From an uncultured Selenomonadales bacterium (GTDB lineage Bacteria > Bacillota > Negativicutes > Selenomonadales > Selenomonadaceae): a DNA stretch of 64,000 bases. The stretch spans positions 1 through 64,000 of the forward strand of contig CAMUZG010000003.1 in NCBI GenBank assembly GCA_947165145.1, read 5' to 3'. The notes beneath the pieces are model-generated. The model did not search any database, was not told the DNA's origin, and saw only the letters and a list, made by a program, of their open reading frames with translations. Every line of letters starts with the position of its first letter. The stretch's first letter is position 1. The position numbers and the translations under genes were made by a program. Positions 1 through 64,000 of this stretch are shown here, in pieces.

Positions 1-54
1 AGCAGGGGACTGAAAATCCCCGTGTCAGTGGTTCGATTCCGCTCTGAGGCACCA
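1..54 (+). tRNA. tRNA-Phe (GAA), 5' end outside window
   Basis: The window opens inside a tRNA. A 5-bp anticodon stem (5-9 with 17-21) closes a seven-base loop with anticodon GAA at 12-14. A five-base variable loop follows, then a T-arm with the TTCGATT loop and the 3' acceptor strand ending in an encoded CCA (52-54). The short variable loop rules out Leu or Ser. The missing 5' half lies before base 1. Confidence 0.93.
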
Positions 55-65
55 TACGAAAATTC

Positions 66-92
66 AAGCCCGTCGATTGGCGGGCTTTTTTC
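66..92 (+). terminator. Rho-independent terminator after tRNA-Phe
   Basis: The arms AAGCCCG (66-72) and CGGGCTT (81-87) form a hairpin with an eight-base loop, followed by a T-run to 91. It lies twelve bases after the tRNA CCA and would end that transcript. Confidence 0.85.
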
Positions 93-102
93 GTTGGCAA
101 AT

Positions 103-1734
103 TCATCTGCATACGCCGCAACGTCGGCAACCGTCAAAACATTGCGGAGTCGATTTGAATTCGGCGGCACGATTGAATTCGTCGCGCAAATATTTTTTCG
201 TGAAACCTTGCTCCAAAAAATCCCACGGCAAATTTTCTTCAAACGGTATCGCTCGCAAATAAAAATCTTCGTCGAGACCGACAGCTTTGAAATTTCGCCG
301 AAAATCCTGCGCGGACTCCGACATTAAAACGACTTCGGAAATTTTTCGGTCACCGCGTGCCAAAATCGCTTGAACTTCCGCCGAACGCACCGACTCCGAA
401 ATTATTTCCACGCCGCGAAGATTTTTCAGCTGCCCACGCAAAATTTTAAATGCCTCGTCGAGATATTTTTTTTTCGCGAACGGCGACCACTGGAACGGCG
501 TGAACGGCTTCGGCACGAACGGATTGACGCTCAAAGTCAGTCGCCCGCCGCAAAATTTTTTGACACGCGCAGTGAGTTCGGCAATCGCTTCAACGTCGGC
601 AAGTTCCTCGAACGGCAAGCCGATCATGAAGTACAGGCGGAAATTTTTTATGCCCGCAGACAAGCCCAGCTCAATCGCGTTGAAAATGTTTTCTTCGGTT
701 ATGCCTTTGTTGACGACGGCACGCATTTTTTCCGAGCCGACTTCGGGCGCAATCGTCAACGTTTTCAAGCCACTCGCCGCCAACGATTTGACGAGTTCCG
801 ACGTGACCGAATCCGCGCGAAAACTTGCAACCGACATTTGCAGATGTTCGCCGAGAATGAATTTGCAAAGCTCATCGATTTGCGGGTAATCGGAGATTGC
901 CGCGCCCATCAAGCCGATTTTCTTGCCGAATTTCTTTGCGGCGACGATTTCATTTTTGAGCACGTCAAGCGAACGATTTCGCGGACGTCGAAAACAATAG
1001 CCCGCCATGCAAAATCTGCAGTGTCGCCCGCAACCGCGAGCCGTCTCAATCAGATACATGTTGAATTCTGCGTCGTCAGTCAAAATCGTCGAGTGCGCGG
1101 GGTGTTCGTCGAGATTGCTGACCCATTGACGCGAAACATTTTTTTTGAAAAGCGGCACGTAAATTCCGTCGAGTCGCGACAATTTTTCCAGACGTTGACG
1201 GCGCGGCAACTGTTCCGTGGCAATTATTTCGTCGATGAGCGGCGGCAAGATAACTTCACCTTCACCGACAACGAACGCGTCAAAAATTTCGGCGAGCGGT
1301 TCGGGATTGAACGTGGCGCACGGTCCTCCGGCAATGATTATCGGGTCGAAGTCGGTACGTTCGCTTGCACGCGGATTGATTTTGCCGAGCCGCAACATTT
1401 TCACGACGTTGAAATAATCGGGCTCGAAGCTCACCGAGAACCCGACGATTTGGAATTTGTTGAGCGGCGTTTGAGTCTCCAAGCTGAGTAGCGGAATATT
1501 TGCGCGGGAAATTTTTTCCAACGTCGATTGTTCGGGCAGGAAAAATCTTTCGCAGGAAATTTCCTTGTGCGAATTCAAAAGCCGATATATGATGTGAATT
1601 CCGAGGTTCGACATGCCGACGCGATAAAAATTCGGATATGCCAGCGCGAAACGCAATCGTCCGCCCGACTTGGCGACAAAATTTTTTTCACGCTCAAGCC
1701 GCGTCCGCAGTTCGTCTTCGTAACTGAACGCCAT
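103..1734 (-). CDS. B12-binding-type radical SAM protein (TIGR03960-like)
   Basis: This 543-residue protein has the radical SAM iron-sulfur motif CGRHCRFCMAGYC near residue 235, which holds a 4Fe-4S cluster and S-adenosylmethionine. The N-terminal part, with YPNFYRVGMSNLGIHIIY and a GGPCATFNPEPLAE stretch, resembles the cobalamin-binding fold found in these proteins. The C-terminus carries a Cys-rich DGCRRCGVC tail. Together these point to the uncharacterised TIGR03960 family, whose substrate is unknown. The ATG is supported by GGAGGG seven bases upstream. It is transcribed alone, away from the DUF512 gene, from a promoter at 1762-1789. Family assignment is fairly sure, function is not. Confidence 0.82.
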   Translation of the reverse strand: MAFSYEDELRTRLEREKNFVAKSGGRLRFALAYPNFYRVGMSNLGIHIIYRLLNSHKEISCERFFLPEQSTLEKISRANIPLLSLETQTPLNKFQIVGFSVSFEPDYFNVVKMLRLGKINPRASERTDFDPIIIAGGPCATFNPEPLAEIFDAFVVGEGEVILPPLIDEIIATEQLPRRQRLEKLSRLDGIYVPLFKKNVSRQWVSNLDEHPAHSTILTDDAEFNMYLIETARGCGRHCRFCMAGYCFRRPRNRSLDVLKNEIVAAKKFGKKIGLMGAAISDYPQIDELCKFILGEHLQMSVASFRADSVTSELVKSLAASGLKTLTIAPEVGSEKMRAVVNKGITEENIFNAIELGLSAGIKNFRLYFMIGLPFEELADVEAIAELTARVKKFCGGRLTLSVNPFVPKPFTPFQWSPFAKKKYLDEAFKILRGQLKNLRGVEIISESVRSAEVQAILARGDRKISEVVLMSESAQDFRRNFKAVGLDEDFYLRAIPFEENLPWDFLEQGFTKKYLRDEFNRAAEFKSTPQCFDGCRRCGVCR

Positions 1735-1761
1735 GAAATCCCTCCGTTAAGATTTTTCCAC

Positions 1762-1789
1762 ATGATACCAAAAAAATTTTCGTTGACAA
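1762..1789 (-). promoter_or_regulatory. Sigma-A-type promoter for the radical SAM gene
   Basis: Read on the minus strand, TTGTCA (1789-1784) and TATCAT (1767-1762) are separated by 16 bases and lie just upstream of the gene starting at 1734. Confidence 0.6.
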
Positions 1790-1823
1790 CTATCAGGCGA
1801 CAATTACGTTTGAAGTGAGCAAT

Positions 1824-1851
1824 ATAATTCCTAATTCCTAATTCCTAATTG
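1824..1851. repeat. Heptad repeat array CCTAATT (copy A)
   Basis: Three tandem copies of CCTAATT with a degenerate flank lie between divergent genes. This is the simplest member of the GGAATTA/T heptad family seen at eight or more intergenic sites in the window. Its right edge overlaps the -35 box of the DUF512 promoter. Confidence 0.8.
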
Positions 1852-1878
1852 ATAAGGTCGCGGCGTTCGTTGTATAAT
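1849..1878 (+). promoter_or_regulatory. Promoter for the DUF512-der operon
   Basis: TTGATA (1849-1854) and TATAAT (1873-1878) are 18 bases apart, 33 bases before the TTG start at 1911. The -35 box is partly made of the last base pairs of the heptad repeat. Confidence 0.75.
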
Positions 1879-1910
1879 CGACGCAATCAAAAATTCTTGG
1901 AGGATTTCAC

Positions 1911-3194
1911 TTGAACGGAATCATTACCAAAATCGAAGCGGGCAGTCTCGCTGAAGAGCTTGAACTCGTCGTTGGCGATAAAATTCTGCAGGTCAACGGA
2001 CACGCGCCGCTTGACATCATCGATTTGAGTTTCCAGCTTGCCGAAGAGGAAATTGAATTGCTCATCGAACACGCTGACGGTTCGCGCGAAATTATCGGCT
2101 TTGAAAAGGATATTGACGAGGAACTCGGCGCGGAATTTGAATCGGCTGTTTTTGACGGTGTTCGCCGTTGCAAAAATCACTGCGTCTTCTGCTTCGTCGA
2201 TATGATTGCGCCGAATATGCGCCGCACGCTGTCAATCAAGGACGACGATTATCGGCTGAGCTTTTTGTTTGGCAATTTCATCACGCTGACGAACATGACC
2301 GCAAAAGATTTTCGCCGCATAAAAAATTTTCACCTGTCGCCGCTGTTCGTGTCAGTGCACACAATGAATCCCGACCTTCGCGCGAAGATGTTGCGGACGC
2401 CACGAGCTGCCAACATTCAAACACAACTCGACGAACTTGAGCGGGCAGGAGTCGAATATCACACGCAAGTTGTCCTGTGCGCGGGACTGAATGACGGCGC
2501 GGAACTTGACTACACCATCGCGGAAATTTTGAAACGTCGACCGCACGCATTGAGTTTGGCGATTGTGCCTGTCGGTGTGACGCGTCATCGTCGCGACAAA
2601 TTCCCGCTCAATCAGTTCGATAAAAATTCTGCCGCAAAAGTCATTGAGCAGGTTGAACATTTTCAACGCCGAGTTCGCACAGAAATCGGGCGAACGTTCG
2701 TTTATTTGGGCGACGAATTTTATTTTCTTGCCGAGAAAAATTTTCCGCCCGCCGAATTTTACGACGACTTCCCGCAGATTGAAAACGGTATCGGCATGAC
2801 ACGCAACTTCATAGACGAATTTCACGCCGAAAAAAATTTTGACGCCAAAAATTTTTCTGTTGATGTGGTTTGCGGAACGTCGATTGCCAAAGTCTTCAAA
2901 CGCTTGACTGCCGATAAGCCGAACGTGCGAATTGTGCCCGTCGTGAATAAATTTTTCGGCGAGCGCGTCAACGTGTCGGGATTGCTGACGGGCGGCGACA
3001 TTATAAGCGCGTTGAAGGAAATCGGCGGCTCACGCGACTTGATTCTGATTCCCGCGACTGCGCTAAAATCTGGCGAAGAAATTTTCCTTGACGACGTGAC
3101 ACTCGACGACATGCGAAAAATTTTCGAGCCCGCGCAGATTATCCCGATTCACGACGGCGGCGAATTCAAACGAACTTTGGAGGGAAATTTATGA
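1911..3194 (+). CDS. DUF512 family radical SAM protein with PDZ-like N-terminus
   Basis: A 427-residue protein starting with TTG, supported by GGAGG at 1899-1903. Residues 1-65 form a PDZ-like domain. A radical SAM-type cluster motif CKNHCVFCF follows near residue 87, and the C-terminal half matches the DUF512 domain, including a GLLTGGDI stretch. Its biochemical role is unknown. It overlaps the next gene, der, by ATGA, so the two are translationally coupled. DUF512 proteins are commonly found beside der in Firmicutes, which makes a link to ribosome or iron-sulfur biology possible but unproven. Confidence 0.88.
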   Translation: MNGIITKIEAGSLAEELELVVGDKILQVNGHAPLDIIDLSFQLAEEEIELLIEHADGSREIIGFEKDIDEELGAEFESAVFDGVRRCKNHCVFCFVDMIAPNMRRTLSIKDDDYRLSFLFGNFITLTNMTAKDFRRIKNFHLSPLFVSVHTMNPDLRAKMLRTPRAANIQTQLDELERAGVEYHTQVVLCAGLNDGAELDYTIAEILKRRPHALSLAIVPVGVTRHRRDKFPLNQFDKNSAAKVIEQVEHFQRRVRTEIGRTFVYLGDEFYFLAEKNFPPAEFYDDFPQIENGIGMTRNFIDEFHAEKNFDAKNFSVDVVCGTSIAKVFKRLTADKPNVRIVPVVNKFFGERVNVSGLLTGGDIISALKEIGGSRDLILIPATALKSGEEIFLDDVTLDDMRKIFEPAQIIPIHDGGEFKRTLEGNL

Positions 3195-4525
3195 GCAAAC
3201 CGATTGTTGCAATCGTCGGGCGACCGAACGTCGGCAAATCCACGCTGTTCAATCAAATTGGCAAACGACGCGTGTCAATCGTCGACGACATGGCGGGCGT
3301 CACGCGCGACAGAATTTACATGGACGCAACTTGGCTTGACCGCGAATTCACGCTGATTGACACGGGCGGTATAGAAATCAAATCTGCGGACAAAATTTTG
3401 ACGGAAATTCGCACGCAGGCAAAAATCGCTGTCGACGAGGCTGATGTTATTGTCTTCGTCACGGACGGACGCGCGGGACTCACTGCCGACGATGAAGCCG
3501 TTGCAAAATTTCTGCGCGGCACCGACAAACCGATTATCCTTGCCGTGAACAAAGTCGACACGCCGCAACTTGAAGATGAGCTGTACGAATTTTACAATCT
3601 CGGACTCGGCGAACCGATTGGCATTTCCGCAAGCAACGCGCTCAATCTCGGCGACCTTCTCGACGCGGTGATAAAAACTTTTCCGCAAACCGAAATCGAA
3701 ACGCGCGACGAAGACGAAATCCGAATTGCAGTTATCGGACGCCCGAACGTCGGCAAATCGTCACTGGTCAACGCAATGCTCGGCGAAGAACGCGTTATAG
3801 TCAGCGACATTCCAGGCACTACTCGCGACGCAATCGACACGCACTTTTTCGTTGACGGCACAAAGTTCACGCTGATTGATACGGCGGGCATGAGGCGCAA
3901 ATCCAAGATTGATGAGCCTGTCGAACGTTACAGCGTGATTCGTTCGTTGAGGGCGATTGACCGCGCGGACGTCGTGTTGATGTTGATTGAAGCTCCCGTC
4001 GGTGTCACTGAACAGGATAAAAAAATTGCGGGCTACGCGCACGATTCGGGCAAAGGTTGCGTTATCGTCGTCAACAAATGGGACATCTTCCCGAACAAGC
4101 ACGACCGTTCAACCAACCGCTTCACCGACGATTTGCGCGAACGTCTCGGATTTTTGCAATACGCGCCTGTTGTTTATATCAGTGCTTTGACTGGGCAACG
4201 TGTCGACCGCGTGACCGAGCTTGTTAAATTCGTCGCCGAACAGCAATCAATGCGCATTCAAACGAGCATTTTGAACGAACTGATTCGCGACGCCGTGGCA
4301 GTCAATCCGCCGCCGTCGAAGAAGGGCAAGTCCGCGAAAATTTTCTTCGTCACGCAAGCCGACATCAATCCGCCGCGATTTATCATCTTCGTCAACGAGC
4401 CCGAACTGTTGCATTTCTCGTACCTGCGTTTCATTGAAAATCGTCTGCGCGAAAGTTTTGGATTCGAGGGCACGCCGCTAAAATTTATCGTCCGCAAACA
4501 TAATCAGAAGACCGACGAACAGTAG
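3191..4525 (+). CDS. der: Ribosome-assembly GTPase Der (EngA)
   Basis: This 444-residue protein has two tandem GTPase domains. The first has P-loop GRPNVGKST at residue 10 and a DTGG switch; the second has GRPNVGKSS near residue 183, DTAGMRRKS and NKWD. A C-terminal KH-like domain ends with LRFIENRLRESFGFEGTPLK. Der acts in maturation of the 50S ribosomal subunit. The length is normal for the family. The ATG overlaps the DUF512 stop. Confidence 0.97.
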   Translation: MSKPIVAIVGRPNVGKSTLFNQIGKRRVSIVDDMAGVTRDRIYMDATWLDREFTLIDTGGIEIKSADKILTEIRTQAKIAVDEADVIVFVTDGRAGLTADDEAVAKFLRGTDKPIILAVNKVDTPQLEDELYEFYNLGLGEPIGISASNALNLGDLLDAVIKTFPQTEIETRDEDEIRIAVIGRPNVGKSSLVNAMLGEERVIVSDIPGTTRDAIDTHFFVDGTKFTLIDTAGMRRKSKIDEPVERYSVIRSLRAIDRADVVLMLIEAPVGVTEQDKKIAGYAHDSGKGCVIVVNKWDIFPNKHDRSTNRFTDDLRERLGFLQYAPVVYISALTGQRVDRVTELVKFVAEQQSMRIQTSILNELIRDAVAVNPPPSKKGKSAKIFFVTQADINPPRFIIFVNEPELLHFSYLRFIENRLRESFGFEGTPLKFIVRKHNQKTDEQ

Positions 4526-4553
4526 CCGACCAATGCGTGAACAGTTCAAGACG

Positions 4554-4582
4554 TTGCTTAAAGCGCGACGGTGCAGTATAAT
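4554..4582 (+). promoter_or_regulatory. Promoter for def-hisIE
   Basis: TTGCTT (4554-4559) and TATAAT (4577-4582) are separated by 17 bases, 31 bases before the def ATG. Confidence 0.72.
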
Positions 4583-4613
4583 CGGCACGGAAAAAATTTT
4601 TGGAGGCTGACTT

Positions 4614-5087
4614 ATGGCTCTGCTTGAAATAAAAAAGGCGGGCGACCCAATCTTAAAGACCGTGTGCGCTCCGGTTGATAAGATTGATAAACGCCTGCGC
4701 AAACTTTTGGACAACATGGCGGAAACAATGTACGCAAGCGACGGCGTCGGAATTGCTGCCCCGCAAGTTGGTGAAACGATTCGTGCCGTTGTCATCGACG
4801 TCGACAAAAAAAATCGCTACGACTTGATTAACCCCGTCATCACGCACCGCGAAGGTTCCGTCATCGACAGCGAAGGTTGTCTGTCTTGCCCCGAACTGTT
4901 CGGTGACGTTGAGCGTGCCGAAAAAGTTCGCGTCGAATACATCAGCCGCTTCGGCAAGAAAAAAATTCTCGACGCTGACGGCTTGCTTGCCCGTTGCATT
5001 CAACACGAACTCGATCATCTTGAAGGTCAACTTTTCATCGACATCGCCAAAAACATCACCAAGGGCAAAAAAAATTCGGAGGCGTGA
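4614..5087 (+). CDS. def: Peptide deformylase
   Basis: This 157-residue enzyme removes the formyl group from the first methionine of new proteins. All three family motifs are present: GVGIAAPQVG, EGCLSCP with the metal-binding Cys, and QHELDHLEG with the two metal-binding His and the catalytic Glu. The start follows TGGAGG. It is the first gene of a two-gene operon with hisIE. A map gene lies elsewhere in the window. Confidence 0.97.
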   Translation: MALLEIKKAGDPILKTVCAPVDKIDKRLRKLLDNMAETMYASDGVGIAAPQVGETIRAVVIDVDKKNRYDLINPVITHREGSVIDSEGCLSCPELFGDVERAEKVRVEYISRFGKKKILDADGLLARCIQHELDHLEGQLFIDIAKNITKGKKNSEA

Positions 5088-5093
5088 ATTTAC

Positions 5094-5792
5094 ATGGACA
5101 TTGACATCAGCAAAATTAAATTCAATCAGCACGGACTCGTTCCGGCAATCGTTCAGGAAGAAAGCGGACAAGTGCTCATGCTTGCCTACATGAACGAAGA
5201 ATCGCTCAAAAAAACTATCGAAACGGGCTACACGCACTTTTACAGCCGCAGTCGTCAAACGCTTTGGAAAAAGGGCGAGACCAGCGGTAACGTCCAACAG
5301 GTCAAGGCTCTCTACTACGATTGCGACGGCGACGCGCTCTTGGTTAAAGTTCATCAAACGGGCGTGGCGTGTCACACGGGAACTTATTCGTGCTTCAGCG
5401 GTCGTCGCCTCGACGAAAATAAAAATCTTCCCGCCGTCGTCGAACAGCCGCCCGAAAATTTGTCGCTCGTCCTGTATGAACTTTATTCCGTCATCAAAGA
5501 CAGGCAGCGTCATCCCGTCGAAGGTTCCTACACGAATTATCTTTTCAACATGGGGCACGACAAAATTCTCAAGAAAGTCGGCGAAGAAGCTGTAGAAACG
5601 ATTATCGCGTCGAAGAACGGTGTTGACGAACAGATTTTGTACGAGATGGGCGACCTGTGGTATCACTGCTTAGTTTTGTTGGCGTGGCACGGTATCAAGC
5701 CCGAAGAACTTTTTGCCGAGCTGATGAGTCGTCGCAAGGGCGGCAGTTATCACAAGTTCACGGGCAAAACGGGTGAACGTCCCGCCGATTAA
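5094..5792 (+). CDS. hisI: Bifunctional phosphoribosyl-AMP cyclohydrolase / phosphoribosyl-ATP pyrophosphatase
   Basis: A 232-residue HisI-HisE fusion for steps two and three of histidine synthesis. Residues 1-115 form the cyclohydrolase with [18 protein letters not shown] and the zinc-binding GVACHTG...C motifs. The C-terminal part is the MazG-like pyrophosphatase with the helix [15 protein letters not shown]. The start has GGAGG at 5078-5082. No other his genes are visible nearby, so it is detached from the rest of the pathway and cotranscribed with def. A terminator follows. Confidence 0.95.
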
Positions 5793-5813
5793 CGCGCATT
5801 GCAGACAAAAACG

Positions 5814-5843
5814 GCTCCTTCCAACTGCGGAGGAGCTTTTTTT
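5814..5843 (+). terminator. Terminator of the def-hisIE operon
   Basis: GCTCCT/AGGAGC arms with an inner CC/GG pair, one bulged T, a short loop and a seven-T run (5837-5843) lie 20 bases after the hisIE stop. Confidence 0.85.
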
Positions 5844-5878
5844 CAATTTGGAATTAGGAATTTGGAATTTGGAATTAA
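5844..5878. repeat. Heptad repeat array GGAATTA/T (copy B)
   Basis: About four tandem heptads of the form TTGGAAT/TAGGAAT fill the gap between the hisIE terminator and the convergent membrane-protein gene. Confidence 0.8.
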
Positions 5879-5883
5879 ATCGC

Positions 5884-6288
5884 TCAATCGAACAAAATTT
5901 TCATCATGGCTTGCAAATTTTCGTAAGCCGTCTTCCAAAGCGGAATCATCGACACGCACAAGAACAGCACGTAATTTAAAATCAGCGTCGGCACGGATCT
6001 TTTCGCGACTGTCCAGAACGCCAGAAACCAGCACATAATCCAGATTGCAAGCTGCCACGTCTCCGCGACAATCATGTCTTTGTACGCCGCGTAAATCAAC
6101 GCGCTCACCGCAATCAGCAACAACATCGACAAGCCGAGAATCCATTTGAAGCGCGTCGTCATGTGGAAGATACCGTTGCCGTTTTCGTCCTTGACATCGT
6201 CGAGTGAGCTGACATCAAAGCGTGCGTCACCTTCGCGATATTCGTCTTGCGCGGCGGTCTTTTTTAATTTGTCGTCGTTGTCGTTCAT
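5884..6288 (-). CDS. Small three-helix membrane protein, unknown function
   Basis: This 134-residue protein has a charged, acidic N-terminal region of about 50 residues followed by three hydrophobic segments, beginning FKWILGLSMLLLIAVSALIYAA. An upstream in-frame start exists at 6339, but the ATG at 6288 has GGGAGG eight bases before it and is preferred. I do not recognise the family. It is divergent from gyrA, with a heptad repeat at each side. Coding is supported by the ribosome binding site and the membrane pattern only. Confidence 0.7.
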   Translation of the reverse strand: MNDNDDKLKKTAAQDEYREGDARFDVSSLDDVKDENGNGIFHMTTRFKWILGLSMLLLIAVSALIYAAYKDMIVAETWQLAIWIMCWFLAFWTVAKRSVPTLILNYVLFLCVSMIPLWKTAYENLQAMMKILFD

Positions 6289-6367
6289 GAGATCGCCTCC
6301 CCTGCGCCGAATTTTAAAATGACGGTTGCCCTTCGTCAAGCGATAATTGCAAGCCGTGCGGCGAAGA

Positions 6368-6397
6368 TTGGACTTTTGGCGGAGACAGTGGTATTAT
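6368..6397 (+). promoter_or_regulatory. Promoter for gyrA
   Basis: TTGGAC (6368-6373) and TATTAT (6392-6397) are 18 bases apart. The long inverted heptad repeat 6399-6478 would lie in the 5' untranslated leader of gyrA. Confidence 0.65.
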
Positions 6398-6398
6398 C

Positions 6399-6478
6399 AA
6401 TTAGGAATTAGGAATTTGGAATTTGGAATGATGACGCGGCTTTTAATTCCTAATTCATAATTCCACATTCCTAATTGT
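6399..6478. repeat. Inverted pair of heptad arrays (copy C) in the gyrA leader
   Basis: A left arm of about four GGAATTA/T heptads (6399-6430) faces a right arm of about four complementary heptads (6443-6478) across a short GC-rich loop. The RNA could form a long AT-rich hairpin ending close to the gyrA ribosome binding site. Confidence 0.85.
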
Positions 6479-6495
6479 TAAAATGAGGTGAGACA

Positions 6496-8937
6496 GTGCA
6501 AGAGTTAGATTTCGGTCACGGGAAGATTGTTCCCGTCAATCTCGAACACGAGATGAAATTTTCCTACATAGATTACGCAATGTCGGTTATAGTGGCGCGA
6601 GCCCTGCCCGATGTTCGCGACGGCTTGAAGCCCGTGCACCGCAGAATTCTTTACGCGATGCAGGAAGCCGGCATGACAAGCGGTAAGCCTTACAAAAAAT
6701 CGGCGCGTATCGTCGGTGAAGTTTTAGGTAAATATCATCCGCACGGCGACACGTCCGTTTACGACGCGATTGTTCGTATGGCGCAGGATTTTTCAATGCG
6801 TTATCAACTTGCGGACGGTCACGGCAATTTCGGTTCAGTCGACGGCGACCCCGCTGCCGCAATGCGCTACACTGAAGTTCGCATGTCGAAAATTTCCGAG
6901 CTCATGTTGCAGGACATTGAAAAAGAAACTGTCGACTTCGTGCCCAACTATGACGAATCGCTTAAAGAACCGAGTGTTCTGCCCGCGAAATTCCCGCAAC
7001 TGCTTGTTAACGGCACGTCGGGTATCGCTGTTGCAATGGCAACGAATATTCCGCCGCACAATATTGGCGAAGTCATCGACGCGACGCTTCTAATGATTGA
7101 CGACCCCGACGCCACGATAAGCGATTTGCTCAAAATTGTTCGCGGTCCCGACTTCCCAACGGCAGGGCTGATTATCGGACGTGAAGGAATTCGCGACGCT
7201 TACGCCACGGGACGCGGCTCAATCAAAATGCGGGCTCGCACATCGATTGAAAAGCTTCCCAACGGCAAAAGTAGAATCGTCGTAACTGAACTGCCGTATC
7301 AAGTCAACAAAGCGCGACTTATCGAAAAAATTGCCGACCTCGTGCGCGACAAGACAATCGAAGGCATAACCGACTTGCGCGACGAATCCGACCGCGACGG
7401 CATGAGAATTGCAATCGACCTGCGCCGCGACGTCACGCCGCAAATCATCTTAAATCAGCTGTTCAAGCATACGCAAATGCAAGACACGTTCGGCGTTATA
7501 ATGCTCGCGCTCGTCAATGGCACTCCGCGAATTCTCAAGCTCAAAGAAATTCTCAAGCTCTACATCAAGCACCAAGAAGAAGTTATCACGCGACGCACAA
7601 AGTTTGACCTGTCGAAGGCAAAGGCACGCGCTCACATTTTGGAAGGTTTGACGATTGCCGTTAAAAATCTCGACGACGTGATAAAAATTATCCGCGACAG
7701 TGTGGCAACCAGTGACGCAAAACTCAAGCTGATGATGGCGTTTGAATTCAGTGAAGCACAAACTCAAGCGATACTTGAACTGCGCCTGCAAAAACTCACC
7801 GGTCTTGAACGCGACAAACTCAACGAAGAATATCGCAATGTCCTTGCCGCGATTGATCGCTACGAAAAAATTTTGTCCGACGAACAAATGATTCTGCAGA
7901 TTATCAAAGACGAGTTGACGGCGGTTAAAGCTAAATTCAACGACGAACGACGCACCGAGATTGTCGGCGAAGAATTGCCCGCGTTCGAGGCTGAGGACTT
8001 GATTGACGACGACGACGTTGTCATCACGCTCACGCACGGCGGATACGTCAAACGCATTGACCTTGACGCTTATCGCAAGCAGAAACGCGGCGGTATCGGC
8101 GTTACGGGCATGGGCACCAAGGAAGAAGATTTCGTCGAGCAAATTTTGGTCACAACGACGCACCACACAATTTTATTCTTCACGAACAAAGGCAAAGTCT
8201 TCCACCTGAAGGCGTATCAGATTAACGAGTCGGGACGCGCCGCCAAAGGCAATCACATCAGCAACTTGCTCATGATGGAGCCCGACGAGACAATCACCGC
8301 GATGATTAAAGTTCGCGAATTTGACCCGACGCGTTACCTGTTCATGGCGACGAAGAAAGGCATTGTCAAGAAAACTCAACTGTCCGAGTTCAGCTCCATG
8401 AACAAGCGCGGACTTGTTGCAATCAAACTCGACAAGGACGACGAATTGATTGGCGTCAAATTCACCGAGGGCGAACGTTACATCATTTTAGGCACGGCGC
8501 AAGGCATGGCGATTGCTTTTGCGGAAGAAGAAGTTCGTTCAATGGGCAGAGCAACTCGCGGCGTTCACGGTATCAAACTCAGAAAAGGTGACCGCGTTAT
8601 CGGCATGGACAAATTGCGCAAAGGTGCCGAGATTTTGACTGTCAGCGCGGAAGGTATCGGCAAACGCACTCCCGCCGAAGAATATCGCCCGCAAGGTCGT
8701 GGCGGTAGAGGTCTCGTCAACATGAAAATTACCGAGAAGACAGGCGAAGTCGTCGGCATTAAAGTTGTCACGCCCGATCAGGAACTTTTGTTGGTGACGA
8801 CGGAAGGCATTGTCATTCGCACGAACGTCGACGACATACGCTCAATCGGTCGCAACACGCAAGGCGTCATTCTCATGAAGACCAAGGAAGACGATAAAGT
8901 TGCAGGTCTCGCTACCGTCACGCTTCGGAACGAGTAA
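6496..8937 (+). CDS. gyrA: DNA gyrase subunit A
   Basis: An 813-residue type II topoisomerase A subunit that breaks and rejoins DNA during negative supercoiling. The start is GTG after GAGGTG. The N-terminal motif [20 protein letters not shown] and the catalytic Tyr in [12 protein letters not shown] are clear. The C-terminal beta-pinwheel repeats include the GyrA-box region QKRGGIG, a one-residue variant of QRRGGKG-type boxes, which favours GyrA over ParC. gyrB is not adjacent in this window. The quinolone-resistance region reads [15 protein letters not shown], with Thr at the position that is usually Ser. Confidence 0.95.
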
Positions 8938-8969
8938 TTGCTTGCAAAAATTTCGGAAGGTGATTTTAT

Positions 8970-10271
8970 TTGAAGAAGAAAAAAATTTTGGTTCACGGCA
9001 CGCTCGACAGCTTAAAGAAATTTTTCTCCGACGCCGTCAGCAACGATTATGATGTTGTCGCCGTCATCAGCGATGAAGCTGAAAAAATTTCTCCGATTCG
9101 CAACGGAAGACCGATTGACGTTCTCGCGACGAAAAATGTCCCTACGTTCGTCTTGCGCCTAATCGACGGAATCATTTTCACGGGCAACGACAAATCTTCC
9201 GCAGAAATTTTCTTTCGGCAGGGCATTGACCCGAAAAAAATTATTCTCTGGGACGCCGCGCAGGGTTGGCTACCGTTCGGCGGACAGGAACCCGACGGTA
9301 CGCAAGTCGTTTTCTTTTGCGGACTGGAATTTCACATTCGCAGCGAGGACGACGCGAAATTTTTCAATGAAACTGTTCGACGACTGCAAACTCAGCGGCA
9401 GGTAAAAAATTTGAACCCGCAACTTTATCCGATTGCCTTGATGCAGGATTATCAGCGACGCATGGGCAGACCGTTCGACTTCAACAAGCCGCAGACGTTC
9501 ACGGAAAAATTGCAGTGGATAAAAATTCTCGACGCCACGCCGCTCAAGTCGCGTCTTGCCGACAAATATTTAGTGCGTCGTTGGGTTGCAGAAAAAATCG
9601 GCGAACAATATCTGATACCTCTGCTCGGCGTGTGGGACGATTTTGACGACATCAATTTTGACGAACTGCCCGATCAATTTGTTTTGAAATGCAACCACGG
9701 CTCGGGCATGAATATAATCGTGCGCGACAAAAAATCTTTCAATCGCCAACAAGCTCGCGAAAAGCTCAATGCTTGGCTTGCCGTTGACTTCGGGGCACAA
9801 CCTGCTCTTGAATTCCATTACACGCGCATTAATCCCAAAATCATTGCCGAAAAATTCATGAGCAACGGCGACCTGCCCGACCTTATTGATTATAAATTTG
9901 TCTGCATTAACGGCAAAATTATTTACTGCCAATATCTGACCGACCGTTCAACCGAACTTAAGGTGAATTACTTTGACGAAAATTGGCAACCGACGACCGT
10001 TGAGCGCAGTGATCACCCGCGCAGTGACCACCCCGAAAAAATTCGTCGTCCGAAAAATTTTAAGCTGATGAAGAAACTCGCTACAACGCTCGCGGAAGGT
10101 TTTGCATTTGTGCGCGTCGATTTTTACGAGATTGACGGCAAAGTTTATTTCGGCGAAATGACATTCACGCCAGGCGCAGGCAATTACTCTTACAAGTCCG
10201 AGGGCACCGACGAATACCTGGGCAGTCTGCTGACGTTGCCGACTCCCACGCCGCCGCCGAGACTTTTTTGA
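8970..10271 (+). CDS. TupA-like ATP-grasp protein with N-terminal Rossmann-like domain
   Basis: The 433-residue protein begins with TTG after GGAAGGTG. Residues from about 150 match the TupA-like ATP-grasp family: FNKPQTFTEKLQWIK, DKYLVRRWV, FVLKCNHGSGMNI, DYKFVCINGKI and VRVDFYEIDGKVYFGEMTF. Members are linked to cell-surface polysaccharide or teichuronopeptide synthesis. The first 130 residues (KKILVHGTLDSL...) look like a small nucleotide- or sugar-binding Rossmann fold. A 15-base tandem duplication encodes ERSDHPRSDHP near residue 348. It sits alone after gyrA; substrate unknown. Confidence 0.82.
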   Translation: MKKKKILVHGTLDSLKKFFSDAVSNDYDVVAVISDEAEKISPIRNGRPIDVLATKNVPTFVLRLIDGIIFTGNDKSSAEIFFRQGIDPKKIILWDAAQGWLPFGGQEPDGTQVVFFCGLEFHIRSEDDAKFFNETVRRLQTQRQVKNLNPQLYPIALMQDYQRRMGRPFDFNKPQTFTEKLQWIKILDATPLKSRLADKYLVRRWVAEKIGEQYLIPLLGVWDDFDDINFDELPDQFVLKCNHGSGMNIIVRDKKSFNRQQAREKLNAWLAVDFGAQPALEFHYTRINPKIIAEKFMSNGDLPDLIDYKFVCINGKIIYCQYLTDRSTELKVNYFDENWQPTTVERSDHPRSDHPEKIRRPKNFKLMKKLATTLAEGFAFVRVDFYEIDGKVYFGEMTFTPGAGNYSYKSEGTDEYLGSLLTLPTPTPPPRLF

Positions 10272-10296
10272 ACAAAAATTTTCTTTCATATAAAGC

Positions 10297-10331
10297 AAAA
10301 GCACCCGCCGAATTGTCGGAAGGTGCTTTTT
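10297..10331. terminator. Bidirectional terminator between convergent genes
   Basis: AAAAGCACC (10297-10305) pairs with GGTGCTTTT (10322-10330), with further CCG/CGG pairing inside. T-runs follow on both strands, so it can serve the TupA-like gene and the convergent carD gene. Confidence 0.85.
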
Positions 10332-10350
10332 GATTGCAATCGTGAGAAAT

Positions 10351-10845
10351 TCAATCGTTGTCGAGCGGGGGCACGTCAATCAATTTGTCGACCCACTCGG
10401 TAATTTCTTCGGGCGTCTTGTTGCAGACGTAAACGAGTTCGCTGATTAAAATTTGTCGCGAAAGGTCGAGAAGTCTGCGTTCGCCGCTGGAAACTTTTCG
10501 TTTGCTGTTTTGGCGCGACAAATTTCTGGCAATCGCCGCCGCGTCAAGTATGTCGCCTGATTTGAGCCGCTCAAGGTTCGTGTGGAAGCGTTTGTTCCAA
10601 CTGCCTTGAATCTGTTCGGTTTCCGCCGTCAAAACTTCGACAACTTTATCGACTTCATCGGGGCTGATGAGTTCACGCAAGCCCGCTTCTTCCACTTTGT
10701 CCACCGGCAGCATAAGTTTCATGTTGCTCGTCGGAAGGCGAAAGACATAATACGAGTTGAGGACGCCGCCGACTTCGTTTTCTTCAATGCCGGTGATTTC
10801 TCCCGCGCCGTGCATCGGATAGACAAGTTTATCGCCGATTTTCAA
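10351..10845 (-). CDS. CarD-family transcription regulator
   Basis: A 164-residue protein with the CarD/TRCF RNA-polymerase-interacting domain at the N-terminus (KIGDKLVYPMHGAGEITGIE...YYVFRLP) and a helical C-terminal part with a basic WNKRFHTNLERLKSGD segment. CarD proteins bind the RNA polymerase beta subunit and stabilise open promoter complexes. The start is TTG with AGGAGG nine bases upstream. It is monocistronic, with its own promoter and a shared terminator. Confidence 0.9.
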   Translation of the reverse strand: MKIGDKLVYPMHGAGEITGIEENEVGGVLNSYYVFRLPTSNMKLMLPVDKVEEAGLRELISPDEVDKVVEVLTAETEQIQGSWNKRFHTNLERLKSGDILDAAAIARNLSRQNSKRKVSSGERRLLDLSRQILISELVYVCNKTPEEITEWVDKLIDVPPLDND

Positions 10846-10878
10846 CTTATGCCACCTCCTGCGGAAAATTTCTTCTAC

Positions 10879-10907
10879 AGTTTATCAAAAGTGGCGCGGA
10901 ATGTAAA
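10879..10907 (-). promoter_or_regulatory. Promoter for the carD-like gene
   Basis: On the minus strand TTTACA (10907-10902) and TAAACT (10884-10879) have a 17-base spacer, 34 bases before the TTG start. Confidence 0.6.
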
Positions 10908-11019
10908 GGAATTCTGCCAATCAAGTTTTGCGACGAACGTCCTACCGGTGAGCAAAAAAATTTTCCGGTCGAAGCCTTGTAAAAAAAATTGTATCTTGCA
11001 TAAGATTTTCAGCAACGGT

Positions 11020-11028
11020 TGATATAAT
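11020..11028 (+). promoter_or_regulatory. Extended -10 promoter for the 3D-domain gene
   Basis: TG followed by one base and TATAAT (11023-11028) forms an extended -10. The nearest -35-like TTGCAT is 21 bases away, too far to be typical. Confidence 0.55.
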
Positions 11029-11068
11029 GCCGTGCAAATTTGGAAATGATTAGAACGAGGTGGAGGAA

Positions 11069-12004
11069 ATGAAGGTAATGCGAATTCTCTGGACGTTGCT
11101 TTTAATTTCCGCCGTGAGTCTTTCAAGTCTCTGTTCGGCGGCAGCGTTAAAATACGGCGACAGAGGCGCGGGTGTCAAAGAAATTCAAACGTATCTCATT
11201 GCGCAAAATCTTTTGCAAGCGGCGGCGGACGGCGTCTACGGCACGGCAACGGTAAATGCAATCAAAGATTTTCAAAGTGCGCTCGGTCTCGAAGTTGACG
11301 GCATTTGTGGCGCGGAAACTTATAAAATCCTTCGTGCGGCTGCTTACGACGAGATCGACATAACTTCTTGGCGTCCGGGCGATTACGTTCCCGAACCCCC
11401 GCAAAATTCGCCCGCAATCGCAGTTCTTGGCGCGGTCAGAACTGTCGAAGAGGTCGTTCAATATGCCGGTGTCGGCGATGTTATCAAATTCGGCATGAAA
11501 GGCGAAGGCGTTGTCCATCTGCAAAACAAATTGACTGAACTCGGCTTTTATGAAGGCGAAGTTGACGGCGTTTGTGGAACTTCAACGGTCAATGCACTGA
11601 AAGATTTCCAGAGAAGTTGCGGCATTAAAGCTGACGGCATTTGCGGACGCGGAACTTACTCCGCACTCGACGGTGATACGCAAAATTTCAGCGAATACGA
11701 ACTTGAGCCAAATTTCGGCTATAAAAGAGTTGTTCAGGTCGAAGCGACTGGTTACAGCCGCATGGAACCCGGTATGAGCGATTACACGGCAACAGGAACG
11801 TTTTGTCGGCGCGGCGTGATTGCTACTGACCCAAATTTCATTCCGCTCGGCACAAAAGTTTTCATTCCTGGCTACGGCTACGCGGTTGCTGAAGATACCG
11901 GCGGTGCGATTGTCAATAATTGCGTCGATCTCGCTTTCGATTCCGTTGCGGAGTGCTTCGAGTGGGGTCGCCGTATCGTTCCTATTTATATCCTTGAAGA
12001 TTGA
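11069..12004 (+). CDS. Secreted wall protein: two peptidoglycan-binding domains plus 3D domain
   Basis: This 311-residue protein has a signal peptide (MKVMRILWTLLLISAV..., probable cleavage near SLCSAA). Two PG_binding_1 repeats follow (YGDRGAGVKEIQTYL and FGMKGEGVVHLQNKL). The C-terminal 3D domain has the conserved aspartates in IATDPNFIPLG, AEDTGGAI and VDLAF. 3D domains have a double-psi barrel fold related to lytic transglycosylases, so a role in wall turnover is likely. I place the start at the ATG at 11069 rather than the GTG at 11060, because the latter overlaps the AGGTGGAGG ribosome binding site. Three tandem terminator-like hairpins follow. Confidence 0.88.
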   Translation: MKVMRILWTLLLISAVSLSSLCSAAALKYGDRGAGVKEIQTYLIAQNLLQAAADGVYGTATVNAIKDFQSALGLEVDGICGAETYKILRAAAYDEIDITSWRPGDYVPEPPQNSPAIAVLGAVRTVEEVVQYAGVGDVIKFGMKGEGVVHLQNKLTELGFYEGEVDGVCGTSTVNALKDFQRSCGIKADGICGRGTYSALDGDTQNFSEYELEPNFGYKRVVQVEATGYSRMEPGMSDYTATGTFCRRGVIATDPNFIPLGTKVFIPGYGYAVAEDTGGAIVNNCVDLAFDSVAECFEWGRRIVPIYILED

Positions 12005-12006
12005 TA

Positions 12007-12253
12007 AAATAAAAAAAAATCCTCATCGATTCGTCGGTGGGGAATTTTTTTTGCGATAAACACATTTTTAATCTGTCAAATCGATTTTTACAGCCGATTT
12101 CATCATCAATAGACTAAAAAATCCTCGACATACAACGTCGGGGAACTTTTTTTGCGATAACACGTTTTTAGTCTGTCTAAACACTTTTTGTAGCTGATTT
12201 CATCATAAATATAATAAAAAATCCTCATCGATTCGTCGGTGGGGAAATTTTTT
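12007..12253. repeat. Three tandem terminator-containing repeats
   Basis: About 105-base imperfect units start near 12007 and 12112, and a partial unit near 12215. Each has an A-run, a TCCTC...GGGGA hairpin and a T-run; the first two continue with a shared sequence including TTTCATCAT. The third ends at the stop of hemB. The gap lies between convergent genes, so the hairpins can terminate from both sides. Confidence 0.75.
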
Positions 12254-13218
12254 TATCTTATCCACTCCGCAACGTCCAAAGCGTGATATGTTATGATAAT
12301 ATCTGCTCCCGCTCGCTTCATCGCCGTCAAATTCTCGATAACAATCCGTTTTTCGTCTATCCAACCACTTTTCGCAGCAGATTTCACCATCGCATATTCG
12401 CCGCTGACATTGTAAACCGCCACAGGTCGATTTATTCGCTCGCGAACCTTGGAAACAACGTCCAAATACGCCAACGCTGGCTTTATCATGATTATGTCGG
12501 CACTTTCCGCCAAATCAAGCTCAACTTCCTTTAAAGCCTCGCGAATATTGGCAAAATCCATTTGATATTGCTTGCGATTGCCAAATTGGGGCGCAGAATT
12601 CGCCGCATCGCGAAAAGGTCCGTAATATGCCGACGCATATTTTACCGAATAGCTCATAATCGACACGTTAACAAAATTTTTATCGTCCAGAGCGTCCCTA
12701 ATCGCAGAAATTCGCCCGTCCATCATGTCCGACGGCGCAATTATATCCGCACCCGCTTCAGCTTGACTCACCGCAACTTTTTGCAACAATTTCAGCGTCT
12801 CGTCGTTGTCAACATAATCGCCACAGAGTTTCCCGCAATGTCCGTGCGTCGTGTATTGGCAAAGACACACATCGCCGACAATAACCAGTTCGGGAACGGC
12901 TTTTTTTATCGCGGCAATGGCTTTTTGAACGGGACTGTTCATATCCCACGCACTTGATCCGAGTTCGTCCTTGTATTCGGGCAAACCGAAGACTTCAACC
13001 GCAGGAATACCGAGCGCGGCTATTTTTTTTGCCAATTCAACCGCATTGTCGACCGATAAATGATAACATTCCGGCATTGACGGAATTTCTTCGCGAATAT
13101 TTGTGCCCGCGACAACGAAAATCGGATAAATCAAATCTTTCACGCTTAAATTCGTCTCGCGAACCATTGAACGCATATTTTCGCTGATTCTGAGCCTGCG
13201 CGGTCTCAATTTTATCAA
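12253..13218 (-). CDS. hemB: Delta-aminolevulinic acid dehydratase (porphobilinogen synthase)
   Basis: The 321-residue enzyme condenses two 5-aminolevulinate molecules to porphobilinogen in tetrapyrrole synthesis. The zinc-site segment VCLCQYTTHGHCG, Schiff-base lysines in SVKYASAYYGPFRDAA and MIKPALAYLD are present. A longer frame runs into map, but GGAGTG six bases before the TTG at 13218 sets the start. It is the last gene of the prmC, MetH-activation, map, hemB run. Other tetrapyrrole genes in the window are cobJ and a siroheme dehydrogenase. Confidence 0.95.
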   Translation of the reverse strand: MIKLRPRRLRISENMRSMVRETNLSVKDLIYPIFVVAGTNIREEIPSMPECYHLSVDNAVELAKKIAALGIPAVEVFGLPEYKDELGSSAWDMNSPVQKAIAAIKKAVPELVIVGDVCLCQYTTHGHCGKLCGDYVDNDETLKLLQKVAVSQAEAGADIIAPSDMMDGRISAIRDALDDKNFVNVSIMSYSVKYASAYYGPFRDAANSAPQFGNRKQYQMDFANIREALKEVELDLAESADIIMIKPALAYLDVVSKVRERINRPVAVYNVSGEYAMVKSAAKSGWIDEKRIVIENLTAMKRAGADIIITYHALDVAEWIR

Positions 13219-13238
13219 TTTAATCACTCCAATCAGCT

Positions 13239-14111
13239 TTATTCTGCCAAAACTTCTGTTCCCGTCTCCGTAATCAAAATCGTTTTCTCCCATTGCGCCG
13301 AAAGACTTCCGTCAGCCGTGCGAACCGTCCAATTATCGTCCGAATCAACGATAACATTCTTTTTGCCAGCATTAATCATCGGCTCAACCGTCAAAACTAT
13401 TCCAGGAACAAGCAACATACCAGTTTCAGCCTTGCAATCGTGACTGACGAACGGCTCAAGATGAAATTTTTTGCCGACACCGTGACCGCCCAAATCAGTT
13501 ACGACCGAATAACCGTTTTCGTGCGCCATTTTGCCGCAAGCAGCTCCAATATCTCCGACAAAATGCCAAGGTTGTGCCGCCGCAATGCCAATTTCCATAA
13601 TTTCGCGCGTCACGTCGATTAATCGCTGTGCTTCAGGCGAAACTTCGCCAACTGTGAACATTCTCGACGCATCGGCAAAATATCCGTCCAAATCGGTCGT
13701 GATGTCGATATTCAAAATGTCGCCAGCCTTCAAAATCTCTTTTCGCGACGGAATTCCGTGACAAACTACGTTGTTGACAGAAATACAAATGCTTTTCGGG
13801 AATTTTTCAAATCCCAAACAGCTCGGATGCCCGCCGTGACTGACAATGTACTCGTGAGCCGCGTCGTTCAGCGTCAAAGTGTCGATTCCTTCGCGAACAA
13901 GACTGCTCATGAGGTCAAGTGCGCCCGTATTGATGACTGCCGCACGTTTTATGCCTTCAATGTCCGCAGAATTGTTGATTAGGCGTTTCGGCGGACGAAC
14001 TTGGCTTTTCGACGGTATAAATTTAATCTCATCGATTCGCGCATCAAAATCTGCGTGGCATTTCTTATATTTTTTGCCGCTACCGCACCAACACGGGTCA
14101 TTTCGTTTCAT
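13239..14111 (-). CDS. map: Methionine aminopeptidase with N-terminal SEC-C zinc motif
   Basis: This 290-residue protein starts with a SEC-C motif (NDPCWCGSGKKYKKCH), which binds zinc and may contact ribosomes, followed by a type I methionine aminopeptidase. The metal ligands are visible in DITTDLDGYFADASR, GHGVGKKFHLEP and VLTVEPMI, and a final Glu in AQWEKT. It removes initiator methionine. The ATG at 14111 directly precedes the SEC-C motif and has AGGAG upstream with a longish spacer. Confidence 0.94.
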   Translation of the reverse strand: MKRNDPCWCGSGKKYKKCHADFDARIDEIKFIPSKSQVRPPKRLINNSADIEGIKRAAVINTGALDLMSSLVREGIDTLTLNDAAHEYIVSHGGHPSCLGFEKFPKSICISVNNVVCHGIPSRKEILKAGDILNIDITTDLDGYFADASRMFTVGEVSPEAQRLIDVTREIMEIGIAAAQPWHFVGDIGAACGKMAHENGYSVVTDLGGHGVGKKFHLEPFVSHDCKAETGMLLVPGIVLTVEPMINAGKKNVIVDSDDNWTVRTADGSLSAQWEKTILITETGTEVLAE

Positions 14112-14149
14112 ATACAGCAACATCTCCTTAAAAAATCGCAACATAACGT

Positions 14150-14818
14150 TCAAATCCTCGTTCGCGACGGACAATCGATTTTATCACATGCAGAACAGCC
14201 TTTGCCGCCGATTTTCGATAAATTTTTGCGTGAAAGACCGATTATCGCCGTAACAGACTTGCGCGGTTCCAACATCATCGCCGAACTTAGGCTTAAACCG
14301 ATTTTTTCGGCACCGCTGATTTTAAAAAGTTTCTCTTGCGCTGTCAAATCCCAATCTCCGTAACCTGGACTGTATCTCCAACGCAATTTCAAGCCGATTT
14401 TGCCGAATTGAGCCGAAAAATTTTTCTCCATTGCGTCTGCTGCCTGTTCTACTGCCGAAGTTGCCGCCGCGTCCAATAAAACCGATGCCAAATACTCGCC
14501 ACGCTCAAATTTTGCGGTAATTTCGCGCTCAATGTCAAATCCGACGGTCACAGCCATACAAATCACGCGTTCGCAGCCGTCAAGATGTTTTATAATCGAA
14601 TTCCCGACGATTGTAAAGGGCGGATTGCTCGCGACGGTTCGATTTTTGCAATCGTAGTCGTAAATTTCCCAAATTCCGCGAACATTAATCAGGAGTAAAG
14701 CCTCTTCGCAAGCGTCGCGGATATTTTTTTCGCCAAAATCGACAGCTTTTCGCAATCCAGCGTATCGACGAGTTTCATCGGCGTCAATCGACAAAATTTT
14801 CGCGTTGTATATCGGCAA
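14150..14818 (-). CDS. Stand-alone B12-dependent methionine synthase activation-domain protein
   Basis: The 222-residue protein matches the reactivation domain of cobalamin-dependent methionine synthase: RYSPGYGDWDLTAQEKLF, KIGLSLSSAMMLEPRKSVTAIIG, and a Cys-rich end GCSACDKIDC. In many Firmicutes this domain is a separate gene and helps remethylate cob(II)alamin with S-adenosylmethionine. It begins with TTG after GGAG. metH itself is not in the window. It lies between prmC and map. Confidence 0.86.
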   Translation of the reverse strand: MPIYNAKILSIDADETRRYAGLRKAVDFGEKNIRDACEEALLLINVRGIWEIYDYDCKNRTVASNPPFTIVGNSIIKHLDGCERVICMAVTVGFDIEREITAKFERGEYLASVLLDAAATSAVEQAADAMEKNFSAQFGKIGLKLRWRYSPGYGDWDLTAQEKLFKISGAEKIGLSLSSAMMLEPRKSVTAIIGLSRKNLSKIGGKGCSACDKIDCPSRTRI

Positions 14819-14836
14819 AATAATTCTCCTTCACAA

Positions 14837-15691
14837 TTAATCACGTTTAATACCTGTAACTACGCGTTCAATTCCCGACAAGTCACTTAAAATTTTCACG
14901 TCCGCGAAATTTTCACTTTCAAACAGATTTTTGACTGCCGAAGCTTGATTTATGCCGATTTCGACAGCCAATAATCCGCCAGCGACCAAAAATTTCGGTG
15001 AGTCGGAAATTATTTGCCGATAAAAATTCAAACCGTCAATTCCGCCGTCCAAAGCGATTCTCGGTTCCGATTTTACTTCAGCTTGCAAATTTTCAATATC
15101 GTTTGTCGGGATATATGGCGGATTGGAGACGATTGCGTCGAAAATTTCACCGTTCAGCGGCTCAAACAAGTTTCCGCAGAAAAAATTGATTCTGTCGTCG
15201 ACGTTGAATTTGTTTGCGTTGAATTTAGCGACTTCCAAAGCGTCAGGAGATATGTCGACGGCAAAAGCAAGCGCAGTTTTGACGAATTTTAGGATTGAAA
15301 TTGAAATTGCACCGCTGCCGACGCCCAAATCAGCAAAAAGAACTTCACCGCGAAATCCGTGCAGATAATTTCCGACGAATTCTGTTAAAATTTCGGTTTC
15401 GGGACGTGGAATCAGAACATTTTCGTTGACGGCGAACGAAAAACCCATGAATTCTTTGTTGCCGATGATATAAGCGACTGGAATTTTTTGCAAACGTTGA
15501 TTTACGAGCTTATCGAATTGCAAAACGGATTTTATCGGCAAAATTCTATTTGAGTCGACATACAAATCCAATCTGCGGCAATTCAGGACGTTAGCGAGCA
15601 AAATTTCAGCGTCGAGACGTGGATTATCGATTTTATCAGCCGATAATCGTTCCGTAGCTGATTTCAAGACTTCAAACACGGAAAATTTCAT
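14837..15691 (-). CDS. prmC: Peptide chain release factor N5-glutamine methyltransferase
   Basis: The 284-residue enzyme methylates the GGQ glutamine of release factors. It has the N-terminal helical domain with PRLDAEILLANVL, the SAM motif FADLGVGSGAISISIL and the signature NPPYIP. GGGAGGTG precedes the ATG. prfA, its usual neighbour, is absent here. It is the first gene of the minus-strand run ending with hemB. Confidence 0.95.
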   Translation of the reverse strand: MKFSVFEVLKSATERLSADKIDNPRLDAEILLANVLNCRRLDLYVDSNRILPIKSVLQFDKLVNQRLQKIPVAYIIGNKEFMGFSFAVNENVLIPRPETEILTEFVGNYLHGFRGEVLFADLGVGSGAISISILKFVKTALAFAVDISPDALEVAKFNANKFNVDDRINFFCGNLFEPLNGEIFDAIVSNPPYIPTNDIENLQAEVKSEPRIALDGGIDGLNFYRQIISDSPKFLVAGGLLAVEIGINQASAVKNLFESENFADVKILSDLSGIERVVTGIKRD

Positions 15692-15760
15692 TGAGACACC
15701 TCCCGAAATGATTTTAGCAGAAAAAATTGATTGAGAAAAGATTTTTGGAGCTTGAAAATA

Positions 15761-15969
15761 AATTTTGAGCTTTGAAAGTGATTTTGAGCGTGATTTTTAG
15801 GTTTGAAAGTCGTTTTGAGCGGTCGAAATTAAAATTACGATATATCATATTTTTTATTTCGTAAAAATGGCGTGATGACGGTGATTTTCGGCGTAAAAAA
15901 AATACCCCCGATTTTTTTCGGGGATTTTTAATGTCAAAGTGAAAATTATGATGTATCGTAATTTTTACA
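15761..15969. repeat. Intergenic element with internal terminator, copy 1
   Basis: This AT-rich stretch resembles 35262-35441. Shared parts in order are: TTTGAAAG-C-GTTTTGAGCG, an AAAATT..ATAT box, the GTGATTTTCGGCG block, an A-run, and a CCCC/GGGG hairpin, then a second AAAATT box ending at the neighbouring stop codon. In both copies the element separates a minus-strand stop from the next minus-strand gene. Confidence 0.7.
15895..15923 (-). terminator. Terminator of yacL
   Basis: On the minus strand CCCCGA/TCGGGG arms around a short loop are followed by a T-rich run (15902-15895). It lies 47 bases past the yacL stop. Confidence 0.75.
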
Positions 15970-17169
15970 TCAGCGCGGTTTGGCGAAAATCATACGACCT
16001 GCGGACGTTTGCAGAGCGGAAGTGACTTCGACAGAGATTGTGCGGCTCAAATAGCGGTGACCGTTCTCGATAACGATCATTGTGCCGTCGTCGAGATAAG
16101 CAACGCCTTGACCTGGTTCTTTTCCGTCCTTAACGACCTGCACACGCATAGTTTCGCCTGGAATAACCAACGGTTTGACGGCATTTGACAGTTCGTTAAT
16201 GTTCAAAACTTCGACGCCGCGCAGTTGAGCGACTTTATTGAGGTTGAAATCGTTGGTGATGATTTTTCCGCCGAGTTTTTGGGCTAAACGAACCAATTTC
16301 GAGTCAACTTCCTGCACATCATCGAAATCGACGTTCATAACTTCGACATCAAGGCTTGAATCTTCGCGAATTCTTTGCAAAATGTCCAAACCGCGACGAC
16401 CACGCACTCTGCGGAGCGCATCGGCGGAATCTGCGATATGTTGAAGTTCTTCAAGCACGAAAACGGGGATTAAAAGTGTTCCTTCGAGAAAACCTGTCTT
16501 GCAAATGTCGGCAATGCGTCCGTCGATGATAACATTCGTGTCGAGAAGCTTATAATTTTTATTTTTATGCTCTTTAAGCTTGACGAGATTGACTTTAGCG
16601 CGTTCGACGGGTGGTTCTGGGGTTTTTTCGACATTTTCTTGAATAATTTGCGGTTTTTCGGGCTCACGATTGCCCAAAACGTCTTTTAGAACGTGTGGAA
16701 TGAAATCGAAGCTACCCGCGAGCTCTTTTCGCTTTTTAATCGTGATTCTTATGCCGAGATAGCCGATAACGATGTTAAAAACGATAGGAATATAATTGCC
16801 GACGATAGGAATGCGGGCAAATGCGCTGCCCAACAAATTTGCGATAATAAGTCCGATAGCCAAACCGACAGCACCGGCGATAACGTCATTGATTGGCATT
16901 TTACTGAGCTGTTTTTCGACGAACGAAGTAAATTTTTTGAGTTTGTCGATTAGAAATGGGCTGACGAACCAACCGCCGAGTCCGCCGATGATTGCGCCCG
17001 CCAATATACACACGAGACTAGCCAATGTCAGTTGAAAGATCCCCGTATCCGCTTGAAAGAATTCCAGATTGATGAACGTGAGCAACAGCGGGCTTGCCAG
17101 CCGCGATGCCAAGCCTCCGACGATTGCGCACGTCAACGTGATTAGAAACCGAATTGCTTTATCAAGCAT
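15970..17169 (-). CDS. PIN-TRAM membrane protein (YacL family)
   Basis: The 399-residue protein has four hydrophobic segments in the first 150 residues, a PIN nuclease domain beginning KLLDTNVIIDGRIADI (about residue 213) and a C-terminal TRAM RNA-binding domain (LDDGTMIVIENGHRYL). This is the YacL architecture; the biochemical role is not established, though PIN suggests RNA cleavage. The ATG at 17169 sits eight bases after AGGAGG, so the upstream GTG is rejected. A terminator within the two-copy intergenic element follows. Confidence 0.9.
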   Translation of the reverse strand: MLDKAIRFLITLTCAIVGGLASRLASPLLLTFINLEFFQADTGIFQLTLASLVCILAGAIIGGLGGWFVSPFLIDKLKKFTSFVEKQLSKMPINDVIAGAVGLAIGLIIANLLGSAFARIPIVGNYIPIVFNIVIGYLGIRITIKKRKELAGSFDFIPHVLKDVLGNREPEKPQIIQENVEKTPEPPVERAKVNLVKLKEHKNKNYKLLDTNVIIDGRIADICKTGFLEGTLLIPVFVLEELQHIADSADALRRVRGRRGLDILQRIREDSSLDVEVMNVDFDDVQEVDSKLVRLAQKLGGKIITNDFNLNKVAQLRGVEVLNINELSNAVKPLVIPGETMRVQVVKDGKEPGQGVAYLDDGTMIVIENGHRYLSRTISVEVTSALQTSAGRMIFAKPR

Positions 17170-17229
17170 AAACTTCACCTCCTGCGCGGCAAGCCTAGCA
17201 CAATTTCCTGAAATTTTAATGGGCAGAAT

Positions 17230-17308
17230 TCAATTAGGAATTGGGAATTAGGAATTAGGAATGAGCAAGCGTTTTTCAATTCCAAATTCCTAATTCCACA
17301 TTCCAAAT
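17230..17308. repeat. Inverted pair of heptad arrays (copy D)
   Basis: About four GGAATTA heptads (17230-17262) face about four complementary heptads (17278-17306) across a loop containing GAGCAAGCG. It lies between the cobJ terminator and the yacL start. Confidence 0.85.
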
Positions 17309-17339
17309 AAAAAAAAATTCCCTCGGTTGTCCGAAGGAA
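17308..17339 (-). terminator. Terminator of the cobJ operon
   Basis: On the minus strand TTCCTTCGGA pairs with TCCGAGGGAA, followed by a run of Ts (complement of 17318-17309). It lies just past the cobJ stop. Confidence 0.8.
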
Positions 17340-17365
17340 AAGTTTGCAGGCGAAGTTAACACAAA

Positions 17366-18103
17366 TTATTTTTCGTAGCCGCGCGGCGTGAGCATGAAAC
17401 CCGCCTTGACGAAGCTTTGAGAATTGCCGATTATGACAAGCGTGAACATGTTGATGTCCTCGCGGATAAAATTTTCGAGCGTGGAAATAATTTTAGTTTC
17501 TCCGTCACGTCCAGCGTTCGTCACGATACCGACGGGCGTATCTTTGTCGCGGAAGTTCAGGATAATTTTTTGTACCTCATCAAGTTGAGTGACGCGACGT
17601 TTGCTCTTGGGATTGTACAGCGCGATTACGAAGTCAGCTTCCGCCGCACAACGCACACGCTTTTTGATGAGTTCCCAAGGCGTCATTAAATCGCTTAAGC
17701 TTATGATTGCAAAGTCGTGCATGAGCGGCGCACCGAGAATAGCTGCAACCGCATTGACAGCCGAGACTCCCGCGATAACTTCAAATTGCGGACGAATGTC
17801 TTCGGGTAAATCCAAAATCATATCGACGACAAGCCCTGCCATGCCGTAGACGCCCGAATCGCCGCTCGAAACGACCGCAACGTTGTGACCAGCCAAAGCC
17901 TCGTCAATCGCCAACCGTGAGCGTTCGACTTCCTGCATCATCGCACGCCCGATAATTTTTTTGCCGTCAAGCAACGGCTCAATGAGTTTGATGTAGGTGT
18001 TGTAGCCCGCCACGACCTGCGCGGACTCAATCGCAATACGAGCCCGAGGCGTCATTTCGTCGAGACTGCCGGGACCAATGCCGATTATGGAAATTTTTGC
18101 CAT
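17366..18103 (-). CDS. cobJ: Precorrin-3B C17-methyltransferase (CobJ/CbiH)
   Basis: The 245-residue tetrapyrrole methylase has the family N-terminus ISIIGIGPGSLDEMTPRA, the GDSGVYGMAG motif and YNPKSKRR. It methylates C17 and drives ring contraction in corrin synthesis. The ATG at 18103 follows AGGTG and comes one base after the NlpC/P60 stop. No other cob/cbi gene is near, so it is separated from its pathway and coupled to a wall hydrolase. Confidence 0.9.
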   Translation of the reverse strand: MAKISIIGIGPGSLDEMTPRARIAIESAQVVAGYNTYIKLIEPLLDGKKIIGRAMMQEVERSRLAIDEALAGHNVAVVSSGDSGVYGMAGLVVDMILDLPEDIRPQFEVIAGVSAVNAVAAILGAPLMHDFAIISLSDLMTPWELIKKRVRCAAEADFVIALYNPKSKRRVTQLDEVQKIILNFRDKDTPVGIVTNAGRDGETKIISTLENFIREDINMFTLVIIGNSQSFVKAGFMLTPRGYEK

Positions 18104-18104
18104 G

Positions 18105-18866
18105 TTAAGCACCTACAACTTTCCTTGCGCCGACAAATCGCGGACGCCAATATTCATTGTTCAAACTGTCAATCTTGACGCCCTTGCTCGACGAAGCATG
18201 CAGGAAATTGCCGTCGCCGAGATAAATTCCGACGTGTGAGACGCCGCTCGTGTAAGTCGTGAAGAAGACCAAATCGCCCGCCGTGAGTTGGTTGAGATTG
18301 ACGGCGCGACCAAGGTTGTACTGTTCATCAGCCAGACGCGGAATGTCGATACCGTTCATCTTGAAGACGTATTGCACCAAACCGGAGCAGTCGAAGCCCG
18401 CAGGCGTCGTTCCGCCGAAAACGTAAGGCACGCCCATAAAAGATTTTGCCGTCGTGACAATCGCCAGACCTTGCGTCCCCGTCAGTAAAGCTTGACCTAA
18501 CGGCGCGAAGGAAGTCTGCGGCTTATTGTTGGTTTTCGACTGATTATAGGTGACTTGCGGCAGAACACGTCCTTTCTTTTCTTTAGCCTTGCGCAAAGCT
18601 CGCCACGTGACATTAGTGACGATACCCGTGACGCTGATTTTGTTGTCGCGTTGGAAGGCGGAAACTGCGCGTTCGGTTTCGGTGCCGTAAACTCCGTCGA
18701 GTTCGGTAATTTCGTAGCCGATAAGATAAAGTTTCTTCTGCAGAATCAAAACGTCTTCGCCGCGAGAATTCTTTGACAGCGTGGGCGAGGCAAAAGCTAC
18801 GGTACTCAACGCGGTACTCAACAGGAACAGCACAATGACGGCGGTGATTGCAACTTTAAACTTCAT
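18105..18866 (-). CDS. Secreted NlpC/P60 endopeptidase with peptidoglycan-binding domain
   Basis: This 253-residue protein has a signal peptide (MKFKVAITAVIVLFLLSTAL), a PG_binding_1 domain at about 35-95 and a C-terminal NlpC/P60 domain. The catalytic Cys is in PAGFDCSGLVQYVF, the His in GVSHVGIYLG and the third residue in FLHASSSKG. Such enzymes cut wall stem peptides. GGGAGG eight bases upstream supports the ATG at 18866. It sits between mupG and cobJ in one run. Confidence 0.93.
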   Translation of the reverse strand: MKFKVAITAVIVLFLLSTALSTVAFASPTLSKNSRGEDVLILQKKLYLIGYEITELDGVYGTETERAVSAFQRDNKISVTGIVTNVTWRALRKAKEKKGRVLPQVTYNQSKTNNKPQTSFAPLGQALLTGTQGLAIVTTAKSFMGVPYVFGGTTPAGFDCSGLVQYVFKMNGIDIPRLADEQYNLGRAVNLNQLTAGDLVFFTTYTSGVSHVGIYLGDGNFLHASSSKGVKIDSLNNEYWRPRFVGARKVVGA

Positions 18867-18902
18867 CGCATCAACCTCCCGACAGCGAACGGCATACACC
18901 GT

Positions 18903-19952
18903 TCACCGAGTGAGTTTAAACGAAAACTTCCGTCGGGGCTTGAGATAACCTGCCAAAAAAATTTCTTCGTCAGGAATGTGCGCCGCAATGTTGACGCGTT
19001 CGTCAGCGGGCAGCACATCTTGTATTATTTGAACTTCGCCTGCATATCGCCCGAAGTTTTCGTTGTCAATCGTCACGTCGCCGAACGTCCGCGCAGAGCA
19101 CGTCGAATCAGCGGCAATCGTCCCGCCGAGTTCTTTGAGGTATTGTCGACCTTCAACCGCACGAATCACGGATTTAGCAACGTCAGCACGGCGCGTAAAT
19201 GTACGGCTCAAAATCTCCGCAACAATCGGATCGTCGCTCAAAATTTGCGCACGGAAAATAACTTCGTCGTCCGTAATGTTCGCGACCGCTTGCAATTCTT
19301 CATGAGTGGGTTGACCGTCGCCGATGATGATGAAGTCGACGCCGAGAGCCGCGAGGAATCTTGCTGATAAGTCCGTCGAAAAATTTCTGCAGTCTTCGAG
19401 AGTGGGCAGACCTTCGCGCAAAGGCAAACGACGTTGACCGTTGAGACTGGACACGAACGCGCCGACACTTATCCCGAAATCGTGCAGAAGTTGATTTTGG
19501 TTGTCGAAAAAATAAGTCTCCAAGCCGGTGTACGGGTGCGGATAAAAATTGTGCAGCGCGGCAATGTTGTTGAAGTCTGCGTTATGAGCCGTGAGCGACT
19601 CTAAAAAATCTTCCGTGACGGTCGAGGCGTTGAGCTGAATTTTTCTGCGTTGACTAATCTCCGCGACCTGTTGAACCGTGAAGCCGTCGTCGAGGCGCAA
19701 AGTTATCCCGTCCAAGTCGTATTGCGCGAAATTGTCGGCGTTCACGTCGAGAATAATTTCAAAGCCGCAACCGACCGCAGTCGTCAAAATTTCCGCGAAG
19801 TCTTCTTGAAAAGTTTCGGCGTCGGACGCTTCGGGAATTTGCACGGAGCTGAACAATCTTTTAAAGCCCAGAGCCGCCGCGGTCTCAATCAGCGAAAGAT
19901 TTTCTTCAATGTCGCAATCGAGCCCGACGTAAATTGAAATTCCGTTCTGCAT
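18903..19952 (-). CDS. MupG/DUF871-family 6-phospho-N-acetylmuramidase-like protein
   Basis: A 349-residue protein with an N-terminal TIM barrel (GISIYVGL, ETAAALGFKRLFSSVQIPE, LHNFYPHPYTGL) and a C-terminal cyclophilin-like part (GYLKPRRKFS). The DUF871 family includes MupG, which splits MurNAc-6-phosphate-containing disaccharides in the cytoplasm. Its place directly after murQ fits a MurNAc-6-phosphate salvage route. AAAGGAG precedes the ATG. Confidence 0.85.
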   Translation of the reverse strand: MQNGISIYVGLDCDIEENLSLIETAAALGFKRLFSSVQIPEASDAETFQEDFAEILTTAVGCGFEIILDVNADNFAQYDLDGITLRLDDGFTVQQVAEISQRRKIQLNASTVTEDFLESLTAHNADFNNIAALHNFYPHPYTGLETYFFDNQNQLLHDFGISVGAFVSSLNGQRRLPLREGLPTLEDCRNFSTDLSARFLAALGVDFIIIGDGQPTHEELQAVANITDDEVIFRAQILSDDPIVAEILSRTFTRRADVAKSVIRAVEGRQYLKELGGTIAADSTCSARTFGDVTIDNENFGRYAGEVQIIQDVLPADERVNIAAHIPDEEIFLAGYLKPRRKFSFKLTR

Positions 19953-19969
19953 GTAAAAATCTCCTTTGC

Positions 19970-20719
19970 TTAAGAGCTGATTATCTGGTTGATTCGTCGG
20001 ACGCGGTCGCGGAGCTTGTCATTGGTCGCCTGCACGCAAATCATCAAGTTGCCGCGAACTTTGCCGATTTTAATCATTGCGGCGGTCGTCAGCATGTTGA
20101 GCACCATTTTTGTAGCGGTACCGGCTTTCATGCGCGTTGAACCCGTCAAAGCTTCGGGACCAGTCACGGGAGTTATCGCGATGTCGACGACTTTGGCGAG
20201 CGCGGAATTTTCAGTGCAGGAGACGCCGACGGTTGTTGCGCCGAGATTTTTTGCGAATTCGATTCCGCCCAAAACGTACGGTGTGCGCCCCGACGCTGTG
20301 ATTCCGACGAGAATATCTTTTGCGCTGAAATGTTTTTCGGTCAAGTCATGTGCGGCAAGTGTGCGATTATCTTCCGCGCCTTCGACAGCCCGAATCAATG
20401 CACCTTCACCGCCGGCAATGAGACCTTGAACCATATCGGGCGACACGCCGAAAGTTGGTGGGCATTCCGACGCGTCAAGTATGCCGAGACGACCCGAAGT
20501 TCCTGCGCCGATGTAAAACAGACGTCCGCCACGAGAAAATTTTTCAGCGATAGCGTCGACAGCACGAGCAATTTCGGGCAGAACGCGTTCGACAGCTATG
20601 GCAATTTTTTTGTCCTCGTCGTTGATGAGCTTGACCATTTCAAGCGTCGTGCAGGTGTCTATGTGAGCGGTTGCGGGATTGATTCGTTCGGTTGTCAGCT
20701 CAGCGAAATTATCAGTCAT
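19970..20719 (-). CDS. murQ: N-acetylmuramic acid 6-phosphate etherase, short form
   Basis: This enzyme removes lactate from MurNAc-6-phosphate, giving GlcNAc-6-phosphate. SIS-domain motifs are complete: [40 protein letters not shown] and [13 protein letters not shown]. It has only 249 residues; MurQ is usually near 300. The frame stops right after [15 protein letters not shown], so the C-terminal helical region is missing and mupG starts 17 bases later. Whether it is active is uncertain. Confidence 0.9.
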
Positions 20720-20796
20720 GATTTTTCCTCTCTTGCTTAGGTTATTAGGGAATTAGAAAAGCCAGTATTAACCTATTAACCTGTTAACCTAAAGAC

Positions 20797-21627
20797 TCAC
20801 GGTATAAAAATTAAGTCGGCAATTTCGGGGTTGCCGTCTTCGATTAGACTTTGCTTGAAACGACTGAGCGGCGCGAAAATCGGCGAGCCTTTCAATCGCA
20901 GTTGGAACCGTAGCAGCGTGTGACTGTTCGTGCCGAGCACGGGAATTCTCGTCAAAACGTAAGGATTATCGTCGTTGTCCGCCAAGCCGTAATCTTCGAT
21001 AAAACCTGCGCGGAATCCTACTTCCTTGCAAGTATCTTCGGCGTCGAGCGTGTATTTGCCTTCGGGGTAAGCGATGAACTTCGCGGGTTTTTTGAGAGCC
21101 CATTCAATCGCCTGTTTCGAGCCGTAAATTTCGTTCCAGAGCTTGTCGCCTTTGACGGTCGTCAGATTTTTGTAAGTCATGGTGCGGCTTTCAATGTCGA
21201 CGAAACCGCCGGCTTGCAACGCGCGAGCTTGATCCCACGTCAGATAATCTTTCAAGCCGATATGATCCGTGACGATAAAAACTGTCGCCCGCATGTTGTA
21301 CTTTTGCAGAATCGGGAAGACGTTGTTGTAAATGTCAGCGTGTCCGTCGTCGAAGGTCAGCACAATCGGTTTCGCGGGCAGAGTTTTGCCAGTCTCCCAC
21401 GCGTCAAGCAAATCGTCGGGCGAAATGACGCGGTAGCCGTTATCGACCAGAAATTTCATCTGCGCGTCGAAATCGGCAACAGTGAGCGTCGTAGGACTTT
21501 TATCGGCATCGTTCACGCGGTGATAAACCAAAATCGGCACGCCGTCAGCTTCACGCGCAAATAGCCAGAAAATAAATCCCGCCGTAGCCAACATCAGCAC
21601 GAGCATTGCAAGCAACAACTTTTTCAT
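20797..21627 (-). CDS. Membrane-anchored polysaccharide deacetylase
   Basis: The 276-residue protein has an N-terminal hydrophobic anchor (KKLLLAMLVLMLATAGFIFWLF) and a NodB-type domain with PILVYHRV, LTFDDGHADIYNNVFPIL and the later YPEGKYT motif. It probably deacetylates GlcNAc residues in peptidoglycan or a surface glycan. The ATG at 21627 follows GGAAGGAG with a long spacer. It is the first gene of the run deacetylase, murQ, mupG, NlpC/P60, cobJ. Confidence 0.88.
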   Translation of the reverse strand: MKKLLLAMLVLMLATAGFIFWLFAREADGVPILVYHRVNDADKSPTTLTVADFDAQMKFLVDNGYRVISPDDLLDAWETGKTLPAKPIVLTFDDGHADIYNNVFPILQKYNMRATVFIVTDHIGLKDYLTWDQARALQAGGFVDIESRTMTYKNLTTVKGDKLWNEIYGSKQAIEWALKKPAKFIAYPEGKYTLDAEDTCKEVGFRAGFIEDYGLADNDDNPYVLTRIPVLGTNSHTLLRFQLRLKGSPIFAPLSRFKQSLIEDGNPEIADLIFIP

Positions 21628-21661
21628 CAGACTGGCAACTCCTTCCAGTAAAATTTCAGTA

Positions 21662-21690
21662 AATATATAACAAGGCACTTGCGGTGTCAA
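21662..21690 (-). promoter_or_regulatory. Promoter of the deacetylase-murQ-mupG run
   Basis: On the minus strand a consensus TTGACA (21690-21685) and TATATT (21667-21662) are spaced by 17 bases. Confidence 0.72.
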
Positions 21691-21765
21691 TCTTGACCGC
21701 GCAATTTTCTATAGACGCAACGAATCTGTTTGTGATAAGATACGTTACACGTTAGGAGGGATTGT

Positions 21766-24030
21766 ATGGCTGGAACACCTTTAAGCGGCGACGTGCAACC
21801 TCAACCGCACACGCCAAAGAAAAAATCTTCAACGTTCCTGAAAATTTTTATCGGACTAATAATTTTTCTAATCGTCATGGCGGTCGGCGTAGGTATCGGC
21901 TTCGTGACCGCAAACCTCAACGTCAAAGCGGACTTATCAAAAGACATTCTACCACCAGCTTCGTCGCAGATTTACGATTCGGCGGGCAACGAGATAGCCA
22001 ACATTCACGCGTCGGAAAATCGTGTGCCCGTCAAGATTGAACAAATCCCCGTCAACCTGCAGAACGCTTTCGTTGCAATCGAGGACAATCGTTTTTACGA
22101 GCACAAAGGCGTTGACTTCCGTGGCTTACTTCGTGCGGCGTACACAAATCTTATCACGCGCGAAATTGCTGAGGGCGGCTCAACGATAACTCAACAGCTC
22201 GCCAAAAATGCTTACCTCACGCAGGACAGAACTATCAAGCGCAAAATCCAGGAAATTTTCCTTGCGCTCCAACTCGAAAAGCAGTACACCAAGCAGGAGA
22301 TTCTTGAGCTTTACCTCAACCAAATTTATTTCGGGCAAGGTGCTTACGGTGTGCAGGCGGCGGCGAAAACTTACTTCGGCAAGAACGTTTCAGACTTGAA
22401 CTTGAGCGAATGCGCGATGCTAGCAGGTATTCCGAAGAGCCCGAATTATTATTCGCCGTTCAACAATCTCAATGCCGCAATCGAACGCCGCAACACCGTT
22501 CTCGACCAGATGATAACTTACGGCTACGTCAACCGCAACGAGGCGTATGCTGCTAAAAATGCCGAGGTGACCCTTGCGCCGCAAAATGTTTCCGAGAAGC
22601 ACAAGGACGCCATGTATTTTATCGAGTATGTCACGCAACTGTTGGTTGACCGCTATGGTGCCGACGCCGTCTACAAAGAAGGTCTCAAGGTCTACACGAC
22701 GATTGATCTTGATATGCAGAAAATGGCGGAAGAAGCTTTGATGATGTATCTGCCCGAATATTTTACCGACGCTGGCGGAATCGTTCAGCCGCAAGGCGCA
22801 ATCGTTGCCATTGAGCCGAAGACAGGTTATATCCGCGCAATGGTCGGCGGACGTGGCACTGACCAATTCAATCGCGCGACAATGGCGGAACGTCAACCAG
22901 GCTCCGCGTTTAAACCGTTCGTCTTCGTTGCAGGACTTGAAAACGGTTACACGCCCGACACCGTCATTGAGGACAGCCCGATAACGATTGGCGATTGGTC
23001 ACCGATGAATTACAGCCGACGCTTTAGCGGCAACGTCACGCTCCGCACAGTCGCAATCAATTCAATGAACGTGCCGACCGTCAAAATGGCGCAGGCTCTC
23101 GGCATTGACAAGGCGATTTTCTACGCGCAGGAGATGGGCATTTCAACTTTCGTGCTCGACGGCGACCCCAACGATACGAATCTTGCCGTGTCACTCGGCG
23201 GTTTGACCAGAGGCGTTACTCCGCTTGAAATCGCCAGTGCTTACGGAACCTTCGCAAACAACGGCGTTCACATTCCGCATATCGCGATAACAAAAGTTCT
23301 CGACCGCAACGGCAAAATCATTCACGAGTCTGTTTCCGAAGGGCGACAAGTCATCATGCCCGAAAGTGCCGCCGATTTAACCGACATGCTCGAAGAAGTC
23401 ATCACGAGAGGTACGGGACGCCGCGCAGCTATCGGACGACCTGCCGCAGGCAAAACCGGTACAACAAGCGATTACAATGACGCGTGGTTTGTCGGCTACA
23501 CGCCCGATTTAGTTGCCTCCGTGTGGATTGGTTGCGACGATAACAGCAAACTCGACGGCATCACGGGCGGCGACCTTCCCGCGACGATTTGGAGCCACTT
23601 CATGCAGAACGCGTTGCTGAACGTCCCCGTGCATGATTTTGACCCGATTGTTGTCGAGAGACGCTCAAACAGAAACGTCGTCACTGAAGTTCGTGATAAC
23701 AGTCGTCGCCGTGAATATTATGACGATGAGCCCGAACCGCGCGGTTATTATTCTGAACCAGAGCCCGAACCAACTTATCGTGAACCAGAGCCCGATTACA
23801 CGAAAAAGCCCGAAGGCGTTCCCGATTTCAATCCTGAGTCCGAACCGACTTACAGCGAACCAGAGCCGACTTATCGTGAACCAGAGCCCGAACCAACTTA
23901 TCGTGAACCAGAGCCAACTTATCGTGAGCCCGAACCTGTTTATAACGACCCTGAACCGATTCGCGAGCCGGAGCCGACGATTGATAATGCGCCTTCAATG
24001 GGCGATGAACTTTCAAAAGGACGAGACTGA
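21766..24030 (+). CDS. Penicillin-binding protein 1A with Pro/Glu repeat tail
   Basis: The 754-residue bifunctional wall synthase has a cytoplasmic start, one membrane helix (about 25-48), a GT51 glycosyltransferase (AIEDNRFYEHKGVDFRGLLR, GGSTITQQLAKN) and a transpeptidase with SxxK in PGSAFKPF, SMN and KTGTT. The last 100 or so residues are low complexity, built from EPEPTYREPEP-type units, and would be extracellular. Its TGA overlaps the pilT-like ATG by one base, so it heads the pilus operon. Confidence 0.95.
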   Translation: MAGTPLSGDVQPQPHTPKKKSSTFLKIFIGLIIFLIVMAVGVGIGFVTANLNVKADLSKDILPPASSQIYDSAGNEIANIHASENRVPVKIEQIPVNLQNAFVAIEDNRFYEHKGVDFRGLLRAAYTNLITREIAEGGSTITQQLAKNAYLTQDRTIKRKIQEIFLALQLEKQYTKQEILELYLNQIYFGQGAYGVQAAAKTYFGKNVSDLNLSECAMLAGIPKSPNYYSPFNNLNAAIERRNTVLDQMITYGYVNRNEAYAAKNAEVTLAPQNVSEKHKDAMYFIEYVTQLLVDRYGADAVYKEGLKVYTTIDLDMQKMAEEALMMYLPEYFTDAGGIVQPQGAIVAIEPKTGYIRAMVGGRGTDQFNRATMAERQPGSAFKPFVFVAGLENGYTPDTVIEDSPITIGDWSPMNYSRRFSGNVTLRTVAINSMNVPTVKMAQALGIDKAIFYAQEMGISTFVLDGDPNDTNLAVSLGGLTRGVTPLEIASAYGTFANNGVHIPHIAITKVLDRNGKIIHESVSEGRQVIMPESAADLTDMLEEVITRGTGRRAAIGRPAAGKTGTTSDYNDAWFVGYTPDLVASVWIGCDDNSKLDGITGGDLPATIWSHFMQNALLNVPVHDFDPIVVERRSNRNVVTEVRDNSRRREYYDDEPEPRGYYSEPEPEPTYREPEPDYTKKPEGVPDFNPESEPTYSEPEPTYREPEPEPTYREPEPTYREPEPVYNDPEPIREPEPTIDNAPSMGDELSKGRD

Positions 24031-25013
24031 TGTTAGAACAAATTTTGGAACAAGCGGTGCGACTCGAAGCGTCCGACATTCATTTGACCGTTGGGCAGCC
24101 GCCATTCTTTCGCGTGAACGGTGACGTTTTCCGCATGACTGTCGCGCCGCTGAAAGAACGCACAATGGATATTTTCCTCGACTTGCTTTTAACGCCGCGA
24201 TTGAGCGACGAGCTTGAGAAAAAAATGGCGGTCGACTTCTCTTATTTTGACGCGCAACTCAATCGCCGCTTCCGCATCAACATCTATCATCAGCGGAAAT
24301 TTCCCGCGCTTGCCTTGCGTTTAATTGCCAAAGACATTCCCAAGCTTGACGACATTGGTGCGCCCGCCGTGCTTAAAAATTTCTTCGCCGCCGCGCAGGG
24401 TTTGATACTCGTGACGGGCAGAACAGGTTCCGGCAAATCAACGACGATAGCGGCTTTCCTCAAGGAAATTTGCCAAACGCGACATCTTCACCTGCTTACA
24501 CTCGAAGACCCGATTGAATTTGAGTACGCGTCGGAGCATTCGTTCATCAGCCAACGAGAATACGGCACGGACTTTTTGAACTTCGCGGCGGCAATCCGGA
24601 CGGCAATGCGCGAAATGCCCGATGTGCTTTTAATCGGAGAAATTCGCGACGCGGAGACCATGCACGCGGCACTTGAGGCGTCTGCGGCAGGCGTATTGGT
24701 TTTGGCAACATTGCACACAAAATCGGCGGCGGAAACAGCAATGCGCGTCGAAACGATGTTTCCGCTTGTTCAACGCGACGCAATCCGTGATTTGTTCGCC
24801 GACGAATTCAGCGCGATAATCTCTCAACAGCTCGTCAAAACTCCGAATGGACGACGTTGCGCGGCTGAAGTCTTACTCGCAAATCCTGCGGCTCGTTCGC
24901 TGATTCGGCAAGGAAAATACGTGCAACTGCCCAACGTGATGATGAGCGGGCGGGCTCAAGGTATGCAGACAATGGAAGCGGCGTTGAAGGCAATCGCCAA
25001 TGAAAAAATTTAA
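24030..25013 (+). CDS. PilT-type secretion ATPase
   Basis: A 327-residue hexameric ATPase of the type IV pilus/type II secretion class. It has an N-terminal PAS-like region (SDIHLTVGQPPFFRVNGDV), Walker A TGRTGSGKST, the Asp box LEDPIEFE, Walker B LIGEIRDAET and His box LATLHTKSA. The C-terminal LIRQGK and GMQTMEAAL patterns are PilT-like, suggesting pilus retraction. The longer assembly ATPase (PilB/GspE) is not in this window. It overlaps the next gene by 14 bases. Confidence 0.92.
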   Translation: MLEQILEQAVRLEASDIHLTVGQPPFFRVNGDVFRMTVAPLKERTMDIFLDLLLTPRLSDELEKKMAVDFSYFDAQLNRRFRINIYHQRKFPALALRLIAKDIPKLDDIGAPAVLKNFFAAAQGLILVTGRTGSGKSTTIAAFLKEICQTRHLHLLTLEDPIEFEYASEHSFISQREYGTDFLNFAAAIRTAMREMPDVLLIGEIRDAETMHAALEASAAGVLVLATLHTKSAAETAMRVETMFPLVQRDAIRDLFADEFSAIISQQLVKTPNGRRCAAEVLLANPAARSLIRQGKYVQLPNVMMSGRAQGMQTMEAALKAIANEKI

Positions 25014-26196
25014 ATACCGCGGCTACGACGATAAAGCTGTTCAACAGGTAGGCACGTTGGAGGCGGAAGATTATGCCGAAGCCTACGCCGCGCTGAACTA
25101 TCAAGGAATCAAAGTCGTCAAACTCGAACAGACCGGCGCAACGTTCGGCAAGTCGGCGGAAAATTTTTTGCTCAAGCTCAAACTCGGCGGACAGTGGCGA
25201 GCCGTCTTTTTCCGCGAATTGAGCGTGATGCTCGGCGTGATGACGTTGCACGATTCGTTGAAGACTTTGGCGACTGCGGCGAAAAATCACCCGTCGGAAA
25301 AAATTTTGTCGGAACTTGTCATTGCGGTCGGCGAAGGTCAAACTTTCGGCGCGGCACTCGAACGTTTCGACACAATTTTCGGCGGCGACGCAATTCAATC
25401 AATCACAATCGCTGAGACAACCGGCAACCTGCAGGACGTGGCGGCGCGACTTGCCGTGCAACTCGAACGCAGCTATTCAACCGAGAAAAAAATTCGCGGC
25501 GCAATGTATTATCCCGTGTTCGTGCTACTTGCGGCGTTGGCGGCGGCGATAATTTTAATCAACGTGACACTCCCCGTGTTTGAAAATTTTTTCGCGGAGC
25601 AGGGCAACGACTTGCCGCTCGTGACGCTGATATTTTTGCGCGGCGGAAAATTTTTGGCGGAGAATTGGACGCTTATATTTTTCACGCTGACATTGTGCGG
25701 CGTCGTCTGCGTGATGATTGTCCGCAAAGTCGAGGCGATAAAATTTTTTTTGGACAAGCTCAAGATGTCAGTCAAACTCCTGCGCGAAGTCGAACTGCGG
25801 AATTTTTTCGGGCGATTGAGCTTTCTGCTTGAAAGCGGCGTGACACTCGACGAGGCAATGAGACTCTGCGCGGACGCCGTCAAAAATCTTTACGTGAAAA
25901 AAATTTTGGGTGACATAAAATTTTCAATCGAACGCGGCGGAAGTTTGGGTGCACTCGTCGCCAAAGAAAATTTCCCGCCGTTGTATGTCGGATTAATCGT
26001 GACGGGCGAAGCTGGCGGCGAACTCGTCAACATGTTGCGACAATGCGAATCAATGGCGGATTTCGAGATCGAAGACATCTTGCGGACGCTCCCCGCCAAA
26101 GCTGAAATTTTCGGGACGTTGTTAGCGGGACTGATTGTCGCGACGATGGTTTTTGCCGTCATGTTGCCGATACTCGACGTGACAAGCTTGCTTTAG
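25000..26196 (+). CDS. PilC/GspF-type inner membrane platform protein
   Basis: The 398-residue protein has two T2SSF domains, each ending in membrane helices: the first near AMYYPVFVLLAALAAAIILI, a second near LIFFTLTLCGVVCVMIV, and the last near TLLAGLIVATMVFAVML. LSVMLGVMTLHDSLKTLA and LLESGVTLDEAMRLC are family motifs. It anchors the pilus or secretion ATPase. The start overlaps the pilT-like gene. Confidence 0.92.
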   Translation: MKKFKYRGYDDKAVQQVGTLEAEDYAEAYAALNYQGIKVVKLEQTGATFGKSAENFLLKLKLGGQWRAVFFRELSVMLGVMTLHDSLKTLATAAKNHPSEKILSELVIAVGEGQTFGAALERFDTIFGGDAIQSITIAETTGNLQDVAARLAVQLERSYSTEKKIRGAMYYPVFVLLAALAAAIILINVTLPVFENFFAEQGNDLPLVTLIFLRGGKFLAENWTLIFFTLTLCGVVCVMIVRKVEAIKFFLDKLKMSVKLLREVELRNFFGRLSFLLESGVTLDEAMRLCADAVKNLYVKKILGDIKFSIERGGSLGALVAKENFPPLYVGLIVTGEAGGELVNMLRQCESMADFEIEDILRTLPAKAEIFGTLLAGLIVATMVFAVMLPILDVTSLL

Positions 26197-26207
26197 GAGG
26201 AATTGAC

Positions 26208-26798
26208 ATGGCAACCGAAATTCTTAACGACGCGAAGTTTTATCAGTTCCATGAAATTATCGGAGGAAAAAAATTTATGGCACCTGCACCAAATCCCACT
26301 CACGGCGGAGTCATCATGCGGCTTGGAATGATTATCGGAAGTTATTTAGACGCTAACGACGGCGGCTATGTTCTCGGCGATAATACTGATGTACACTTTC
26401 CAGACGGCACGCTTTTAAAGCCGGACTTATCTATCGTCACCGAAAAAAATTCGGCGATAATCGATTGGAGCAGAGGTATCAACGGTGTTCCCGATATGGT
26501 CGTTGAAGTTTTGTCGAAGTCTACAAAGAAAAAAGACGTCACCATAAAAAAAGATCTCTACGAAGCTCAAGGCGTGCGCGAATATTGGATTGTCGACCCA
26601 TGGGCAAGGAGCGTTGCGGTTTATCTTCTTCGTGACGGAAAATATTTTTTGGACGAAGATTATATTTTGTTTGACGAGGAAGATTTGAATTACATGACCG
26701 AAGAAGAAAAATCCGAAGTCAAGCATGAGGTGCCGGTTGCCACACTCGACGGGCTGAAAATTCCTTTGAAGTATATTTTCAAGTGGGGATACAAATGA
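26208..26798 (+). CDS. Uma2/DUF820-family PD-(D/E)XK protein
   Basis: This 196-residue protein resembles Uma2 family putative restriction-endonuclease-like proteins: HGGVIMRLGMIIGSYL, GTLLKPDLSIV, VPDMVVEVLSKST and YEAQGVREYWIVDP. The D...E.K core (PDL, VEVLSKS) is intact. Function of the family is unknown; it is expanded in cyanobacteria and scattered elsewhere. It follows TAGGAGG and shares ATGA with ftsE, so it is cotranscribed with pilus genes, an unusual place. Confidence 0.85.
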   Translation: MATEILNDAKFYQFHEIIGGKKFMAPAPNPTHGGVIMRLGMIIGSYLDANDGGYVLGDNTDVHFPDGTLLKPDLSIVTEKNSAIIDWSRGINGVPDMVVEVLSKSTKKKDVTIKKDLYEAQGVREYWIVDPWARSVAVYLLRDGKYFLDEDYILFDEEDLNYMTEEEKSEVKHEVPVATLDGLKIPLKYIFKWGYK

Positions 26799-27517
26799 TT
26801 CACCTTAAAGAAGTCACAAAAATTTACAAAGATAACGGCGTGCTCGCGCTCGACAAAGTCAGCTTGGACATTGAACGTGGCGAATTCGTTTTTATCGTCG
26901 GCACGTCGGGCAGCGGCAAATCCACGCTGATGAAACTTTTAATGCACGAGGAAGTTGCGACGTCGGGAAGTATCATCGTCGACGGCAAGGACGTTACAAC
27001 TCTCAAGCCGAAAGAAGTTCCATACCTGCGGCGCGCGCTCGGCGTCATCTTCCAAGATTATCGCCTACTCGAAGACAAAACCGTTTACGAGAACGTAGCC
27101 TTTGCAATGCAAGTTATCGAGGCTCCGCGAAAAATCATGCAACGTAGCGTAAACACCGTGCTTGACATCGTCGGCTTGCGCGACAAGTACAACAGCTTTC
27201 CCAATCAGCTCAGCGGCGGCGAACAGCAACGCGTTGCCATTGCCAGGGCGATTGTCAACGACCCGCGAATTGTCATTGCCGACGAGCCGACAGGAAATCT
27301 TGACCCCGAAACGAGTTGGGACATTATGGACATTTTTCAGCGAATCAACGCGGCGGGCACAACAATTTTCATGGCGACGCACGACAAGACCATTGTCGAC
27401 CAAATGCAACGGCGTGTTATTGAAATTGTCGGCGGCAAAATTACTCGCGACGAGGCTCGCGGTGCCTACTCCGAAGAACAGGTGCAATCGACGTTCGACA
27501 AATTCTACTACAGATGA
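26795..27517 (+). CDS. ftsE: Cell-division ABC ATPase FtsE (no ftsX partner here)
   Basis: A 240-residue ATPase with Walker [30 protein letters not shown] typical of FtsE, signature [14 protein letters not shown] and Walker [13 protein letters not shown]. FtsE normally works with the membrane protein FtsX to activate wall hydrolases at the septum. Here ftsX is not the next gene; pseudopilin genes follow. The start at 26795 overlaps the Uma2 stop (ATGA). It could partner with an unlinked FtsX or a pilus component. Confidence 0.9.
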
Positions 27518-27527
27518 GGAACCGACA

Positions 27528-28028
27528 ATGCAACGAGGATTCGCGACGCTCGAAATAATTTTCGCGCTAATTGTAATTGCCGTGCTCATGACAGTCGCCC
27601 TGCCGAACGTCAACCGAATCATCGACAGAGTCGCGCTCGACTACGAAACCAAAAGCCTTTACAGCGAACTCAGATTTTTGCAGTCACTGAACAGGTCGGG
27701 GAAAATCGACGCTGCTGGCTCCGGTCGCAGATTTAAAAGCGACGCCCCGTCATTGCAAATTTCCCCCAATAAATTCACGTGGCAAATCATGCGCGGCAAA
27801 ACTCCAATCGGCGACGCTCATCAAATGCATCACATCAAGAAAATCGATTTAAGATTTGAAACGGAACTTTCGCAGAACAAAATCACTTTCGACACGAACG
27901 GGCAGGCGACAAACCTTGCGTACAGTTCTTTGAGCGGCAAGTTGACGTTGACTTCGCGGCTCGGCAAAAATTCGACAATCGTTTTCGACAGCGTCGGGCG
28001 ATTCAGAGGCGGTCGCAACAATGAATAG
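27528..28028 (+). CDS. Type IV pilin-like / pseudopilin protein
   Basis: This 166-residue protein begins MQRGFATLEIIFALIVIAVL, with a prepilin-peptidase cleavage site G|F, Glu at +5 and a hydrophobic helix. The globular part resembles GspH-like minor pseudopilins. The frame is open far upstream inside ftsE, but the ATG at 27528 places the cleavage site correctly. Ribosome binding is weak (GAGGA). It overlaps the next gene by eight bases. Confidence 0.85.
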   Translation: MQRGFATLEIIFALIVIAVLMTVALPNVNRIIDRVALDYETKSLYSELRFLQSLNRSGKIDAAGSGRRFKSDAPSLQISPNKFTWQIMRGKTPIGDAHQMHHIKKIDLRFETELSQNKITFDTNGQATNLAYSSLSGKLTLTSRLGKNSTIVFDSVGRFRGGRNNE

Positions 28029-28458
28029 ATTAAAAACCGTCCTACGCGGGCAACGCGGCTTCATGTTGCTCAACGTCGTTTTCTTGACGCTGATAACTGC
28101 CTTTGCCGCAACGATTCTACTCAACGCCGCACCACGCGCAAAAAGTCCGCAATCAACGTTACGATTAATCGCGCTCAATTTGGCGAACGAACAATTTGCA
28201 CAACTCGAATCACTTGCGGCGACGGGCGAAAATATTCGCGGTAGTTATCCTTTTCTCGGTGTTCCAAGCGACTTGAAAAACTTCAGCTTCCGCAAGAAAG
28301 ATTCGACGGTTCCGATTGAATTCAAAGTCAAAACGACCGTCAGAGGCAGCGGCAATCTTCGCAAGGCAAAAGTTACGGTCACAATCGACGGCGACGAAAA
28401 TTTCAAACTTGAGGCGGAAAGGACGATTCGCGTTGTTCAACCGAAAACATCACAATAG
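28021..28458 (+). CDS. Minor pseudopilin-like protein with Asn at +5
   Basis: A 145-residue protein with a short basic leader, QRG|FMLLNVVFLTLITAFAATILL, and a beta-rich remainder. It has the pilin-like helix, but Asn replaces the usual Glu at mature position 5. In type II secretion the tip pseudopilin GspK is the one that lacks Glu5, so this may be a tip protein, although its size is closer to GspI. Coupled by overlap to both neighbours. Confidence 0.75.
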   Translation: MNRLKTVLRGQRGFMLLNVVFLTLITAFAATILLNAAPRAKSPQSTLRLIALNLANEQFAQLESLAATGENIRGSYPFLGVPSDLKNFSFRKKDSTVPIEFKVKTTVRGSGNLRKAKVTVTIDGDENFKLEAERTIRVVQPKTSQ

Positions 28459-29017
28459 CGGCGGGTTCGTGCTCGTGGAGTTCGCGATTGCCCTGCCGCT
28501 TTTAATTTTGCTCGGTTACGGATTAGCGATCGTCGGCGTGAAAATTTTTCAGCTCGGCAAAGCTCAGCTCGCTGATTACGTCCTGGAGAATGAAGCTCAA
28601 TACGTCATCGAACGCATAACGCACCAAGCACGAGCCGCAAAGGAAGTCATCGCCGAAAACCAAAATAATCAAGTCAAATTCGTCTATCACACCGCCGTTG
28701 ACGATAAATATGATCCGAACGCCTCATTTGCCGACGTTTGCGAAACGCAATTCATTTCCTCTTATCAAAAAGCGGGCAGATATTATCCGAATCTCTACGC
28801 GACGCGGCAAAATGTCAGCGCACCTTCTAACCCGATAACTGGCGAAAATTCTTTCGGCGACACGCAGATTATTTCGCTGAAGTTCGCTGAACTTAACGAT
28901 AACGTTCTGCACGTCTCGTTGGAAATGGAAAGTCTCGTCACGCACCGCAGAATAAAAATCAACACGGCAATTTTCATGCCGAACTGCACGCACAAAGAAG
29001 GTCTGCCCCGTGAATGA
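28433..29017 (+). CDS. Pseudopilin-like protein (GspJ-like)
   Basis: A 194-residue protein with the prepilin-type site GG|FVLVEFAIALPLLILLGYG and Glu at +5. No ATG or GTG lies suitably near the site; I take the TTG at 28433, ten bases after an AAAGGA, giving a leader of about 11 residues and a 26-base overlap with the previous gene. The remaining sequence fits a minor pseudopilin. The start is the uncertain part. Confidence 0.72.
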   Translation: MFNRKHHNSGGFVLVEFAIALPLLILLGYGLAIVGVKIFQLGKAQLADYVLENEAQYVIERITHQARAAKEVIAENQNNQVKFVYHTAVDDKYDPNASFADVCETQFISSYQKAGRYYPNLYATRQNVSAPSNPITGENSFGDTQIISLKFAELNDNVLHVSLEMESLVTHRRIKINTAIFMPNCTHKEGLPRE

Positions 29018-29528
29018 AAAGGGCTTCGCGACAATTTTCGGGCTGTGCTTGATTTTAGTCTTCGCGCTGGTCGTCAAAGGCATTCAAGCGGCAGAAAATA
29101 ATCACGCTCACGAAACGACGAATCTTCAAGCGGAATTCGAGTTGCAAAACGCAGCGGACAGTGCGCTAATCGAAGTGGCTGATGAAGTTTTGCGCGACCC
29201 AACCATATTGCCCGAAAAAATTCCTTACGTTGTAAACAGCCGCAAGAATTCTCAACGCCAATTCACCAAAACTTTCGGCAAAATCACCGTCGACGTTTGG
29301 GGCGAGAAGATAAACATTCGTTCTTACGAAGTCAATCACTCAACCAAAATTGCAAGCCGAATCCCCGCCGACATCGACAAGCCGTGCTACGTTTTTTTCA
29401 GTTTGGCGCAGACAACAATTCACGGCGTGACAATTTATCGGCGTGCCTTCGCTTACGTTGAAGTGAACGACGCCAACGAAACGATTCACTTTACGACGTT
29501 GAAGTCAAGCAATTACGATTTCGAGTAG
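29010..29528 (+). CDS. Pilus-assembly (PilX/GspK-like) minor protein
   Basis: This 172-residue protein has a short leader and a hydrophobic helix (KGFATIFGLCLILVFALVVKGI) followed by AAENNHAHETTNLQAEFELQNAADSALIE, a pattern typical of PilX-type proteins, where a long helix precedes repeated Ala/Gln positions. It starts with GTG inside the end of the previous gene. It is the last of the four pilus-related small genes before fbp. Confidence 0.7.
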   Translation: MNEKGFATIFGLCLILVFALVVKGIQAAENNHAHETTNLQAEFELQNAADSALIEVADEVLRDPTILPEKIPYVVNSRKNSQRQFTKTFGKITVDVWGEKINIRSYEVNHSTKIASRIPADIDKPCYVFFSLAQTTIHGVTIYRRAFAYVEVNDANETIHFTTLKSSNYDFE

Positions 29529-29565
29529 GTTGACGACAAAATTTTTTAAGGAGCTGATGACAATC

Positions 29566-31470
29566 ATGGCTAAAGATTACGACTTCGCGGCGAGCTTGAT
29601 GCGCATTCTCTCGGAAAAATATCCGACGAAAGAATCCATTTACGAAAAGCTCATTTACCTGCAATCGCGGCTGTCACTGCCGAAGGGCACCGAACATTTC
29701 ATGAGCGATTTGCACGGCGAATACGATTTGTTCCTGCATATCATCAACAACTGCTCCGGCGTCATTCGCGAGAAGGTTGATTACATTTTCGGCGACCTGC
29801 TCGGCGAGGAAGAAATTGCGGAGTTCTGCACGCTGATTTACTACCCGAAAGAAAAAATCATGCAGATTAAGGCGCAACAACGCGACACGTCTGCTTGGTA
29901 CCGCAAAAATTTGGCGCGGCTCGTCAAGCTGTCGAAATTCATGAGCTATAAATATCCGTCTTTCAAAATGCGCGAACTTATCCCGAATCGTTATGAAACT
30001 GTCATTTTGGAATTGCTCAACACGCACCCCGAGGCCGACGAGGCGCAGAAAATTTATTACGAAAAACTTTTGAATTCAATCGTCGAGATAAACAGCGGCG
30101 CAGATTTTATTCACGCCTTCACGGAACTGATAAAGCGGCTTGCGATTCACAGGTTGCATCTTGTCGGCGACTTCTTCGACCGCGGCGATCGTCCCGACGC
30201 GATTTTGAATTTGCTGATGAAACATTCCGCGAACGTCGACATTCAATGGGGCAATCATGACGTGCTGTGGATGGGCGCGGCTCTCGGCAGTGAAGTTTGT
30301 ATCGCGACTGTCGTCCGCAATTCACTGCACTACAACAACACAGACGTTTTGGAACGCGGCTACGGTATCAGCCTTCGCCCGCTGACAATTTTCGCGTCCA
30401 ATCTTTATCCTAATGAAGATCCGCTACGTGCCGCCGAACTCGCAAGCTTGATGATGATGTTCAAACTCGAAGGGCAGCTGATTCGTCGTAACCCCGATTT
30501 CAAAATGAATTCGCGACTCCTGCTTGACAAAATCAATTTCGACGACGGCACAGTTACAATCGGCGATAAAGTTTGTAAGCTCACGACGATGAATTTCCCG
30601 ACGCTTGACAGAAATTCCGACGACATTTACCGCTTGACTGACGACGAGCAGGAAATTATTTCGGGCTTGCAGGAAAATTTTTTGTCGAGTGCCAATCTTC
30701 AAACGCACGTCGATTATCTGTACAAGAAGGGCGCAACGTACACTTGCCACAACGGGACGCTGCTTTTTCACGCGAATGTTCCGCTCAACGATGACGGTTC
30801 CTTCAAAGAAATTTCGTTCGAGAACGAGACTTTCAGCGGCAAAAATTATTTCGATTACGTTGACCGCCGCGCACGTCGCGCTTACTTCGACAGGCAGCAA
30901 CAGGATTTGGATTTTATGTATTTTTTGTGGTGCGGATTGTTGAGTCCGATTGCGGGCAGAGAATTTCGCACGTTTGAACGCGTCTTCACCGACGACAAAG
31001 ACATTTGGCGCGAACCTGCCGACCCGTATTATACGCTGATTGACGACGTGAAGGTTTGCGACGCGATTTTGACGGAATTCGGGCTTGACACTCGGAGCGG
31101 GCACATCATCAACGGTCACGTTCCCGTTCGCGTGCGGCAAGGCGAAAGTCCAATCAAAGCGGGCGGCAAAGCTGTCGTCATTGACGGCGGATTCAGCACG
31201 CCTTATCACGAGAAGACGGGCATTTCGGGCTACACGCTCATTTCAAATTCTCGCGGCTTCAGACTGTTGCGCCACCAAAAAATCGCCGACGTTAAACTTG
31301 CCCTTGCCGAAAACAAAGACATCGAGTCGACGGCAGAGACTGTCGAAATTTTGTCGCGGCACATGACGGTTGGCGACACTGACCACGGGCAAGGCATTCG
31401 CGACGAAATTATCGGGTTGCACAAATTATTGCTGGCGTATCAAAACGGCACGATTCTCCCGCAAAGCTGA
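29566..31470 (+). CDS. fbp: Fructose-1,6-bisphosphatase, class III
   Basis: The 634-residue enzyme hydrolyses fructose 1,6-bisphosphate in gluconeogenesis. It is the Firmicute class III type, a calcineurin-like metallophosphatase, with FMSDLHGEYDLFLHII, HLVGDFFDRGDRPDAIL, IQWGNHDVLWMGAA and INGHVPVR. AAGGAG supports the ATG at 29566, not the earlier TTG. It follows the pilus genes closely but has no functional link to them. A PPi-type phosphofructokinase lies at 37.9 kb. Confidence 0.96.
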   Translation: MAKDYDFAASLMRILSEKYPTKESIYEKLIYLQSRLSLPKGTEHFMSDLHGEYDLFLHIINNCSGVIREKVDYIFGDLLGEEEIAEFCTLIYYPKEKIMQIKAQQRDTSAWYRKNLARLVKLSKFMSYKYPSFKMRELIPNRYETVILELLNTHPEADEAQKIYYEKLLNSIVEINSGADFIHAFTELIKRLAIHRLHLVGDFFDRGDRPDAILNLLMKHSANVDIQWGNHDVLWMGAALGSEVCIATVVRNSLHYNNTDVLERGYGISLRPLTIFASNLYPNEDPLRAAELASLMMMFKLEGQLIRRNPDFKMNSRLLLDKINFDDGTVTIGDKVCKLTTMNFPTLDRNSDDIYRLTDDEQEIISGLQENFLSSANLQTHVDYLYKKGATYTCHNGTLLFHANVPLNDDGSFKEISFENETFSGKNYFDYVDRRARRAYFDRQQQDLDFMYFLWCGLLSPIAGREFRTFERVFTDDKDIWREPADPYYTLIDDVKVCDAILTEFGLDTRSGHIINGHVPVRVRQGESPIKAGGKAVVIDGGFSTPYHEKTGISGYTLISNSRGFRLLRHQKIADVKLALAENKDIESTAETVEILSRHMTVGDTDHGQGIRDEIIGLHKLLLAYQNGTILPQS

Positions 31471-31476
31471 TTCGAT

Positions 31477-31505
31477 TTGGAATGAGGAATCAAATCTGCT
31501 ATAAT
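31477..31505 (+). promoter_or_regulatory. Promoter for proS
   Basis: TTGGAA (31477-31482) and TATAAT (31500-31505) have a 17-base spacer. The -35 lies inside a short degenerate copy of the heptad repeat (31474-31497). Confidence 0.75.
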
Positions 31506-31534
31506 AGCCGAAATTTTTATCAGAGGTGATATTT

Positions 31535-33247
31535 TTGAGAGCAACACAACTTTACGCACCGACATTACGCGAATCGCCCGCCGAAGCCGAACTCGTCAGC
31601 CATAAACTGATGTTCCGCGCAGGATTAATTCGCAAAGCAGCTGGCGGATTGTATTCGTATCTGCCGCTCGGTTGGCGCACAATGAAAAAAATCATGCAAA
31701 TCATTCGCGAAGAAATGGATTTTGCCGGCGGACAGGAAATTATGATGCCTATCGTTCAACCAGCCGAAATTTGGCAGGAATCGGGACGTTGGGCAGTCTA
31801 CGGCGACGAAATGATGCGTCTTAAAGATCGTCACGGTCGAGAATTCGCTCTCGGTCCCACGCACGAAGAAATGATTACAACTTTAATCCGCGATGAAGTC
31901 CGCTCCTACAAACAACTGCCGCTCATGCTCTATCAAATCCAAAATAAGTACCGCGACGAGATTAGACCGCGTTTCGGATTGATGAGAAGCCGCGAATTCG
32001 TCATGAAAGACCTTTATTCGTTCGATCGCGACGTTGACGGCATGAATATTTCCTATCGGAAGATGTACGACGCTTACAGCAGAGTTTTTGAGCGTTGCGG
32101 ATTGAAATTTCGCGCTGTCGAGGCGGATAACGGCGCAATCGGCGGCGGTCACTCTCACGAATTCACTGTTTTGGCTCCCAGCGGCGAATCAAGCATTGCT
32201 TACTGCGAAAATTGCAATTTTGCGGCGTCCGACGAGAAAGCTGAGCTAAAAATCATAAAATCTGCGCCCGAAGACCTTAAACCACTCGAAAAAGTCAAAA
32301 CTCCCGCCTGTCACACGATTGAACTTGTCAAAAACTTCCTGAACGTGCCGATTGAGAAGACAATTAAGGCTGTTGCGTTCATGGACGACGACGAACGGCT
32401 AATTTTGGCTTTTGTGCGCGGTGATCACGAAGTAAACGAGATAAAAGTCCTAAATTCCGTCGAAAATGCCAATCATCTTTACATGGCGGACGAAAAATTG
32501 ATTAAAGCGGCGAATTCTTGCCCCGGATTCATGAGTCCGATTGGAATTTCGGACGCAATTATCGTTGTCGACCAAACTGTTATGGAAATGTGCAATGCTG
32601 TCGCCGGTGCGAACGAAATTGACGCGCATTTTATCAACGTCACGCCAAAAAGAGACTTTGACGCCGAAAAAATCATTATTTCCGATATTCGCATGGTTCA
32701 AGCGGGCGATCCGTGCCCTCATTGCGGAAAATCGCTCAAAATGACGCGCGGAATTGAAGTCGGGCAGGTTTTTACGCTTGGAAAGAAATATTCTGCCGCT
32801 TTGAACGCAAAATTTCTCGATGAAGACGGCAAAGAAAAAGTTTTCGAGATGGGTTGCTACGGAATCGGCGTCGGACGCACAATGGCGGCTGCTATCGAAC
32901 AAAATAACGACGCTGACGGCATAATTTGGAATAAAAATATCGCTCCTTTTGAGGTTGTTGTCGTTCCCGTCAACGCAAAAGACGCCTCGCAACTCGAATT
33001 CGCCGAAAAAATTTACGATGAACTCAAAATTGCAGGCGTCGATGTACTTCTTGACGACAGAAAAGAGCGTGCAGGCGTCAAATTTAAGGATTGCGACCTT
33101 ATCGGATACCCGTTACGCGTCACGATTAGCCCGAAAACCTTGGAAAGCGGCAATATCGAAGTAAAAATCCGCAAAACAGGCGAATTTCTCAACTTTTCTC
33201 GTGAAAATTGTGTTTCTCAAATCGTCGAGCTGTTAAAAAGCTTGTAA
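31535..33247 (+). CDS. proS: Prolyl-tRNA synthetase
   Basis: The 570-residue class II synthetase charges tRNA-Pro. Motif 1 to 3 patterns are visible (MQIIREEMDFAGGQEIMMP; RPRFGLMRSREFVMKDLYSF; GCYGIGVGRTMAAAIEQ), with an insertion editing domain between motifs 2 and 3 and a C-terminal anticodon-binding domain. The TTG at 31535 sits six bases after AGAGGTG and gives the family N-terminus MRATQLYAPTLRE. It converges with the flavoprotein gene, ending one base apart. Confidence 0.97.
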   Translation: MRATQLYAPTLRESPAEAELVSHKLMFRAGLIRKAAGGLYSYLPLGWRTMKKIMQIIREEMDFAGGQEIMMPIVQPAEIWQESGRWAVYGDEMMRLKDRHGREFALGPTHEEMITTLIRDEVRSYKQLPLMLYQIQNKYRDEIRPRFGLMRSREFVMKDLYSFDRDVDGMNISYRKMYDAYSRVFERCGLKFRAVEADNGAIGGGHSHEFTVLAPSGESSIAYCENCNFAASDEKAELKIIKSAPEDLKPLEKVKTPACHTIELVKNFLNVPIEKTIKAVAFMDDDERLILAFVRGDHEVNEIKVLNSVENANHLYMADEKLIKAANSCPGFMSPIGISDAIIVVDQTVMEMCNAVAGANEIDAHFINVTPKRDFDAEKIIISDIRMVQAGDPCPHCGKSLKMTRGIEVGQVFTLGKKYSAALNAKFLDEDGKEKVFEMGCYGIGVGRTMAAAIEQNNDADGIIWNKNIAPFEVVVVPVNAKDASQLEFAEKIYDELKIAGVDVLLDDRKERAGVKFKDCDLIGYPLRVTISPKTLESGNIEVKIRKTGEFLNFSRENCVSQIVELLKSL

Positions 33248-33248
33248 T

Positions 33249-34481
33249 TCATTGCGCGGCGAAAATTCCTGCAGAATTTCCCATTGACCACGCTGCTTGA
33301 AGATTAAATCCGCCAGTGAAGCCGTCAATGTCCAAAATTTCTCCGATTATGTAGAGATTTTTAATGATTTTTGACTCAAAAGTCTTAGGATTCACTTCTT
33401 TTATCGAAATACCGCCCGAAGTGATGATTGCCTCATCAATCGGGCGAGTTTTTTTTATTGTCAGCGGCAAACACTGTAAAATTTCGACTAAACGACGCCT
33501 TTCAGCCTGTTTTATATCGTCAACGCGTTTTTCTTCGGGCAAATACGCCAAATCCAATACAATCGGTATTAATTTTGACGGAAGCAGGTCAATCAGTGCG
33601 TTTTTCATGGTTTTTCGCCTAAATTTGTCAAAATCTCGCAGGATTCTTGCGTCAAGTTGTTCTGGCGTCAATGCGGGCTTTAAATTTATTTCAATCTCAA
33701 CAAATCGTCCGTCAGACAATAATTTCGCGGCTTTTCGGCTCAAAGTCAAAATTATCGGTCCAGAAACGCCGAAATGCGTAAATAACATCTCGCCGAACTG
33801 CTCATCGACTGATTTTCCGTCCGATAACAGCTTCACATGTACATTTTTTAGCGATAATCCTTGCAAATCATGAACAAATTCTTCTTCCGTTTCTAGCGGC
33901 ACGAGTGCAGGCAAAATTTCAGTTATTGTGTGTCCGAGTTTCCGCGCAAAGTTAAATCCGTCGCCTGTTGAGCCTGTTTTTGGGTAACTTAATCCTCCTG
34001 TCGCCAAAATTACCGCATCTGCAGTAAAAATTTTATCGCCTACGACTTTTACGCCGATGATTTTTTTATTTTCAACCAAAATATCTGTCACAGGCGAATT
34101 TTTTCGGACATCTACGCCCAAAACAGCCATTTTTCTGGTCAAAGCGTCTACAATTTCATTTGCGTCGTCACTAACTGGAAAAATTCTGCCGCCACGTTCA
34201 ATTTTCGTCGAAACTCCGAGATTTTCAAAGAAATTTACCGTATCTGAAGCCGAAAAACTCTTAAATGCGCTGTAAAGGAACTTCCCGTTGTGAATATTTT
34301 TGACGAATTCGGCAATATCGGCGTTATTCGTCAAATTACAGCGACCTTTGCCGGTAATTCCTAGTTTTCGACCGACTTTAGGCATTTTTTCAAGCAAAGT
34401 GACGTTCGCGCCGTGTTCAGCTGCACGAATTGCCGACATCATACCTGCACAACCGCCGCCTATGACAATAATTTTCTTCAT
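33249..34481 (-). CDS. HI0933/BaiN-family FAD-dependent oxidoreductase
   Basis: This 410-residue flavoprotein has the FAD dinucleotide motif IIVIGGGCAGMMSAIRAAEHG, the family signature GRKLGITGKGRCNLTNN, ATGGLSYPKTGSTGDG and a C-terminal ITSGGISIKEVNPKTFESK block. Members are mostly uncharacterised; BaiN reduces bile acid intermediates. The ATG follows the rluB stop by two bases; a TTG six bases earlier is an alternative. Confidence 0.9.
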   Translation of the reverse strand: MKKIIVIGGGCAGMMSAIRAAEHGANVTLLEKMPKVGRKLGITGKGRCNLTNNADIAEFVKNIHNGKFLYSAFKSFSASDTVNFFENLGVSTKIERGGRIFPVSDDANEIVDALTRKMAVLGVDVRKNSPVTDILVENKKIIGVKVVGDKIFTADAVILATGGLSYPKTGSTGDGFNFARKLGHTITEILPALVPLETEEEFVHDLQGLSLKNVHVKLLSDGKSVDEQFGEMLFTHFGVSGPIILTLSRKAAKLLSDGRFVEIEINLKPALTPEQLDARILRDFDKFRRKTMKNALIDLLPSKLIPIVLDLAYLPEEKRVDDIKQAERRRLVEILQCLPLTIKKTRPIDEAIITSGGISIKEVNPKTFESKIIKNLYIIGEILDIDGFTGGFNLQAAWSMGNSAGIFAAQ

Positions 34482-34483
34482 AT

Positions 34484-35194
34484 TCAATCACCGACCAAAT
34501 TTTTAAGCGAAGATACTTCTTCAGCCGTCAAAACTCTGAAATTGCCGACTTTCAAGCCGTCAAGCGTCAAATTTGCGAATTTTATACGCTTTAATCGCTT
34601 AACATCGCAACCGATAGCCGCGAACATGCGTCGAATTTGCCGATTTCGCCCCTCGTGAATCGTAATTTCTACCAAATCTTTGTCGAGAAGATAAATTTCA
34701 GCAGGAGCAGTCAATCCGTCGTCGAGTTCGATACCTGCGCGGAGTAAATCAAGCTTTTCTTCGGTTAAAATGCCCGAAATTTTGGCGCGATAAGTCTTTT
34801 CAATCTCAAAACGCGGATGAATCAGCGAATTTGTCAAATCTCCGTCGTTTGTGAGCAAAATCAGACCTTCGGAGTTCAAATCAAGCCTTCCGACAGGATA
34901 AACGCGTTTTTCACGGAAATTTTCGCATAAAAGTTCCAAAATTGTCTTGCGACCTCGCTCATCGTGCGCCGTAGAGACATATCCGCGAGGTTTGTTGAGC
35001 AAAATATAAATTTTTTCCGTGTCGAAGTGCAAAAGTTTGCCGTCGACGCGGATTTTTTGGTTGATGTCGGCTTTCGCGCCGAGTTCGGTGATAATTTTGC
35101 CGTCGACCGAGACTTTTCCGTTCAAAATCAAATTTTCAGCCTGTCGACGCGAACAAATTCCTGCGCGAGCGATAATTTTCTGCAATCTGTCCAA
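34484..35194 (-). CDS. rluB: Pseudouridine synthase RluB-type
   Basis: The 236-residue protein has an S4 domain (MDRLQKIIARAGICSRRQAE) and the RsuA/RluB/E/F catalytic motif GRLDLNSEGLILLTNDG, then IHEGRNRQIRRMF. It makes pseudouridine in 23S rRNA. RluB versus RluE/F cannot be settled by eye. It begins with TTG after GGAG. It precedes the flavoprotein gene in a two-gene operon. Confidence 0.92.
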   Translation of the reverse strand: MDRLQKIIARAGICSRRQAENLILNGKVSVDGKIITELGAKADINQKIRVDGKLLHFDTEKIYILLNKPRGYVSTAHDERGRKTILELLCENFREKRVYPVGRLDLNSEGLILLTNDGDLTNSLIHPRFEIEKTYRAKISGILTEEKLDLLRAGIELDDGLTAPAEIYLLDKDLVEITIHEGRNRQIRRMFAAIGCDVKRLKRIKFANLTLDGLKVGNFRVLTAEEVSSLKNLVGD

Positions 35195-35261
35195 AAAATC
35201 AGCTCCAAAAAAGTTTTTGGCGATTATAACACAAAAAATTTGGTTTGAAACGTCTTTGAAG

Positions 35262-35441
35262 TAAAAAAATCGATTTGAAAGCCGTTTTGAGCGTGCAAAA
35301 ATAAAATTCTACATATATATAATTTTAACGTCGAAAAAACGGCGTTGTGACGTTGATTTTCGGCGCAAAAAAAAATCCCCCCATTTTTTCGGGGGATTTT
35401 GAGCTTCAAAATTAAAATTCCACATACGTATAATTTTAACA
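35262..35441. repeat. Intergenic element with internal terminator, copy 2
   Basis: Second copy of the element at 15761-15969. It contains two direct repeats of an AAAATTC-ACATA..TATAATTTTAAC box about 100 bases apart (near 35307 and 35410), the GACGTTGATTTTCGGCG block and a C6/G5 hairpin. The T-run of the hairpin (minus strand, 35375-35367) serves as terminator for the phosphoesterase gene ending at 35442. Confidence 0.72.
35367..35396 (-). terminator. Terminator of the folD-phosphoesterase operon
   Basis: Minus-strand CCCCC/GGGGG arms around a six-A/T loop are followed by nine Ts (35375-35367), 46 bases past the stop. Confidence 0.75.
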
Positions 35442-36611
35442 TCAGCCGGATTTTAGCACAAAGTAAGCGATTTCGGGCGGGCAACCGAATCTGAACGGAA
35501 ACCAGCTGCCATTGCCAACGTGAACATAGCCGATTGAGTCGCCGTGTTTGAAAATTCCGCGCGTGTACTTGAAAACTGGAAAAATCGGCACGCCGAAAAT
35601 CCCGAATTGCCCGCCGTGAGTGTGTCCGGTCAAAGTCAGCGGAAAATTTCGTTCCGCGCCGTCATCAATGAATTCTGGGTGATGCGCGAGCAAAATTTTT
35701 ATCGAATCGTCTGGGACATTGACCATCGCGCCTTCAACGTAGCTGTGACGAGCCGCACGGAAAATTTTTTCGCGTTCCGAGTCGCTTGAACTGGTTATCG
35801 GGGCACGCGAAGGATAATCGACGCCCAAAATGTAAAGTTTCGACGTGACGTTTTTTGAGCGGTTGACGAGCCAATTAATCTTCGTTTTGGCAAGCATTTC
35901 CTCGATAGCGTGAATTCCGCGAAAATGTTCGTGGTTGCCGTGAATGTAGTAAATTCCGAACTTGAATTTGTCGCAAAAACTGTCGACGAGCTTAATTGCG
36001 GCGGGATTCATTGTCGTGTCGTCGAAAATGTCGCCCGTTATCGCGAGTAAATCGGGTTTTGAGTCAGCAACACGTTGCAACAGAGCTTCCAAACGTTCAA
36101 GCGAATAATACGCGCCTAAATGTATGTCGGAAATTTGCGCGAGACGGAAATTTTCGAGTTCGGGCGGCAGATTTTTAATCGGCACGTCGTAAAAGTTCTC
36201 CACATCGGAATTTTTTTCGATTCGATTGCCGTAAAACGCGATTGCAAGCGAAGTGAGCGGGTATAACATTGCGTGAGCCAAAATTTTCCTGCGTTCGGGG
36301 TCAAATTTTGTTTGCGGGTTGAGTTTTCGATAAAAAAATCGTCCGACGACCGATAAAATTACTAAAACTCCGCAAATCAGTTGCGACATCAAAAAAATCG
36401 TTGCGAGATTGCCGAAAATCGAAACGAACCACGCGGGAACGAGCGAACGTATTGCCCAGCCGCCGAGAATTACAAAAATACAAGCCAAATCGGCGATTGC
36501 GAAGATTTTGTAGAATTTTTTGGCTAAATGTTCGCTTAACAGGAATTTTATCGACGCGAGCGCGACAGCCATTACCGCGCCCAAAATCGCCGCTGTGATG
36601 ATGATGAACAT
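35442..36611 (-). CDS. Membrane-anchored calcineurin-like metallophosphoesterase (YkuE-like)
   Basis: A 389-residue protein with four hydrophobic segments in the first 145 residues and a metallophosphoesterase domain: ISDIHLGAYYS, TGDIFDDT, HGNHEHFRG, LAHHPE and TGHTHGGQFG. All metal ligands of the family appear present. Related proteins act on lipid or wall precursors at the membrane; the substrate here is unknown. It starts three bases after folD. Confidence 0.9.
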   Translation of the reverse strand: MFIIITAAILGAVMAVALASIKFLLSEHLAKKFYKIFAIADLACIFVILGGWAIRSLVPAWFVSIFGNLATIFLMSQLICGVLVILSVVGRFFYRKLNPQTKFDPERRKILAHAMLYPLTSLAIAFYGNRIEKNSDVENFYDVPIKNLPPELENFRLAQISDIHLGAYYSLERLEALLQRVADSKPDLLAITGDIFDDTTMNPAAIKLVDSFCDKFKFGIYYIHGNHEHFRGIHAIEEMLAKTKINWLVNRSKNVTSKLYILGVDYPSRAPITSSSDSEREKIFRAARHSYVEGAMVNVPDDSIKILLAHHPEFIDDGAERNFPLTLTGHTHGGQFGIFGVPIFPVFKYTRGIFKHGDSIGYVHVGNGSWFPFRFGCPPEIAYFVLKSG

Positions 36612-36614
36612 TGT

Positions 36615-37475
36615 TTACGCCTTAAGCTGAAGTTTTGCGGCTTTGACGACGTTTTTCATGAGCATAGCGACAGTTAAAAGCCCGACACCGCCTGGAACGG
36701 GAGTAATTGCGCCCGCAATTTCTTTCACAGCGTCAAAATCGACGTCGCCGACCAATTTTTTGGGAGCAATGCGATTAATTCCGACGTCAATGACGGTTGC
36801 GCCGGGTTTAACCATGTCAGCGGTCACGAGATTAGGTTTTCCGCTTGCGGCGACCAAAATATCAGCTTCACGAGCGATTTCGGGCAAATTTTTGGTGTGT
36901 GTGTGGCAAATTGTAACGGTTGCGTGCCTTGCAAGCAGTAAATGGAACAACGGCTTGCCGACAATGTTACTTCTGCCGATAATCACGGCGCGTTTGCCGT
37001 CAATTTCGATATTTGCGAGGTCAAGCATCTCAATACAGCCCGCAGGAGTGCACGGAACGAGTTTTGGGCTTCCGATAACCAAATTTCCGACGTTCACTGG
37101 GTGAAAACCGTCAACATCTTTGCGCGGATCGATACGATTGAGGATTTCTTCGGAAGAATTTTTAATTTCGGCGGGCAAAGGGAGTTGAACGAGTATTCCG
37201 TGAGTGTTTTTATCGGCGTTGAGCGCGTCTATGGTGTTAATGAGCGTGTTTTTAGTGGTATTTTCGGGCAAAGCGACGATTTCGGAGCGAATTCCGAGTT
37301 CTTCGCATGTTTTATGCTTATTGCGAACGTAAACTTGAGATGCGGGGTTTTCACCGACGATAATTACCGCCAAACCTGGTGTTACGCCTAAATTTTTGAG
37401 ATTTTCGACTTCAAGCCGCGCAGATTCTTTAATTTGAGCCGCGAAATCTTTTCCGTACAAAATTTTAGCCGACAT
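36615..37475 (-). CDS. folD: Methylenetetrahydrofolate dehydrogenase/cyclohydrolase
   Basis: The 286-residue bifunctional folate enzyme interconverts one-carbon states. Motifs are YVRNKHKTCEELGI with the catalytic Lys, GILVQLPLP, KDVDGFHPVN, IGRSNIVGKP and PGGVGLLTVAMLM. GGAGG precedes the ATG. It heads a two-gene operon with the phosphoesterase. Confidence 0.97.
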   Translation of the reverse strand: MSAKILYGKDFAAQIKESARLEVENLKNLGVTPGLAVIIVGENPASQVYVRNKHKTCEELGIRSEIVALPENTTKNTLINTIDALNADKNTHGILVQLPLPAEIKNSSEEILNRIDPRKDVDGFHPVNVGNLVIGSPKLVPCTPAGCIEMLDLANIEIDGKRAVIIGRSNIVGKPLFHLLLARHATVTICHTHTKNLPEIAREADILVAASGKPNLVTADMVKPGATVIDVGINRIAPKKLVGDVDFDAVKEIAGAITPVPGGVGLLTVAMLMKNVVKAAKLQLKA

Positions 37476-37501
37476 GTTATCAATCCTCCAATTTTTCCTG
37501 C

Positions 37502-37530
37502 AGTCTACAACAGAAAAAGGTTTTTCGCAA
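37502..37530 (-). promoter_or_regulatory. Promoter for folD
   Basis: Minus-strand TTGCGA (37530-37525) and TAGACT (37507-37502) have a 17-base spacer, 27 bases before the folD ATG. Confidence 0.6.
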
Positions 37531-37585
37531 CCGCCGCGCTGATATTGACCGATTTAAGCAAAAAAAATCAAGCCGATCGCTCAGT

Positions 37586-37613
37586 TTGAAAAAATTTTCG
37601 TTCGTGTTAAAAT
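37586..37613 (+). promoter_or_regulatory. Promoter for the small hydrophobic ORF
   Basis: TTGAAA (37586-37591) and TAAAAT (37608-37613) with a 16-base spacer lie 70 bases before the small ORF, leaving room for a structured leader that includes a CCCCCGGAAAGGGGG hairpin (37661-37675). Confidence 0.5.
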
Positions 37614-37682
37614 GTTCGCGTGCTTGTTGCCAAACGCGGCAAGAGCGGTTCAGTTTGAAGCCCCCGGAAAGGGGGTGCGCTC

Positions 37683-37766
37683 ATGAAAAACATTGTCTGG
37701 ATAATAATCCGTACAATCGTCATCACGGGGATATTTCTCCTCGCAATGAGCGAAACGGCCGCCTGA
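37683..37766 (+). CDS. 27-residue hydrophobic peptide, candidate type I toxin
   Basis: The frame reads MKNIVWIIIRTIVITGIFLL followed by AMSETAA. It is a single membrane helix with a basic start, about the size of type I toxins and holin-like toxins of Firmicutes. The ATG follows AAGGGGGTG, but that sequence also closes a CCCCC/GGGGG hairpin (37661-37675) that could hide it. Two GCCGCC/GACCGCC stretches lie at and after the stop, and an inverted repeat and terminator end the unit at 37883. I do not identify a named family. A regulatory leader peptide is the alternative. Confidence 0.5.
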   Translation: MKNIVWIIIRTIVITGIFLLAMSETAA

Positions 37767-37812
37767 GACCCTAACTCAAGCGACCGCCTGCTGATTTATT
37801 AGCTGTGCCGAA

Positions 37813-37883
37813 ACTTGTCATAGATACATGGGAGCAAAACCGCCTGACAAGTACGCTCGCCTCGCAAACGCGGGGCTTTTTTC
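37813..37883 (+). terminator. Inverted repeat and terminator after the small ORF
   Basis: ACTTGTCA (37813-37820) pairs with TGACAAGT (37845-37852) across 24 bases. A terminator follows: GCCTCGC (37859-37865) with GCGGGGC (37870-37876) and six Ts. The whole transcript from 37620 would be about 260 bases with an 84-base ORF. Confidence 0.75.
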
Positions 37884-37927
37884 TTTGTCGGAAAAATTAT
37901 AATCGTCGTGGTGAAAAAAATCAAGCG

Positions 37928-39190
37928 TCAAAGGCTCGGTTCGTTGTCGAAAAGATACATGTAACGATTCTTGAATTCTTCGGGAGCCATGCGGAATGCA
38001 TTTGCGACGCCTGCATCTTCCAAATCGCCGCGTTCGAGACGAGTCATGAAGCCGCGAGCGATTCTGTAGTGAACGGAATTAATGTTGACTTTGCGGACGA
38101 AGGTTTTGCCTGTCGCAGGGTCACGAATATCTTCGAAACGCAACGGCACGGCTTGATTGTCTTGAATTGTGATGAGAGCACCGCTTTCGCCGCGCATGAG
38201 GAATTGAACAGCTTCGTAGCCGAGATTGCGGGCGTAATCGATGTCGTAAGCAATCGGCGCAGTGCAACGGAGTTCGTATCCGATTTCCTTGTCGACGATT
38301 GAAATTTTTATGCCGATACGTTTGAGTTCGCCGAGAACTTTTTGCTTGAGAATTTCGCCGAAGTCAAGTTCCGCGTAACGAATGTGACCGTGTTCGTCAA
38401 GAACGACGTTGCCCAGTTCAGCAAAATCTTCCTCGGCAATTTTCTCGATAACGCCTTCCGCAACGACCGCGACGCCGTAATTTTTACCGATAAGGTAGCG
38501 TTTGACGATTGAGCCGGTGATGATGTCGACGACCTGTTGAAGACGAATTTTTTCCTGCGGGAACTCTTCGGGAATGATTGTGACGGCGGCACCTGCACTG
38601 CGTCCCATGCCCAACGCAAGATGTCCAGCAGTTCTGCCCATTGCAATCGTAAAGTACCAGCGATTATTCGACGTGTGCGCGTCTTCCATGAGGTTTTGAA
38701 TTTCTGTCGTGCCGAATGCGCGAGCCGTCTCGAAACCGAAAGTCGGAATGCCTTCGGGGAGCGGCAAATCGTTATCGATAGTCTTCGGGACGTGGACAAC
38801 GTTAATCGTTCTGCCGAGCTTGCGGGCGTATTCGCTGACGGCAGCCGAGCTGAACGCAGTATCGTCGCCGCCGATTGTGACGAGATAGCCGACGCCGAGT
38901 TCCGTCAACGTTTCGACAACTGTACGCAGGTCGGATTCTTTTTTCGTCGGATTGAAGCGCGACATTCTCAAGATACAGCCGCCCGTCAAGTGGATACGAT
39001 TGACCGCCGCCGCGTCGAGACGAATGTAACTTTTTTCGCCACGACCGAGATGACTGAAGCCGTCGTACATGCCGAGAACGTCCCAGCCGTGACGATTCGC
39101 CGTGTTCGTGACCGCATTGATGACCGCGTTAATGCCAGGCGCGGGACCTCCGCCGCAGACTATCGCAACAACATTTCTAACACCAATCAT
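37928..39190 (-). CDS. Phosphofructokinase, pyrophosphate-dependent type
   Basis: The 420-residue enzyme phosphorylates fructose 6-phosphate. The nucleotide/PPi site reads GGGPAPGINAVI and GGDDT, and the catalytic loop PKTIDNDLPLP. Asp in GGDD and Lys in KTIDND are the residues that mark PPi-dependent enzymes, where ATP enzymes have Gly and Gly. It should therefore run reversibly with pyrophosphate. AGGAG eight bases upstream sets the ATG at 39190, though the frame is open to 39268. Confidence 0.88.
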   Translation of the reverse strand: MIGVRNVVAIVCGGGPAPGINAVINAVTNTANRHGWDVLGMYDGFSHLGRGEKSYIRLDAAAVNRIHLTGGCILRMSRFNPTKKESDLRTVVETLTELGVGYLVTIGGDDTAFSSAAVSEYARKLGRTINVVHVPKTIDNDLPLPEGIPTFGFETARAFGTTEIQNLMEDAHTSNNRWYFTIAMGRTAGHLALGMGRSAGAAVTIIPEEFPQEKIRLQQVVDIITGSIVKRYLIGKNYGVAVVAEGVIEKIAEEDFAELGNVVLDEHGHIRYAELDFGEILKQKVLGELKRIGIKISIVDKEIGYELRCTAPIAYDIDYARNLGYEAVQFLMRGESGALITIQDNQAVPLRFEDIRDPATGKTFVRKVNINSVHYRIARGFMTRLERGDLEDAGVANAFRMAPEEFKNRYMYLFDNEPSL

Positions 39191-39339
39191 TGAAATTGCT
39201 CCTTTCGTGTTCGCGTGATGAATTTGCCTTGAAATTTCGCGCACGAAAAAATTTTTCCTGCCGTGCAAAAAAATTATGCGGCTCGGAACGAATTAACTCC
39301 TGTTTGGTGATGGCGATGTCGTCGAGATTCTCGGCTTGC

Positions 39340-39374
39340 TAATTCCAAATTCCTAATTCCACATTCCAAATTAA
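39340..39374. repeat. Heptad repeat array (copy G)
   Basis: About four heptads of AATTCCA/AATTCCT type end two bases before the argF stop codon at 39377. It is unpaired, without an inverted partner. Confidence 0.8.
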
Positions 39375-39376
39375 AT

Positions 39377-40306
39377 TCACGCCATTGTTAACGCCATGAT
39401 TGCTTTTTGCGTGTGAAGACGATTTTCCGCCTCGTCGAAGATGACGTGCGCGTTGTCCTCCAAAACTTCGTCGGTGATTTCCTCGCCACGATAGGCGGGC
39501 AGACAGTGAAGGACGATTGCGTTTTTGCTCGCGCCGCGCAGAAGTTGCTTGTTAACTTGATACGGTGCGAAAATTTTTTTTCGGGCGTCGTGCTCAGCTT
39601 CCTGCCCCATGCTCGCCCAAGTGTCGGTTGCGATGATGTCGGCGTCGCGAACAGCTTCAACGGGGTCTTGCGTCCACGAAATTTTTGCACCAGTCTCTTC
39701 GGCGTCGGTTAAAGCGTTTTCGAAAACTTTTGCGTTGGGCTTATAATTTTCGGGCGTCGCAACCGTCAACGTCATACCGACTTTCGCCGCGCCGTAAAGA
39801 TAACTGTTGGTCATGTTGTTGCCGTCGCCGACGTACGCCATTTTCAACGCGCGGAAATTTTTGCCTTTGTGTTCGCGAATCGTTAACAAATCCGTCAACA
39901 CTTGGCACGGGTGCAACAAATCTGTCAAGCCGTTGATGACGGGAATGTCCGCGTATTTTGCAAGCTCCTCAACCTTTGCCTGCTCGAACGTGCGAATCAT
40001 GATTCCATCAAGATAACGCGCCAAAACTCGCGCTGTGTCTTTAATCGGTTCGCCGCGACCGAGTTGCAAATCTTTGCTCGACAGGAAAAGTCCCGTGCCG
40101 CCGAGTTGGAAAATGCCGACTTCAAATGAAACGCGCGTTCGTGTCGAAGATTTTTCAAAAATCATGCCGAGAGTTTTGCCCGCTAAAAGTTTGTGTTCGA
40201 CGCTAGATTTCTGCAACGTCTTGAGTTTCGCGGCGCAGTCCAAAATTTCCATGACCTCGTCGGTGCTGAGGTCGTGAATCGAAAGTAAATCTTTTCCTTG
40301 CAACAA
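39377..40306 (-). CDS. argF: Ornithine carbamoyltransferase
   Basis: The 309-residue enzyme makes citrulline from ornithine and carbamoyl phosphate. Motifs are SSTRTRVSFEVG, the HPCQ ornithine-loop region, DTWASMGQE and HCLPAYRGEE. It begins with TTG nine bases after GGAGG. It is the last gene of the recT, argB, argD, GT92, argF operon. A catabolic role (arcB) is less likely in this setting. Confidence 0.95.
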   Translation of the reverse strand: MLQGKDLLSIHDLSTDEVMEILDCAAKLKTLQKSSVEHKLLAGKTLGMIFEKSSTRTRVSFEVGIFQLGGTGLFLSSKDLQLGRGEPIKDTARVLARYLDGIMIRTFEQAKVEELAKYADIPVINGLTDLLHPCQVLTDLLTIREHKGKNFRALKMAYVGDGNNMTNSYLYGAAKVGMTLTVATPENYKPNAKVFENALTDAEETGAKISWTQDPVEAVRDADIIATDTWASMGQEAEHDARKKIFAPYQVNKQLLRGASKNAIVLHCLPAYRGEEITDEVLEDNAHVIFDEAENRLHTQKAIMALTMA

Positions 40307-40307
40307 A

Positions 40308-41559
40308 TTATTCAGCCTCCTTGAGTTTCAAAAGTTCTTGAACGTAATCCAGTTCGACGTAATCTTTCCACATGCTGTTGATTCGGAACATGTTCAACAT
40401 TTGCGGGATAAGGTTCTGTGCGGCTTGACGAACGTCTTTGACGACTGGATATGGCAACGTCAACAGATTCGGTAGTTCGCGCAGGAAAAGTCTTGCGTCC
40501 GCCAAATTCATGCCGTTGAATGAGCGCAATATTGCTTTAAGTGCGGCTTCCTCGAAAAATTTCGCGGTCGAATCGTCGGGCAACTTTGTTTTCAAATATG
40601 AGCTGACGGCGCGGCACGTGAGGAACGTTTCCATTTTTCCCGCGTAGAATTGTGGCGGCGTGGTTGGAATCAGCGTTGGCGACAAATTTTTCATCAGCGC
40701 GTTAAGTAATCTTTCGGCGGCGCGTGATTTATCGGGCGGTCTGAAATTTTTTGCCCGCTCGTCACGATATTTTAAAATCCCGTCGTCGAATTCCTCGTTG
40801 CGGTCGCTTACGTCGAAATTTTTCATTTGGTAAGTATTGTGGTCAGCTGCTCCGCGAGAAACTTTTTTAGCGTATTCTTCGCGGGATTTTGTGTGGTAAT
40901 GATTGATGACGATTTTTTTGCTCGTTATCTTTTTATTGAACGCTCCGCCGACAAGCCCGCTGTTCTCGTTGATGGCGCGAACATTCTCAAAATAAACAGC
41001 GAAATGCGGAATGCTCATGTGATTTATCATGCGCGGATTTGCAATCGTCTTGACGTGAGCATTTCCCTTGCCGCCTGGTGACCAATCTTTCGGGGCACGA
41101 CGCATGAAACGTTCCAAGACGCCGCGAGAGTAGTCAGCCTTGTCTTGACCGTTTGAGCCGAAGCACTGCCAATTAATCGCCAAACCCGCCGCGTTTTTGT
41201 CTTGCGATAAAATGTCGTCGACGACCTCGACAATGCTTGCGTCGGATTTCGGATAAATGAATTCGTCTCCGTCAATGAACGCCATGTATCTGCACATGAA
41301 TTTGAAACGCTTGATTGCGTCGTTGTAGGTAACGTATTGCATTTTTTGACCGGGTGCGGGAATGTAATCGACAAGACCAGCCTTGACGTAAGGCGCGGCG
41401 ACTTCGCGCTGATTGTCGGGGCTTTCGTTGTCGTAAAGATAAAAATGATCGACGCCCGCCAGCAAATGATAATCAAAGCCACTCCTTCAGATACGAACCT
41501 TCGTTTTTGAGAATCGCGACGACAGCCAAATCGTGCAGGAACAAATCTTTGTCAACCAT
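40308..41559 (-). pseudogene. Glycosyltransferase family 92-like gene, frameshifted
   Basis: The ATG at 41559 opens a frame reading LAVVAILKNEGSYLKEWL and stops at 41473. The next frame continues exactly where the family would, DYHLLAGVDHFYLYDNES, then FMCRYMAFIDGDEFIYP with the DGDEF motif. One extra T in the TTT at 41477-41475 accounts for the break; removing it gives about 416 residues. GT92 (DUF23) enzymes add sugars to surface glycans. Its start overlaps the argD stop. It may be a real pseudogene, a phase-variable gene or a sequencing error. Confidence 0.82.
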
Positions 41560-42752
41560 CAGCTTAAAACCTCGTCAAGAATACTGATAACTTCGTCGAC
41601 GTGCGCGTTCGTGATAATCAGCGGCGGAATAAATCGTAAGACCGTGCCGACCGTGCAGTTGATAATCGCGCCGCGCTTCATGCACTCGTTGACGATTTCA
41701 ACGCCCGTGAGTTTCGGTTTGTCGAGTTGTGCGCCGAGAATCAGACCTTCGCCGCGAATCTCGCTAATCTGTGCGGGATATTTTTTTTGCAATTCAATCA
41801 GCCGACTTTTGAAGTACGCGCCGACTTCCTCGACGTGCGACAAAAATTTTTCGTCGGGAACTGTGTCAAGAACGACGTTGGCAGCCGCGCAGGCAAGAGG
41901 ATTGCCGCCGAAAGTCGTACCGTGATCGCCGGGCTTGAAGGCTTGAGCGACTTCCTCGGTGCAGATGAATGCGCCAATCGGGACGCCGCCCGCCAAACCT
42001 TTTGCAAGCGTGACGATGTCGGGTTTGATTTCGTACTTCTCGTAAGCAAAAAATTTTCCGCTACGACCGATGCCGGCTTGAATTTCGTCGAGAATCAGCA
42101 ACGCGCCGTACTTGTCGCAGAGTTCGCGAACTTTTTTGAGATAATCGTTTTTCGGGGGATAAACGCCGCCTTCGCCTTGAATTGTCTCCAACATCACCGC
42201 GCAGGTTTTGTCGGAAATTTTTTCTTCAAGCTCGGCAATGTCATTGTAATGAACGTAGTCAAAATCGGCGGGCAACGGCTCAAAACCTTTGTGATATTTC
42301 GGCTGACCAGTCGCAGTCAATGTTGCGAGCGTCCGACCGTGGAAGCTGTCCCACGCCGTGATAATCTGCGTCTTGTCAGGGGAAATTTTTTTCGCGAACT
42401 TGCGAGCAATCTTGATTGCGCCTTCGTTGGCTTCCGCACCAGAATTCGCGAAAAATGCACGATTCAAACCGCTGAGCTTGACGAGTTTAGCGGCGGCATC
42501 AGCTTGCGGTTGCGTGTAATAAAGATTGCTCACGTGAATGACTTTGGCGGCTTGATTTGAAATTGCGTCGACAAGCGGCTGATGATTGTGTCCAAGGACG
42601 TTGACGGCAATTCCCGCTAGGAAGTCGAGATATTTTTTTCCGTTGATGTCGTAAAGGTAGACGCCTTCGCCGCGCTCCAGAACGATTTTGTAGCGTTTGA
42701 ACACAGGCAGATAATTTTGGTCGTCCCGCTCAAAAATTTTCTCTTCAGTCAA
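41559..42752 (-). CDS. argD: Acetylornithine aminotransferase
   Basis: The 397-residue PLP enzyme converts N-acetylglutamate semialdehyde to N-acetylornithine. Visible motifs are FLAGIAVNVLGHNHQ, FANSGAEANEGAIKIARKF, LILDEIQAGIGRSGKFFAYE, the PLP lysine in TLAKGLAGGVPIGA and HGTTFGGNPLACAA. The TTG at 42752 with GGGAG eight bases upstream is preferred over the GTG three codons before. It lies between argB and the frameshifted GT92 gene. Confidence 0.95.
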   Translation of the reverse strand: MTEEKIFERDDQNYLPVFKRYKIVLERGEGVYLYDINGKKYLDFLAGIAVNVLGHNHQPLVDAISNQAAKVIHVSNLYYTQPQADAAAKLVKLSGLNRAFFANSGAEANEGAIKIARKFAKKISPDKTQIITAWDSFHGRTLATLTATGQPKYHKGFEPLPADFDYVHYNDIAELEEKISDKTCAVMLETIQGEGGVYPPKNDYLKKVRELCDKYGALLILDEIQAGIGRSGKFFAYEKYEIKPDIVTLAKGLAGGVPIGAFICTEEVAQAFKPGDHGTTFGGNPLACAAANVVLDTVPDEKFLSHVEEVGAYFKSRLIELQKKYPAQISEIRGEGLILGAQLDKPKLTGVEIVNECMKRGAIINCTVGTVLRFIPPLIITNAHVDEVISILDEVLS

Positions 42753-42775
42753 ATAAATCACTCCCGATGAAATTA

Positions 42776-43786
42776 TTAACCTTCGACTTCAGTGCCGAGA
42801 CCTTCCGCCGTGAACAGTTCCAAAATAATCGAGTGGGGCAAGCGTCCGTCGATGATGTAGGCTTTATTCGTGCCAGCGTCAATCGCCCGCAAACACGCTT
42901 CGACCTTTGGAATCATGCCGCCGCTGATTGTGCCGTCTTTGATGAATTGTCGCGCCTCGTCAGCTTTGAGCGTCGAAATAAAACTTTTCTTGTCCGCAAA
43001 ATTTTTGTAGACGCCTTCGGTGTCGGTGAGCAGCAAAAGTTTTTCGGCTTTGAGTGCGCCAGCAATGTCCGCCGCAACGTAATCCGCGTTGATGTTGTAA
43101 CTTTCGCCGTCCTCGCCGACGCCAATCGGTGCAATGACAGGCACGTAGCCTTTGCCGATTAAATCGTCGACGATTTGAATGTTGACCTGCTTGGCTTTGC
43201 CGACGTATCCGATGTCGACTTTAGTTTTCTCGCCGTCCTCGTAGACAGTTGCTAATTTTTTCTTGGCTTGAATTAAATCAGCGTCTTTGCCGCTCAAACC
43301 GACCGCACGCAGTCCGCGACGATTGAGCAACGTGACGATCTCCGAATTGATTTTGCCGCAAAGAACCATTTCCGCAATCTCGACGGTTTCTTCGTCAGTG
43401 ACACGCAATCCGCTCACGAATGAAGTTTCTTTGCCGAGTTTTTTTAGGAAGCCGGTGATTTCAGGACCGCCGCCGTGAACGATAACGACGTTGATTCCGA
43501 CGAATTTCATCAGCGCAATATCCTGCATGACGGATGCTTTGAGCTCGTCGTTGACCATGGCATTGCCGCCGTACTTGATGACAATCGTCTTGCCGTGGAA
43601 TTCTTGAATGTAAGGCAACGCCTCAACGAGAATTGCAGCCCTGTCGCTCGCGGTGAAAGTTTTCGGCTCGTTGGAATTGTTGAGCTCGGTTTTAAGTTCG
43701 TTCAAAGCCACGGCGTGCATATCGTCGGGCAAAAATTTTTTCAACACTGCTGCCGCCAAATCGAATTGTAAAGTTTCGTCAATCAT
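42776..43786 (-). CDS. argB: Acetylglutamate kinase with N-terminal extension
   Basis: The 336-residue kinase phosphorylates N-acetylglutamate. Kinase motifs start at about residue 65 with TIVIKYGGNAM, then VIVHGGGPEITGFLKKLG, NADYVAADIAGAL and GGMIPKVEAC. The first 45 or so residues are extra compared with usual ArgB and include MIDETLQFDLAAAVLKKFLP; they do not look like a known domain. GGAGG six bases before the ATG supports the long form. It overlaps the end of recT by eight bases. Confidence 0.93.
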   Translation of the reverse strand: MIDETLQFDLAAAVLKKFLPDDMHAVALNELKTELNNSNEPKTFTASDRAAILVEALPYIQEFHGKTIVIKYGGNAMVNDELKASVMQDIALMKFVGINVVIVHGGGPEITGFLKKLGKETSFVSGLRVTDEETVEIAEMVLCGKINSEIVTLLNRRGLRAVGLSGKDADLIQAKKKLATVYEDGEKTKVDIGYVGKAKQVNIQIVDDLIGKGYVPVIAPIGVGEDGESYNINADYVAADIAGALKAEKLLLLTDTEGVYKNFADKKSFISTLKADEARQFIKDGTISGGMIPKVEACLRAIDAGTNKAYIIDGRLPHSIILELFTAEGLGTEVEG

Positions 43787-44615
43787 TTTTTTCCTCCGAA
43801 TCAGTGTTATCGTCGTCAGGAAGGTCTTCGGGCTCGTCGAAATCCTCGGCGGTCGGCAAGTCAATCACGTCGCTGAAGGGAACAACTTTTTCCTCGCCGT
43901 GCTCGTTGTCGATGTAGCGGAAGCCGTCCTCGGTGATGACCGCTTGATCAGCTTGCAGAGCCGTCGCTAAAGCCGCGCTTTGTTGGTCGATTGAAATGAC
44001 GCCGAAATTGCTGAGTAACTTTTTAAGCACGGTTTTTTTCGCCATGGCGTCGAAATTCGTTGACCAAACGGAAGATTTCCTGCCGGAACGAACGTCATAA
44101 GCGTAGCTCTGCGAATATTTTTCGGCATGCGTGTAAAGTTCGTCGACCGTCATGAACAGCGATTTCTTGAAGCCGTTAAGCAATTCCATGTACGCGACGT
44201 AGCCGACGATTTCCTCGGAAATTTTTTCGCCGCGAATGATTTCGCCCGTCACGAAGTCGATTTCAGCGATTTGACCTTCACGAACAGCTCCCGAATTCAG
44301 CGTGCGATATTGACCGCTGCGCATTGCCAGTTGAATAAAACCTTTTGCGCCGAGTTGGAAGCTCGCTTGACCTTTGTAGGGCACGATGTACGCGAAGCCC
44401 AGGCTCGGATTGATTGGCAGTTTGAGCGCGGCAGCGATACCTGCGGCGGACAGTATCGAGTTCGCGGAACATTCTTTGAGCTTGGAATTGCTCCTGCAGA
44501 TTGTCAAAATCGACGAGATAAATGACGGCGCGGATTTGTCCAGCAACTCTTCAAAGCGGCGTTTAATTTGCGGCGAACTCAGCAGTTGTTGAATGGACGG
44601 GGTCTCTTTATTCAT
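43779..44615 (-). CDS. RecT-family single-strand annealing recombinase
   Basis: This 278-residue protein matches RecT: SILTICRSNSKLKECSANSI, ALKLPINPSLGFAYIVPYKG, ASFQLGAKGFIQLAMRSGQY and KKTVLKKLLSNFG, with an acidic C-terminal tail. RecT anneals DNA strands in phage recombination, usually with a RecE or YqaJ nuclease. Neither the nuclease nor other phage genes are near. Its stop lies inside argB, so this phage-type gene heads the arginine operon. Confidence 0.92.
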   Translation of the reverse strand: MNKETPSIQQLLSSPQIKRRFEELLDKSAPSFISSILTICRSNSKLKECSANSILSAAGIAAALKLPINPSLGFAYIVPYKGQASFQLGAKGFIQLAMRSGQYRTLNSGAVREGQIAEIDFVTGEIIRGEKISEEIVGYVAYMELLNGFKKSLFMTVDELYTHAEKYSQSYAYDVRSGRKSSVWSTNFDAMAKKTVLKKLLSNFGVISIDQQSAALATALQADQAVITEDGFRYIDNEHGEEKVVPFSDVIDLPTAEDFDEPEDLPDDDNTDSEEKND

Positions 44616-44653
44616 GGTTAATTCTCCTTTCTACAGCGGGTTCTTTTCCGGCA

Positions 44654-44705
44654 ATGATAGCAAAAAAATTTCAACGTTGCAAATTTCGACGCGGCGGCAC
44701 ATAAT
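44654..44705. promoter_or_regulatory. Divergent promoters sharing one palindromic -35 box
   Basis: TTGCAA (44677-44682) is its own reverse complement. On the minus strand it lies 17 bases from TATCAT (44659-44654) and would drive recT-arg. On the plus strand it lies 17 bases from CATAAT (44700-44705) and would drive the ABC ATPase. Confidence 0.6.
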
Positions 44706-44724
44706 GATTTAAAGGTGATTCGAC

Positions 44725-45519
44725 ATGAACTTATCGGCGGAAAAAATCAGCGTGACACTCGGCGGCAAAGAAATTCTTCGCGACGTGACTTGCAATTTTC
44801 TTTCGGGCAAACGAACAGCAATTATCGGACCGAACGGCGCAGGCAAGTCATCACTGCTCAAGGTGTTGTGTCTCCTAAACGAAAATTTTTCGGGACGCGT
44901 CACGCTTGACGGCAAAGACATTCGCACGCTCGGCAGAAAAAATTTGTCGCGAGTAATGGCAATCCTTCCGCAAGAACGCGACGCTCCGCAAGACACGACG
45001 GTTCGGCAACTGGTATCGTTCGGGCGTTTCCCACACAGAAAATTTTTCGGCGGCTCAACGTCCGAAGACGAGGCGGCAATTTCAAACGCGTTGGAAGTCA
45101 CAAAGCTCACCGACTTTGAAAATCGGCAAGTGGTAAGTTTATCGGGCGGCGAACGTCAACGCACGTGGTTGGCAATGACGCTGGCTCAACGTCCGAAAAT
45201 TTTGCTACTCGACGAGCCAACAACTTATCTTGACATCGCGCACCAACTCGAAGTCATGGACATCATCGCCGACGTCAACCGCCAATTCCGCACGACAATC
45301 ATCATGGTTTTGCACGACATCAATCACGCGCGGCTTTACAGCGACGAAGTTTTAATCGTCAAAGGCAAACAGATTTTTGCGGCGGGCGACCCGAAAAAAA
45401 TTTTGACTGCGCGGACACTCGGCGAAGTTTTCAACGTCACGGCAGACACCTTCACGAACGCGGCGGGCGACGAAATTATTTTCCCGCTCAAAAAAATTCG
45501 TGACGCCACCGAAGATTGA
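44725..45519 (+). CDS. ABC transporter ATPase, FecE/BtuD type
   Basis: A 264-residue importer ATPase with Walker A GPNGAGKSS, the Q-loop region AILPQERDAP, FGRFPHRKFF typical of siderophore, heme or B12 uptake ATPases, signature LSGGERQRTWLAM and Walker B LLLDEPTTYLDIAHQ. No permease or binding protein gene is adjacent, so its partner is elsewhere. AAAGGTG precedes the ATG. Confidence 0.9.
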   Translation: MNLSAEKISVTLGGKEILRDVTCNFLSGKRTAIIGPNGAGKSSLLKVLCLLNENFSGRVTLDGKDIRTLGRKNLSRVMAILPQERDAPQDTTVRQLVSFGRFPHRKFFGGSTSEDEAAISNALEVTKLTDFENRQVVSLSGGERQRTWLAMTLAQRPKILLLDEPTTYLDIAHQLEVMDIIADVNRQFRTTIIMVLHDINHARLYSDEVLIVKGKQIFAAGDPKKILTARTLGEVFNVTADTFTNAAGDEIIFPLKKIRDATED

Positions 45520-45525
45520 TACCGC

Positions 45526-45554
45526 TTGACGAATGCCGCCGTTGGTCTTAGAAT
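45526..45554 (+). promoter_or_regulatory. Promoter for nitroreductase-UPF0102 genes
   Basis: TTGACG (45526-45531) and TAGAAT (45549-45554) have a 17-base spacer and directly precede the AAAGGAG of the nitroreductase gene. Confidence 0.68.
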
Positions 45555-45592
45555 TTTTTAAAATCTTAACACTTCCGAAAGGAGAAATCATT

Positions 45593-46105
45593 ATGAGTTT
45601 CTTGGAATTGGCAAAGGCGCGTTATTCGTGCAGAAAGTTGACCGACAAAGCAATCGAGCCGGAAAAAATCGAACGAATTCTTCAGGCGACGATAGCAGCT
45701 CCCACGGCGAAAAATCTTCAGCCGTACACAATCTGGGCAATCAAATCGCCCGAAGCTCTCGACAAACTCAAACAAGCGACACCTTACACGTTCGGAGCAA
45801 CGTTCGCATTTGTCATCGGCGCAAAGTTGGACAGCGCATTTGAACGCCCGTTCGACAAAAAAAATTTCGCGGAAATTGACGCGGCGATTGTCGCAACGCA
45901 CATAATGTTGGCTGTGCAGGATGAAGGACTCGGCACGACGTGGGTCGGCTACTTCGACGCGCCCAAAATGCAGGAACTTTTCCCGCAAATGCAAGGTTAC
46001 GAGCTCATCGCAATTTTCCCGATAGGCTATCCCGCCGAAACCGCCAAACCTACAGCACGCCACGAAGATCGCCGTTCGATTGCGGAAGTCGTCGTCGACT
46101 TATGA
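45593..46105 (+). CDS. Nitroreductase-family FMN protein
   Basis: The 170-residue protein has the nitroreductase pattern: ELAKARYSCRKLTDKAIEPE at the start, IAAPTAKNLQPY for FMN contact, AIVATHIMLAVQDEGLGTTWVG and a C-terminal IGYPAE. It is likely an NAD(P)H-dependent flavin oxidoreductase of unknown substrate. AAAGGAG supports the ATG. Its stop overlaps the UPF0102 gene (ATGA). Confidence 0.92.
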   Translation: MSFLELAKARYSCRKLTDKAIEPEKIERILQATIAAPTAKNLQPYTIWAIKSPEALDKLKQATPYTFGATFAFVIGAKLDSAFERPFDKKNFAEIDAAIVATHIMLAVQDEGLGTTWVGYFDAPKMQELFPQMQGYELIAIFPIGYPAETAKPTARHEDRRSIAEVVVDL

Positions 46106-46473
46106 AAACCAACGTTGCGGGCAAACTCGGTGAAGACTGCGCGGCGAAATTTCTTGAGTCGAAGGGCTACACGATAATCACGCGGAATTTTCGGATTCGG
46201 TCGGCAGAAATTGACATCATCGCGCAAATCGACGACGTGATTGTCTTCGTGGAAGTCAAAGCGCGTTCAAGCACTCGTCACGGTCTGCCAGTCGAGGCTG
46301 TCAATCTTCGCAAGCAACGCAAGATAATCGAGGCGGCAAGCGTTTTCCTGCAGGACGACAATTTTTGTGATTGTGCGTGTCGCTTTGACGTCGTGGAAAT
46401 TTATCTGAGCGGCGAGCGCGTCGAGGAAGTCAATCACATCGAAAACGCTTTTGAAGTCATGCAGGAGGATTGA
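46102..46473 (+). CDS. UPF0102 (YraN) nuclease-like protein
   Basis: This 123-residue protein is a YraN family member with the RecB-like core: GKLGEDCAAKFLESKGYTII, AEIDIIAQIDDVIVFVEVKAR and RKQRKIIEAASVFL. It has the E...D...ExK nuclease residues, though its role is unknown. It overlaps the nitroreductase gene by four bases. comM follows after about 530 bases. Confidence 0.93.
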   Translation: MKTNVAGKLGEDCAAKFLESKGYTIITRNFRIRSAEIDIIAQIDDVIVFVEVKARSSTRHGLPVEAVNLRKQRKIIEAASVFLQDDNFCDCACRFDVVEIYLSGERVEEVNHIENAFEVMQED

Positions 46474-46474
46474 A

Positions 46475-46717
46475 ATGACAGCTCTCAGACAAGAAGCAAT
46501 TTCTATCGTCGAATCTTTGCCGGAAGAAGAAATTTCGGTGCTGATGAACTTTTTGCGCCAGATGAAAGACCTTTCGGCAAAAAACAAACGCTTGGCAATG
46601 AAGAAAGCCGCGTTCGACGAATTGGAATCATTGCGCCGAAAAATTCCCGATTTGGATTACGAAAAGGAACTCGCCGCTTACAGAGCAGAAAGGTTCGGCA
46701 ATGCGCATTCTGATTGA
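46475..46717 (+). CDS. Small antitoxin-like protein
   Basis: An 80-residue, charged helical protein (MTALRQEAISIVESLPEEEI...) with GGAGG upstream. The LPEEEISVLMNFLRQM stretch resembles antitoxin-type proteins that precede PIN toxins. Directly overlapping its end is a remnant that begins like a PIN-domain toxin, which supports an antitoxin role. The exact family is not clear to me. Confidence 0.65.
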   Translation: MTALRQEAISIVESLPEEEISVLMNFLRQMKDLSAKNKRLAMKKAAFDELESLRRKIPDLDYEKELAAYRAERFGNAHSD

Positions 46718-46751
46718 CACAAACGTTTCTTTCGAAGAATTGAAAAATTAA
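46701..46751 (+). pseudogene. Remnant of a PIN-domain (VapC-like) toxin
   Basis: The 16-codon frame reads MRILIDTNVSFEELKN. MRILIDTNV is the usual first strand of PIN toxins, with the first catalytic Asp; the rest of the roughly 130-residue domain is missing and the last residues look like a toxin C-terminus. It overlaps the antitoxin-like gene by 17 bases, as real pairs do. A palindromic repeat starts 16 bases after the stop, so deletion at the repeat is plausible. Confidence 0.6.
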
Positions 46752-46766
46752 TTTACAGCGTTAAGC

Positions 46767-46936
46767 TTGAGGCCGTCATGGATGACGGCCGCCGGCAACA
46801 CGTCCACGGAAAGGACGTTTTGCCGGAACCACGAGCTACGGGTAGCTTCAACTTTGGAAAAGTTTGTACTGAACGCCCCCGCGAGGTGCCTTTTCTTTTT
46901 GCTACTTTTTCTTTGGGCAACGCAAAGAAAAAGTAG
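46767..46936 (+). repeat. Palindromic two-copy element, copy 1, with a 52-codon frame
   Basis: Three hairpins are visible: GGCCGTC/GACGGCC (46771-46790), CCGGCAA..GTCC/GGAC..TTGCCGG (46792-46826) and CTACTTTTTCTTTG/CAAAGAAAAAGTAG (46902-46936). The first 119 bases recur at 63882-64000, almost identical except a variable segment of about 23 bases. A frame from ATG 46778 to TAG 46936 is open in both copies, and some differences are silent. It could be a mobile structured element or a small gene; no ribosome binding site is evident. Confidence 0.75.
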
Positions 46937-47001
46937 ATCAACAAATTTAAATCTACTTCAGAGCTTTGATGAATCATAACTACGATCAGGAGGTGTGAAT
47001 T

Positions 47002-48534
47002 TTGTACGCTAGAACTTTTGGTGCGGCAACTCTCGGCGTGGACGGACTGATAATTTCCGTTGAAGTCGACAGCGCGAACGGTATGCCTGCCTTTGACATC
47101 GTTGGTTTGCCGTCGACTGCTGTACGTGAATCAAAGGAACGCGTCCGCACTGCCATAAAAAATTCGGGCTTGCGTTCTCGCGCCGAAAAAATTACCGTCA
47201 ATCTCGCGCCCGCCAATGTTCGCAAAGAAAGTGCCGGTCTCGATTTGCCTATTGCGATTGGACTGTTAGCCGCGCAGGGTCGATTGCGTCCGTCAGTGTG
47301 CGAAGAATTCCTGTTCATCTCCGAATTGTCGCTGGAAGGAAATTTGCGTAGCGTCGCGGGCGTGTTGCCGATAGCGATAACCGCACGAGCCGAAGGTTTC
47401 AAAAAAATAATCGTCGCGCAAGAAAACATCAACGAGGCTTTGCTGGTCGAAGGTCTTGAAGTCTACGCGCCGAAAAATTTGATTGATTTAGTCGACTTCC
47501 TGGACGGAGAGATTGAACTGAGCCCCGCAACACCGCAACCGATTCATGAGCCCGAAGGTTTCGTGGAACTCGTCGACGACTTCGCGGACGTGCAAGGACA
47601 ATTCATGGCGAAACGTGCGCTTGAAATTGCGGCGGCGGGCGGTCACAACGTGCTGATGGTCGGCGTCCCCGGTTCCGGCAAAACAATGCTCGCAAAACGT
47701 ATGAGTTCAATCCTTCCCGAAATGACGCGCGAAGAAGCTTTGGAAGTCACAAAAATCTACAGCATTGCCGGCAAATTGCCGAAAGGTAGCGGGCTCGTGA
47801 CGAAACGACCGTTTCAACATCCGAATCACGATGCGTCAACTGCGGCGATAATCGGCGGCGGCACCAATCCCACGCCCGGTCAAGTCACGCTTGCTCACAA
47901 CGGCGTTCTCTTTTTAGACGAGCTGCCCGAATTCAACAAAAATACTCTGGAAGCTCTGCGCGAACCGATTGAAGAACGTCAGATAACAATCAGTCGCGTG
48001 AGCAACACGTTGACATTCCCGTCGAGCATAATTCTGATTTGCGCGATGAATCCGTGTCCTTGCGGCTGGAACGGCGATAACGACCACCTTTGCCGCTGCT
48101 CGACCGTCGACATCAAACGATACACGCGGAAATTGTCAGGACCGTTGCTTGACCGCATTGACATTCAAATTCGCGTGCCCCGCGTCAAATACGATGAATT
48201 GAGCTCACGGCGTCGCAATGAGTCATCAAGCTCGATTCGCAAAAGAGTTTCTGCGGCAAGAGAAATTCAAACGCAACGCCTAAGCAAGTACCGACTCTTC
48301 TGCAACGCTCAAATGCCGCACGCGCTGATTCAAGAAATTTGCATTCTCGAACCCGCCGCCGAAGAATTACTTAAAGAAGTTTTCGATGCTAAAAAACTTT
48401 CCACGCGCTCCTACGACAGAATCATCAAAGTCGGGCGAACGATTGCTGATTTGGACGGCGGAACCGATACGATTTTATCTCGACACGTCGCCGAGGCAAT
48501 CAAATTGCGCAGTGACTTCGACATCGACAGTTAG
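47002..48534 (+). CDS. comM: YifB/ComM-family Mg-chelatase-like AAA ATPase
   Basis: The 510-residue protein has a Lon-protease-like N-terminal domain (FDIVGLPSTAVRESKERVR), a Mg-chelatase AAA domain with Walker A GVPGSGKTM and Walker B LFLDELPEF, a zinc-like motif CPCGW...CRC, and the C-terminal domain. ComM acts as a branch-migration helicase during integration of foreign DNA in natural transformation. TTG start with AGGAGGTG upstream. Confidence 0.95.
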   Translation: MYARTFGAATLGVDGLIISVEVDSANGMPAFDIVGLPSTAVRESKERVRTAIKNSGLRSRAEKITVNLAPANVRKESAGLDLPIAIGLLAAQGRLRPSVCEEFLFISELSLEGNLRSVAGVLPIAITARAEGFKKIIVAQENINEALLVEGLEVYAPKNLIDLVDFLDGEIELSPATPQPIHEPEGFVELVDDFADVQGQFMAKRALEIAAAGGHNVLMVGVPGSGKTMLAKRMSSILPEMTREEALEVTKIYSIAGKLPKGSGLVTKRPFQHPNHDASTAAIIGGGTNPTPGQVTLAHNGVLFLDELPEFNKNTLEALREPIEERQITISRVSNTLTFPSSIILICAMNPCPCGWNGDNDHLCRCSTVDIKRYTRKLSGPLLDRIDIQIRVPRVKYDELSSRRRNESSSSIRKRVSAAREIQTQRLSKYRLFCNAQMPHALIQEICILEPAAEELLKEVFDAKKLSTRSYDRIIKVGRTIADLDGGTDTILSRHVAEAIKLRSDFDIDS

Positions 48535-48613
48535 GAGTTGTCAGTAAACTAAAATCATCACATGACGCGGAAAAAGAACCGTCACTGCCAATGGTCGTCA
48601 ACAGTTTCTGAAA

Positions 48614-48761
48614 GAAAAACCCCGCCACTCAACCGAGTAGCGGGGGAAATTTTTTCTTGGGGAGGGATTTGACCGTTAAAAGTCATGACCGGGGGCTTGA
48701 AGTTTCAAAACGTCGCCGCTGACTGTTGAGCCTGCCGCGAAAACTTTCAAGCCTTAAAACG
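48614..48761 (-). ncRNA. Candidate trans-acting sRNA with C-rich anti-SD segment
   Basis: On the minus strand a promoter (48796-48768) faces a GC-rich terminator with no ORF between. The predicted RNA of about 148 bases has a 5' hairpin (GGCTTGAAAGTTT with GAAACTTCAAGCC, 48753-48694), a single-stranded part with TCCCTCCCC (48667-48659) complementary to a Shine-Dalgarno sequence, and the terminator CCCCGC..GCGGGG with TTTTTC. It does not match SRP RNA, tmRNA or RNase P motifs I know. This explains most of the 394-base gap between comM and the next gene. Confidence 0.55.
48620..48656. terminator. Bidirectional terminator after comM and for the sRNA
   Basis: CCCCGC.ACTC (48620-48630) pairs with GAGT.GCGGGG (48635-48645) around a short loop. 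Plus-strand Ts at 48650-48655 serve comM; minus-strand Ts at 48619-48615 serve the sRNA. Confidence 0.82.
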
Positions 48762-48767
48762 TGGCGC

Positions 48768-48796
48768 AGTATATCACGGGCGATTCGATTTGTTAA
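48768..48796 (-). promoter_or_regulatory. Promoter of the candidate sRNA
   Basis: Minus-strand TTAACA (48796-48791) and TATACT (48773-48768) have a 17-base spacer. No minus-strand gene starts nearby, so an RNA product is the simplest reading. Confidence 0.62.
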
Positions 48797-48875
48797 TACG
48801 CAATCGTTATTGTTTGGTGTCGCGTTTGTTATCGTTTGACAAGAGTTTGATTTCGTTTCATCGTTCCTGCTGTTA

Positions 48876-48903
48876 TTGACACGCGGCGGGCGTTTGTTAT
48901 ATT
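48876..48903 (+). promoter_or_regulatory. Promoter for the short ABC-F gene operon
   Basis: TTGACA (48876-48881) and TATATT (48898-48903) have a 16-base spacer. Transcription would start near 48910, which rules out the GTG at 48908 as the start codon. Confidence 0.7.
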
Positions 48904-48928
48904 CTTCGTGCAAAGGGAGTGGAGAATT

Positions 48929-50008
48929 TTGATACACATAAAAAATTTGGGGCTCATGTTCGGCAAACGCGAAATTTTTTGCGGCTTCGATTTGAACGTT
49001 GCGCACGGCGAAAAAGTCGGCATTATCGGCGGCGAAGGTTCCGGCAAATCGACTCTGCTTGACATCATGGCGGGACGAATCGCCTCGAAAATCGGTGACG
49101 TGAAAATTTCTGGCGAAGTGCTCACCGTCAATGGCAGTGTTTACGCTGATTTCTCGGAATTGCGTATGGCGGAAATGTCTGCGATTGACAAACTCAAACG
49201 GGCTCTGCGCGGACTCAACGACGACGAAATAATTTTGCTACTCGACGAGCCGACAAAAAATCTCGACACGGACGGCGTCGACTGGCTGATACAATTCCTG
49301 AACGAGCACGAAAATTTGACAAGCGTCGTCGTCAGCAGCGACAGATATTTTTTGCGGCGGACGTGTTCGCGATTAATCACGCTCGGCGACGAACAGGTTG
49401 CTCCGATTGAGATTAATTGCGCTGAACTTTTGCCGCCAACACCTTCGGGCGCAGTGCCTATCGTCGTGGAAGTTGAAAACCTGCTCAAAAATCACGACGG
49501 CGAGCCGATTTTCAAGGACGTGAGCTTTACAATTCGACAGGGGCAGAAAGTCGCATTCATCGGCAAAAACGAACGCGGTAAATCAAAATTGCTCAAAGCT
49601 TTGGCAATGGCGTTTCAGAACGGCGACGAGAGCGGCGGTTGTCTGCACGGGCAAATAAAATTTGCGGACGGCGTGAAAGTTTTTTCCATGCCGAGAGTTT
49701 ACACTCACGCGGCGGCCAAAATCGAATTCGACAAGCTTGCACTCGGCACGGCGAATTTTTTGTTGCTCGACAACCCGACAGCTTGCCTTGACCTGCCGAC
49801 GATTGAGGCGTTGGAGAAAAGTTTAATCGAATTCCCTGGTACGATAATTTTCGTCGACGAAGACCGCGCGTTCACTCAAGCAATCGCGAATCGAATCATG
49901 GACATAACCACACAAGGCACGGTTGACAGAATTGCGACTTACGACGATTTTTTGGCGAACGAGACGGTTAAGTTGCAAATTAAAGAGAAATACAAAGACT
50001 GGGAGTGA
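48929..50008 (+). CDS. Short degenerate ABC-F-like protein
   Basis: This 359-residue protein has two ABC halves, but ABC-F proteins usually exceed 500 residues. Half 1 has Walker A GGEGSGKST and Walker B LLLDEPTKNLD; half 2 has GKNERGKSK and LLLDNPTACLD, where the catalytic Glu is Asn. The LSGGQ signature reads MSAIDK in half 1 and is unrecognisable in half 2. The switch His is Ser (SSDRYF) and Glu (DEDRAF). ATP hydrolysis is probably lost or altered. Start TTG at 48929 after GGGAGTGGAG. It overlaps the leader of aroH. Confidence 0.8.
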   Translation: MIHIKNLGLMFGKREIFCGFDLNVAHGEKVGIIGGEGSGKSTLLDIMAGRIASKIGDVKISGEVLTVNGSVYADFSELRMAEMSAIDKLKRALRGLNDDEIILLLDEPTKNLDTDGVDWLIQFLNEHENLTSVVVSSDRYFLRRTCSRLITLGDEQVAPIEINCAELLPPTPSGAVPIVVEVENLLKNHDGEPIFKDVSFTIRQGQKVAFIGKNERGKSKLLKALAMAFQNGDESGGCLHGQIKFADGVKVFSMPRVYTHAAAKIEFDKLALGTANFLLLDNPTACLDLPTIEALEKSLIEFPGTIIFVDEDRAFTQAIANRIMDITTQGTVDRIATYDDFLANETVKLQIKEKYKDWE

Positions 50009-50013
50009 TTTTG

Positions 50014-50376
50014 ATGACAATGCGCGGGATTCGCGGTGCGATTACGGTCGACGAAAATTCACGCGAACAAATCCGACAAGCGGCTCAACTGCTCGTCACG
50101 GAAATTTTGTCGCTGAACAAATTGCACGCTGACGACTTGGGCGCGATAATCTTTTCGACGACGGAAGACTTGACAACGGCTTTCCCAACTTCGGCGGTTC
50201 GCGAACTGCCCGAATTGCGATTGGTGCCGCTGTTCGACACGCGTGAGCCCGCGATTGAAAATTCGTTGCCGCTGTGTATTCGTGTGCTGATTTTGGCGGA
50301 AGTCGACAAGCCGCAAAATGAAATTTGTCACGTCTATCTCGGCGGCGCAAAAAATCTCCGCCCCGATTTAAATTAA
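50014..50376 (+). CDS. aroH: Chorismate mutase, AroH type
   Basis: The 120-residue enzyme converts chorismate to prephenate for Phe/Tyr synthesis. It shows the AroH pattern MRGIRGAITVDENS, DDLGAIIFSTTEDLTTAFPTSAVRE, LFDTREPAI and the C-terminal HVYLGGAKNLRPDL. GGGAG eight bases before the ATG sets the start. Coupled closely to the short ABC-F gene. Confidence 0.95.
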   Translation: MTMRGIRGAITVDENSREQIRQAAQLLVTEILSLNKLHADDLGAIIFSTTEDLTTAFPTSAVRELPELRLVPLFDTREPAIENSLPLCIRVLILAEVDKPQNEICHVYLGGAKNLRPDLN

Positions 50377-50401
50377 GCGTAAAATTTTTGGAGGGTTCAA
50401 C

Positions 50402-51526
50402 ATGGCTTATCTCGGCGAAGAAATCAAAAAACTCGGCTTCGGGCTGATGAGACTGCCGCGACTCGACGACGAGACCATTGACCTTGAGCAAGTCAAACAA
50501 ATGGTCGACATGTTCCTGGCGAAAGGCTTCACGTATTTTGACACGGCGTGGGCTTATCCTGGCAGTGAAGACGCAATCCGTCAAGCTTTGGTCGAACGTT
50601 ATCCGCGCGAAAAATTTCAACTTGCAACGAAAAATGCCGCGTGGATTAAGTGCAAGACTCGTGAGGACGCAATCGCCCAATTTGATACGTCACTCAAGCA
50701 AACCGGCGCGGGTTACTTCGATTTTTATCTACTGCACAATCTCGGCGAAATGCGCACGGAATTTTTTGAGCGATTCAAGATGTGGGATTTCGTCTTCGAC
50801 AAAAAGCGCGAAGGTTTGATTAAGCATGTCGGCTTTTCATTCCACTCGACGCCCGAAGAACTTGACGCGATTTTGACGGCGCATCCCGAAGCGGAATTCG
50901 TTCAGCTACAAATCAACTACGCTGACTGGGAAAATCCCGCAATTCAATCGCGCGGCTGTTACGAAGTCGCTCGCAAGCACGGCAAGCCGATTGTCATCAT
51001 GGAGCCGATTAAAGGCGGAATGTTGGCAAATCCGCCCGATGATGTCGCGCAGGTTTTCAAGTCCGCAAATCCCGATGTGTCGTTGGCTTCGTGGGCAATT
51101 CGATTCGCCGCAAGTCTCGACGGAGTCATCACGGTTTTGTCGGGCATGAGCACGCTTGATCAGATGAAAGACAACGTCGCTTACATGGAAAATTTCACGC
51201 GGCTTGATGATTCGGAACGTGCGACAGTCGACGACGCTCGCAAAGTTTTGGCGAACATTCCGATTATCCCCTGCACAACCTGCAATTACTGCGCGAAAGT
51301 TTGCCCGCAGAATATCGGTATCAGCGGCTCGTTCACGGCGTTTAATGTTCTGACATTGTATCGCAACAAGACAATCGCGGCTCATCAATATCGTTGGCTT
51401 GTCGAAATGCACGACAAAAACAACGCGGGCGATTGTATCAAGTGCGGCAAGTGCGAAAAAGTTTGTCCGCAACACATTCCGATTCGCGCCGAACTTGTCA
51501 AAGTCGCTCAAGCTTTCGGCAAATAA
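50402..51526 (+). CDS. Aldo/keto reductase with C-terminal 4Fe-4S domain
   Basis: The 374-residue protein has an aldo/keto reductase barrel (KLGFGLMRLPR, YFDTAWAYPGSE, DFYLLHNLGEM, IKHVGFSFHSTPEEL) and a C-terminal ferredoxin-like part with two Cys clusters: CTTCNYCAKVCPQNI and CIKCGKCEKVCPQHI. It likely uses NAD(P)H or ferredoxin in a redox reaction of unknown substrate. TTGGAGG precedes the ATG. It ends convergent with mnmE. Confidence 0.94.
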   Translation: MAYLGEEIKKLGFGLMRLPRLDDETIDLEQVKQMVDMFLAKGFTYFDTAWAYPGSEDAIRQALVERYPREKFQLATKNAAWIKCKTREDAIAQFDTSLKQTGAGYFDFYLLHNLGEMRTEFFERFKMWDFVFDKKREGLIKHVGFSFHSTPEELDAILTAHPEAEFVQLQINYADWENPAIQSRGCYEVARKHGKPIVIMEPIKGGMLANPPDDVAQVFKSANPDVSLASWAIRFAASLDGVITVLSGMSTLDQMKDNVAYMENFTRLDDSERATVDDARKVLANIPIIPCTTCNYCAKVCPQNIGISGSFTAFNVLTLYRNKTIAAHQYRWLVEMHDKNNAGDCIKCGKCEKVCPQHIPIRAELVKVAQAFGK

Positions 51527-51567
51527 TCGACGCGTAAGGGTGATACCCTTGGCGGTCTCTGAAATTT

Positions 51568-52923
51568 TCACTTGCCGATACAAAATTTGCTGAATATCTC
51601 GTTGAGAACATCTTCGCCGACCGATTCGCCAGTCAAATCACTCAAACATTCGAGAGCCGCACGCAAATCAATCGACACGAAATCCACGCCGATATTCTGT
51701 CTGATTGTCGCTTGAGCTTCGCGAAGATGTTTGACGGCTCGACGCAGTAAATCAGCCTCGCGTTCGTCGCGGACAAAACTCATCTCGAAATCAATCGTGC
51801 CGACGCGTTCACCAATCGCCGACAAAAGTTTATCGCAACCCGCTCCGCTCTTCAACGACAGTTCAATGACCTGCGCGGCGGGAATTTTTTTTGCAAGTTG
51901 TTCAGCGGTCGTGACGGGCGGCAAGTCAATTTTCGTCAGCAAAATCAGTGCGTCGCGATTCGACAGGAGCTTGAAAATTTCATCGTCCTCGGCGTCAAGC
52001 GGTCGTGAACCGTCGAACAGCGCGAGAATCAGTTCAGCACGTGCGGCGCAGTCGCGAGCCCGTTCAATGCCGATTTGTTCCACCGCGTCGCCCGAATTGC
52101 GAATTCCCGCCGTGTCGATGATTTTAAGTGGAATTCCGTCGACGTTGACGAATTCTTCAATGCTGTCGCGTGTCGTGCCAGGAATGTCAGTGACGATTGC
52201 GCGTTCAGTCTTCGCGAAAAAATTCAGCAGACTCGACTTGCCGACGTTCGGTTTGCCGATTATCGCAGTCTCCAAACCTTCGCGCATAATTTTGCCAGCC
52301 GATTGATTCTTCAGCAGTTCGTTAAGCTTGACAATCTGCGTGGCGATGTTTTCGTCGACGGTAGCCAAAATCACGTCGTCAAGGTCGTCTTCGGGGAAAT
52401 CGATTGTCGCTTCGATGTGGGCTTCTGAATTCAAAATCGCTTGCCGAATCTCGCGGATTGTCGCGGACGTTCTGCCCGCCAACTGATTTTGCGCAACAGT
52501 CAATGCGGCGGAAGTTTTGGCTTGAATCACGTCAAGCACGGCTTGGGCTTGCGTCAAATCGATTCGTCCGTTGAGAAAAGCGCGTTTGGTAAATTCGCCG
52601 CGTTCGGCAGGACGAGCACCCGCCTTGAACGTGAGCTTGAGGACTTCGCGCAAAACGACGCTACCGCCGTGACATTGCAATTCAACGACATTTTCCCGCG
52701 TGTAAGATTTCGGTTCGCGCATGACAAGGGCAATCGCCTCGTCGACAATCACGCCGTCAAAATTTTTCACGTGCCCGAAAATAATTTTCCCGTGTTCGGC
52801 TTGAGTTAGTGATTTATCAAAAATTTTCTCGGCAATGGCAATCGAATTCGCGCCGCTCAATCTGATAATGCCGACGCCAGAATTTCCCGCCGCCGTAGCA
52901 ATCGCGCTGATTGTGTCTTCCAT
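51568..52923 (-). CDS. mnmE: tRNA modification GTPase MnmE
   Basis: The 451-residue protein has an N-terminal folate-binding domain, a G domain with GKPNVGKSSLLN, DIPGTTRD and DTAG, and the C-terminal CIGK. With MnmG it modifies U34 of tRNAs. GAGGTG precedes the ATG. A terminator hairpin sits just upstream of the ribosome binding site. mnmG, the usual neighbour, is not in the window, because mnmE is followed by a convergent gene. Confidence 0.97.
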   Translation of the reverse strand: MEDTISAIATAAGNSGVGIIRLSGANSIAIAEKIFDKSLTQAEHGKIIFGHVKNFDGVIVDEAIALVMREPKSYTRENVVELQCHGGSVVLREVLKLTFKAGARPAERGEFTKRAFLNGRIDLTQAQAVLDVIQAKTSAALTVAQNQLAGRTSATIREIRQAILNSEAHIEATIDFPEDDLDDVILATVDENIATQIVKLNELLKNQSAGKIMREGLETAIIGKPNVGKSSLLNFFAKTERAIVTDIPGTTRDSIEEFVNVDGIPLKIIDTAGIRNSGDAVEQIGIERARDCAARAELILALFDGSRPLDAEDDEIFKLLSNRDALILLTKIDLPPVTTAEQLAKKIPAAQVIELSLKSGAGCDKLLSAIGERVGTIDFEMSFVRDEREADLLRRAVKHLREAQATIRQNIGVDFVSIDLRAALECLSDLTGESVGEDVLNEIFSKFCIGK

Positions 52924-52937
52924 ACTGTCACCTCATG

Positions 52938-52962
52938 AAAAAAGCCCGCCGCATTGACGGGC
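52938..52962 (-). terminator. Terminator between jag and mnmE
   Basis: On the minus strand GCCCG (52962-52958) pairs with CGGGC (52948-52944) and is followed by six Ts. It ends about 15 bases before the mnmE ATG, so mnmE needs readthrough or its own promoter. Confidence 0.8.
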
Positions 52963-52983
52963 AAAATTTATTTGCTTAGTGAT

Positions 52984-53814
52984 TCAATGTTTACCGCGCT
53001 TGACGGGCGTGACAATGACGTAACGATAAGGATCTTCGCCGGAACTGTGTGTTTCGACGCGATCATTTTCTTGCAGGACGGTATGAATTATTTTGCGTTC
53101 GTGACGATTCATGGGCTCAAGGCGTACATCATGACGAGTTTTAATCGCGCGTTCAGCAACACTTTTCGCGAGCTTGATAAGCGTTTCTTCGCGGCGGCGG
53201 CGATAATCTTCAACGTCAAGAATCAAATGCAGTCTATCTTCGCCGAGCTTGCGATTGATTGACAGGTTCAGCAGATATTGCAGGGAGTCGAGAGCTTGCC
53301 CGCGTCTGCCGATAAGCACGCCGAGATTTTTTCCGACCAAATCGAAGACGTAAGCGTTCTCCGATTCCGCAGATGTTTTGATTGTGACTTCGAGACCCAT
53401 TGCCGCGAAGACGTCTTGCAAAAATTTTTCTGCGTCGTTGAGAATTTGTTCGTGATTGACGGGCTTAACCTCTTCGACGGGCGACGGCTCCAATACCGGC
53501 TCAAAAACTTCGACGGGTTCAGTAGCTGGAGTTTCCGCGATTGGTTCGGCAACCGTTTCGACGACGACATCTTTGTCGGGCTCAACGGCGACTTCTTCAA
53601 TCGGCGCAGGTTCCGCGATTTGAACGGGGGATTCAGTGACTTTGACCGTTGCGCGAATTCTCGCGGGTTTTTCGCCGAGCAGACCGAATAATCTTTTCGA
53701 CGGCGTTTCCAAGACTTCAACCGTAAGTTCGCTTTCGTCGACGCCGAGCTGAGCAACCGCCGTTCGGATTGCCTCTTCGATGGTTTTGCCTGTCGTTTCA
53801 ATAACATTCGCCAT
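52984..53814 (-). CDS. jag: RNA-binding protein Jag/KhpB
   Basis: This 276-residue protein has a Jag-N domain (IEEAIRTAVAQLGVDESELTVEVL), a Glu/Pro/Val-rich linker of about 70 residues, a KH domain (LVGKNLGVLIGRRGQALDSLQ) and an R3H domain (MNRHERKIIHTVLQEN). It lies downstream of yidC, as usual. KhpB binds RNA and affects division and wall synthesis. Confidence 0.93.
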   Translation of the reverse strand: MANVIETTGKTIEEAIRTAVAQLGVDESELTVEVLETPSKRLFGLLGEKPARIRATVKVTESPVQIAEPAPIEEVAVEPDKDVVVETVAEPIAETPATEPVEVFEPVLEPSPVEEVKPVNHEQILNDAEKFLQDVFAAMGLEVTIKTSAESENAYVFDLVGKNLGVLIGRRGQALDSLQYLLNLSINRKLGEDRLHLILDVEDYRRRREETLIKLAKSVAERAIKTRHDVRLEPMNRHERKIIHTVLQENDRVETHSSGEDPYRYVIVTPVKRGKH

Positions 53815-54486
53815 TTAAACCGCCTCCTTGTCGTCTTGCCGATTCGTCCACCATTGCTGAACGATTTGCACGACGTTCATCGTCACCCAATAGAGCACGA
53901 GCCCTGCGGGGAACTGCAAACTTATCCAACCGATAAAAATCGGCATTACAATCATCATAACTTTCATCTGCTGATTTTGGTCGTCTGGAGACATCATCTT
54001 TTGCTGAAGAAAAGTTGTCGCGGCAGACAGGAACGGCAACGCGTAAGTCGGGTCGGGTTCGGATAAACTCGGCAGCCACGCGAACGACGGTGGTGCTCCG
54101 CCATAATCGAAGCTGAACAGCGTGTAATACATGCCCATCAAAATCGGCATTTGAATCAGCATCGGCAGACAGCCCGACATCGGGTTCGCGCCTTCTTTTT
54201 TGTAAAGTTCAAGCAACTTTTGCTGCATGACTTGCGGATTGTCCTTGTATTTCTCCTGCAACTTTTTCATTTGCGGCTGAAGGCGTTGCATTGCCTTCAT
54301 CGATTGAAGTTGCTTTTTCGTCAGCGGGTAGACCAAAATTTTTATCAAGATTGTCAGCAGAATGATAGCCAGACCGTAGCTGGGCATGCCGACGATTTCC
54401 GTCAGCGAATAGAGCGCGGTCAGCACGGCGTTCATCAGGTATTCTATCGGCGCGAAGATACCGCTGAAGATTCCCGGTTCTTCCAA
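53815..54486 (-). CDS. yidC: Membrane protein insertase YidC
   Basis: A 223-residue YidC/Oxa1 core with five hydrophobic segments, LVYPLTKKQLQSMKAMQRLQP, NPMSGCLPMLIQMPI and the C-terminal VMMIVMPIFIGWISLQFPAGLVLYW. It inserts and folds inner-membrane proteins. The TTG at 54486 has AAGGATG upstream; an earlier TTG is less likely. There is no lipoprotein signal. Between it and yidD lies the inverted heptad repeat H. Confidence 0.94.
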   Translation of the reverse strand: MEEPGIFSGIFAPIEYLMNAVLTALYSLTEIVGMPSYGLAIILLTILIKILVYPLTKKQLQSMKAMQRLQPQMKKLQEKYKDNPQVMQQKLLELYKKEGANPMSGCLPMLIQMPILMGMYYTLFSFDYGGAPPSFAWLPSLSEPDPTYALPFLSAATTFLQQKMMSPDDQNQQMKVMMIVMPIFIGWISLQFPAGLVLYWVTMNVVQIVQQWWTNRQDDKEAV

Positions 54487-54503
54487 AAAATCACATCCTT
54501 CTA

Positions 54504-54582
54504 TCAATTTGGAATTGGGAATTAGAAATTATTTTTTGACATCATCATTCCTAATTTCAAATTCCACATTCCTAATTGGATC
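54504..54582. repeat. Inverted pair of heptad arrays (copy H), inside the yidD end
   Basis: Left arm of about four heptads (54504-54531) and right arm of about five complementary heptads (54547-54582). The right arm encodes the last residues of yidD; the left arm lies between yidD and yidC. The RNA could form a hairpin between the two genes. Confidence 0.85.
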
Positions 54583-54777
54583 ATAGCCGCCTTTGCTGAA
54601 GGGATTGCAACGCAGGATTCGCCACAACGTCAGCAAACCGCCGCGTGCCCAACCGTATCTTTCGATTGCCTCAAGCGCATACGCTGAACACGTCGGCACG
54701 AATCGACAACACGGAGCCTTCAGCGGCGACAACCACCGTCGATAAAATTTTATCAGATTTATTAAAAGTCTCGTCAT
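54529..54777 (-). CDS. yidD: Membrane protein insertion efficiency factor YidD
   Basis: An 82-residue protein with the YidD core: [39 protein letters not shown] and [15 protein letters not shown]. Normal YidD ends close to this GGYDP. Here a tail [15 protein letters not shown] is added, read from the heptad repeat. The ATG overlaps the rnpA stop (ATGA). Confidence 0.93.
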
Positions 54778-55121
54778 GACATCAACAACTTGGATCTTCT
54801 GCACAAATCCAAAAAGGCTTTTTCGGCGTCCTTGAATTTGGCGGTGACCAGGAATTTTCGCCCAACGAGAATCATTGCGCAGTCGTGGCGGAGAGAATTT
54901 TTGTTGAGCCGATAAACTTCACGCATAAGCCGCTTGACACGGTTACGAACGACCGCGCCGCCGAGTCTCTTGCCCGCCGCGAAGCCGACTTTGCCGTTGT
55001 AGCGTTCATCTTTGACGACAAGGATAACCAGTGCATGATTGGCGAATGAGCGTCCGCCGTTGTGCACCGCGTTGAAATCGTTCTTGCCGCGCAAAATTTC
55101 GCCTTTGCTCAAGTTGAACAT
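54774..55121 (-). CDS. rnpA: Ribonuclease P protein component
   Basis: The 115-residue RNase P subunit helps trim tRNA 5' ends. It has [41 protein letters not shown] and the basic helix motif [18 protein letters not shown] precedes the ATG at 55121. A terminator between rpmH and rnpA probably lowers its level relative to L34. Confidence 0.95.
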
Positions 55122-55149
55122 CTGCAATCCTCCGCCCGCCGATAACGCG

Positions 55150-55178
55150 AAAAAAAAGGTCACTTCGATTAGTGACCT
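55150..55178 (-). terminator. Attenuating terminator between rpmH and rnpA
   Basis: On the minus strand AGGTCACT (55178-55171) pairs with AGTGACCT (55164-55157), followed by a T-run to 55150. It sits 29 bases before the rnpA ATG. Confidence 0.85.
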
Positions 55179-55187
55179 GCCGCACTC

Positions 55188-55322
55188 TTAAGCTGTAAGT
55201 ACTTTTCTGCCACGCTGACGACGTCTTTTGATGACAAGTCGTCCGCCTTTAGTCTTCATGCGTTCGCGAAAGCCGTGCGTTTTTTTGCGCCAATGTGAAT
55301 TCGGTTGAAAGGTTCTCTTCAA
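55188..55322 (-). CDS. rpmH: Ribosomal protein L34
   Basis: The 44-residue protein reads [20 protein letters not shown] and is the normal L34 length, rich in Arg/Lys. It begins with TTG after GGAGG. A consensus promoter lies at 55394-55366. dnaA, the usual divergent neighbour, is not there. Confidence 0.97.
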
Positions 55323-55365
55323 GCCTGACACCTCCTCGGCAAAAGTTTTAACTATAACGTTGTCG

Positions 55366-55394
55366 ATTATAGACGAGCGGTTTTTTCGTGTCAA
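55366..55394 (-). promoter_or_regulatory. Consensus promoter for rpmH
   Basis: On the minus strand TTGACA (55394-55389) and TATAAT (55371-55366) are perfect hexamers with a 17-base spacer, fitting a highly expressed ribosomal gene. Confidence 0.88.
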
Positions 55395-55404
55395 GCGGCG
55401 AATT

Positions 55405-55487
55405 CAATTTGGAATTAGGAATTTGGAATTAGAAATTAATTCGGCGTCGTCACCATTCCTAATTCATAATTCCACATTCCACATTGA
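55405..55487. repeat. Inverted pair of heptad arrays (copy I), inside the tmcAL end
   Basis: Left arm of about four heptads (55405-55439) and right arm of about five complementary heptads (55454-55487), loop with GGCGTCGTC. The right arm encodes the C-terminus of TmcAL. Confidence 0.85.
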
Positions 55488-56647
55488 TAAAAATCTTCCC
55501 ATGGCGAATGCGGATCATCGAACAGCAGCCCGCGCAGATTTGTCGCCTGCACGTCAAGCAACAAAATTTTTTGGTACGGCTCAAGCGGTCGGCGGCGTTC
55601 GTGAATATCTCGGCGGTTCAAATGTTTGGTGAGCTTCGTGACAAGCGGCGCGGAAATTTTTTTCAGCAGTGACCGTCCACGCTCATTGAACGCCAAAATT
55701 CGTGCGCAAGTCGTCGCGTCGAGTTCGGCAACCTGCGCGGCAGTCACGTCGAGCAAAACGTAAAGCAACAATCGGCGGATTCGTGCGGCTGTATATCGTC
55801 GAGCAGTTAACGTTTCAATCAACGCGGAAAAATTTTTCGCCGACGCGTTCAGCAAGCGATGTTCCAAACCTTCCGTCATGCCGAAAATTTTTTTCAACGT
55901 GTCGACGCGCGTTGTGATGAGTTTGGACATCAGCGGGCGCAGTAAAAATTTTTCGTCAACCAAACCGGCGATTCGTTCCCCGCGCAGTGCCGATAACGTT
56001 TCGTCGTCGACGCAAGCCGAAATTTTTTCCCACGGCGGAGAATTCTCGCGGATTGCAGTTCGGATTGCCGACGCGCTTGAAAATTTTCCGTGCAATGTCA
56101 AATCGTCGTAAGCCGCGCCGATTCGTTCGATGAGCAACGGGGAAATTTTTTCGGGCAAAGCACGCAGATATTCGACCGCAAGAATTGTGTTTGGTTGCCG
56201 CAAAATTTTTTCGTCGAGTTGCGTGACTTGAGCCAAAATTTTTGTGACAGCCGCCGCGTATGACGTTCCTTGAGCCATCAATTTCGGGACGTCTGATAAA
56301 TCTGCCGCCGCCGCGAGTTTTAATTTGTCGAGGTCTGTGACTTCCGCGCCGAATGCCAACGTGTCGACGACGCCTAAACTTTCAAGCAATCTGATTCCGC
56401 CGCGCGCGAAGTCTTGAGCACTCCGTACCGCCACGATAAATGGTAGCTCCAAAACCAAGTCGACGCCGTTTGAAATTGCAATCCGTGCCCGTGTCCATTT
56501 GTCGAGGATTGCCGGCGAACCGCGTTGAGTGAAACTCCCGCTCATCACCGCGACAATTTCCGAGCCGCAGAATTTTTTTATCGCGCTGATTTGATGTGCG
56601 TGCCCCGCGTGAAATGGGTTGTACTCCGCGATAATGCCGACCGCCAT
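55436..56647 (-). CDS. tmcAL: tRNA(Met) cytidine acetate ligase-like protein (TmcAL/YlbM)
   Basis: The 403-residue protein activates acetate to modify C34 of elongator tRNA-Met. It has the HIGH-like VGIIAEYNPFHAGHAHQI motif, VMSGSFTQRGSPAILDKWTRA and the FGAEVTDLDKL region. The last residues GMWNYELGMVTTPN come from the heptad repeat. The ATG at 56647 follows GGAGGCGGGAG. It lies upstream of rpmH, where dnaA is usual. Confidence 0.92.
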   Translation of the reverse strand: MAVGIIAEYNPFHAGHAHQISAIKKFCGSEIVAVMSGSFTQRGSPAILDKWTRARIAISNGVDLVLELPFIVAVRSAQDFARGGIRLLESLGVVDTLAFGAEVTDLDKLKLAAAADLSDVPKLMAQGTSYAAAVTKILAQVTQLDEKILRQPNTILAVEYLRALPEKISPLLIERIGAAYDDLTLHGKFSSASAIRTAIRENSPPWEKISACVDDETLSALRGERIAGLVDEKFLLRPLMSKLITTRVDTLKKIFGMTEGLEHRLLNASAKNFSALIETLTARRYTAARIRRLLLYVLLDVTAAQVAELDATTCARILAFNERGRSLLKKISAPLVTKLTKHLNRRDIHERRRPLEPYQKILLLDVQATNLRGLLFDDPHSPWEDFYQCGMWNYELGMVTTPN

Positions 56648-56681
56648 TGCTCCCGCCTCCAATCGATTTCAGTTTAATTTC

Positions 56682-56710
56682 TTGCAACTAAAGGGCAAAT
56701 GTTGTATACT
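56682..56710 (+). promoter_or_regulatory. Promoter for the glucosaminidase-like gene
   Basis: TTGCAA (56682-56687) and TATACT (56705-56710) have a 17-base spacer, 53 bases before the TTG start at 56763. Confidence 0.68.
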
Positions 56711-56762
56711 TCGCGGCGATTGATAGAATTTCCTGAAAAAAATCTGTACAGAGGTGATTGTT

Positions 56763-57533
56763 TTGATACTATCTCGAACAAAAAAATTCATAGCGGCAGC
56801 GTTGCTCGGCGCGTTTACGATTTCGATTCCCGCGGTGAGCGACGCAGGCACCAAAAGAATTCACGACCCGAAAACGCCGACAAAATCAGTTGAAAAGCGG
56901 AAGTTGCCCACTCTGCGCGAACGTGTAACCGAAACGATGAATCAGTTCAAAGTCGACGACCAGCAAGAAATTTACACAGCCTACGACGCGCCAACGGATT
57001 TTTATGTCCCGACGACGACTTCGGCAGCCGACACGTCGATAATCGGAACGCCAATGGCAACTCAACAGCAATGCGTTCGCTATCTCCTGCACAACAATCC
57101 CAATCCGAATTTGGCGGTTTCGGCGGAAGAAATTGTCGCTTACTACTACGAGGAGGGCAGACGCGAAGGTATTCGCCCCGATGTCGCGTTTGCGCAGGCT
57201 CTCAAGGAAACTGGCTTTTTCCGTTACGGCGGCGATGTCATTCCCGAACAGAACAATTATTGCGGCTTGGGCACGACCGGCGGCGGCGTCAAAGGCGAAT
57301 TCTTTGCAACACCGCAACTCGGCGTTCGCGCTCACATTCAACATTTGCTCGCCTATTCTTCGACACGACGTCCGACAATGCCTGTTGTCGACCCGCGCTA
57401 TGGTATCGTTCGGCAAGCTTACGGTTCGCGGACTTTGGGCACGTGGCAAGATTTGAACGGACGTTGGGCGGTACCAGGCAATTATTACGGTCAAGAAATT
57501 CTGTCAATGTTCCGCGATATTCTGATTCAATAA
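56763..57533 (+). CDS. Secreted glucosaminidase-like wall hydrolase
   Basis: The 256-residue protein has a signal peptide (SRTKKFIAAALLGAFTISIP) and a disordered region of about 70 residues. A glucosaminidase domain (PF01832-like) follows: ARRE-type YYYEEGRREGIRPDVAFAQA, LKETGFFRYGGDV, QNNYCGLGTTGGG and GVRAHIQHL. The catalytic Glu is in LKETGFF. It would cut glycan strands outside the inner membrane. TTG at 56763 after AGAGGTG. Confidence 0.88.
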   Translation: MILSRTKKFIAAALLGAFTISIPAVSDAGTKRIHDPKTPTKSVEKRKLPTLRERVTETMNQFKVDDQQEIYTAYDAPTDFYVPTTTSAADTSIIGTPMATQQQCVRYLLHNNPNPNLAVSAEEIVAYYYEEGRREGIRPDVAFAQALKETGFFRYGGDVIPEQNNYCGLGTTGGGVKGEFFATPQLGVRAHIQHLLAYSSTRRPTMPVVDPRYGIVRQAYGSRTLGTWQDLNGRWAVPGNYYGQEILSMFRDILIQ

Positions 57534-57555
57534 AATTCTTTAAGAGACTACGACA

Positions 57556-58906
57556 ATGGCACATGAAAATAAAATGCAACGCGGTTTGAAAAATCGTCAC
57601 TTGCAGATGATTGCGTTGGGCACGGCGGTCGGCACGGGCTTATTCTACGGCTCCACCGCGACAATAGCTTTGGCAGGTCCCGCCGTCTCGTTGAGCTACT
57701 TAATCGGCGGAATAATCATCTTCCTTATCGTGCGAATGCTGGGCGAAATGTCGGTTGAAGAACTGGTTTCGGGTTCGTTCAGCTATTTTGCCGCAAAATA
57801 CTGGGGCGAATTTCCTGGATTTCTTGCGGGTTGGAATTATTGGTTTCTTTATATCCTAGTGAGCATGGCGGAATTGTCTGCCGTGTCGATTTATTTGGGT
57901 TATTGGTTCCCCGATTTGCCCAAATGGATTGGCGTGCTCGCGTGCCTGCTGATCATCACGGCGATTAATCTCGTCACGGTCAGCGCATACGGCGAAATTG
58001 AATTTTGGATGGCATTTATAAAAATCTCCGCGATAATAGGAATGATTCTGCTTGGCTCGTACACAATCTTTGTTGACCCGAATCCGTTCCCGATGAATTT
58101 TCATAACCTGTGGGATCACGGCGGTTTTTTCCCGAACGGACTTGAAGGAATGTTAATGTCGCTTGCTCCGGTGCTGTTCAGTTTCGGCGGCATTGAATTA
58201 ATCGGCATAACGGCGGGCGAGGCTGAAAATCCCGACAAGACAATTCCCCGCGCAATCAATCAAGTCATTTACCGCATTTTGATTTTCTACGTCGGCACGA
58301 TGATTGTTTTGATGACGCTGTGGCCTTGGAACGAGGTCGGCAAAGACGCAAGCCCGTTCGTGCAGATTTTCAGTAGCGCGGGCTTCACAATGGCGGCGAA
58401 CATCTTAAACTTTGTCGTGCTGACGGCTGCCGTGTCGGTCTTTAATTCAGCGATTTATTCCAATTCGCGCATGTTGTTCGGTTTGGCGAAAAGCGGCAAT
58501 GCTCCGAAATTTTTTGACACACTGTCGAGTCGCGGAGTCCCTGTCAACGGCATTTTAATTTCGGCGGGAATAACATTGCTTGCCGTCGTGCTGAATTATT
58601 TTTTTCCCCGAAGAAATTTTTATGTACATGATGTCAATCGTAACGGGCGCGATAGTTATCAGCTGGGCAATGATTGTCCTTACGCATTTGAAATTCCGTG
58701 AGCATTGCAAATCGGCGGGCGTCGTCCCGAAATTCAAAGCGTTCTTCTACCCTGCGGTAAATTATCTGTGCTTGGCGTTTTTGGCGGGCATTTTGATTAT
58801 TATGGCGTTAATGGACTCGATGCGACCGGCGGTTATCGTCATGCCGATTTGAATTCTGGTGATATGGTTGTTCTTCCGCTCGAAGATGAAAGGATTTTTG
58901 AAATGA
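57556..58906 (+). pseudogene. Amino acid permease (APC family), frameshift and stop
   Basis: The first frame gives ten hydrophobic segments of an APC permease, starting MQRGLKNRHLQMIALGTAVG and including SFGGIELIGITAGEAENPDK. After VVLNYFFP the frame changes; the other frame continues EEIFMYMMSIVTGAIVISWA with the last helices. One extra base in the T7C4 run (58600-58609) explains it. The second frame stops at TGA 58850-58852 where the family would likely have Trp (MPI-W), and 17 more sensible codons run to 58906. Two lesions suggest a true pseudogene. Confidence 0.85.
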
Positions 58907-60120
58907 TTCACGTTTGTTTCGGATTGCACGACAAAAGCGGACGTTATTCAAAATTCGTCGGCGCGACAATGGCTTCAATTTTTGAAAACACTGCGGCGGA
59001 CGTGACGATTCACATTTTGCACGACGCGACGTTATCGGACGCGAACCGCGACAATTTTTCTTACCTTGCAGGGCGTTACGCTCAGCACGTAAAATTTCAT
59101 AACGTCGAAAAAATTTGTCCCGAAGAAATTAAATTCCTCAAAGAAAAAATCGCCGTCGTCTTGAACACGCGCTTCAGTATCGGGACGTTTTATCGTCTGC
59201 TGATGAAAAAAATTCTGTCGGCTCACGGCGTCGGCAAGGCGATTTACCTCGACGCGGACATCATCGTCAACCTCGACATTGCCGAACTTTGGCAACACGA
59301 CTTGAAAGATATTCCGCTTGCCGCCGTGCCCGAAAAGGACGCGACGCTCGGCTACATGATTGCCAACAAATATCTGATTAAAAAGGGGCTCGTCAAGCAG
59401 GAAAATTATTTCAACGCGGGCGTGATTCTCTTCAACGTCGACAAGTTGGAAAAAAATTTTTTCTACGACGGGCTGAAATTCCTTGCCGAAAATCCGCAGT
59501 GTGAATGCTTCGACCAAGACATTTTGAACGCGTTCTTCTCGGCAAACTATCTCAAGCTTGAGCAAAAGTTTGATTCGTTCGTGCAATCGGACAGGCTCAG
59601 GAAATTGCCGCTCACGAAGAAAATTTATCATTACGCGGGGCAGTGCATTGAATTAAAATTTGACGACGCTTACAACAAGCTGTTCATGGAACATTTCGTG
59701 CGGACGCCGTGGTTTGATTTCGGTTTCGTCGACAGGATAGGCAAGGCTTTCCGCAAAATGACCGACGAACATACGTTGCACGTTCAGCGAATGTTGCGGC
59801 TTGCCGTCGAACATAAGCGCGCGTTCTTCGTCACGTCGAACAACGTCAACGCGATAAAAATTCTGTTCAGTGTTCAAGACGACGAATTGATAATTAAAAC
59901 CGACAATCCGTTCATGGTAAACGAACTCGTCACGAAAATGCGGGAACTTCGCGGGAAGAAGGTCTTCTTCATTTGCCAACCGAATTACGACGATTACAAA
60001 CGTATGCTGTACACTCTGGGTTTTCGCGAGTTTTTTGACTTTGCAAACGGTATGGTTTTCATGACGAAGGAGCAATGCGGCTTCATGCGTGTTGAGCGCG
60101 ATTTAATCAACGAAATGTAA
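58903..60120 (+). CDS. Glycosyltransferase family 8 protein
   Basis: The 405-residue protein has the GT8 pattern: FVGATMASIFENTAADVTIHIL, GTFYRLLM, the DxD motif YLDADIIVNLDIAELW, YFNAGVILFNVDKL, FDQDILNAFF and HYAGQCIE. It probably adds galactose or glucose to lipopolysaccharide or a surface glycan. The ATG at 58903 has AAGGA eight bases upstream; the longer frame to 58705 overlaps the permease and is rejected. The last 110 residues look like a separate domain. Confidence 0.9.
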   Translation: MIHVCFGLHDKSGRYSKFVGATMASIFENTAADVTIHILHDATLSDANRDNFSYLAGRYAQHVKFHNVEKICPEEIKFLKEKIAVVLNTRFSIGTFYRLLMKKILSAHGVGKAIYLDADIIVNLDIAELWQHDLKDIPLAAVPEKDATLGYMIANKYLIKKGLVKQENYFNAGVILFNVDKLEKNFFYDGLKFLAENPQCECFDQDILNAFFSANYLKLEQKFDSFVQSDRLRKLPLTKKIYHYAGQCIELKFDDAYNKLFMEHFVRTPWFDFGFVDRIGKAFRKMTDEHTLHVQRMLRLAVEHKRAFFVTSNNVNAIKILFSVQDDELIIKTDNPFMVNELVTKMRELRGKKVFFICQPNYDDYKRMLYTLGFREFFDFANGMVFMTKEQCGFMRVERDLINEM

Positions 60121-60136
60121 TTTTGGAGTTCTCGGC

Positions 60137-61267
60137 TTGAGTAAATTTTTCAACCTGTCGACCCGCGAAGGCTACGGAAAATTCGTGAGCGTAACGGGAA
60201 TTTGCGTCAACATTTTAATCAGTGCCGTCAAATTTGCCGTCGCGTTGATAAGCGGTTCAATTTCGATTCTCGCCGACGCTTTCAACAACCTGTCCGACGC
60301 CGCGACTTCCGTGATAATGTTGGCGGGTTTTCACATGGCTGCCAAACCTGCCGACGAAGAACATCCTTTCGGGCACGGACGCGTAGAATATTTGGCGGGA
60401 TTGTTCGTGGCAACGTCGATGATTTTTGTCGGCGGCAAACTTTTGATTACGTCTGTCGAAAAAATTATCTCGCCCGAAGCAATGGACGCCGGCTTGATGA
60501 CGCTGTTCGTGATGAGCGTGTCGATTGTGGCGAAATTTCTTCTGGCAATGTTCTATCGTCGCGCGGCAAAGAAAATAAATTCCGAGACGATTCACGCGGC
60601 GGTAATCGACAGCTTCACCGACTGCCTGGCAACGGGCGCAATCATCATTTCAATCGTTCTGTGGATTAAATTCGACATCAACATTGACGGCGGCGCGGGA
60701 ATTTTCGTATCGGCATTCATACTGCGCGGCGGCTTTGAGTCGCTGAAAGAAATTTTGACACCGATTATCGGCGGAAAAGCTGACCCCGAACTTCTTGACG
60801 GCATAAAAAAAATCGTCACTGAGTCGCCCGACGTTATCGATGTTCACGATTTGATTGTGCACAGCTACGGCGCGAAGAAATTTTTCGTGTCAATGCATGT
60901 TGAATTGCCCGCAACGTTGACTTTGTTGGAGGCGCACGAAATTATTGACAGGCTTGAACGCAAATTGCAGGCGACGTTCGGCGTTTACGTGACACTGCAC
61001 GTTGATCCGGTCGTTCAAGGTGACGCTGCCTTTGACGAACACCGAGCACTTGCCGAAAAAATTTTGGCGGAGATTAGTGCGGATTTGTCAATGCATGATT
61101 TTCGCGTCGTGCCGTACAAGTCGGGCAGGAAGTTGATTTTTGACGTGGACGTTCCGCAAAATTTTCCGATGTCTGACCGCGAACTTCGGCGAGAATTTCA
61201 GCGGCGATTGATTGCTCAACATGCTGACGACCGCGCGATAATTCACCTTGACCACCAATATTGCTGA
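60137..61267 (+). CDS. Cation diffusion facilitator transporter
   Basis: The 376-residue CDF efflux protein has six hydrophobic segments, the metal site in SISILADAFNNLSDAATS and AVIDSFTDCLATGA (HxxxD/DxxxD pattern, with D in the first site), PFGHGRVEYLAGL and a C-terminal metallochaperone-like domain (VHDLIVHSYGAKKFFVSMHVE). It probably exports divalent cations, such as Mn, Zn or Fe. An extra ferredoxin-like 95-residue domain ends it. TTG start after TTTGGAG. Confidence 0.92.
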   Translation: MSKFFNLSTREGYGKFVSVTGICVNILISAVKFAVALISGSISILADAFNNLSDAATSVIMLAGFHMAAKPADEEHPFGHGRVEYLAGLFVATSMIFVGGKLLITSVEKIISPEAMDAGLMTLFVMSVSIVAKFLLAMFYRRAAKKINSETIHAAVIDSFTDCLATGAIIISIVLWIKFDINIDGGAGIFVSAFILRGGFESLKEILTPIIGGKADPELLDGIKKIVTESPDVIDVHDLIVHSYGAKKFFVSMHVELPATLTLLEAHEIIDRLERKLQATFGVYVTLHVDPVVQGDAAFDEHRALAEKILAEISADLSMHDFRVVPYKSGRKLIFDVDVPQNFPMSDRELRREFQRRLIAQHADDRAIIHLDHQYC

Positions 61268-61289
61268 CCCCTTAACAGGAGGAACGACA

Positions 61290-61844
61290 ATGCCCGACGA
61301 TTTGAAAAAATTTTGGGAACGCGAACTTGACGAGATTAAGCGGAATAAATTTCGTATCGTCGCGGTAGTCGTTGGCGTCGTCGTGCTGATTGTCGCTTGG
61401 ATATTTTTAGACGAGCCGAGCGGTGAAGAAGTCATCTTGAACGAAGAGCCCGTGACGAAAGATTTGCCCGTCAAGCCGTTGCCCGTCACGAAAGATTCTT
61501 ACGGTGTAACGCTGGTACTCGGTGCAAATGCCGACCCGCTGTTCGTTGCAGACCCGTTCGCCGGTGAAGAAAAACCTAAACCTCAACCGCCGCCGAAAAC
61601 CGTCGTGCCTGAAATTCCGATTCAACCGCCTCAACCGCCGATAATCGAGCCGCAAGAAAAAATTATTCTGACAGGCGTGGCAATCAGCGGCGACAACAAG
61701 ACAGCGATGTTTCTGCGCGGCAACGAAACGATTTTCCTGACGGTCGGCGACGAACTCAACGGCAAGATAATTGTCGACATAACGCCCGATTTTGTGATGT
61801 TCGCGGACGGCTCGCGCGTGTTCGTGCAAAAGGAAGTGAATTAA
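61290..61844 (+). CDS. PilP/GspC-like pilus or secretion protein
   Basis: A 184-residue protein with a charged start, one membrane helix (RIVAVVVGVVVLIVAWIFL), a Pro-rich linker (PKPQPPPKTVVPEIPIQPPQ) and a small beta domain with LTGVAISGDNKTAMFLRG and DELNGKIIVDITPDFVMFADG. This HR-type domain resembles PilP or GspC, which couple the inner membrane platform to the secretin. AGGAGG precedes the ATG. The secretin starts at the next base. Confidence 0.8.
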   Translation: MPDDLKKFWERELDEIKRNKFRIVAVVVGVVVLIVAWIFLDEPSGEEVILNEEPVTKDLPVKPLPVTKDSYGVTLVLGANADPLFVADPFAGEEKPKPQPPPKTVVPEIPIQPPQPPIIEPQEKIILTGVAISGDNKTAMFLRGNETIFLTVGDELNGKIIVDITPDFVMFADGSRVFVQKEVN

Positions 61845-63260
61845 TTGAAACTCAAAAGGTTTATGCCGCTCATTGCTTCGGCGGCTTTTTTTGTAGCAAC
61901 AACGACCTTTGCGGCACCAATGACGCTCAGCGTGCACGATGCGGATTTGCGCTCAACAATCGTTCTCGTCGGCAAAAACGGCGGGCTTAACGTGATGGTT
62001 GACGATTCGGTCAAAGGAACAATTTCAATTTCCGTGACGAACGTCGACCCCGTGCGCGTCCTCGAAATCATTGCCAACATAAAAAATCTGCGGCTCCTGC
62101 ACGAAGCGGACGTTTACATTTTGACAGCAGAACTTAAACCGGTCGAACCAATGCGCAGTTACGTTTTGCCGATTAAATTCGGCGACGCGAACATTTTGCG
62201 TAAAGCTGTCTTCAAATCGTTGGACATTGAGCCCGATAAACCGATGTCCGAAAGTACAAAATTTAAAGACGCCGACGGGATTGAACGAACTTACACATAC
62301 AAATTCCGCGAAAAATCTTCAAGCGACTGGAAAACCGAAGGCGACGACGAAAAAGATCCTCGCGCCAAACGCGTTTACGTCGACCCCGAAGTCAATGCGC
62401 TTGTCCTGTACGGCACGCCTTCCGAATATGAACGCGTCAAAAATCTTTTGGCGACGCTCGACGTTGAGCTCAAGCAAGTTTCTGTTGAGGCGAAAATTTT
62501 GGCGATTGACAAGAACGCGACGAAAAATCTTGGCGTGGAGTGGATGTGGTCGACTGTCCCGCAATATCCCGACCGCGACGTTGAATATAATTCGCCGTCA
62601 TACAACTCGAACGGAAGCTTGCGCACGCCTGGCTATTACAAAGAAACTTACACTCGACAATCGAACGCCACGACGGGCTACGGTATCATTCAATTCGGAC
62701 GCGGTCCTTTAGGCACGCCGTTTGAACTTTATTACGGTGCGAAAATCAATGCGCTCGTCACCGACGGCAAGGCGAAAATTTTATCCCGCCCGAATGTTAT
62801 GACTGTGCAGGGGCGCGAAGCCGTTATCAACGTCGGAAGCTCGGTGCCCGTGCCGACAAGTCAAACGACAAATTCAACCGTCACGAATTCTTTTGAGTAT
62901 CGCGACGCGGGAATTATTCTGAAGTACACGCCACGAATCAACGCTGACGGCACGATAACCGCGACGATTCACACGGAGGTCAGCACTCCGCAATACGTTG
63001 CCGACATGGGCGTTTATCGATTCAACACGCGTTCGGCAGACACGACGGTTACTGTGCGCGACGGCGAACCGATGGTTATCGGCGGGCTTATCGGTGCGGA
63101 AGAAGAAAAATCCGTCAGCAAAATTCCGTTCTTGGGCGACCTACCGATTTTGGGCGCGTTGTTCAGAAATCATCGCAAGAGCAAGACCGAATCCGAGCTG
63201 ATAATTTTTTTGACGGCGCACGTTTTGGGCGGCAATGCTGATGAAAACTTATCCGATTAA
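61845..63260 (+). CDS. Secretin (PilQ/GspD family)
   Basis: A 471-residue outer-membrane secretin with a signal peptide (RFMPLIASAAFFVATTTFA), N0/STN-like domain (LSVHDADLRSTIVLVG), one NolW-type N1 domain (YVLPIKFGDANILRKAVF...VNALVLYGTPSEYERVKNLLATLD) and the C-terminal secretin domain (VEAKILAI, SRPNVMTVQGREAVINVG, VPVPTS, EYRDAGIILKYTPRI, VIGGLIGAEEEKSVSKIPFLGDLPILGALF). TTG start after AAGGAAGTG. It shows the organism has an outer membrane. Confidence 0.94.
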   Translation: MKLKRFMPLIASAAFFVATTTFAAPMTLSVHDADLRSTIVLVGKNGGLNVMVDDSVKGTISISVTNVDPVRVLEIIANIKNLRLLHEADVYILTAELKPVEPMRSYVLPIKFGDANILRKAVFKSLDIEPDKPMSESTKFKDADGIERTYTYKFREKSSSDWKTEGDDEKDPRAKRVYVDPEVNALVLYGTPSEYERVKNLLATLDVELKQVSVEAKILAIDKNATKNLGVEWMWSTVPQYPDRDVEYNSPSYNSNGSLRTPGYYKETYTRQSNATTGYGIIQFGRGPLGTPFELYYGAKINALVTDGKAKILSRPNVMTVQGREAVINVGSSVPVPTSQTTNSTVTNSFEYRDAGIILKYTPRINADGTITATIHTEVSTPQYVADMGVYRFNTRSADTTVTVRDGEPMVIGGLIGAEEEKSVSKIPFLGDLPILGALFRNHRKSKTESELIIFLTAHVLGGNADENLSD

Positions 63261-63885
63261 TTTGGACGTGGCGGGCAAAAATTGCGTCGTTGTCGGCGGC
63301 GGCGAAGTTGCCTTACGAAAAATTCGCGGGTTGTTAGCGGCTGGAGCTGTCGTTCGTGTGATTGCGCCCGAAATCTGCGCGGACATTGAAAAACTTTTTG
63401 AACGCGGAGAAATTTTTTTGACGCGGGAAAATTTTTCGCCCGACATGCTCAGCGACGAACTGATTTTAATTGCGGCGACCGACAATCCCGAAGTCAATCG
63501 ACAAGCCGCGCAGGTTGCTGAATCAAAAAAAATTCTCGTCAATGTGGTCGACGGCGGCGGCGGAAATTTTTTTGTCCCGTCACAAATTCAACGCGGCGAC
63601 TTACTCTTGACGATCTCGACGGGCGCGAATTCTCCAGCCTTTTCGCGATTCGTGCGGCAAATGTTGGAAGCTGAGCTTGATGAAAATTTCGGCGCGGGCT
63701 TGCGGCTCATCGCTGACAAACGGCAGGAAGTCAAAAGATTGTTGCCGAATCACACGGTACGACAAAATTTTTGGCGCGAAGTCTTGACGCCTGAAGTTTG
63801 GGAACTGCTACGTTCGGGACAACTCGACAGGTTGCGGCAATTACTCGACAACTGCAGATTAGTAAAAAACGCTACGGAAAGTTGA
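63241..63885 (+). CDS. Precorrin-2 dehydrogenase/sirohydrochlorin ferrochelatase-like
   Basis: The 214-residue protein matches the N-terminal (CysG-B/Met8) part of siroheme synthase: YPINLDVAGKNCVVVGGGEVALRKIRGLLAAGA, LIAATDNPEVN, VNVVDGGGGNFFVPSQIQRGDLLLTISTGANSPAFSR. It oxidises precorrin-2 and may insert iron. The catalytic Asp of Met8 is in VVDGGGG. The ATG at 63241 lies within the secretin end; ATG 63235 is an alternative. The repeat copy 2 begins at its stop. Confidence 0.92.
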   Translation: MKTYPINLDVAGKNCVVVGGGEVALRKIRGLLAAGAVVRVIAPEICADIEKLFERGEIFLTRENFSPDMLSDELILIAATDNPEVNRQAAQVAESKKILVNVVDGGGGNFFVPSQIQRGDLLLTISTGANSPAFSRFVRQMLEAELDENFGAGLRLIADKRQEVKRLLPNHTVRQNFWREVLTPEVWELLRSGQLDRLRQLLDNCRLVKNATES

Positions 63886-64000
63886 GGCCGTCATGGATGA
63901 CGGCCGCCGGCAACACGTCCACGGAAAGGACGTTTTGCCGGAACCACGAGCCACGGGTAGTCTCGACGCTGGGATCATTACAACTGAACGCCCCCGCGAG
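63882..64000 (+). repeat. Palindromic two-copy element, copy 2 (cut by window end)
   Basis: It is near-identical to 46767-46885 for the first 80 bases and again at the final 17, with a divergent segment of about 23 bases between. It begins within the stop codon of the siroheme gene. The frame from ATG 63893 stays open to the window end. Confidence 0.88.

Follow-up and report, generated by a model that had tools for sequence, protein, structure and literature searches.

A miniaturised descendant of a YbiT/YkpA-type ABC-F protein, retained by selection in Quinella with most of its ATPase apparatus gone

We analysed a stretch of 64,000 nucleotides (the window) from a genome of the rumen bacterium Quinella (Selenomonadaceae; 82.8% complete, 43 contigs) and identified a gene (48929..50008, + strand) for a 359-residue protein. 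By alignment, synteny and phylogeny, the gene is orthologous to one for a full-length ABC-F protein (~541 aa) of the YbiT/YkpA type. It is maintained by selection in nearly all of the genus, and its product probably has a reduced or new job, so far undescribed.

The frame is open over its whole length and begins with TTG, the start codon in 42 of 51 orthologues (ATG in the remaining 9). A mis-read frame or an assembly split of a longer gene is ruled out by the occurrence of the same length class in the 51 orthologues. A promoter-like site, TTGACA-16-TATATT with a TG (48876..48903, +), matches the consensus at 11 of 12 positions; it is a candidate by consensus only, and 1.3 such sites are expected by chance in the region scanned. 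A GGGAG/GGAG sequence resembling a ribosome binding site can be read 5' of the TTG (48915..48924, +). Both the intact frame and these two signals are as described in a sequence-only reading of this DNA. The leader matched no described cis-regulatory RNA in Rfam at E 0.1. The next gene is aroH (chorismate mutase type I, Pfam CM_1; 50014..50376, +), whose ATG (50014 or 50020) lies 5-11 nt past the stop codon. The coupling to aroH that had been proposed does not extend to the family as a general trait, as several relatives have the gene elsewhere. Between comM and the short gene is a GC-rich hairpin of 11 pairs (48620-48645). Its T-run was seen on the minus strand in the scan; as the plus strand is T-rich after the hairpin too, comM transcription probably ends here.

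Pfam ABC_tran was matched in both halves of the protein, which has the ABC-F arrangement of tandem ABC nucleotide-binding domains (NBD1 and NBD2) in one chain, without a membrane domain. All features of the protein are given on the + strand. NBD1 has a Walker A motif, GGEGSGKS (residues 34-41; 49028..49051), and a Walker B region, LLLDEPTKNLD (residues 102-113; 49232..49267). Its Lys40 and catalytic Glu107 are invariant in 51/51 orthologues. NBD2 has a degenerate P-loop, GKNERGKS (residues 212-219; 49562..49585), and a Walker B region, LLLDNPTACLD (residues 277-290; 49757..49798), in which Asn replaces Glu282. This position is Asn in 41 orthologues, Ala in 6, Ser in 2 and Glu in 2. The former switch His of NBD1 is Ser137 (49337..49339; Ser in 33 orthologues, Asn in 17, Gly in 1), and the former switch loop of NBD2 (residues 310-313; 49856..49867) has Glu311 in the window and His in no orthologue.

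LSGGQ is absent from both halves. In NBD1, alignment and a structure model show an excision junction (residues 67-78; 49127..49162) where the Q-loop, helices and arm are missing, followed by a conserved remnant of the signature helix, AEMSAIDKLKR (residues 81-91; 49169..49201). By alignment, a linker of ~22 residues (156-177; 49394..49459) replaces the ~95 residues of the PtIM in the full-length orthologue, and the arm region inside NBD1 is absent. The corresponding junction in NBD2, with a signature helix remnant and no LSGGE, spans residues 257-266 (49697..49726). Neither half has a Q-loop, a signature or a switch His and, with Glu282 lost as well, only Walker A1/B1 with Glu107 is complete. 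The Walker boxes, the loss of LSGGQ, the Asn in half 2, the replaced switch His and the missing helical insertion had all been recognised from the letters of the DNA, and stand. The absence of the PtIM linker and of both Q-loops goes beyond what was noted then.

An AlphaFold2 model built with 39 orthologues (pLDDT 89.8, pTM 0.85) is poor only at residues 74-78, at the first excision. It aligns over nearly its full length to ABC-F structures (Z 21-26), and the lowest rmsd values (4.1-4.3) are to the cores of ABCF1, Arb1 and ABCE1. The short protein is predicted with high confidence to be a foldable, compact tandem of two ABC cores, not a wreck.

The closest match in other Selenomonadaceae genera is an ABC-F protein of 540-550 aa. 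One such full-length relative (L058) scores 691.7 bits over its full length against NCBIfam NF011646, for which the curated cut-off is 762; the short protein scores 175.7 bits, also below this cut-off, and its best PDB sequence match is YbiT (9njf_Y). In the protein tree, short, 413-aa and full-length Selenomonadaceae forms group together (100/99) and the short forms are a clade (100/100). The long stem (0.98) calls for long-branch caution. In other genera the gene order is glucosaminidase-abcF-ubiB-aroH, and 13 of 15 loci have the ABC1/UbiB-kinase gene in that place. A search of 31 Quinella genomes, run without a positive control, found no ubiB. Two basal Quinella loci (L109 and L110) keep the order glucosaminidase-[short gene]-aroH, and their glucosaminidases are 53-54% identical to those of other genera. 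The glucosaminidase gene is also upstream of the abcF descendant in L111 and in L071 (genome G003), where a 413-aa form directly follows it. The short gene thus shares its neighbourhood with the full-length YbiT/YkpA-type genes. Phage origin or recent gain is ruled out, as synteny shows vertical descent and no relative was found in viral contigs.

Three stretches of the 541-aa L058 protein have been excised: ~70-150 (NBD1 Q-loop, helices and arm), ~226-320 (PtIM) and ~398-445 (NBD2 Q-loop, helices and LSGGE). The graded series of 541, 413 and ~355 aa allows the order of losses to be read. In the 413-aa form the arm and the linker are gone, as is most of the NBD2 stretch, and more of the NBD1 helices is left. 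Its carrier, G003, branches first within Quinella in the MnmE tree (support for the genus 90/85; for the rest 99/97). The NBD1 signature reads LTPNE or similar in full-length relatives and VAPGW in E. coli YbiT, and the NBD2 P-loop is non-standard in most full-length relatives. The half-1 LSGGQ loss is thus ancestral, predating Quinella. Of the composite sites, II (Walker A2 with signature 1) was already weak before Quinella, because full-length relatives are without an NBD1 LSGGQ and most have the non-standard NBD2 P-loop. Site I (Walker A1 with signature 2) lost its signature and switch in Quinella.

The protein was found in 63 of 66 Quinella genomes, in one of them as the 413-aa intermediate; a frequency this high excludes a chance pattern. 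The genomes without it (G027, G039 and G041) are 81-85% complete, and its absence from them may reflect assembly gaps or loss. Outside the genus, in searches that could miss very divergent short copies, none of the order's 123 other genomes had the short protein at E 1e-40, and a 299-genome sample of the phylum contained no miniaturised copies, only frames of 530-570 aa matched over ~150-200 residues. Every tested Quinella genome except the incomplete G027 also encodes one separate ABC-F protein of ~550-570 aa with both P-loops and the Walker B Glu (on contig C4 in the genome of the window).

The dN/dS ratio of the short gene has a median of 0.145 and a range of 0.05-0.22 (71 pairs with dS 0.1-0.9; NG86 counts on pairs that are not independent, with all values far from 1). 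Most of the closest pairs fall at 0.05-0.15. By half, the ratio is 0.165 for NBD1 and 0.094 for NBD2, and for aroH it is 0.138 on 61 of the 71 pairs. Selection for a retained role, as first suspected, is borne out by values equal to those of aroH and by retention across the genus. The sequence-only reading would have taken as signs of decay either longer homologues with intact signatures or a ratio near 1. The former exist, as the 541-aa orthologues in other genera have LSGGE and SHD; the inference of decay fails because the latter does not occur in the comparison of relatives. Nor were the relaxed selection and broken frames of a pseudogene found, as only one copy is clearly broken (G037) and one contains a single TGA (G005). 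Outright decay is ruled out by dN/dS together with persistence in several genomic contexts.

Measured against MnmE, the short form evolves at a rate of 1.10 and the full-length form at 0.22, about a fivefold difference, so the constraint on the short form is ordinary, yet weaker than that on the parent enzyme. In 8 of 9 segments, identity is 0.79-0.92 among full-length proteins and 0.29-0.46 between short and full-length proteins. The exception is the C-terminal segment of NBD2 (residues 321-356; 49889..49996), with identities of 0.74 among full-length proteins, 0.64 between short and full-length proteins and 0.76 within the short family. This segment took no part in the rate burst and still evolves as in the full-length enzyme. 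At 21 positions the short family has newly fixed residues that four full-length relatives do not have.

Compared with the YbiT/YkpA type (NF011646; E. coli YbiT 9njf_Y; B. subtilis YkpA), the short protein has the same order of two ABC cores and a likewise non-canonical NBD1 signature. Unlike these proteins of ~541 aa, it lacks the arm, PtIM linker, LSGGE, switch His and NBD2 Glu, and its helical subdomains are cut down to the signature helix. In B. subtilis, this parent type (YkpA/YbiT) assists ribosomes in getting past charged runs (PMC11381351). The tandem ABC fold is also common to EttA (4fin, 9nl5, 7msc), with a match to 9nl5_E at Z 25.9 over 333 residues in which the NBD2 C-terminal regions align. 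However, EttA works via its arm, its PtIM and a pair of live composite sites, and the short protein has none of these in complete form. In M. tuberculosis EttA, a salt bridge links E526 of NBD2 to uS7, a protein of the 30S head, and contacts with the L1 stalk, H68, tRNA and the PTC are made by the arm and PtIM (PMC8782954). Glu521 of E. coli EttA aligns with D333 of the short protein, which is invariant in the short family. By similar numbering, via E. coli EttA, the M. tuberculosis E526 would occupy the D333 position, or one a few residues off. The ATP-bound core of human ABCF1 (5zxd; Z 24.3, rmsd 4.3 Å over 319 residues, among the lowest of the high-ranking matches) is eukaryotic, longer as solved (464 residues) and not an orthologue. 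ABC exporters with degenerate sites retain their helical subdomains and one live site, whereas the short protein is without any complete composite site. Degenerate nucleotide-binding sites are described for ABC type I exporters (PMC7756269), where the loss of catalytic residues is, as in the short protein, asymmetric and kept by selection. Linker and arm deletions have been reported among ABC-F proteins, and the arm is not universal (PMC6723617). In the open-access literature we found no paper on both ABC-F and Quinella, and no description of an ABC-F protein that is still kept by selection after losing its linker, its two composite sites and the greater part of each helical subdomain.

Our preferred reading, which we hold to be almost an even call, is that the short protein is a nucleotide-binding, non-motor pseudo-ABC-F that acts via the C-terminal surface of NBD2, with the 30S head as its partner. 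Alignment, synteny and tree show that in Quinella the ABC-F protein was stripped of three parts: the PtIM linker, the arm together with the helical subdomain of NBD1, and the helical subdomain of NBD2 along with LSGGE. Judged from its motifs, NBD1 should still bind Mg-nucleotide. The closing-and-hydrolysis cycle would not be run, or only very slowly, because neither composite site has a signature, Q-loop or switch His. The protein would act through the one segment whose evolution still matches that of the full-length enzyme, although the conservation of residues 321-356 could serve folding instead of a partner. The 30S head would be the most likely partner because the matching region of EttA contacts uS7; this is the weakest step. 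The earlier suggestion of a non-hydrolysing role stands as to a retained role, and non-hydrolysis is likely from the motifs, though the invariant Lys40 and Glu107 qualify it and the latter leaves room for some hydrolysis. Ribosome binding at the E-site in the usual ABC-F manner, also suggested, is unlikely because the arm and PtIM, which make most of the contacts, are gone, leaving just the side of NBD2 that faces the 30S head. A broader proposal, plausible but distinctly tentative, is that a translation factor gave rise to a nucleotide-binding protein without a motor, whose new, non-catalytic function became fixed genus-wide, the 413-aa intermediate recording the path.

The current picture of ABC-F proteins is one of levers powered by two ATP sites. 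That selection keeps the remainder when lever, arm and most of the two sites are lost shows that part of an ABC-F protein has a use apart from the motor; NBD2 residues 321-356 are the part indicated. If the 30S head is the partner, binding would be separable from the power stroke in this family.

The compact tandem may instead have been repurposed off the ribosome, as a nucleotide-dependent scaffold or regulator of another Quinella protein, which we regard as possible but rather unlikely. Every known arm and PtIM contact is gone, the 21 newly fixed positions suggest new surfaces, and constraint persists while the gene changes its genomic context. However, no partner gene is constantly linked to the short gene, and the sole segment with the old rate corresponds to a region that faces the ribosome. 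A slow ATPase with a reduced role as a translation factor, in which one site (Walker A1/B1 with Glu107) works without a canonical signature, is improbable: K40 and E107 are invariant, and full-length relatives already managed with a non-LSGGQ NBD1 signature and a mostly non-standard NBD2 P-loop, but both Q-loops, the site-facing LSGGE and both switch His have been lost. Slow decay of a gene not yet lost would fit its absence from three genomes, the two defective copies and the faster evolution, yet is very improbable, being largely refuted by the aroH-like dN/dS, by intact frames of one length class across the genus and by the incompleteness of the genomes without the gene.

The clearly broken copy (L052, G037:C138) encodes residues 1-144 and 144-359 in different frames, followed by aroH, and reflects either a real mutation or an assembly error. 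Erosion of NBD2 was also seen in full-length ABC-F proteins of another genus (g9). L062 has the P-loop GPNGAAKT and SRD rather than SHD at the switch, and both L062 and L064 have DEPTDHL, possibly a second, independent start on the same path. Finally, a second, inverted copy of the 3' end of the short gene lies upstream of an intact gene (L100:3487-3591, - strand; contig of L043:4128-4232). This partial copy corresponds to residues 321-355, is 63% identical to the window protein, and is fused in frame to a remnant resembling a membrane-protein gene that is whole in the related genomes L093 and L099.
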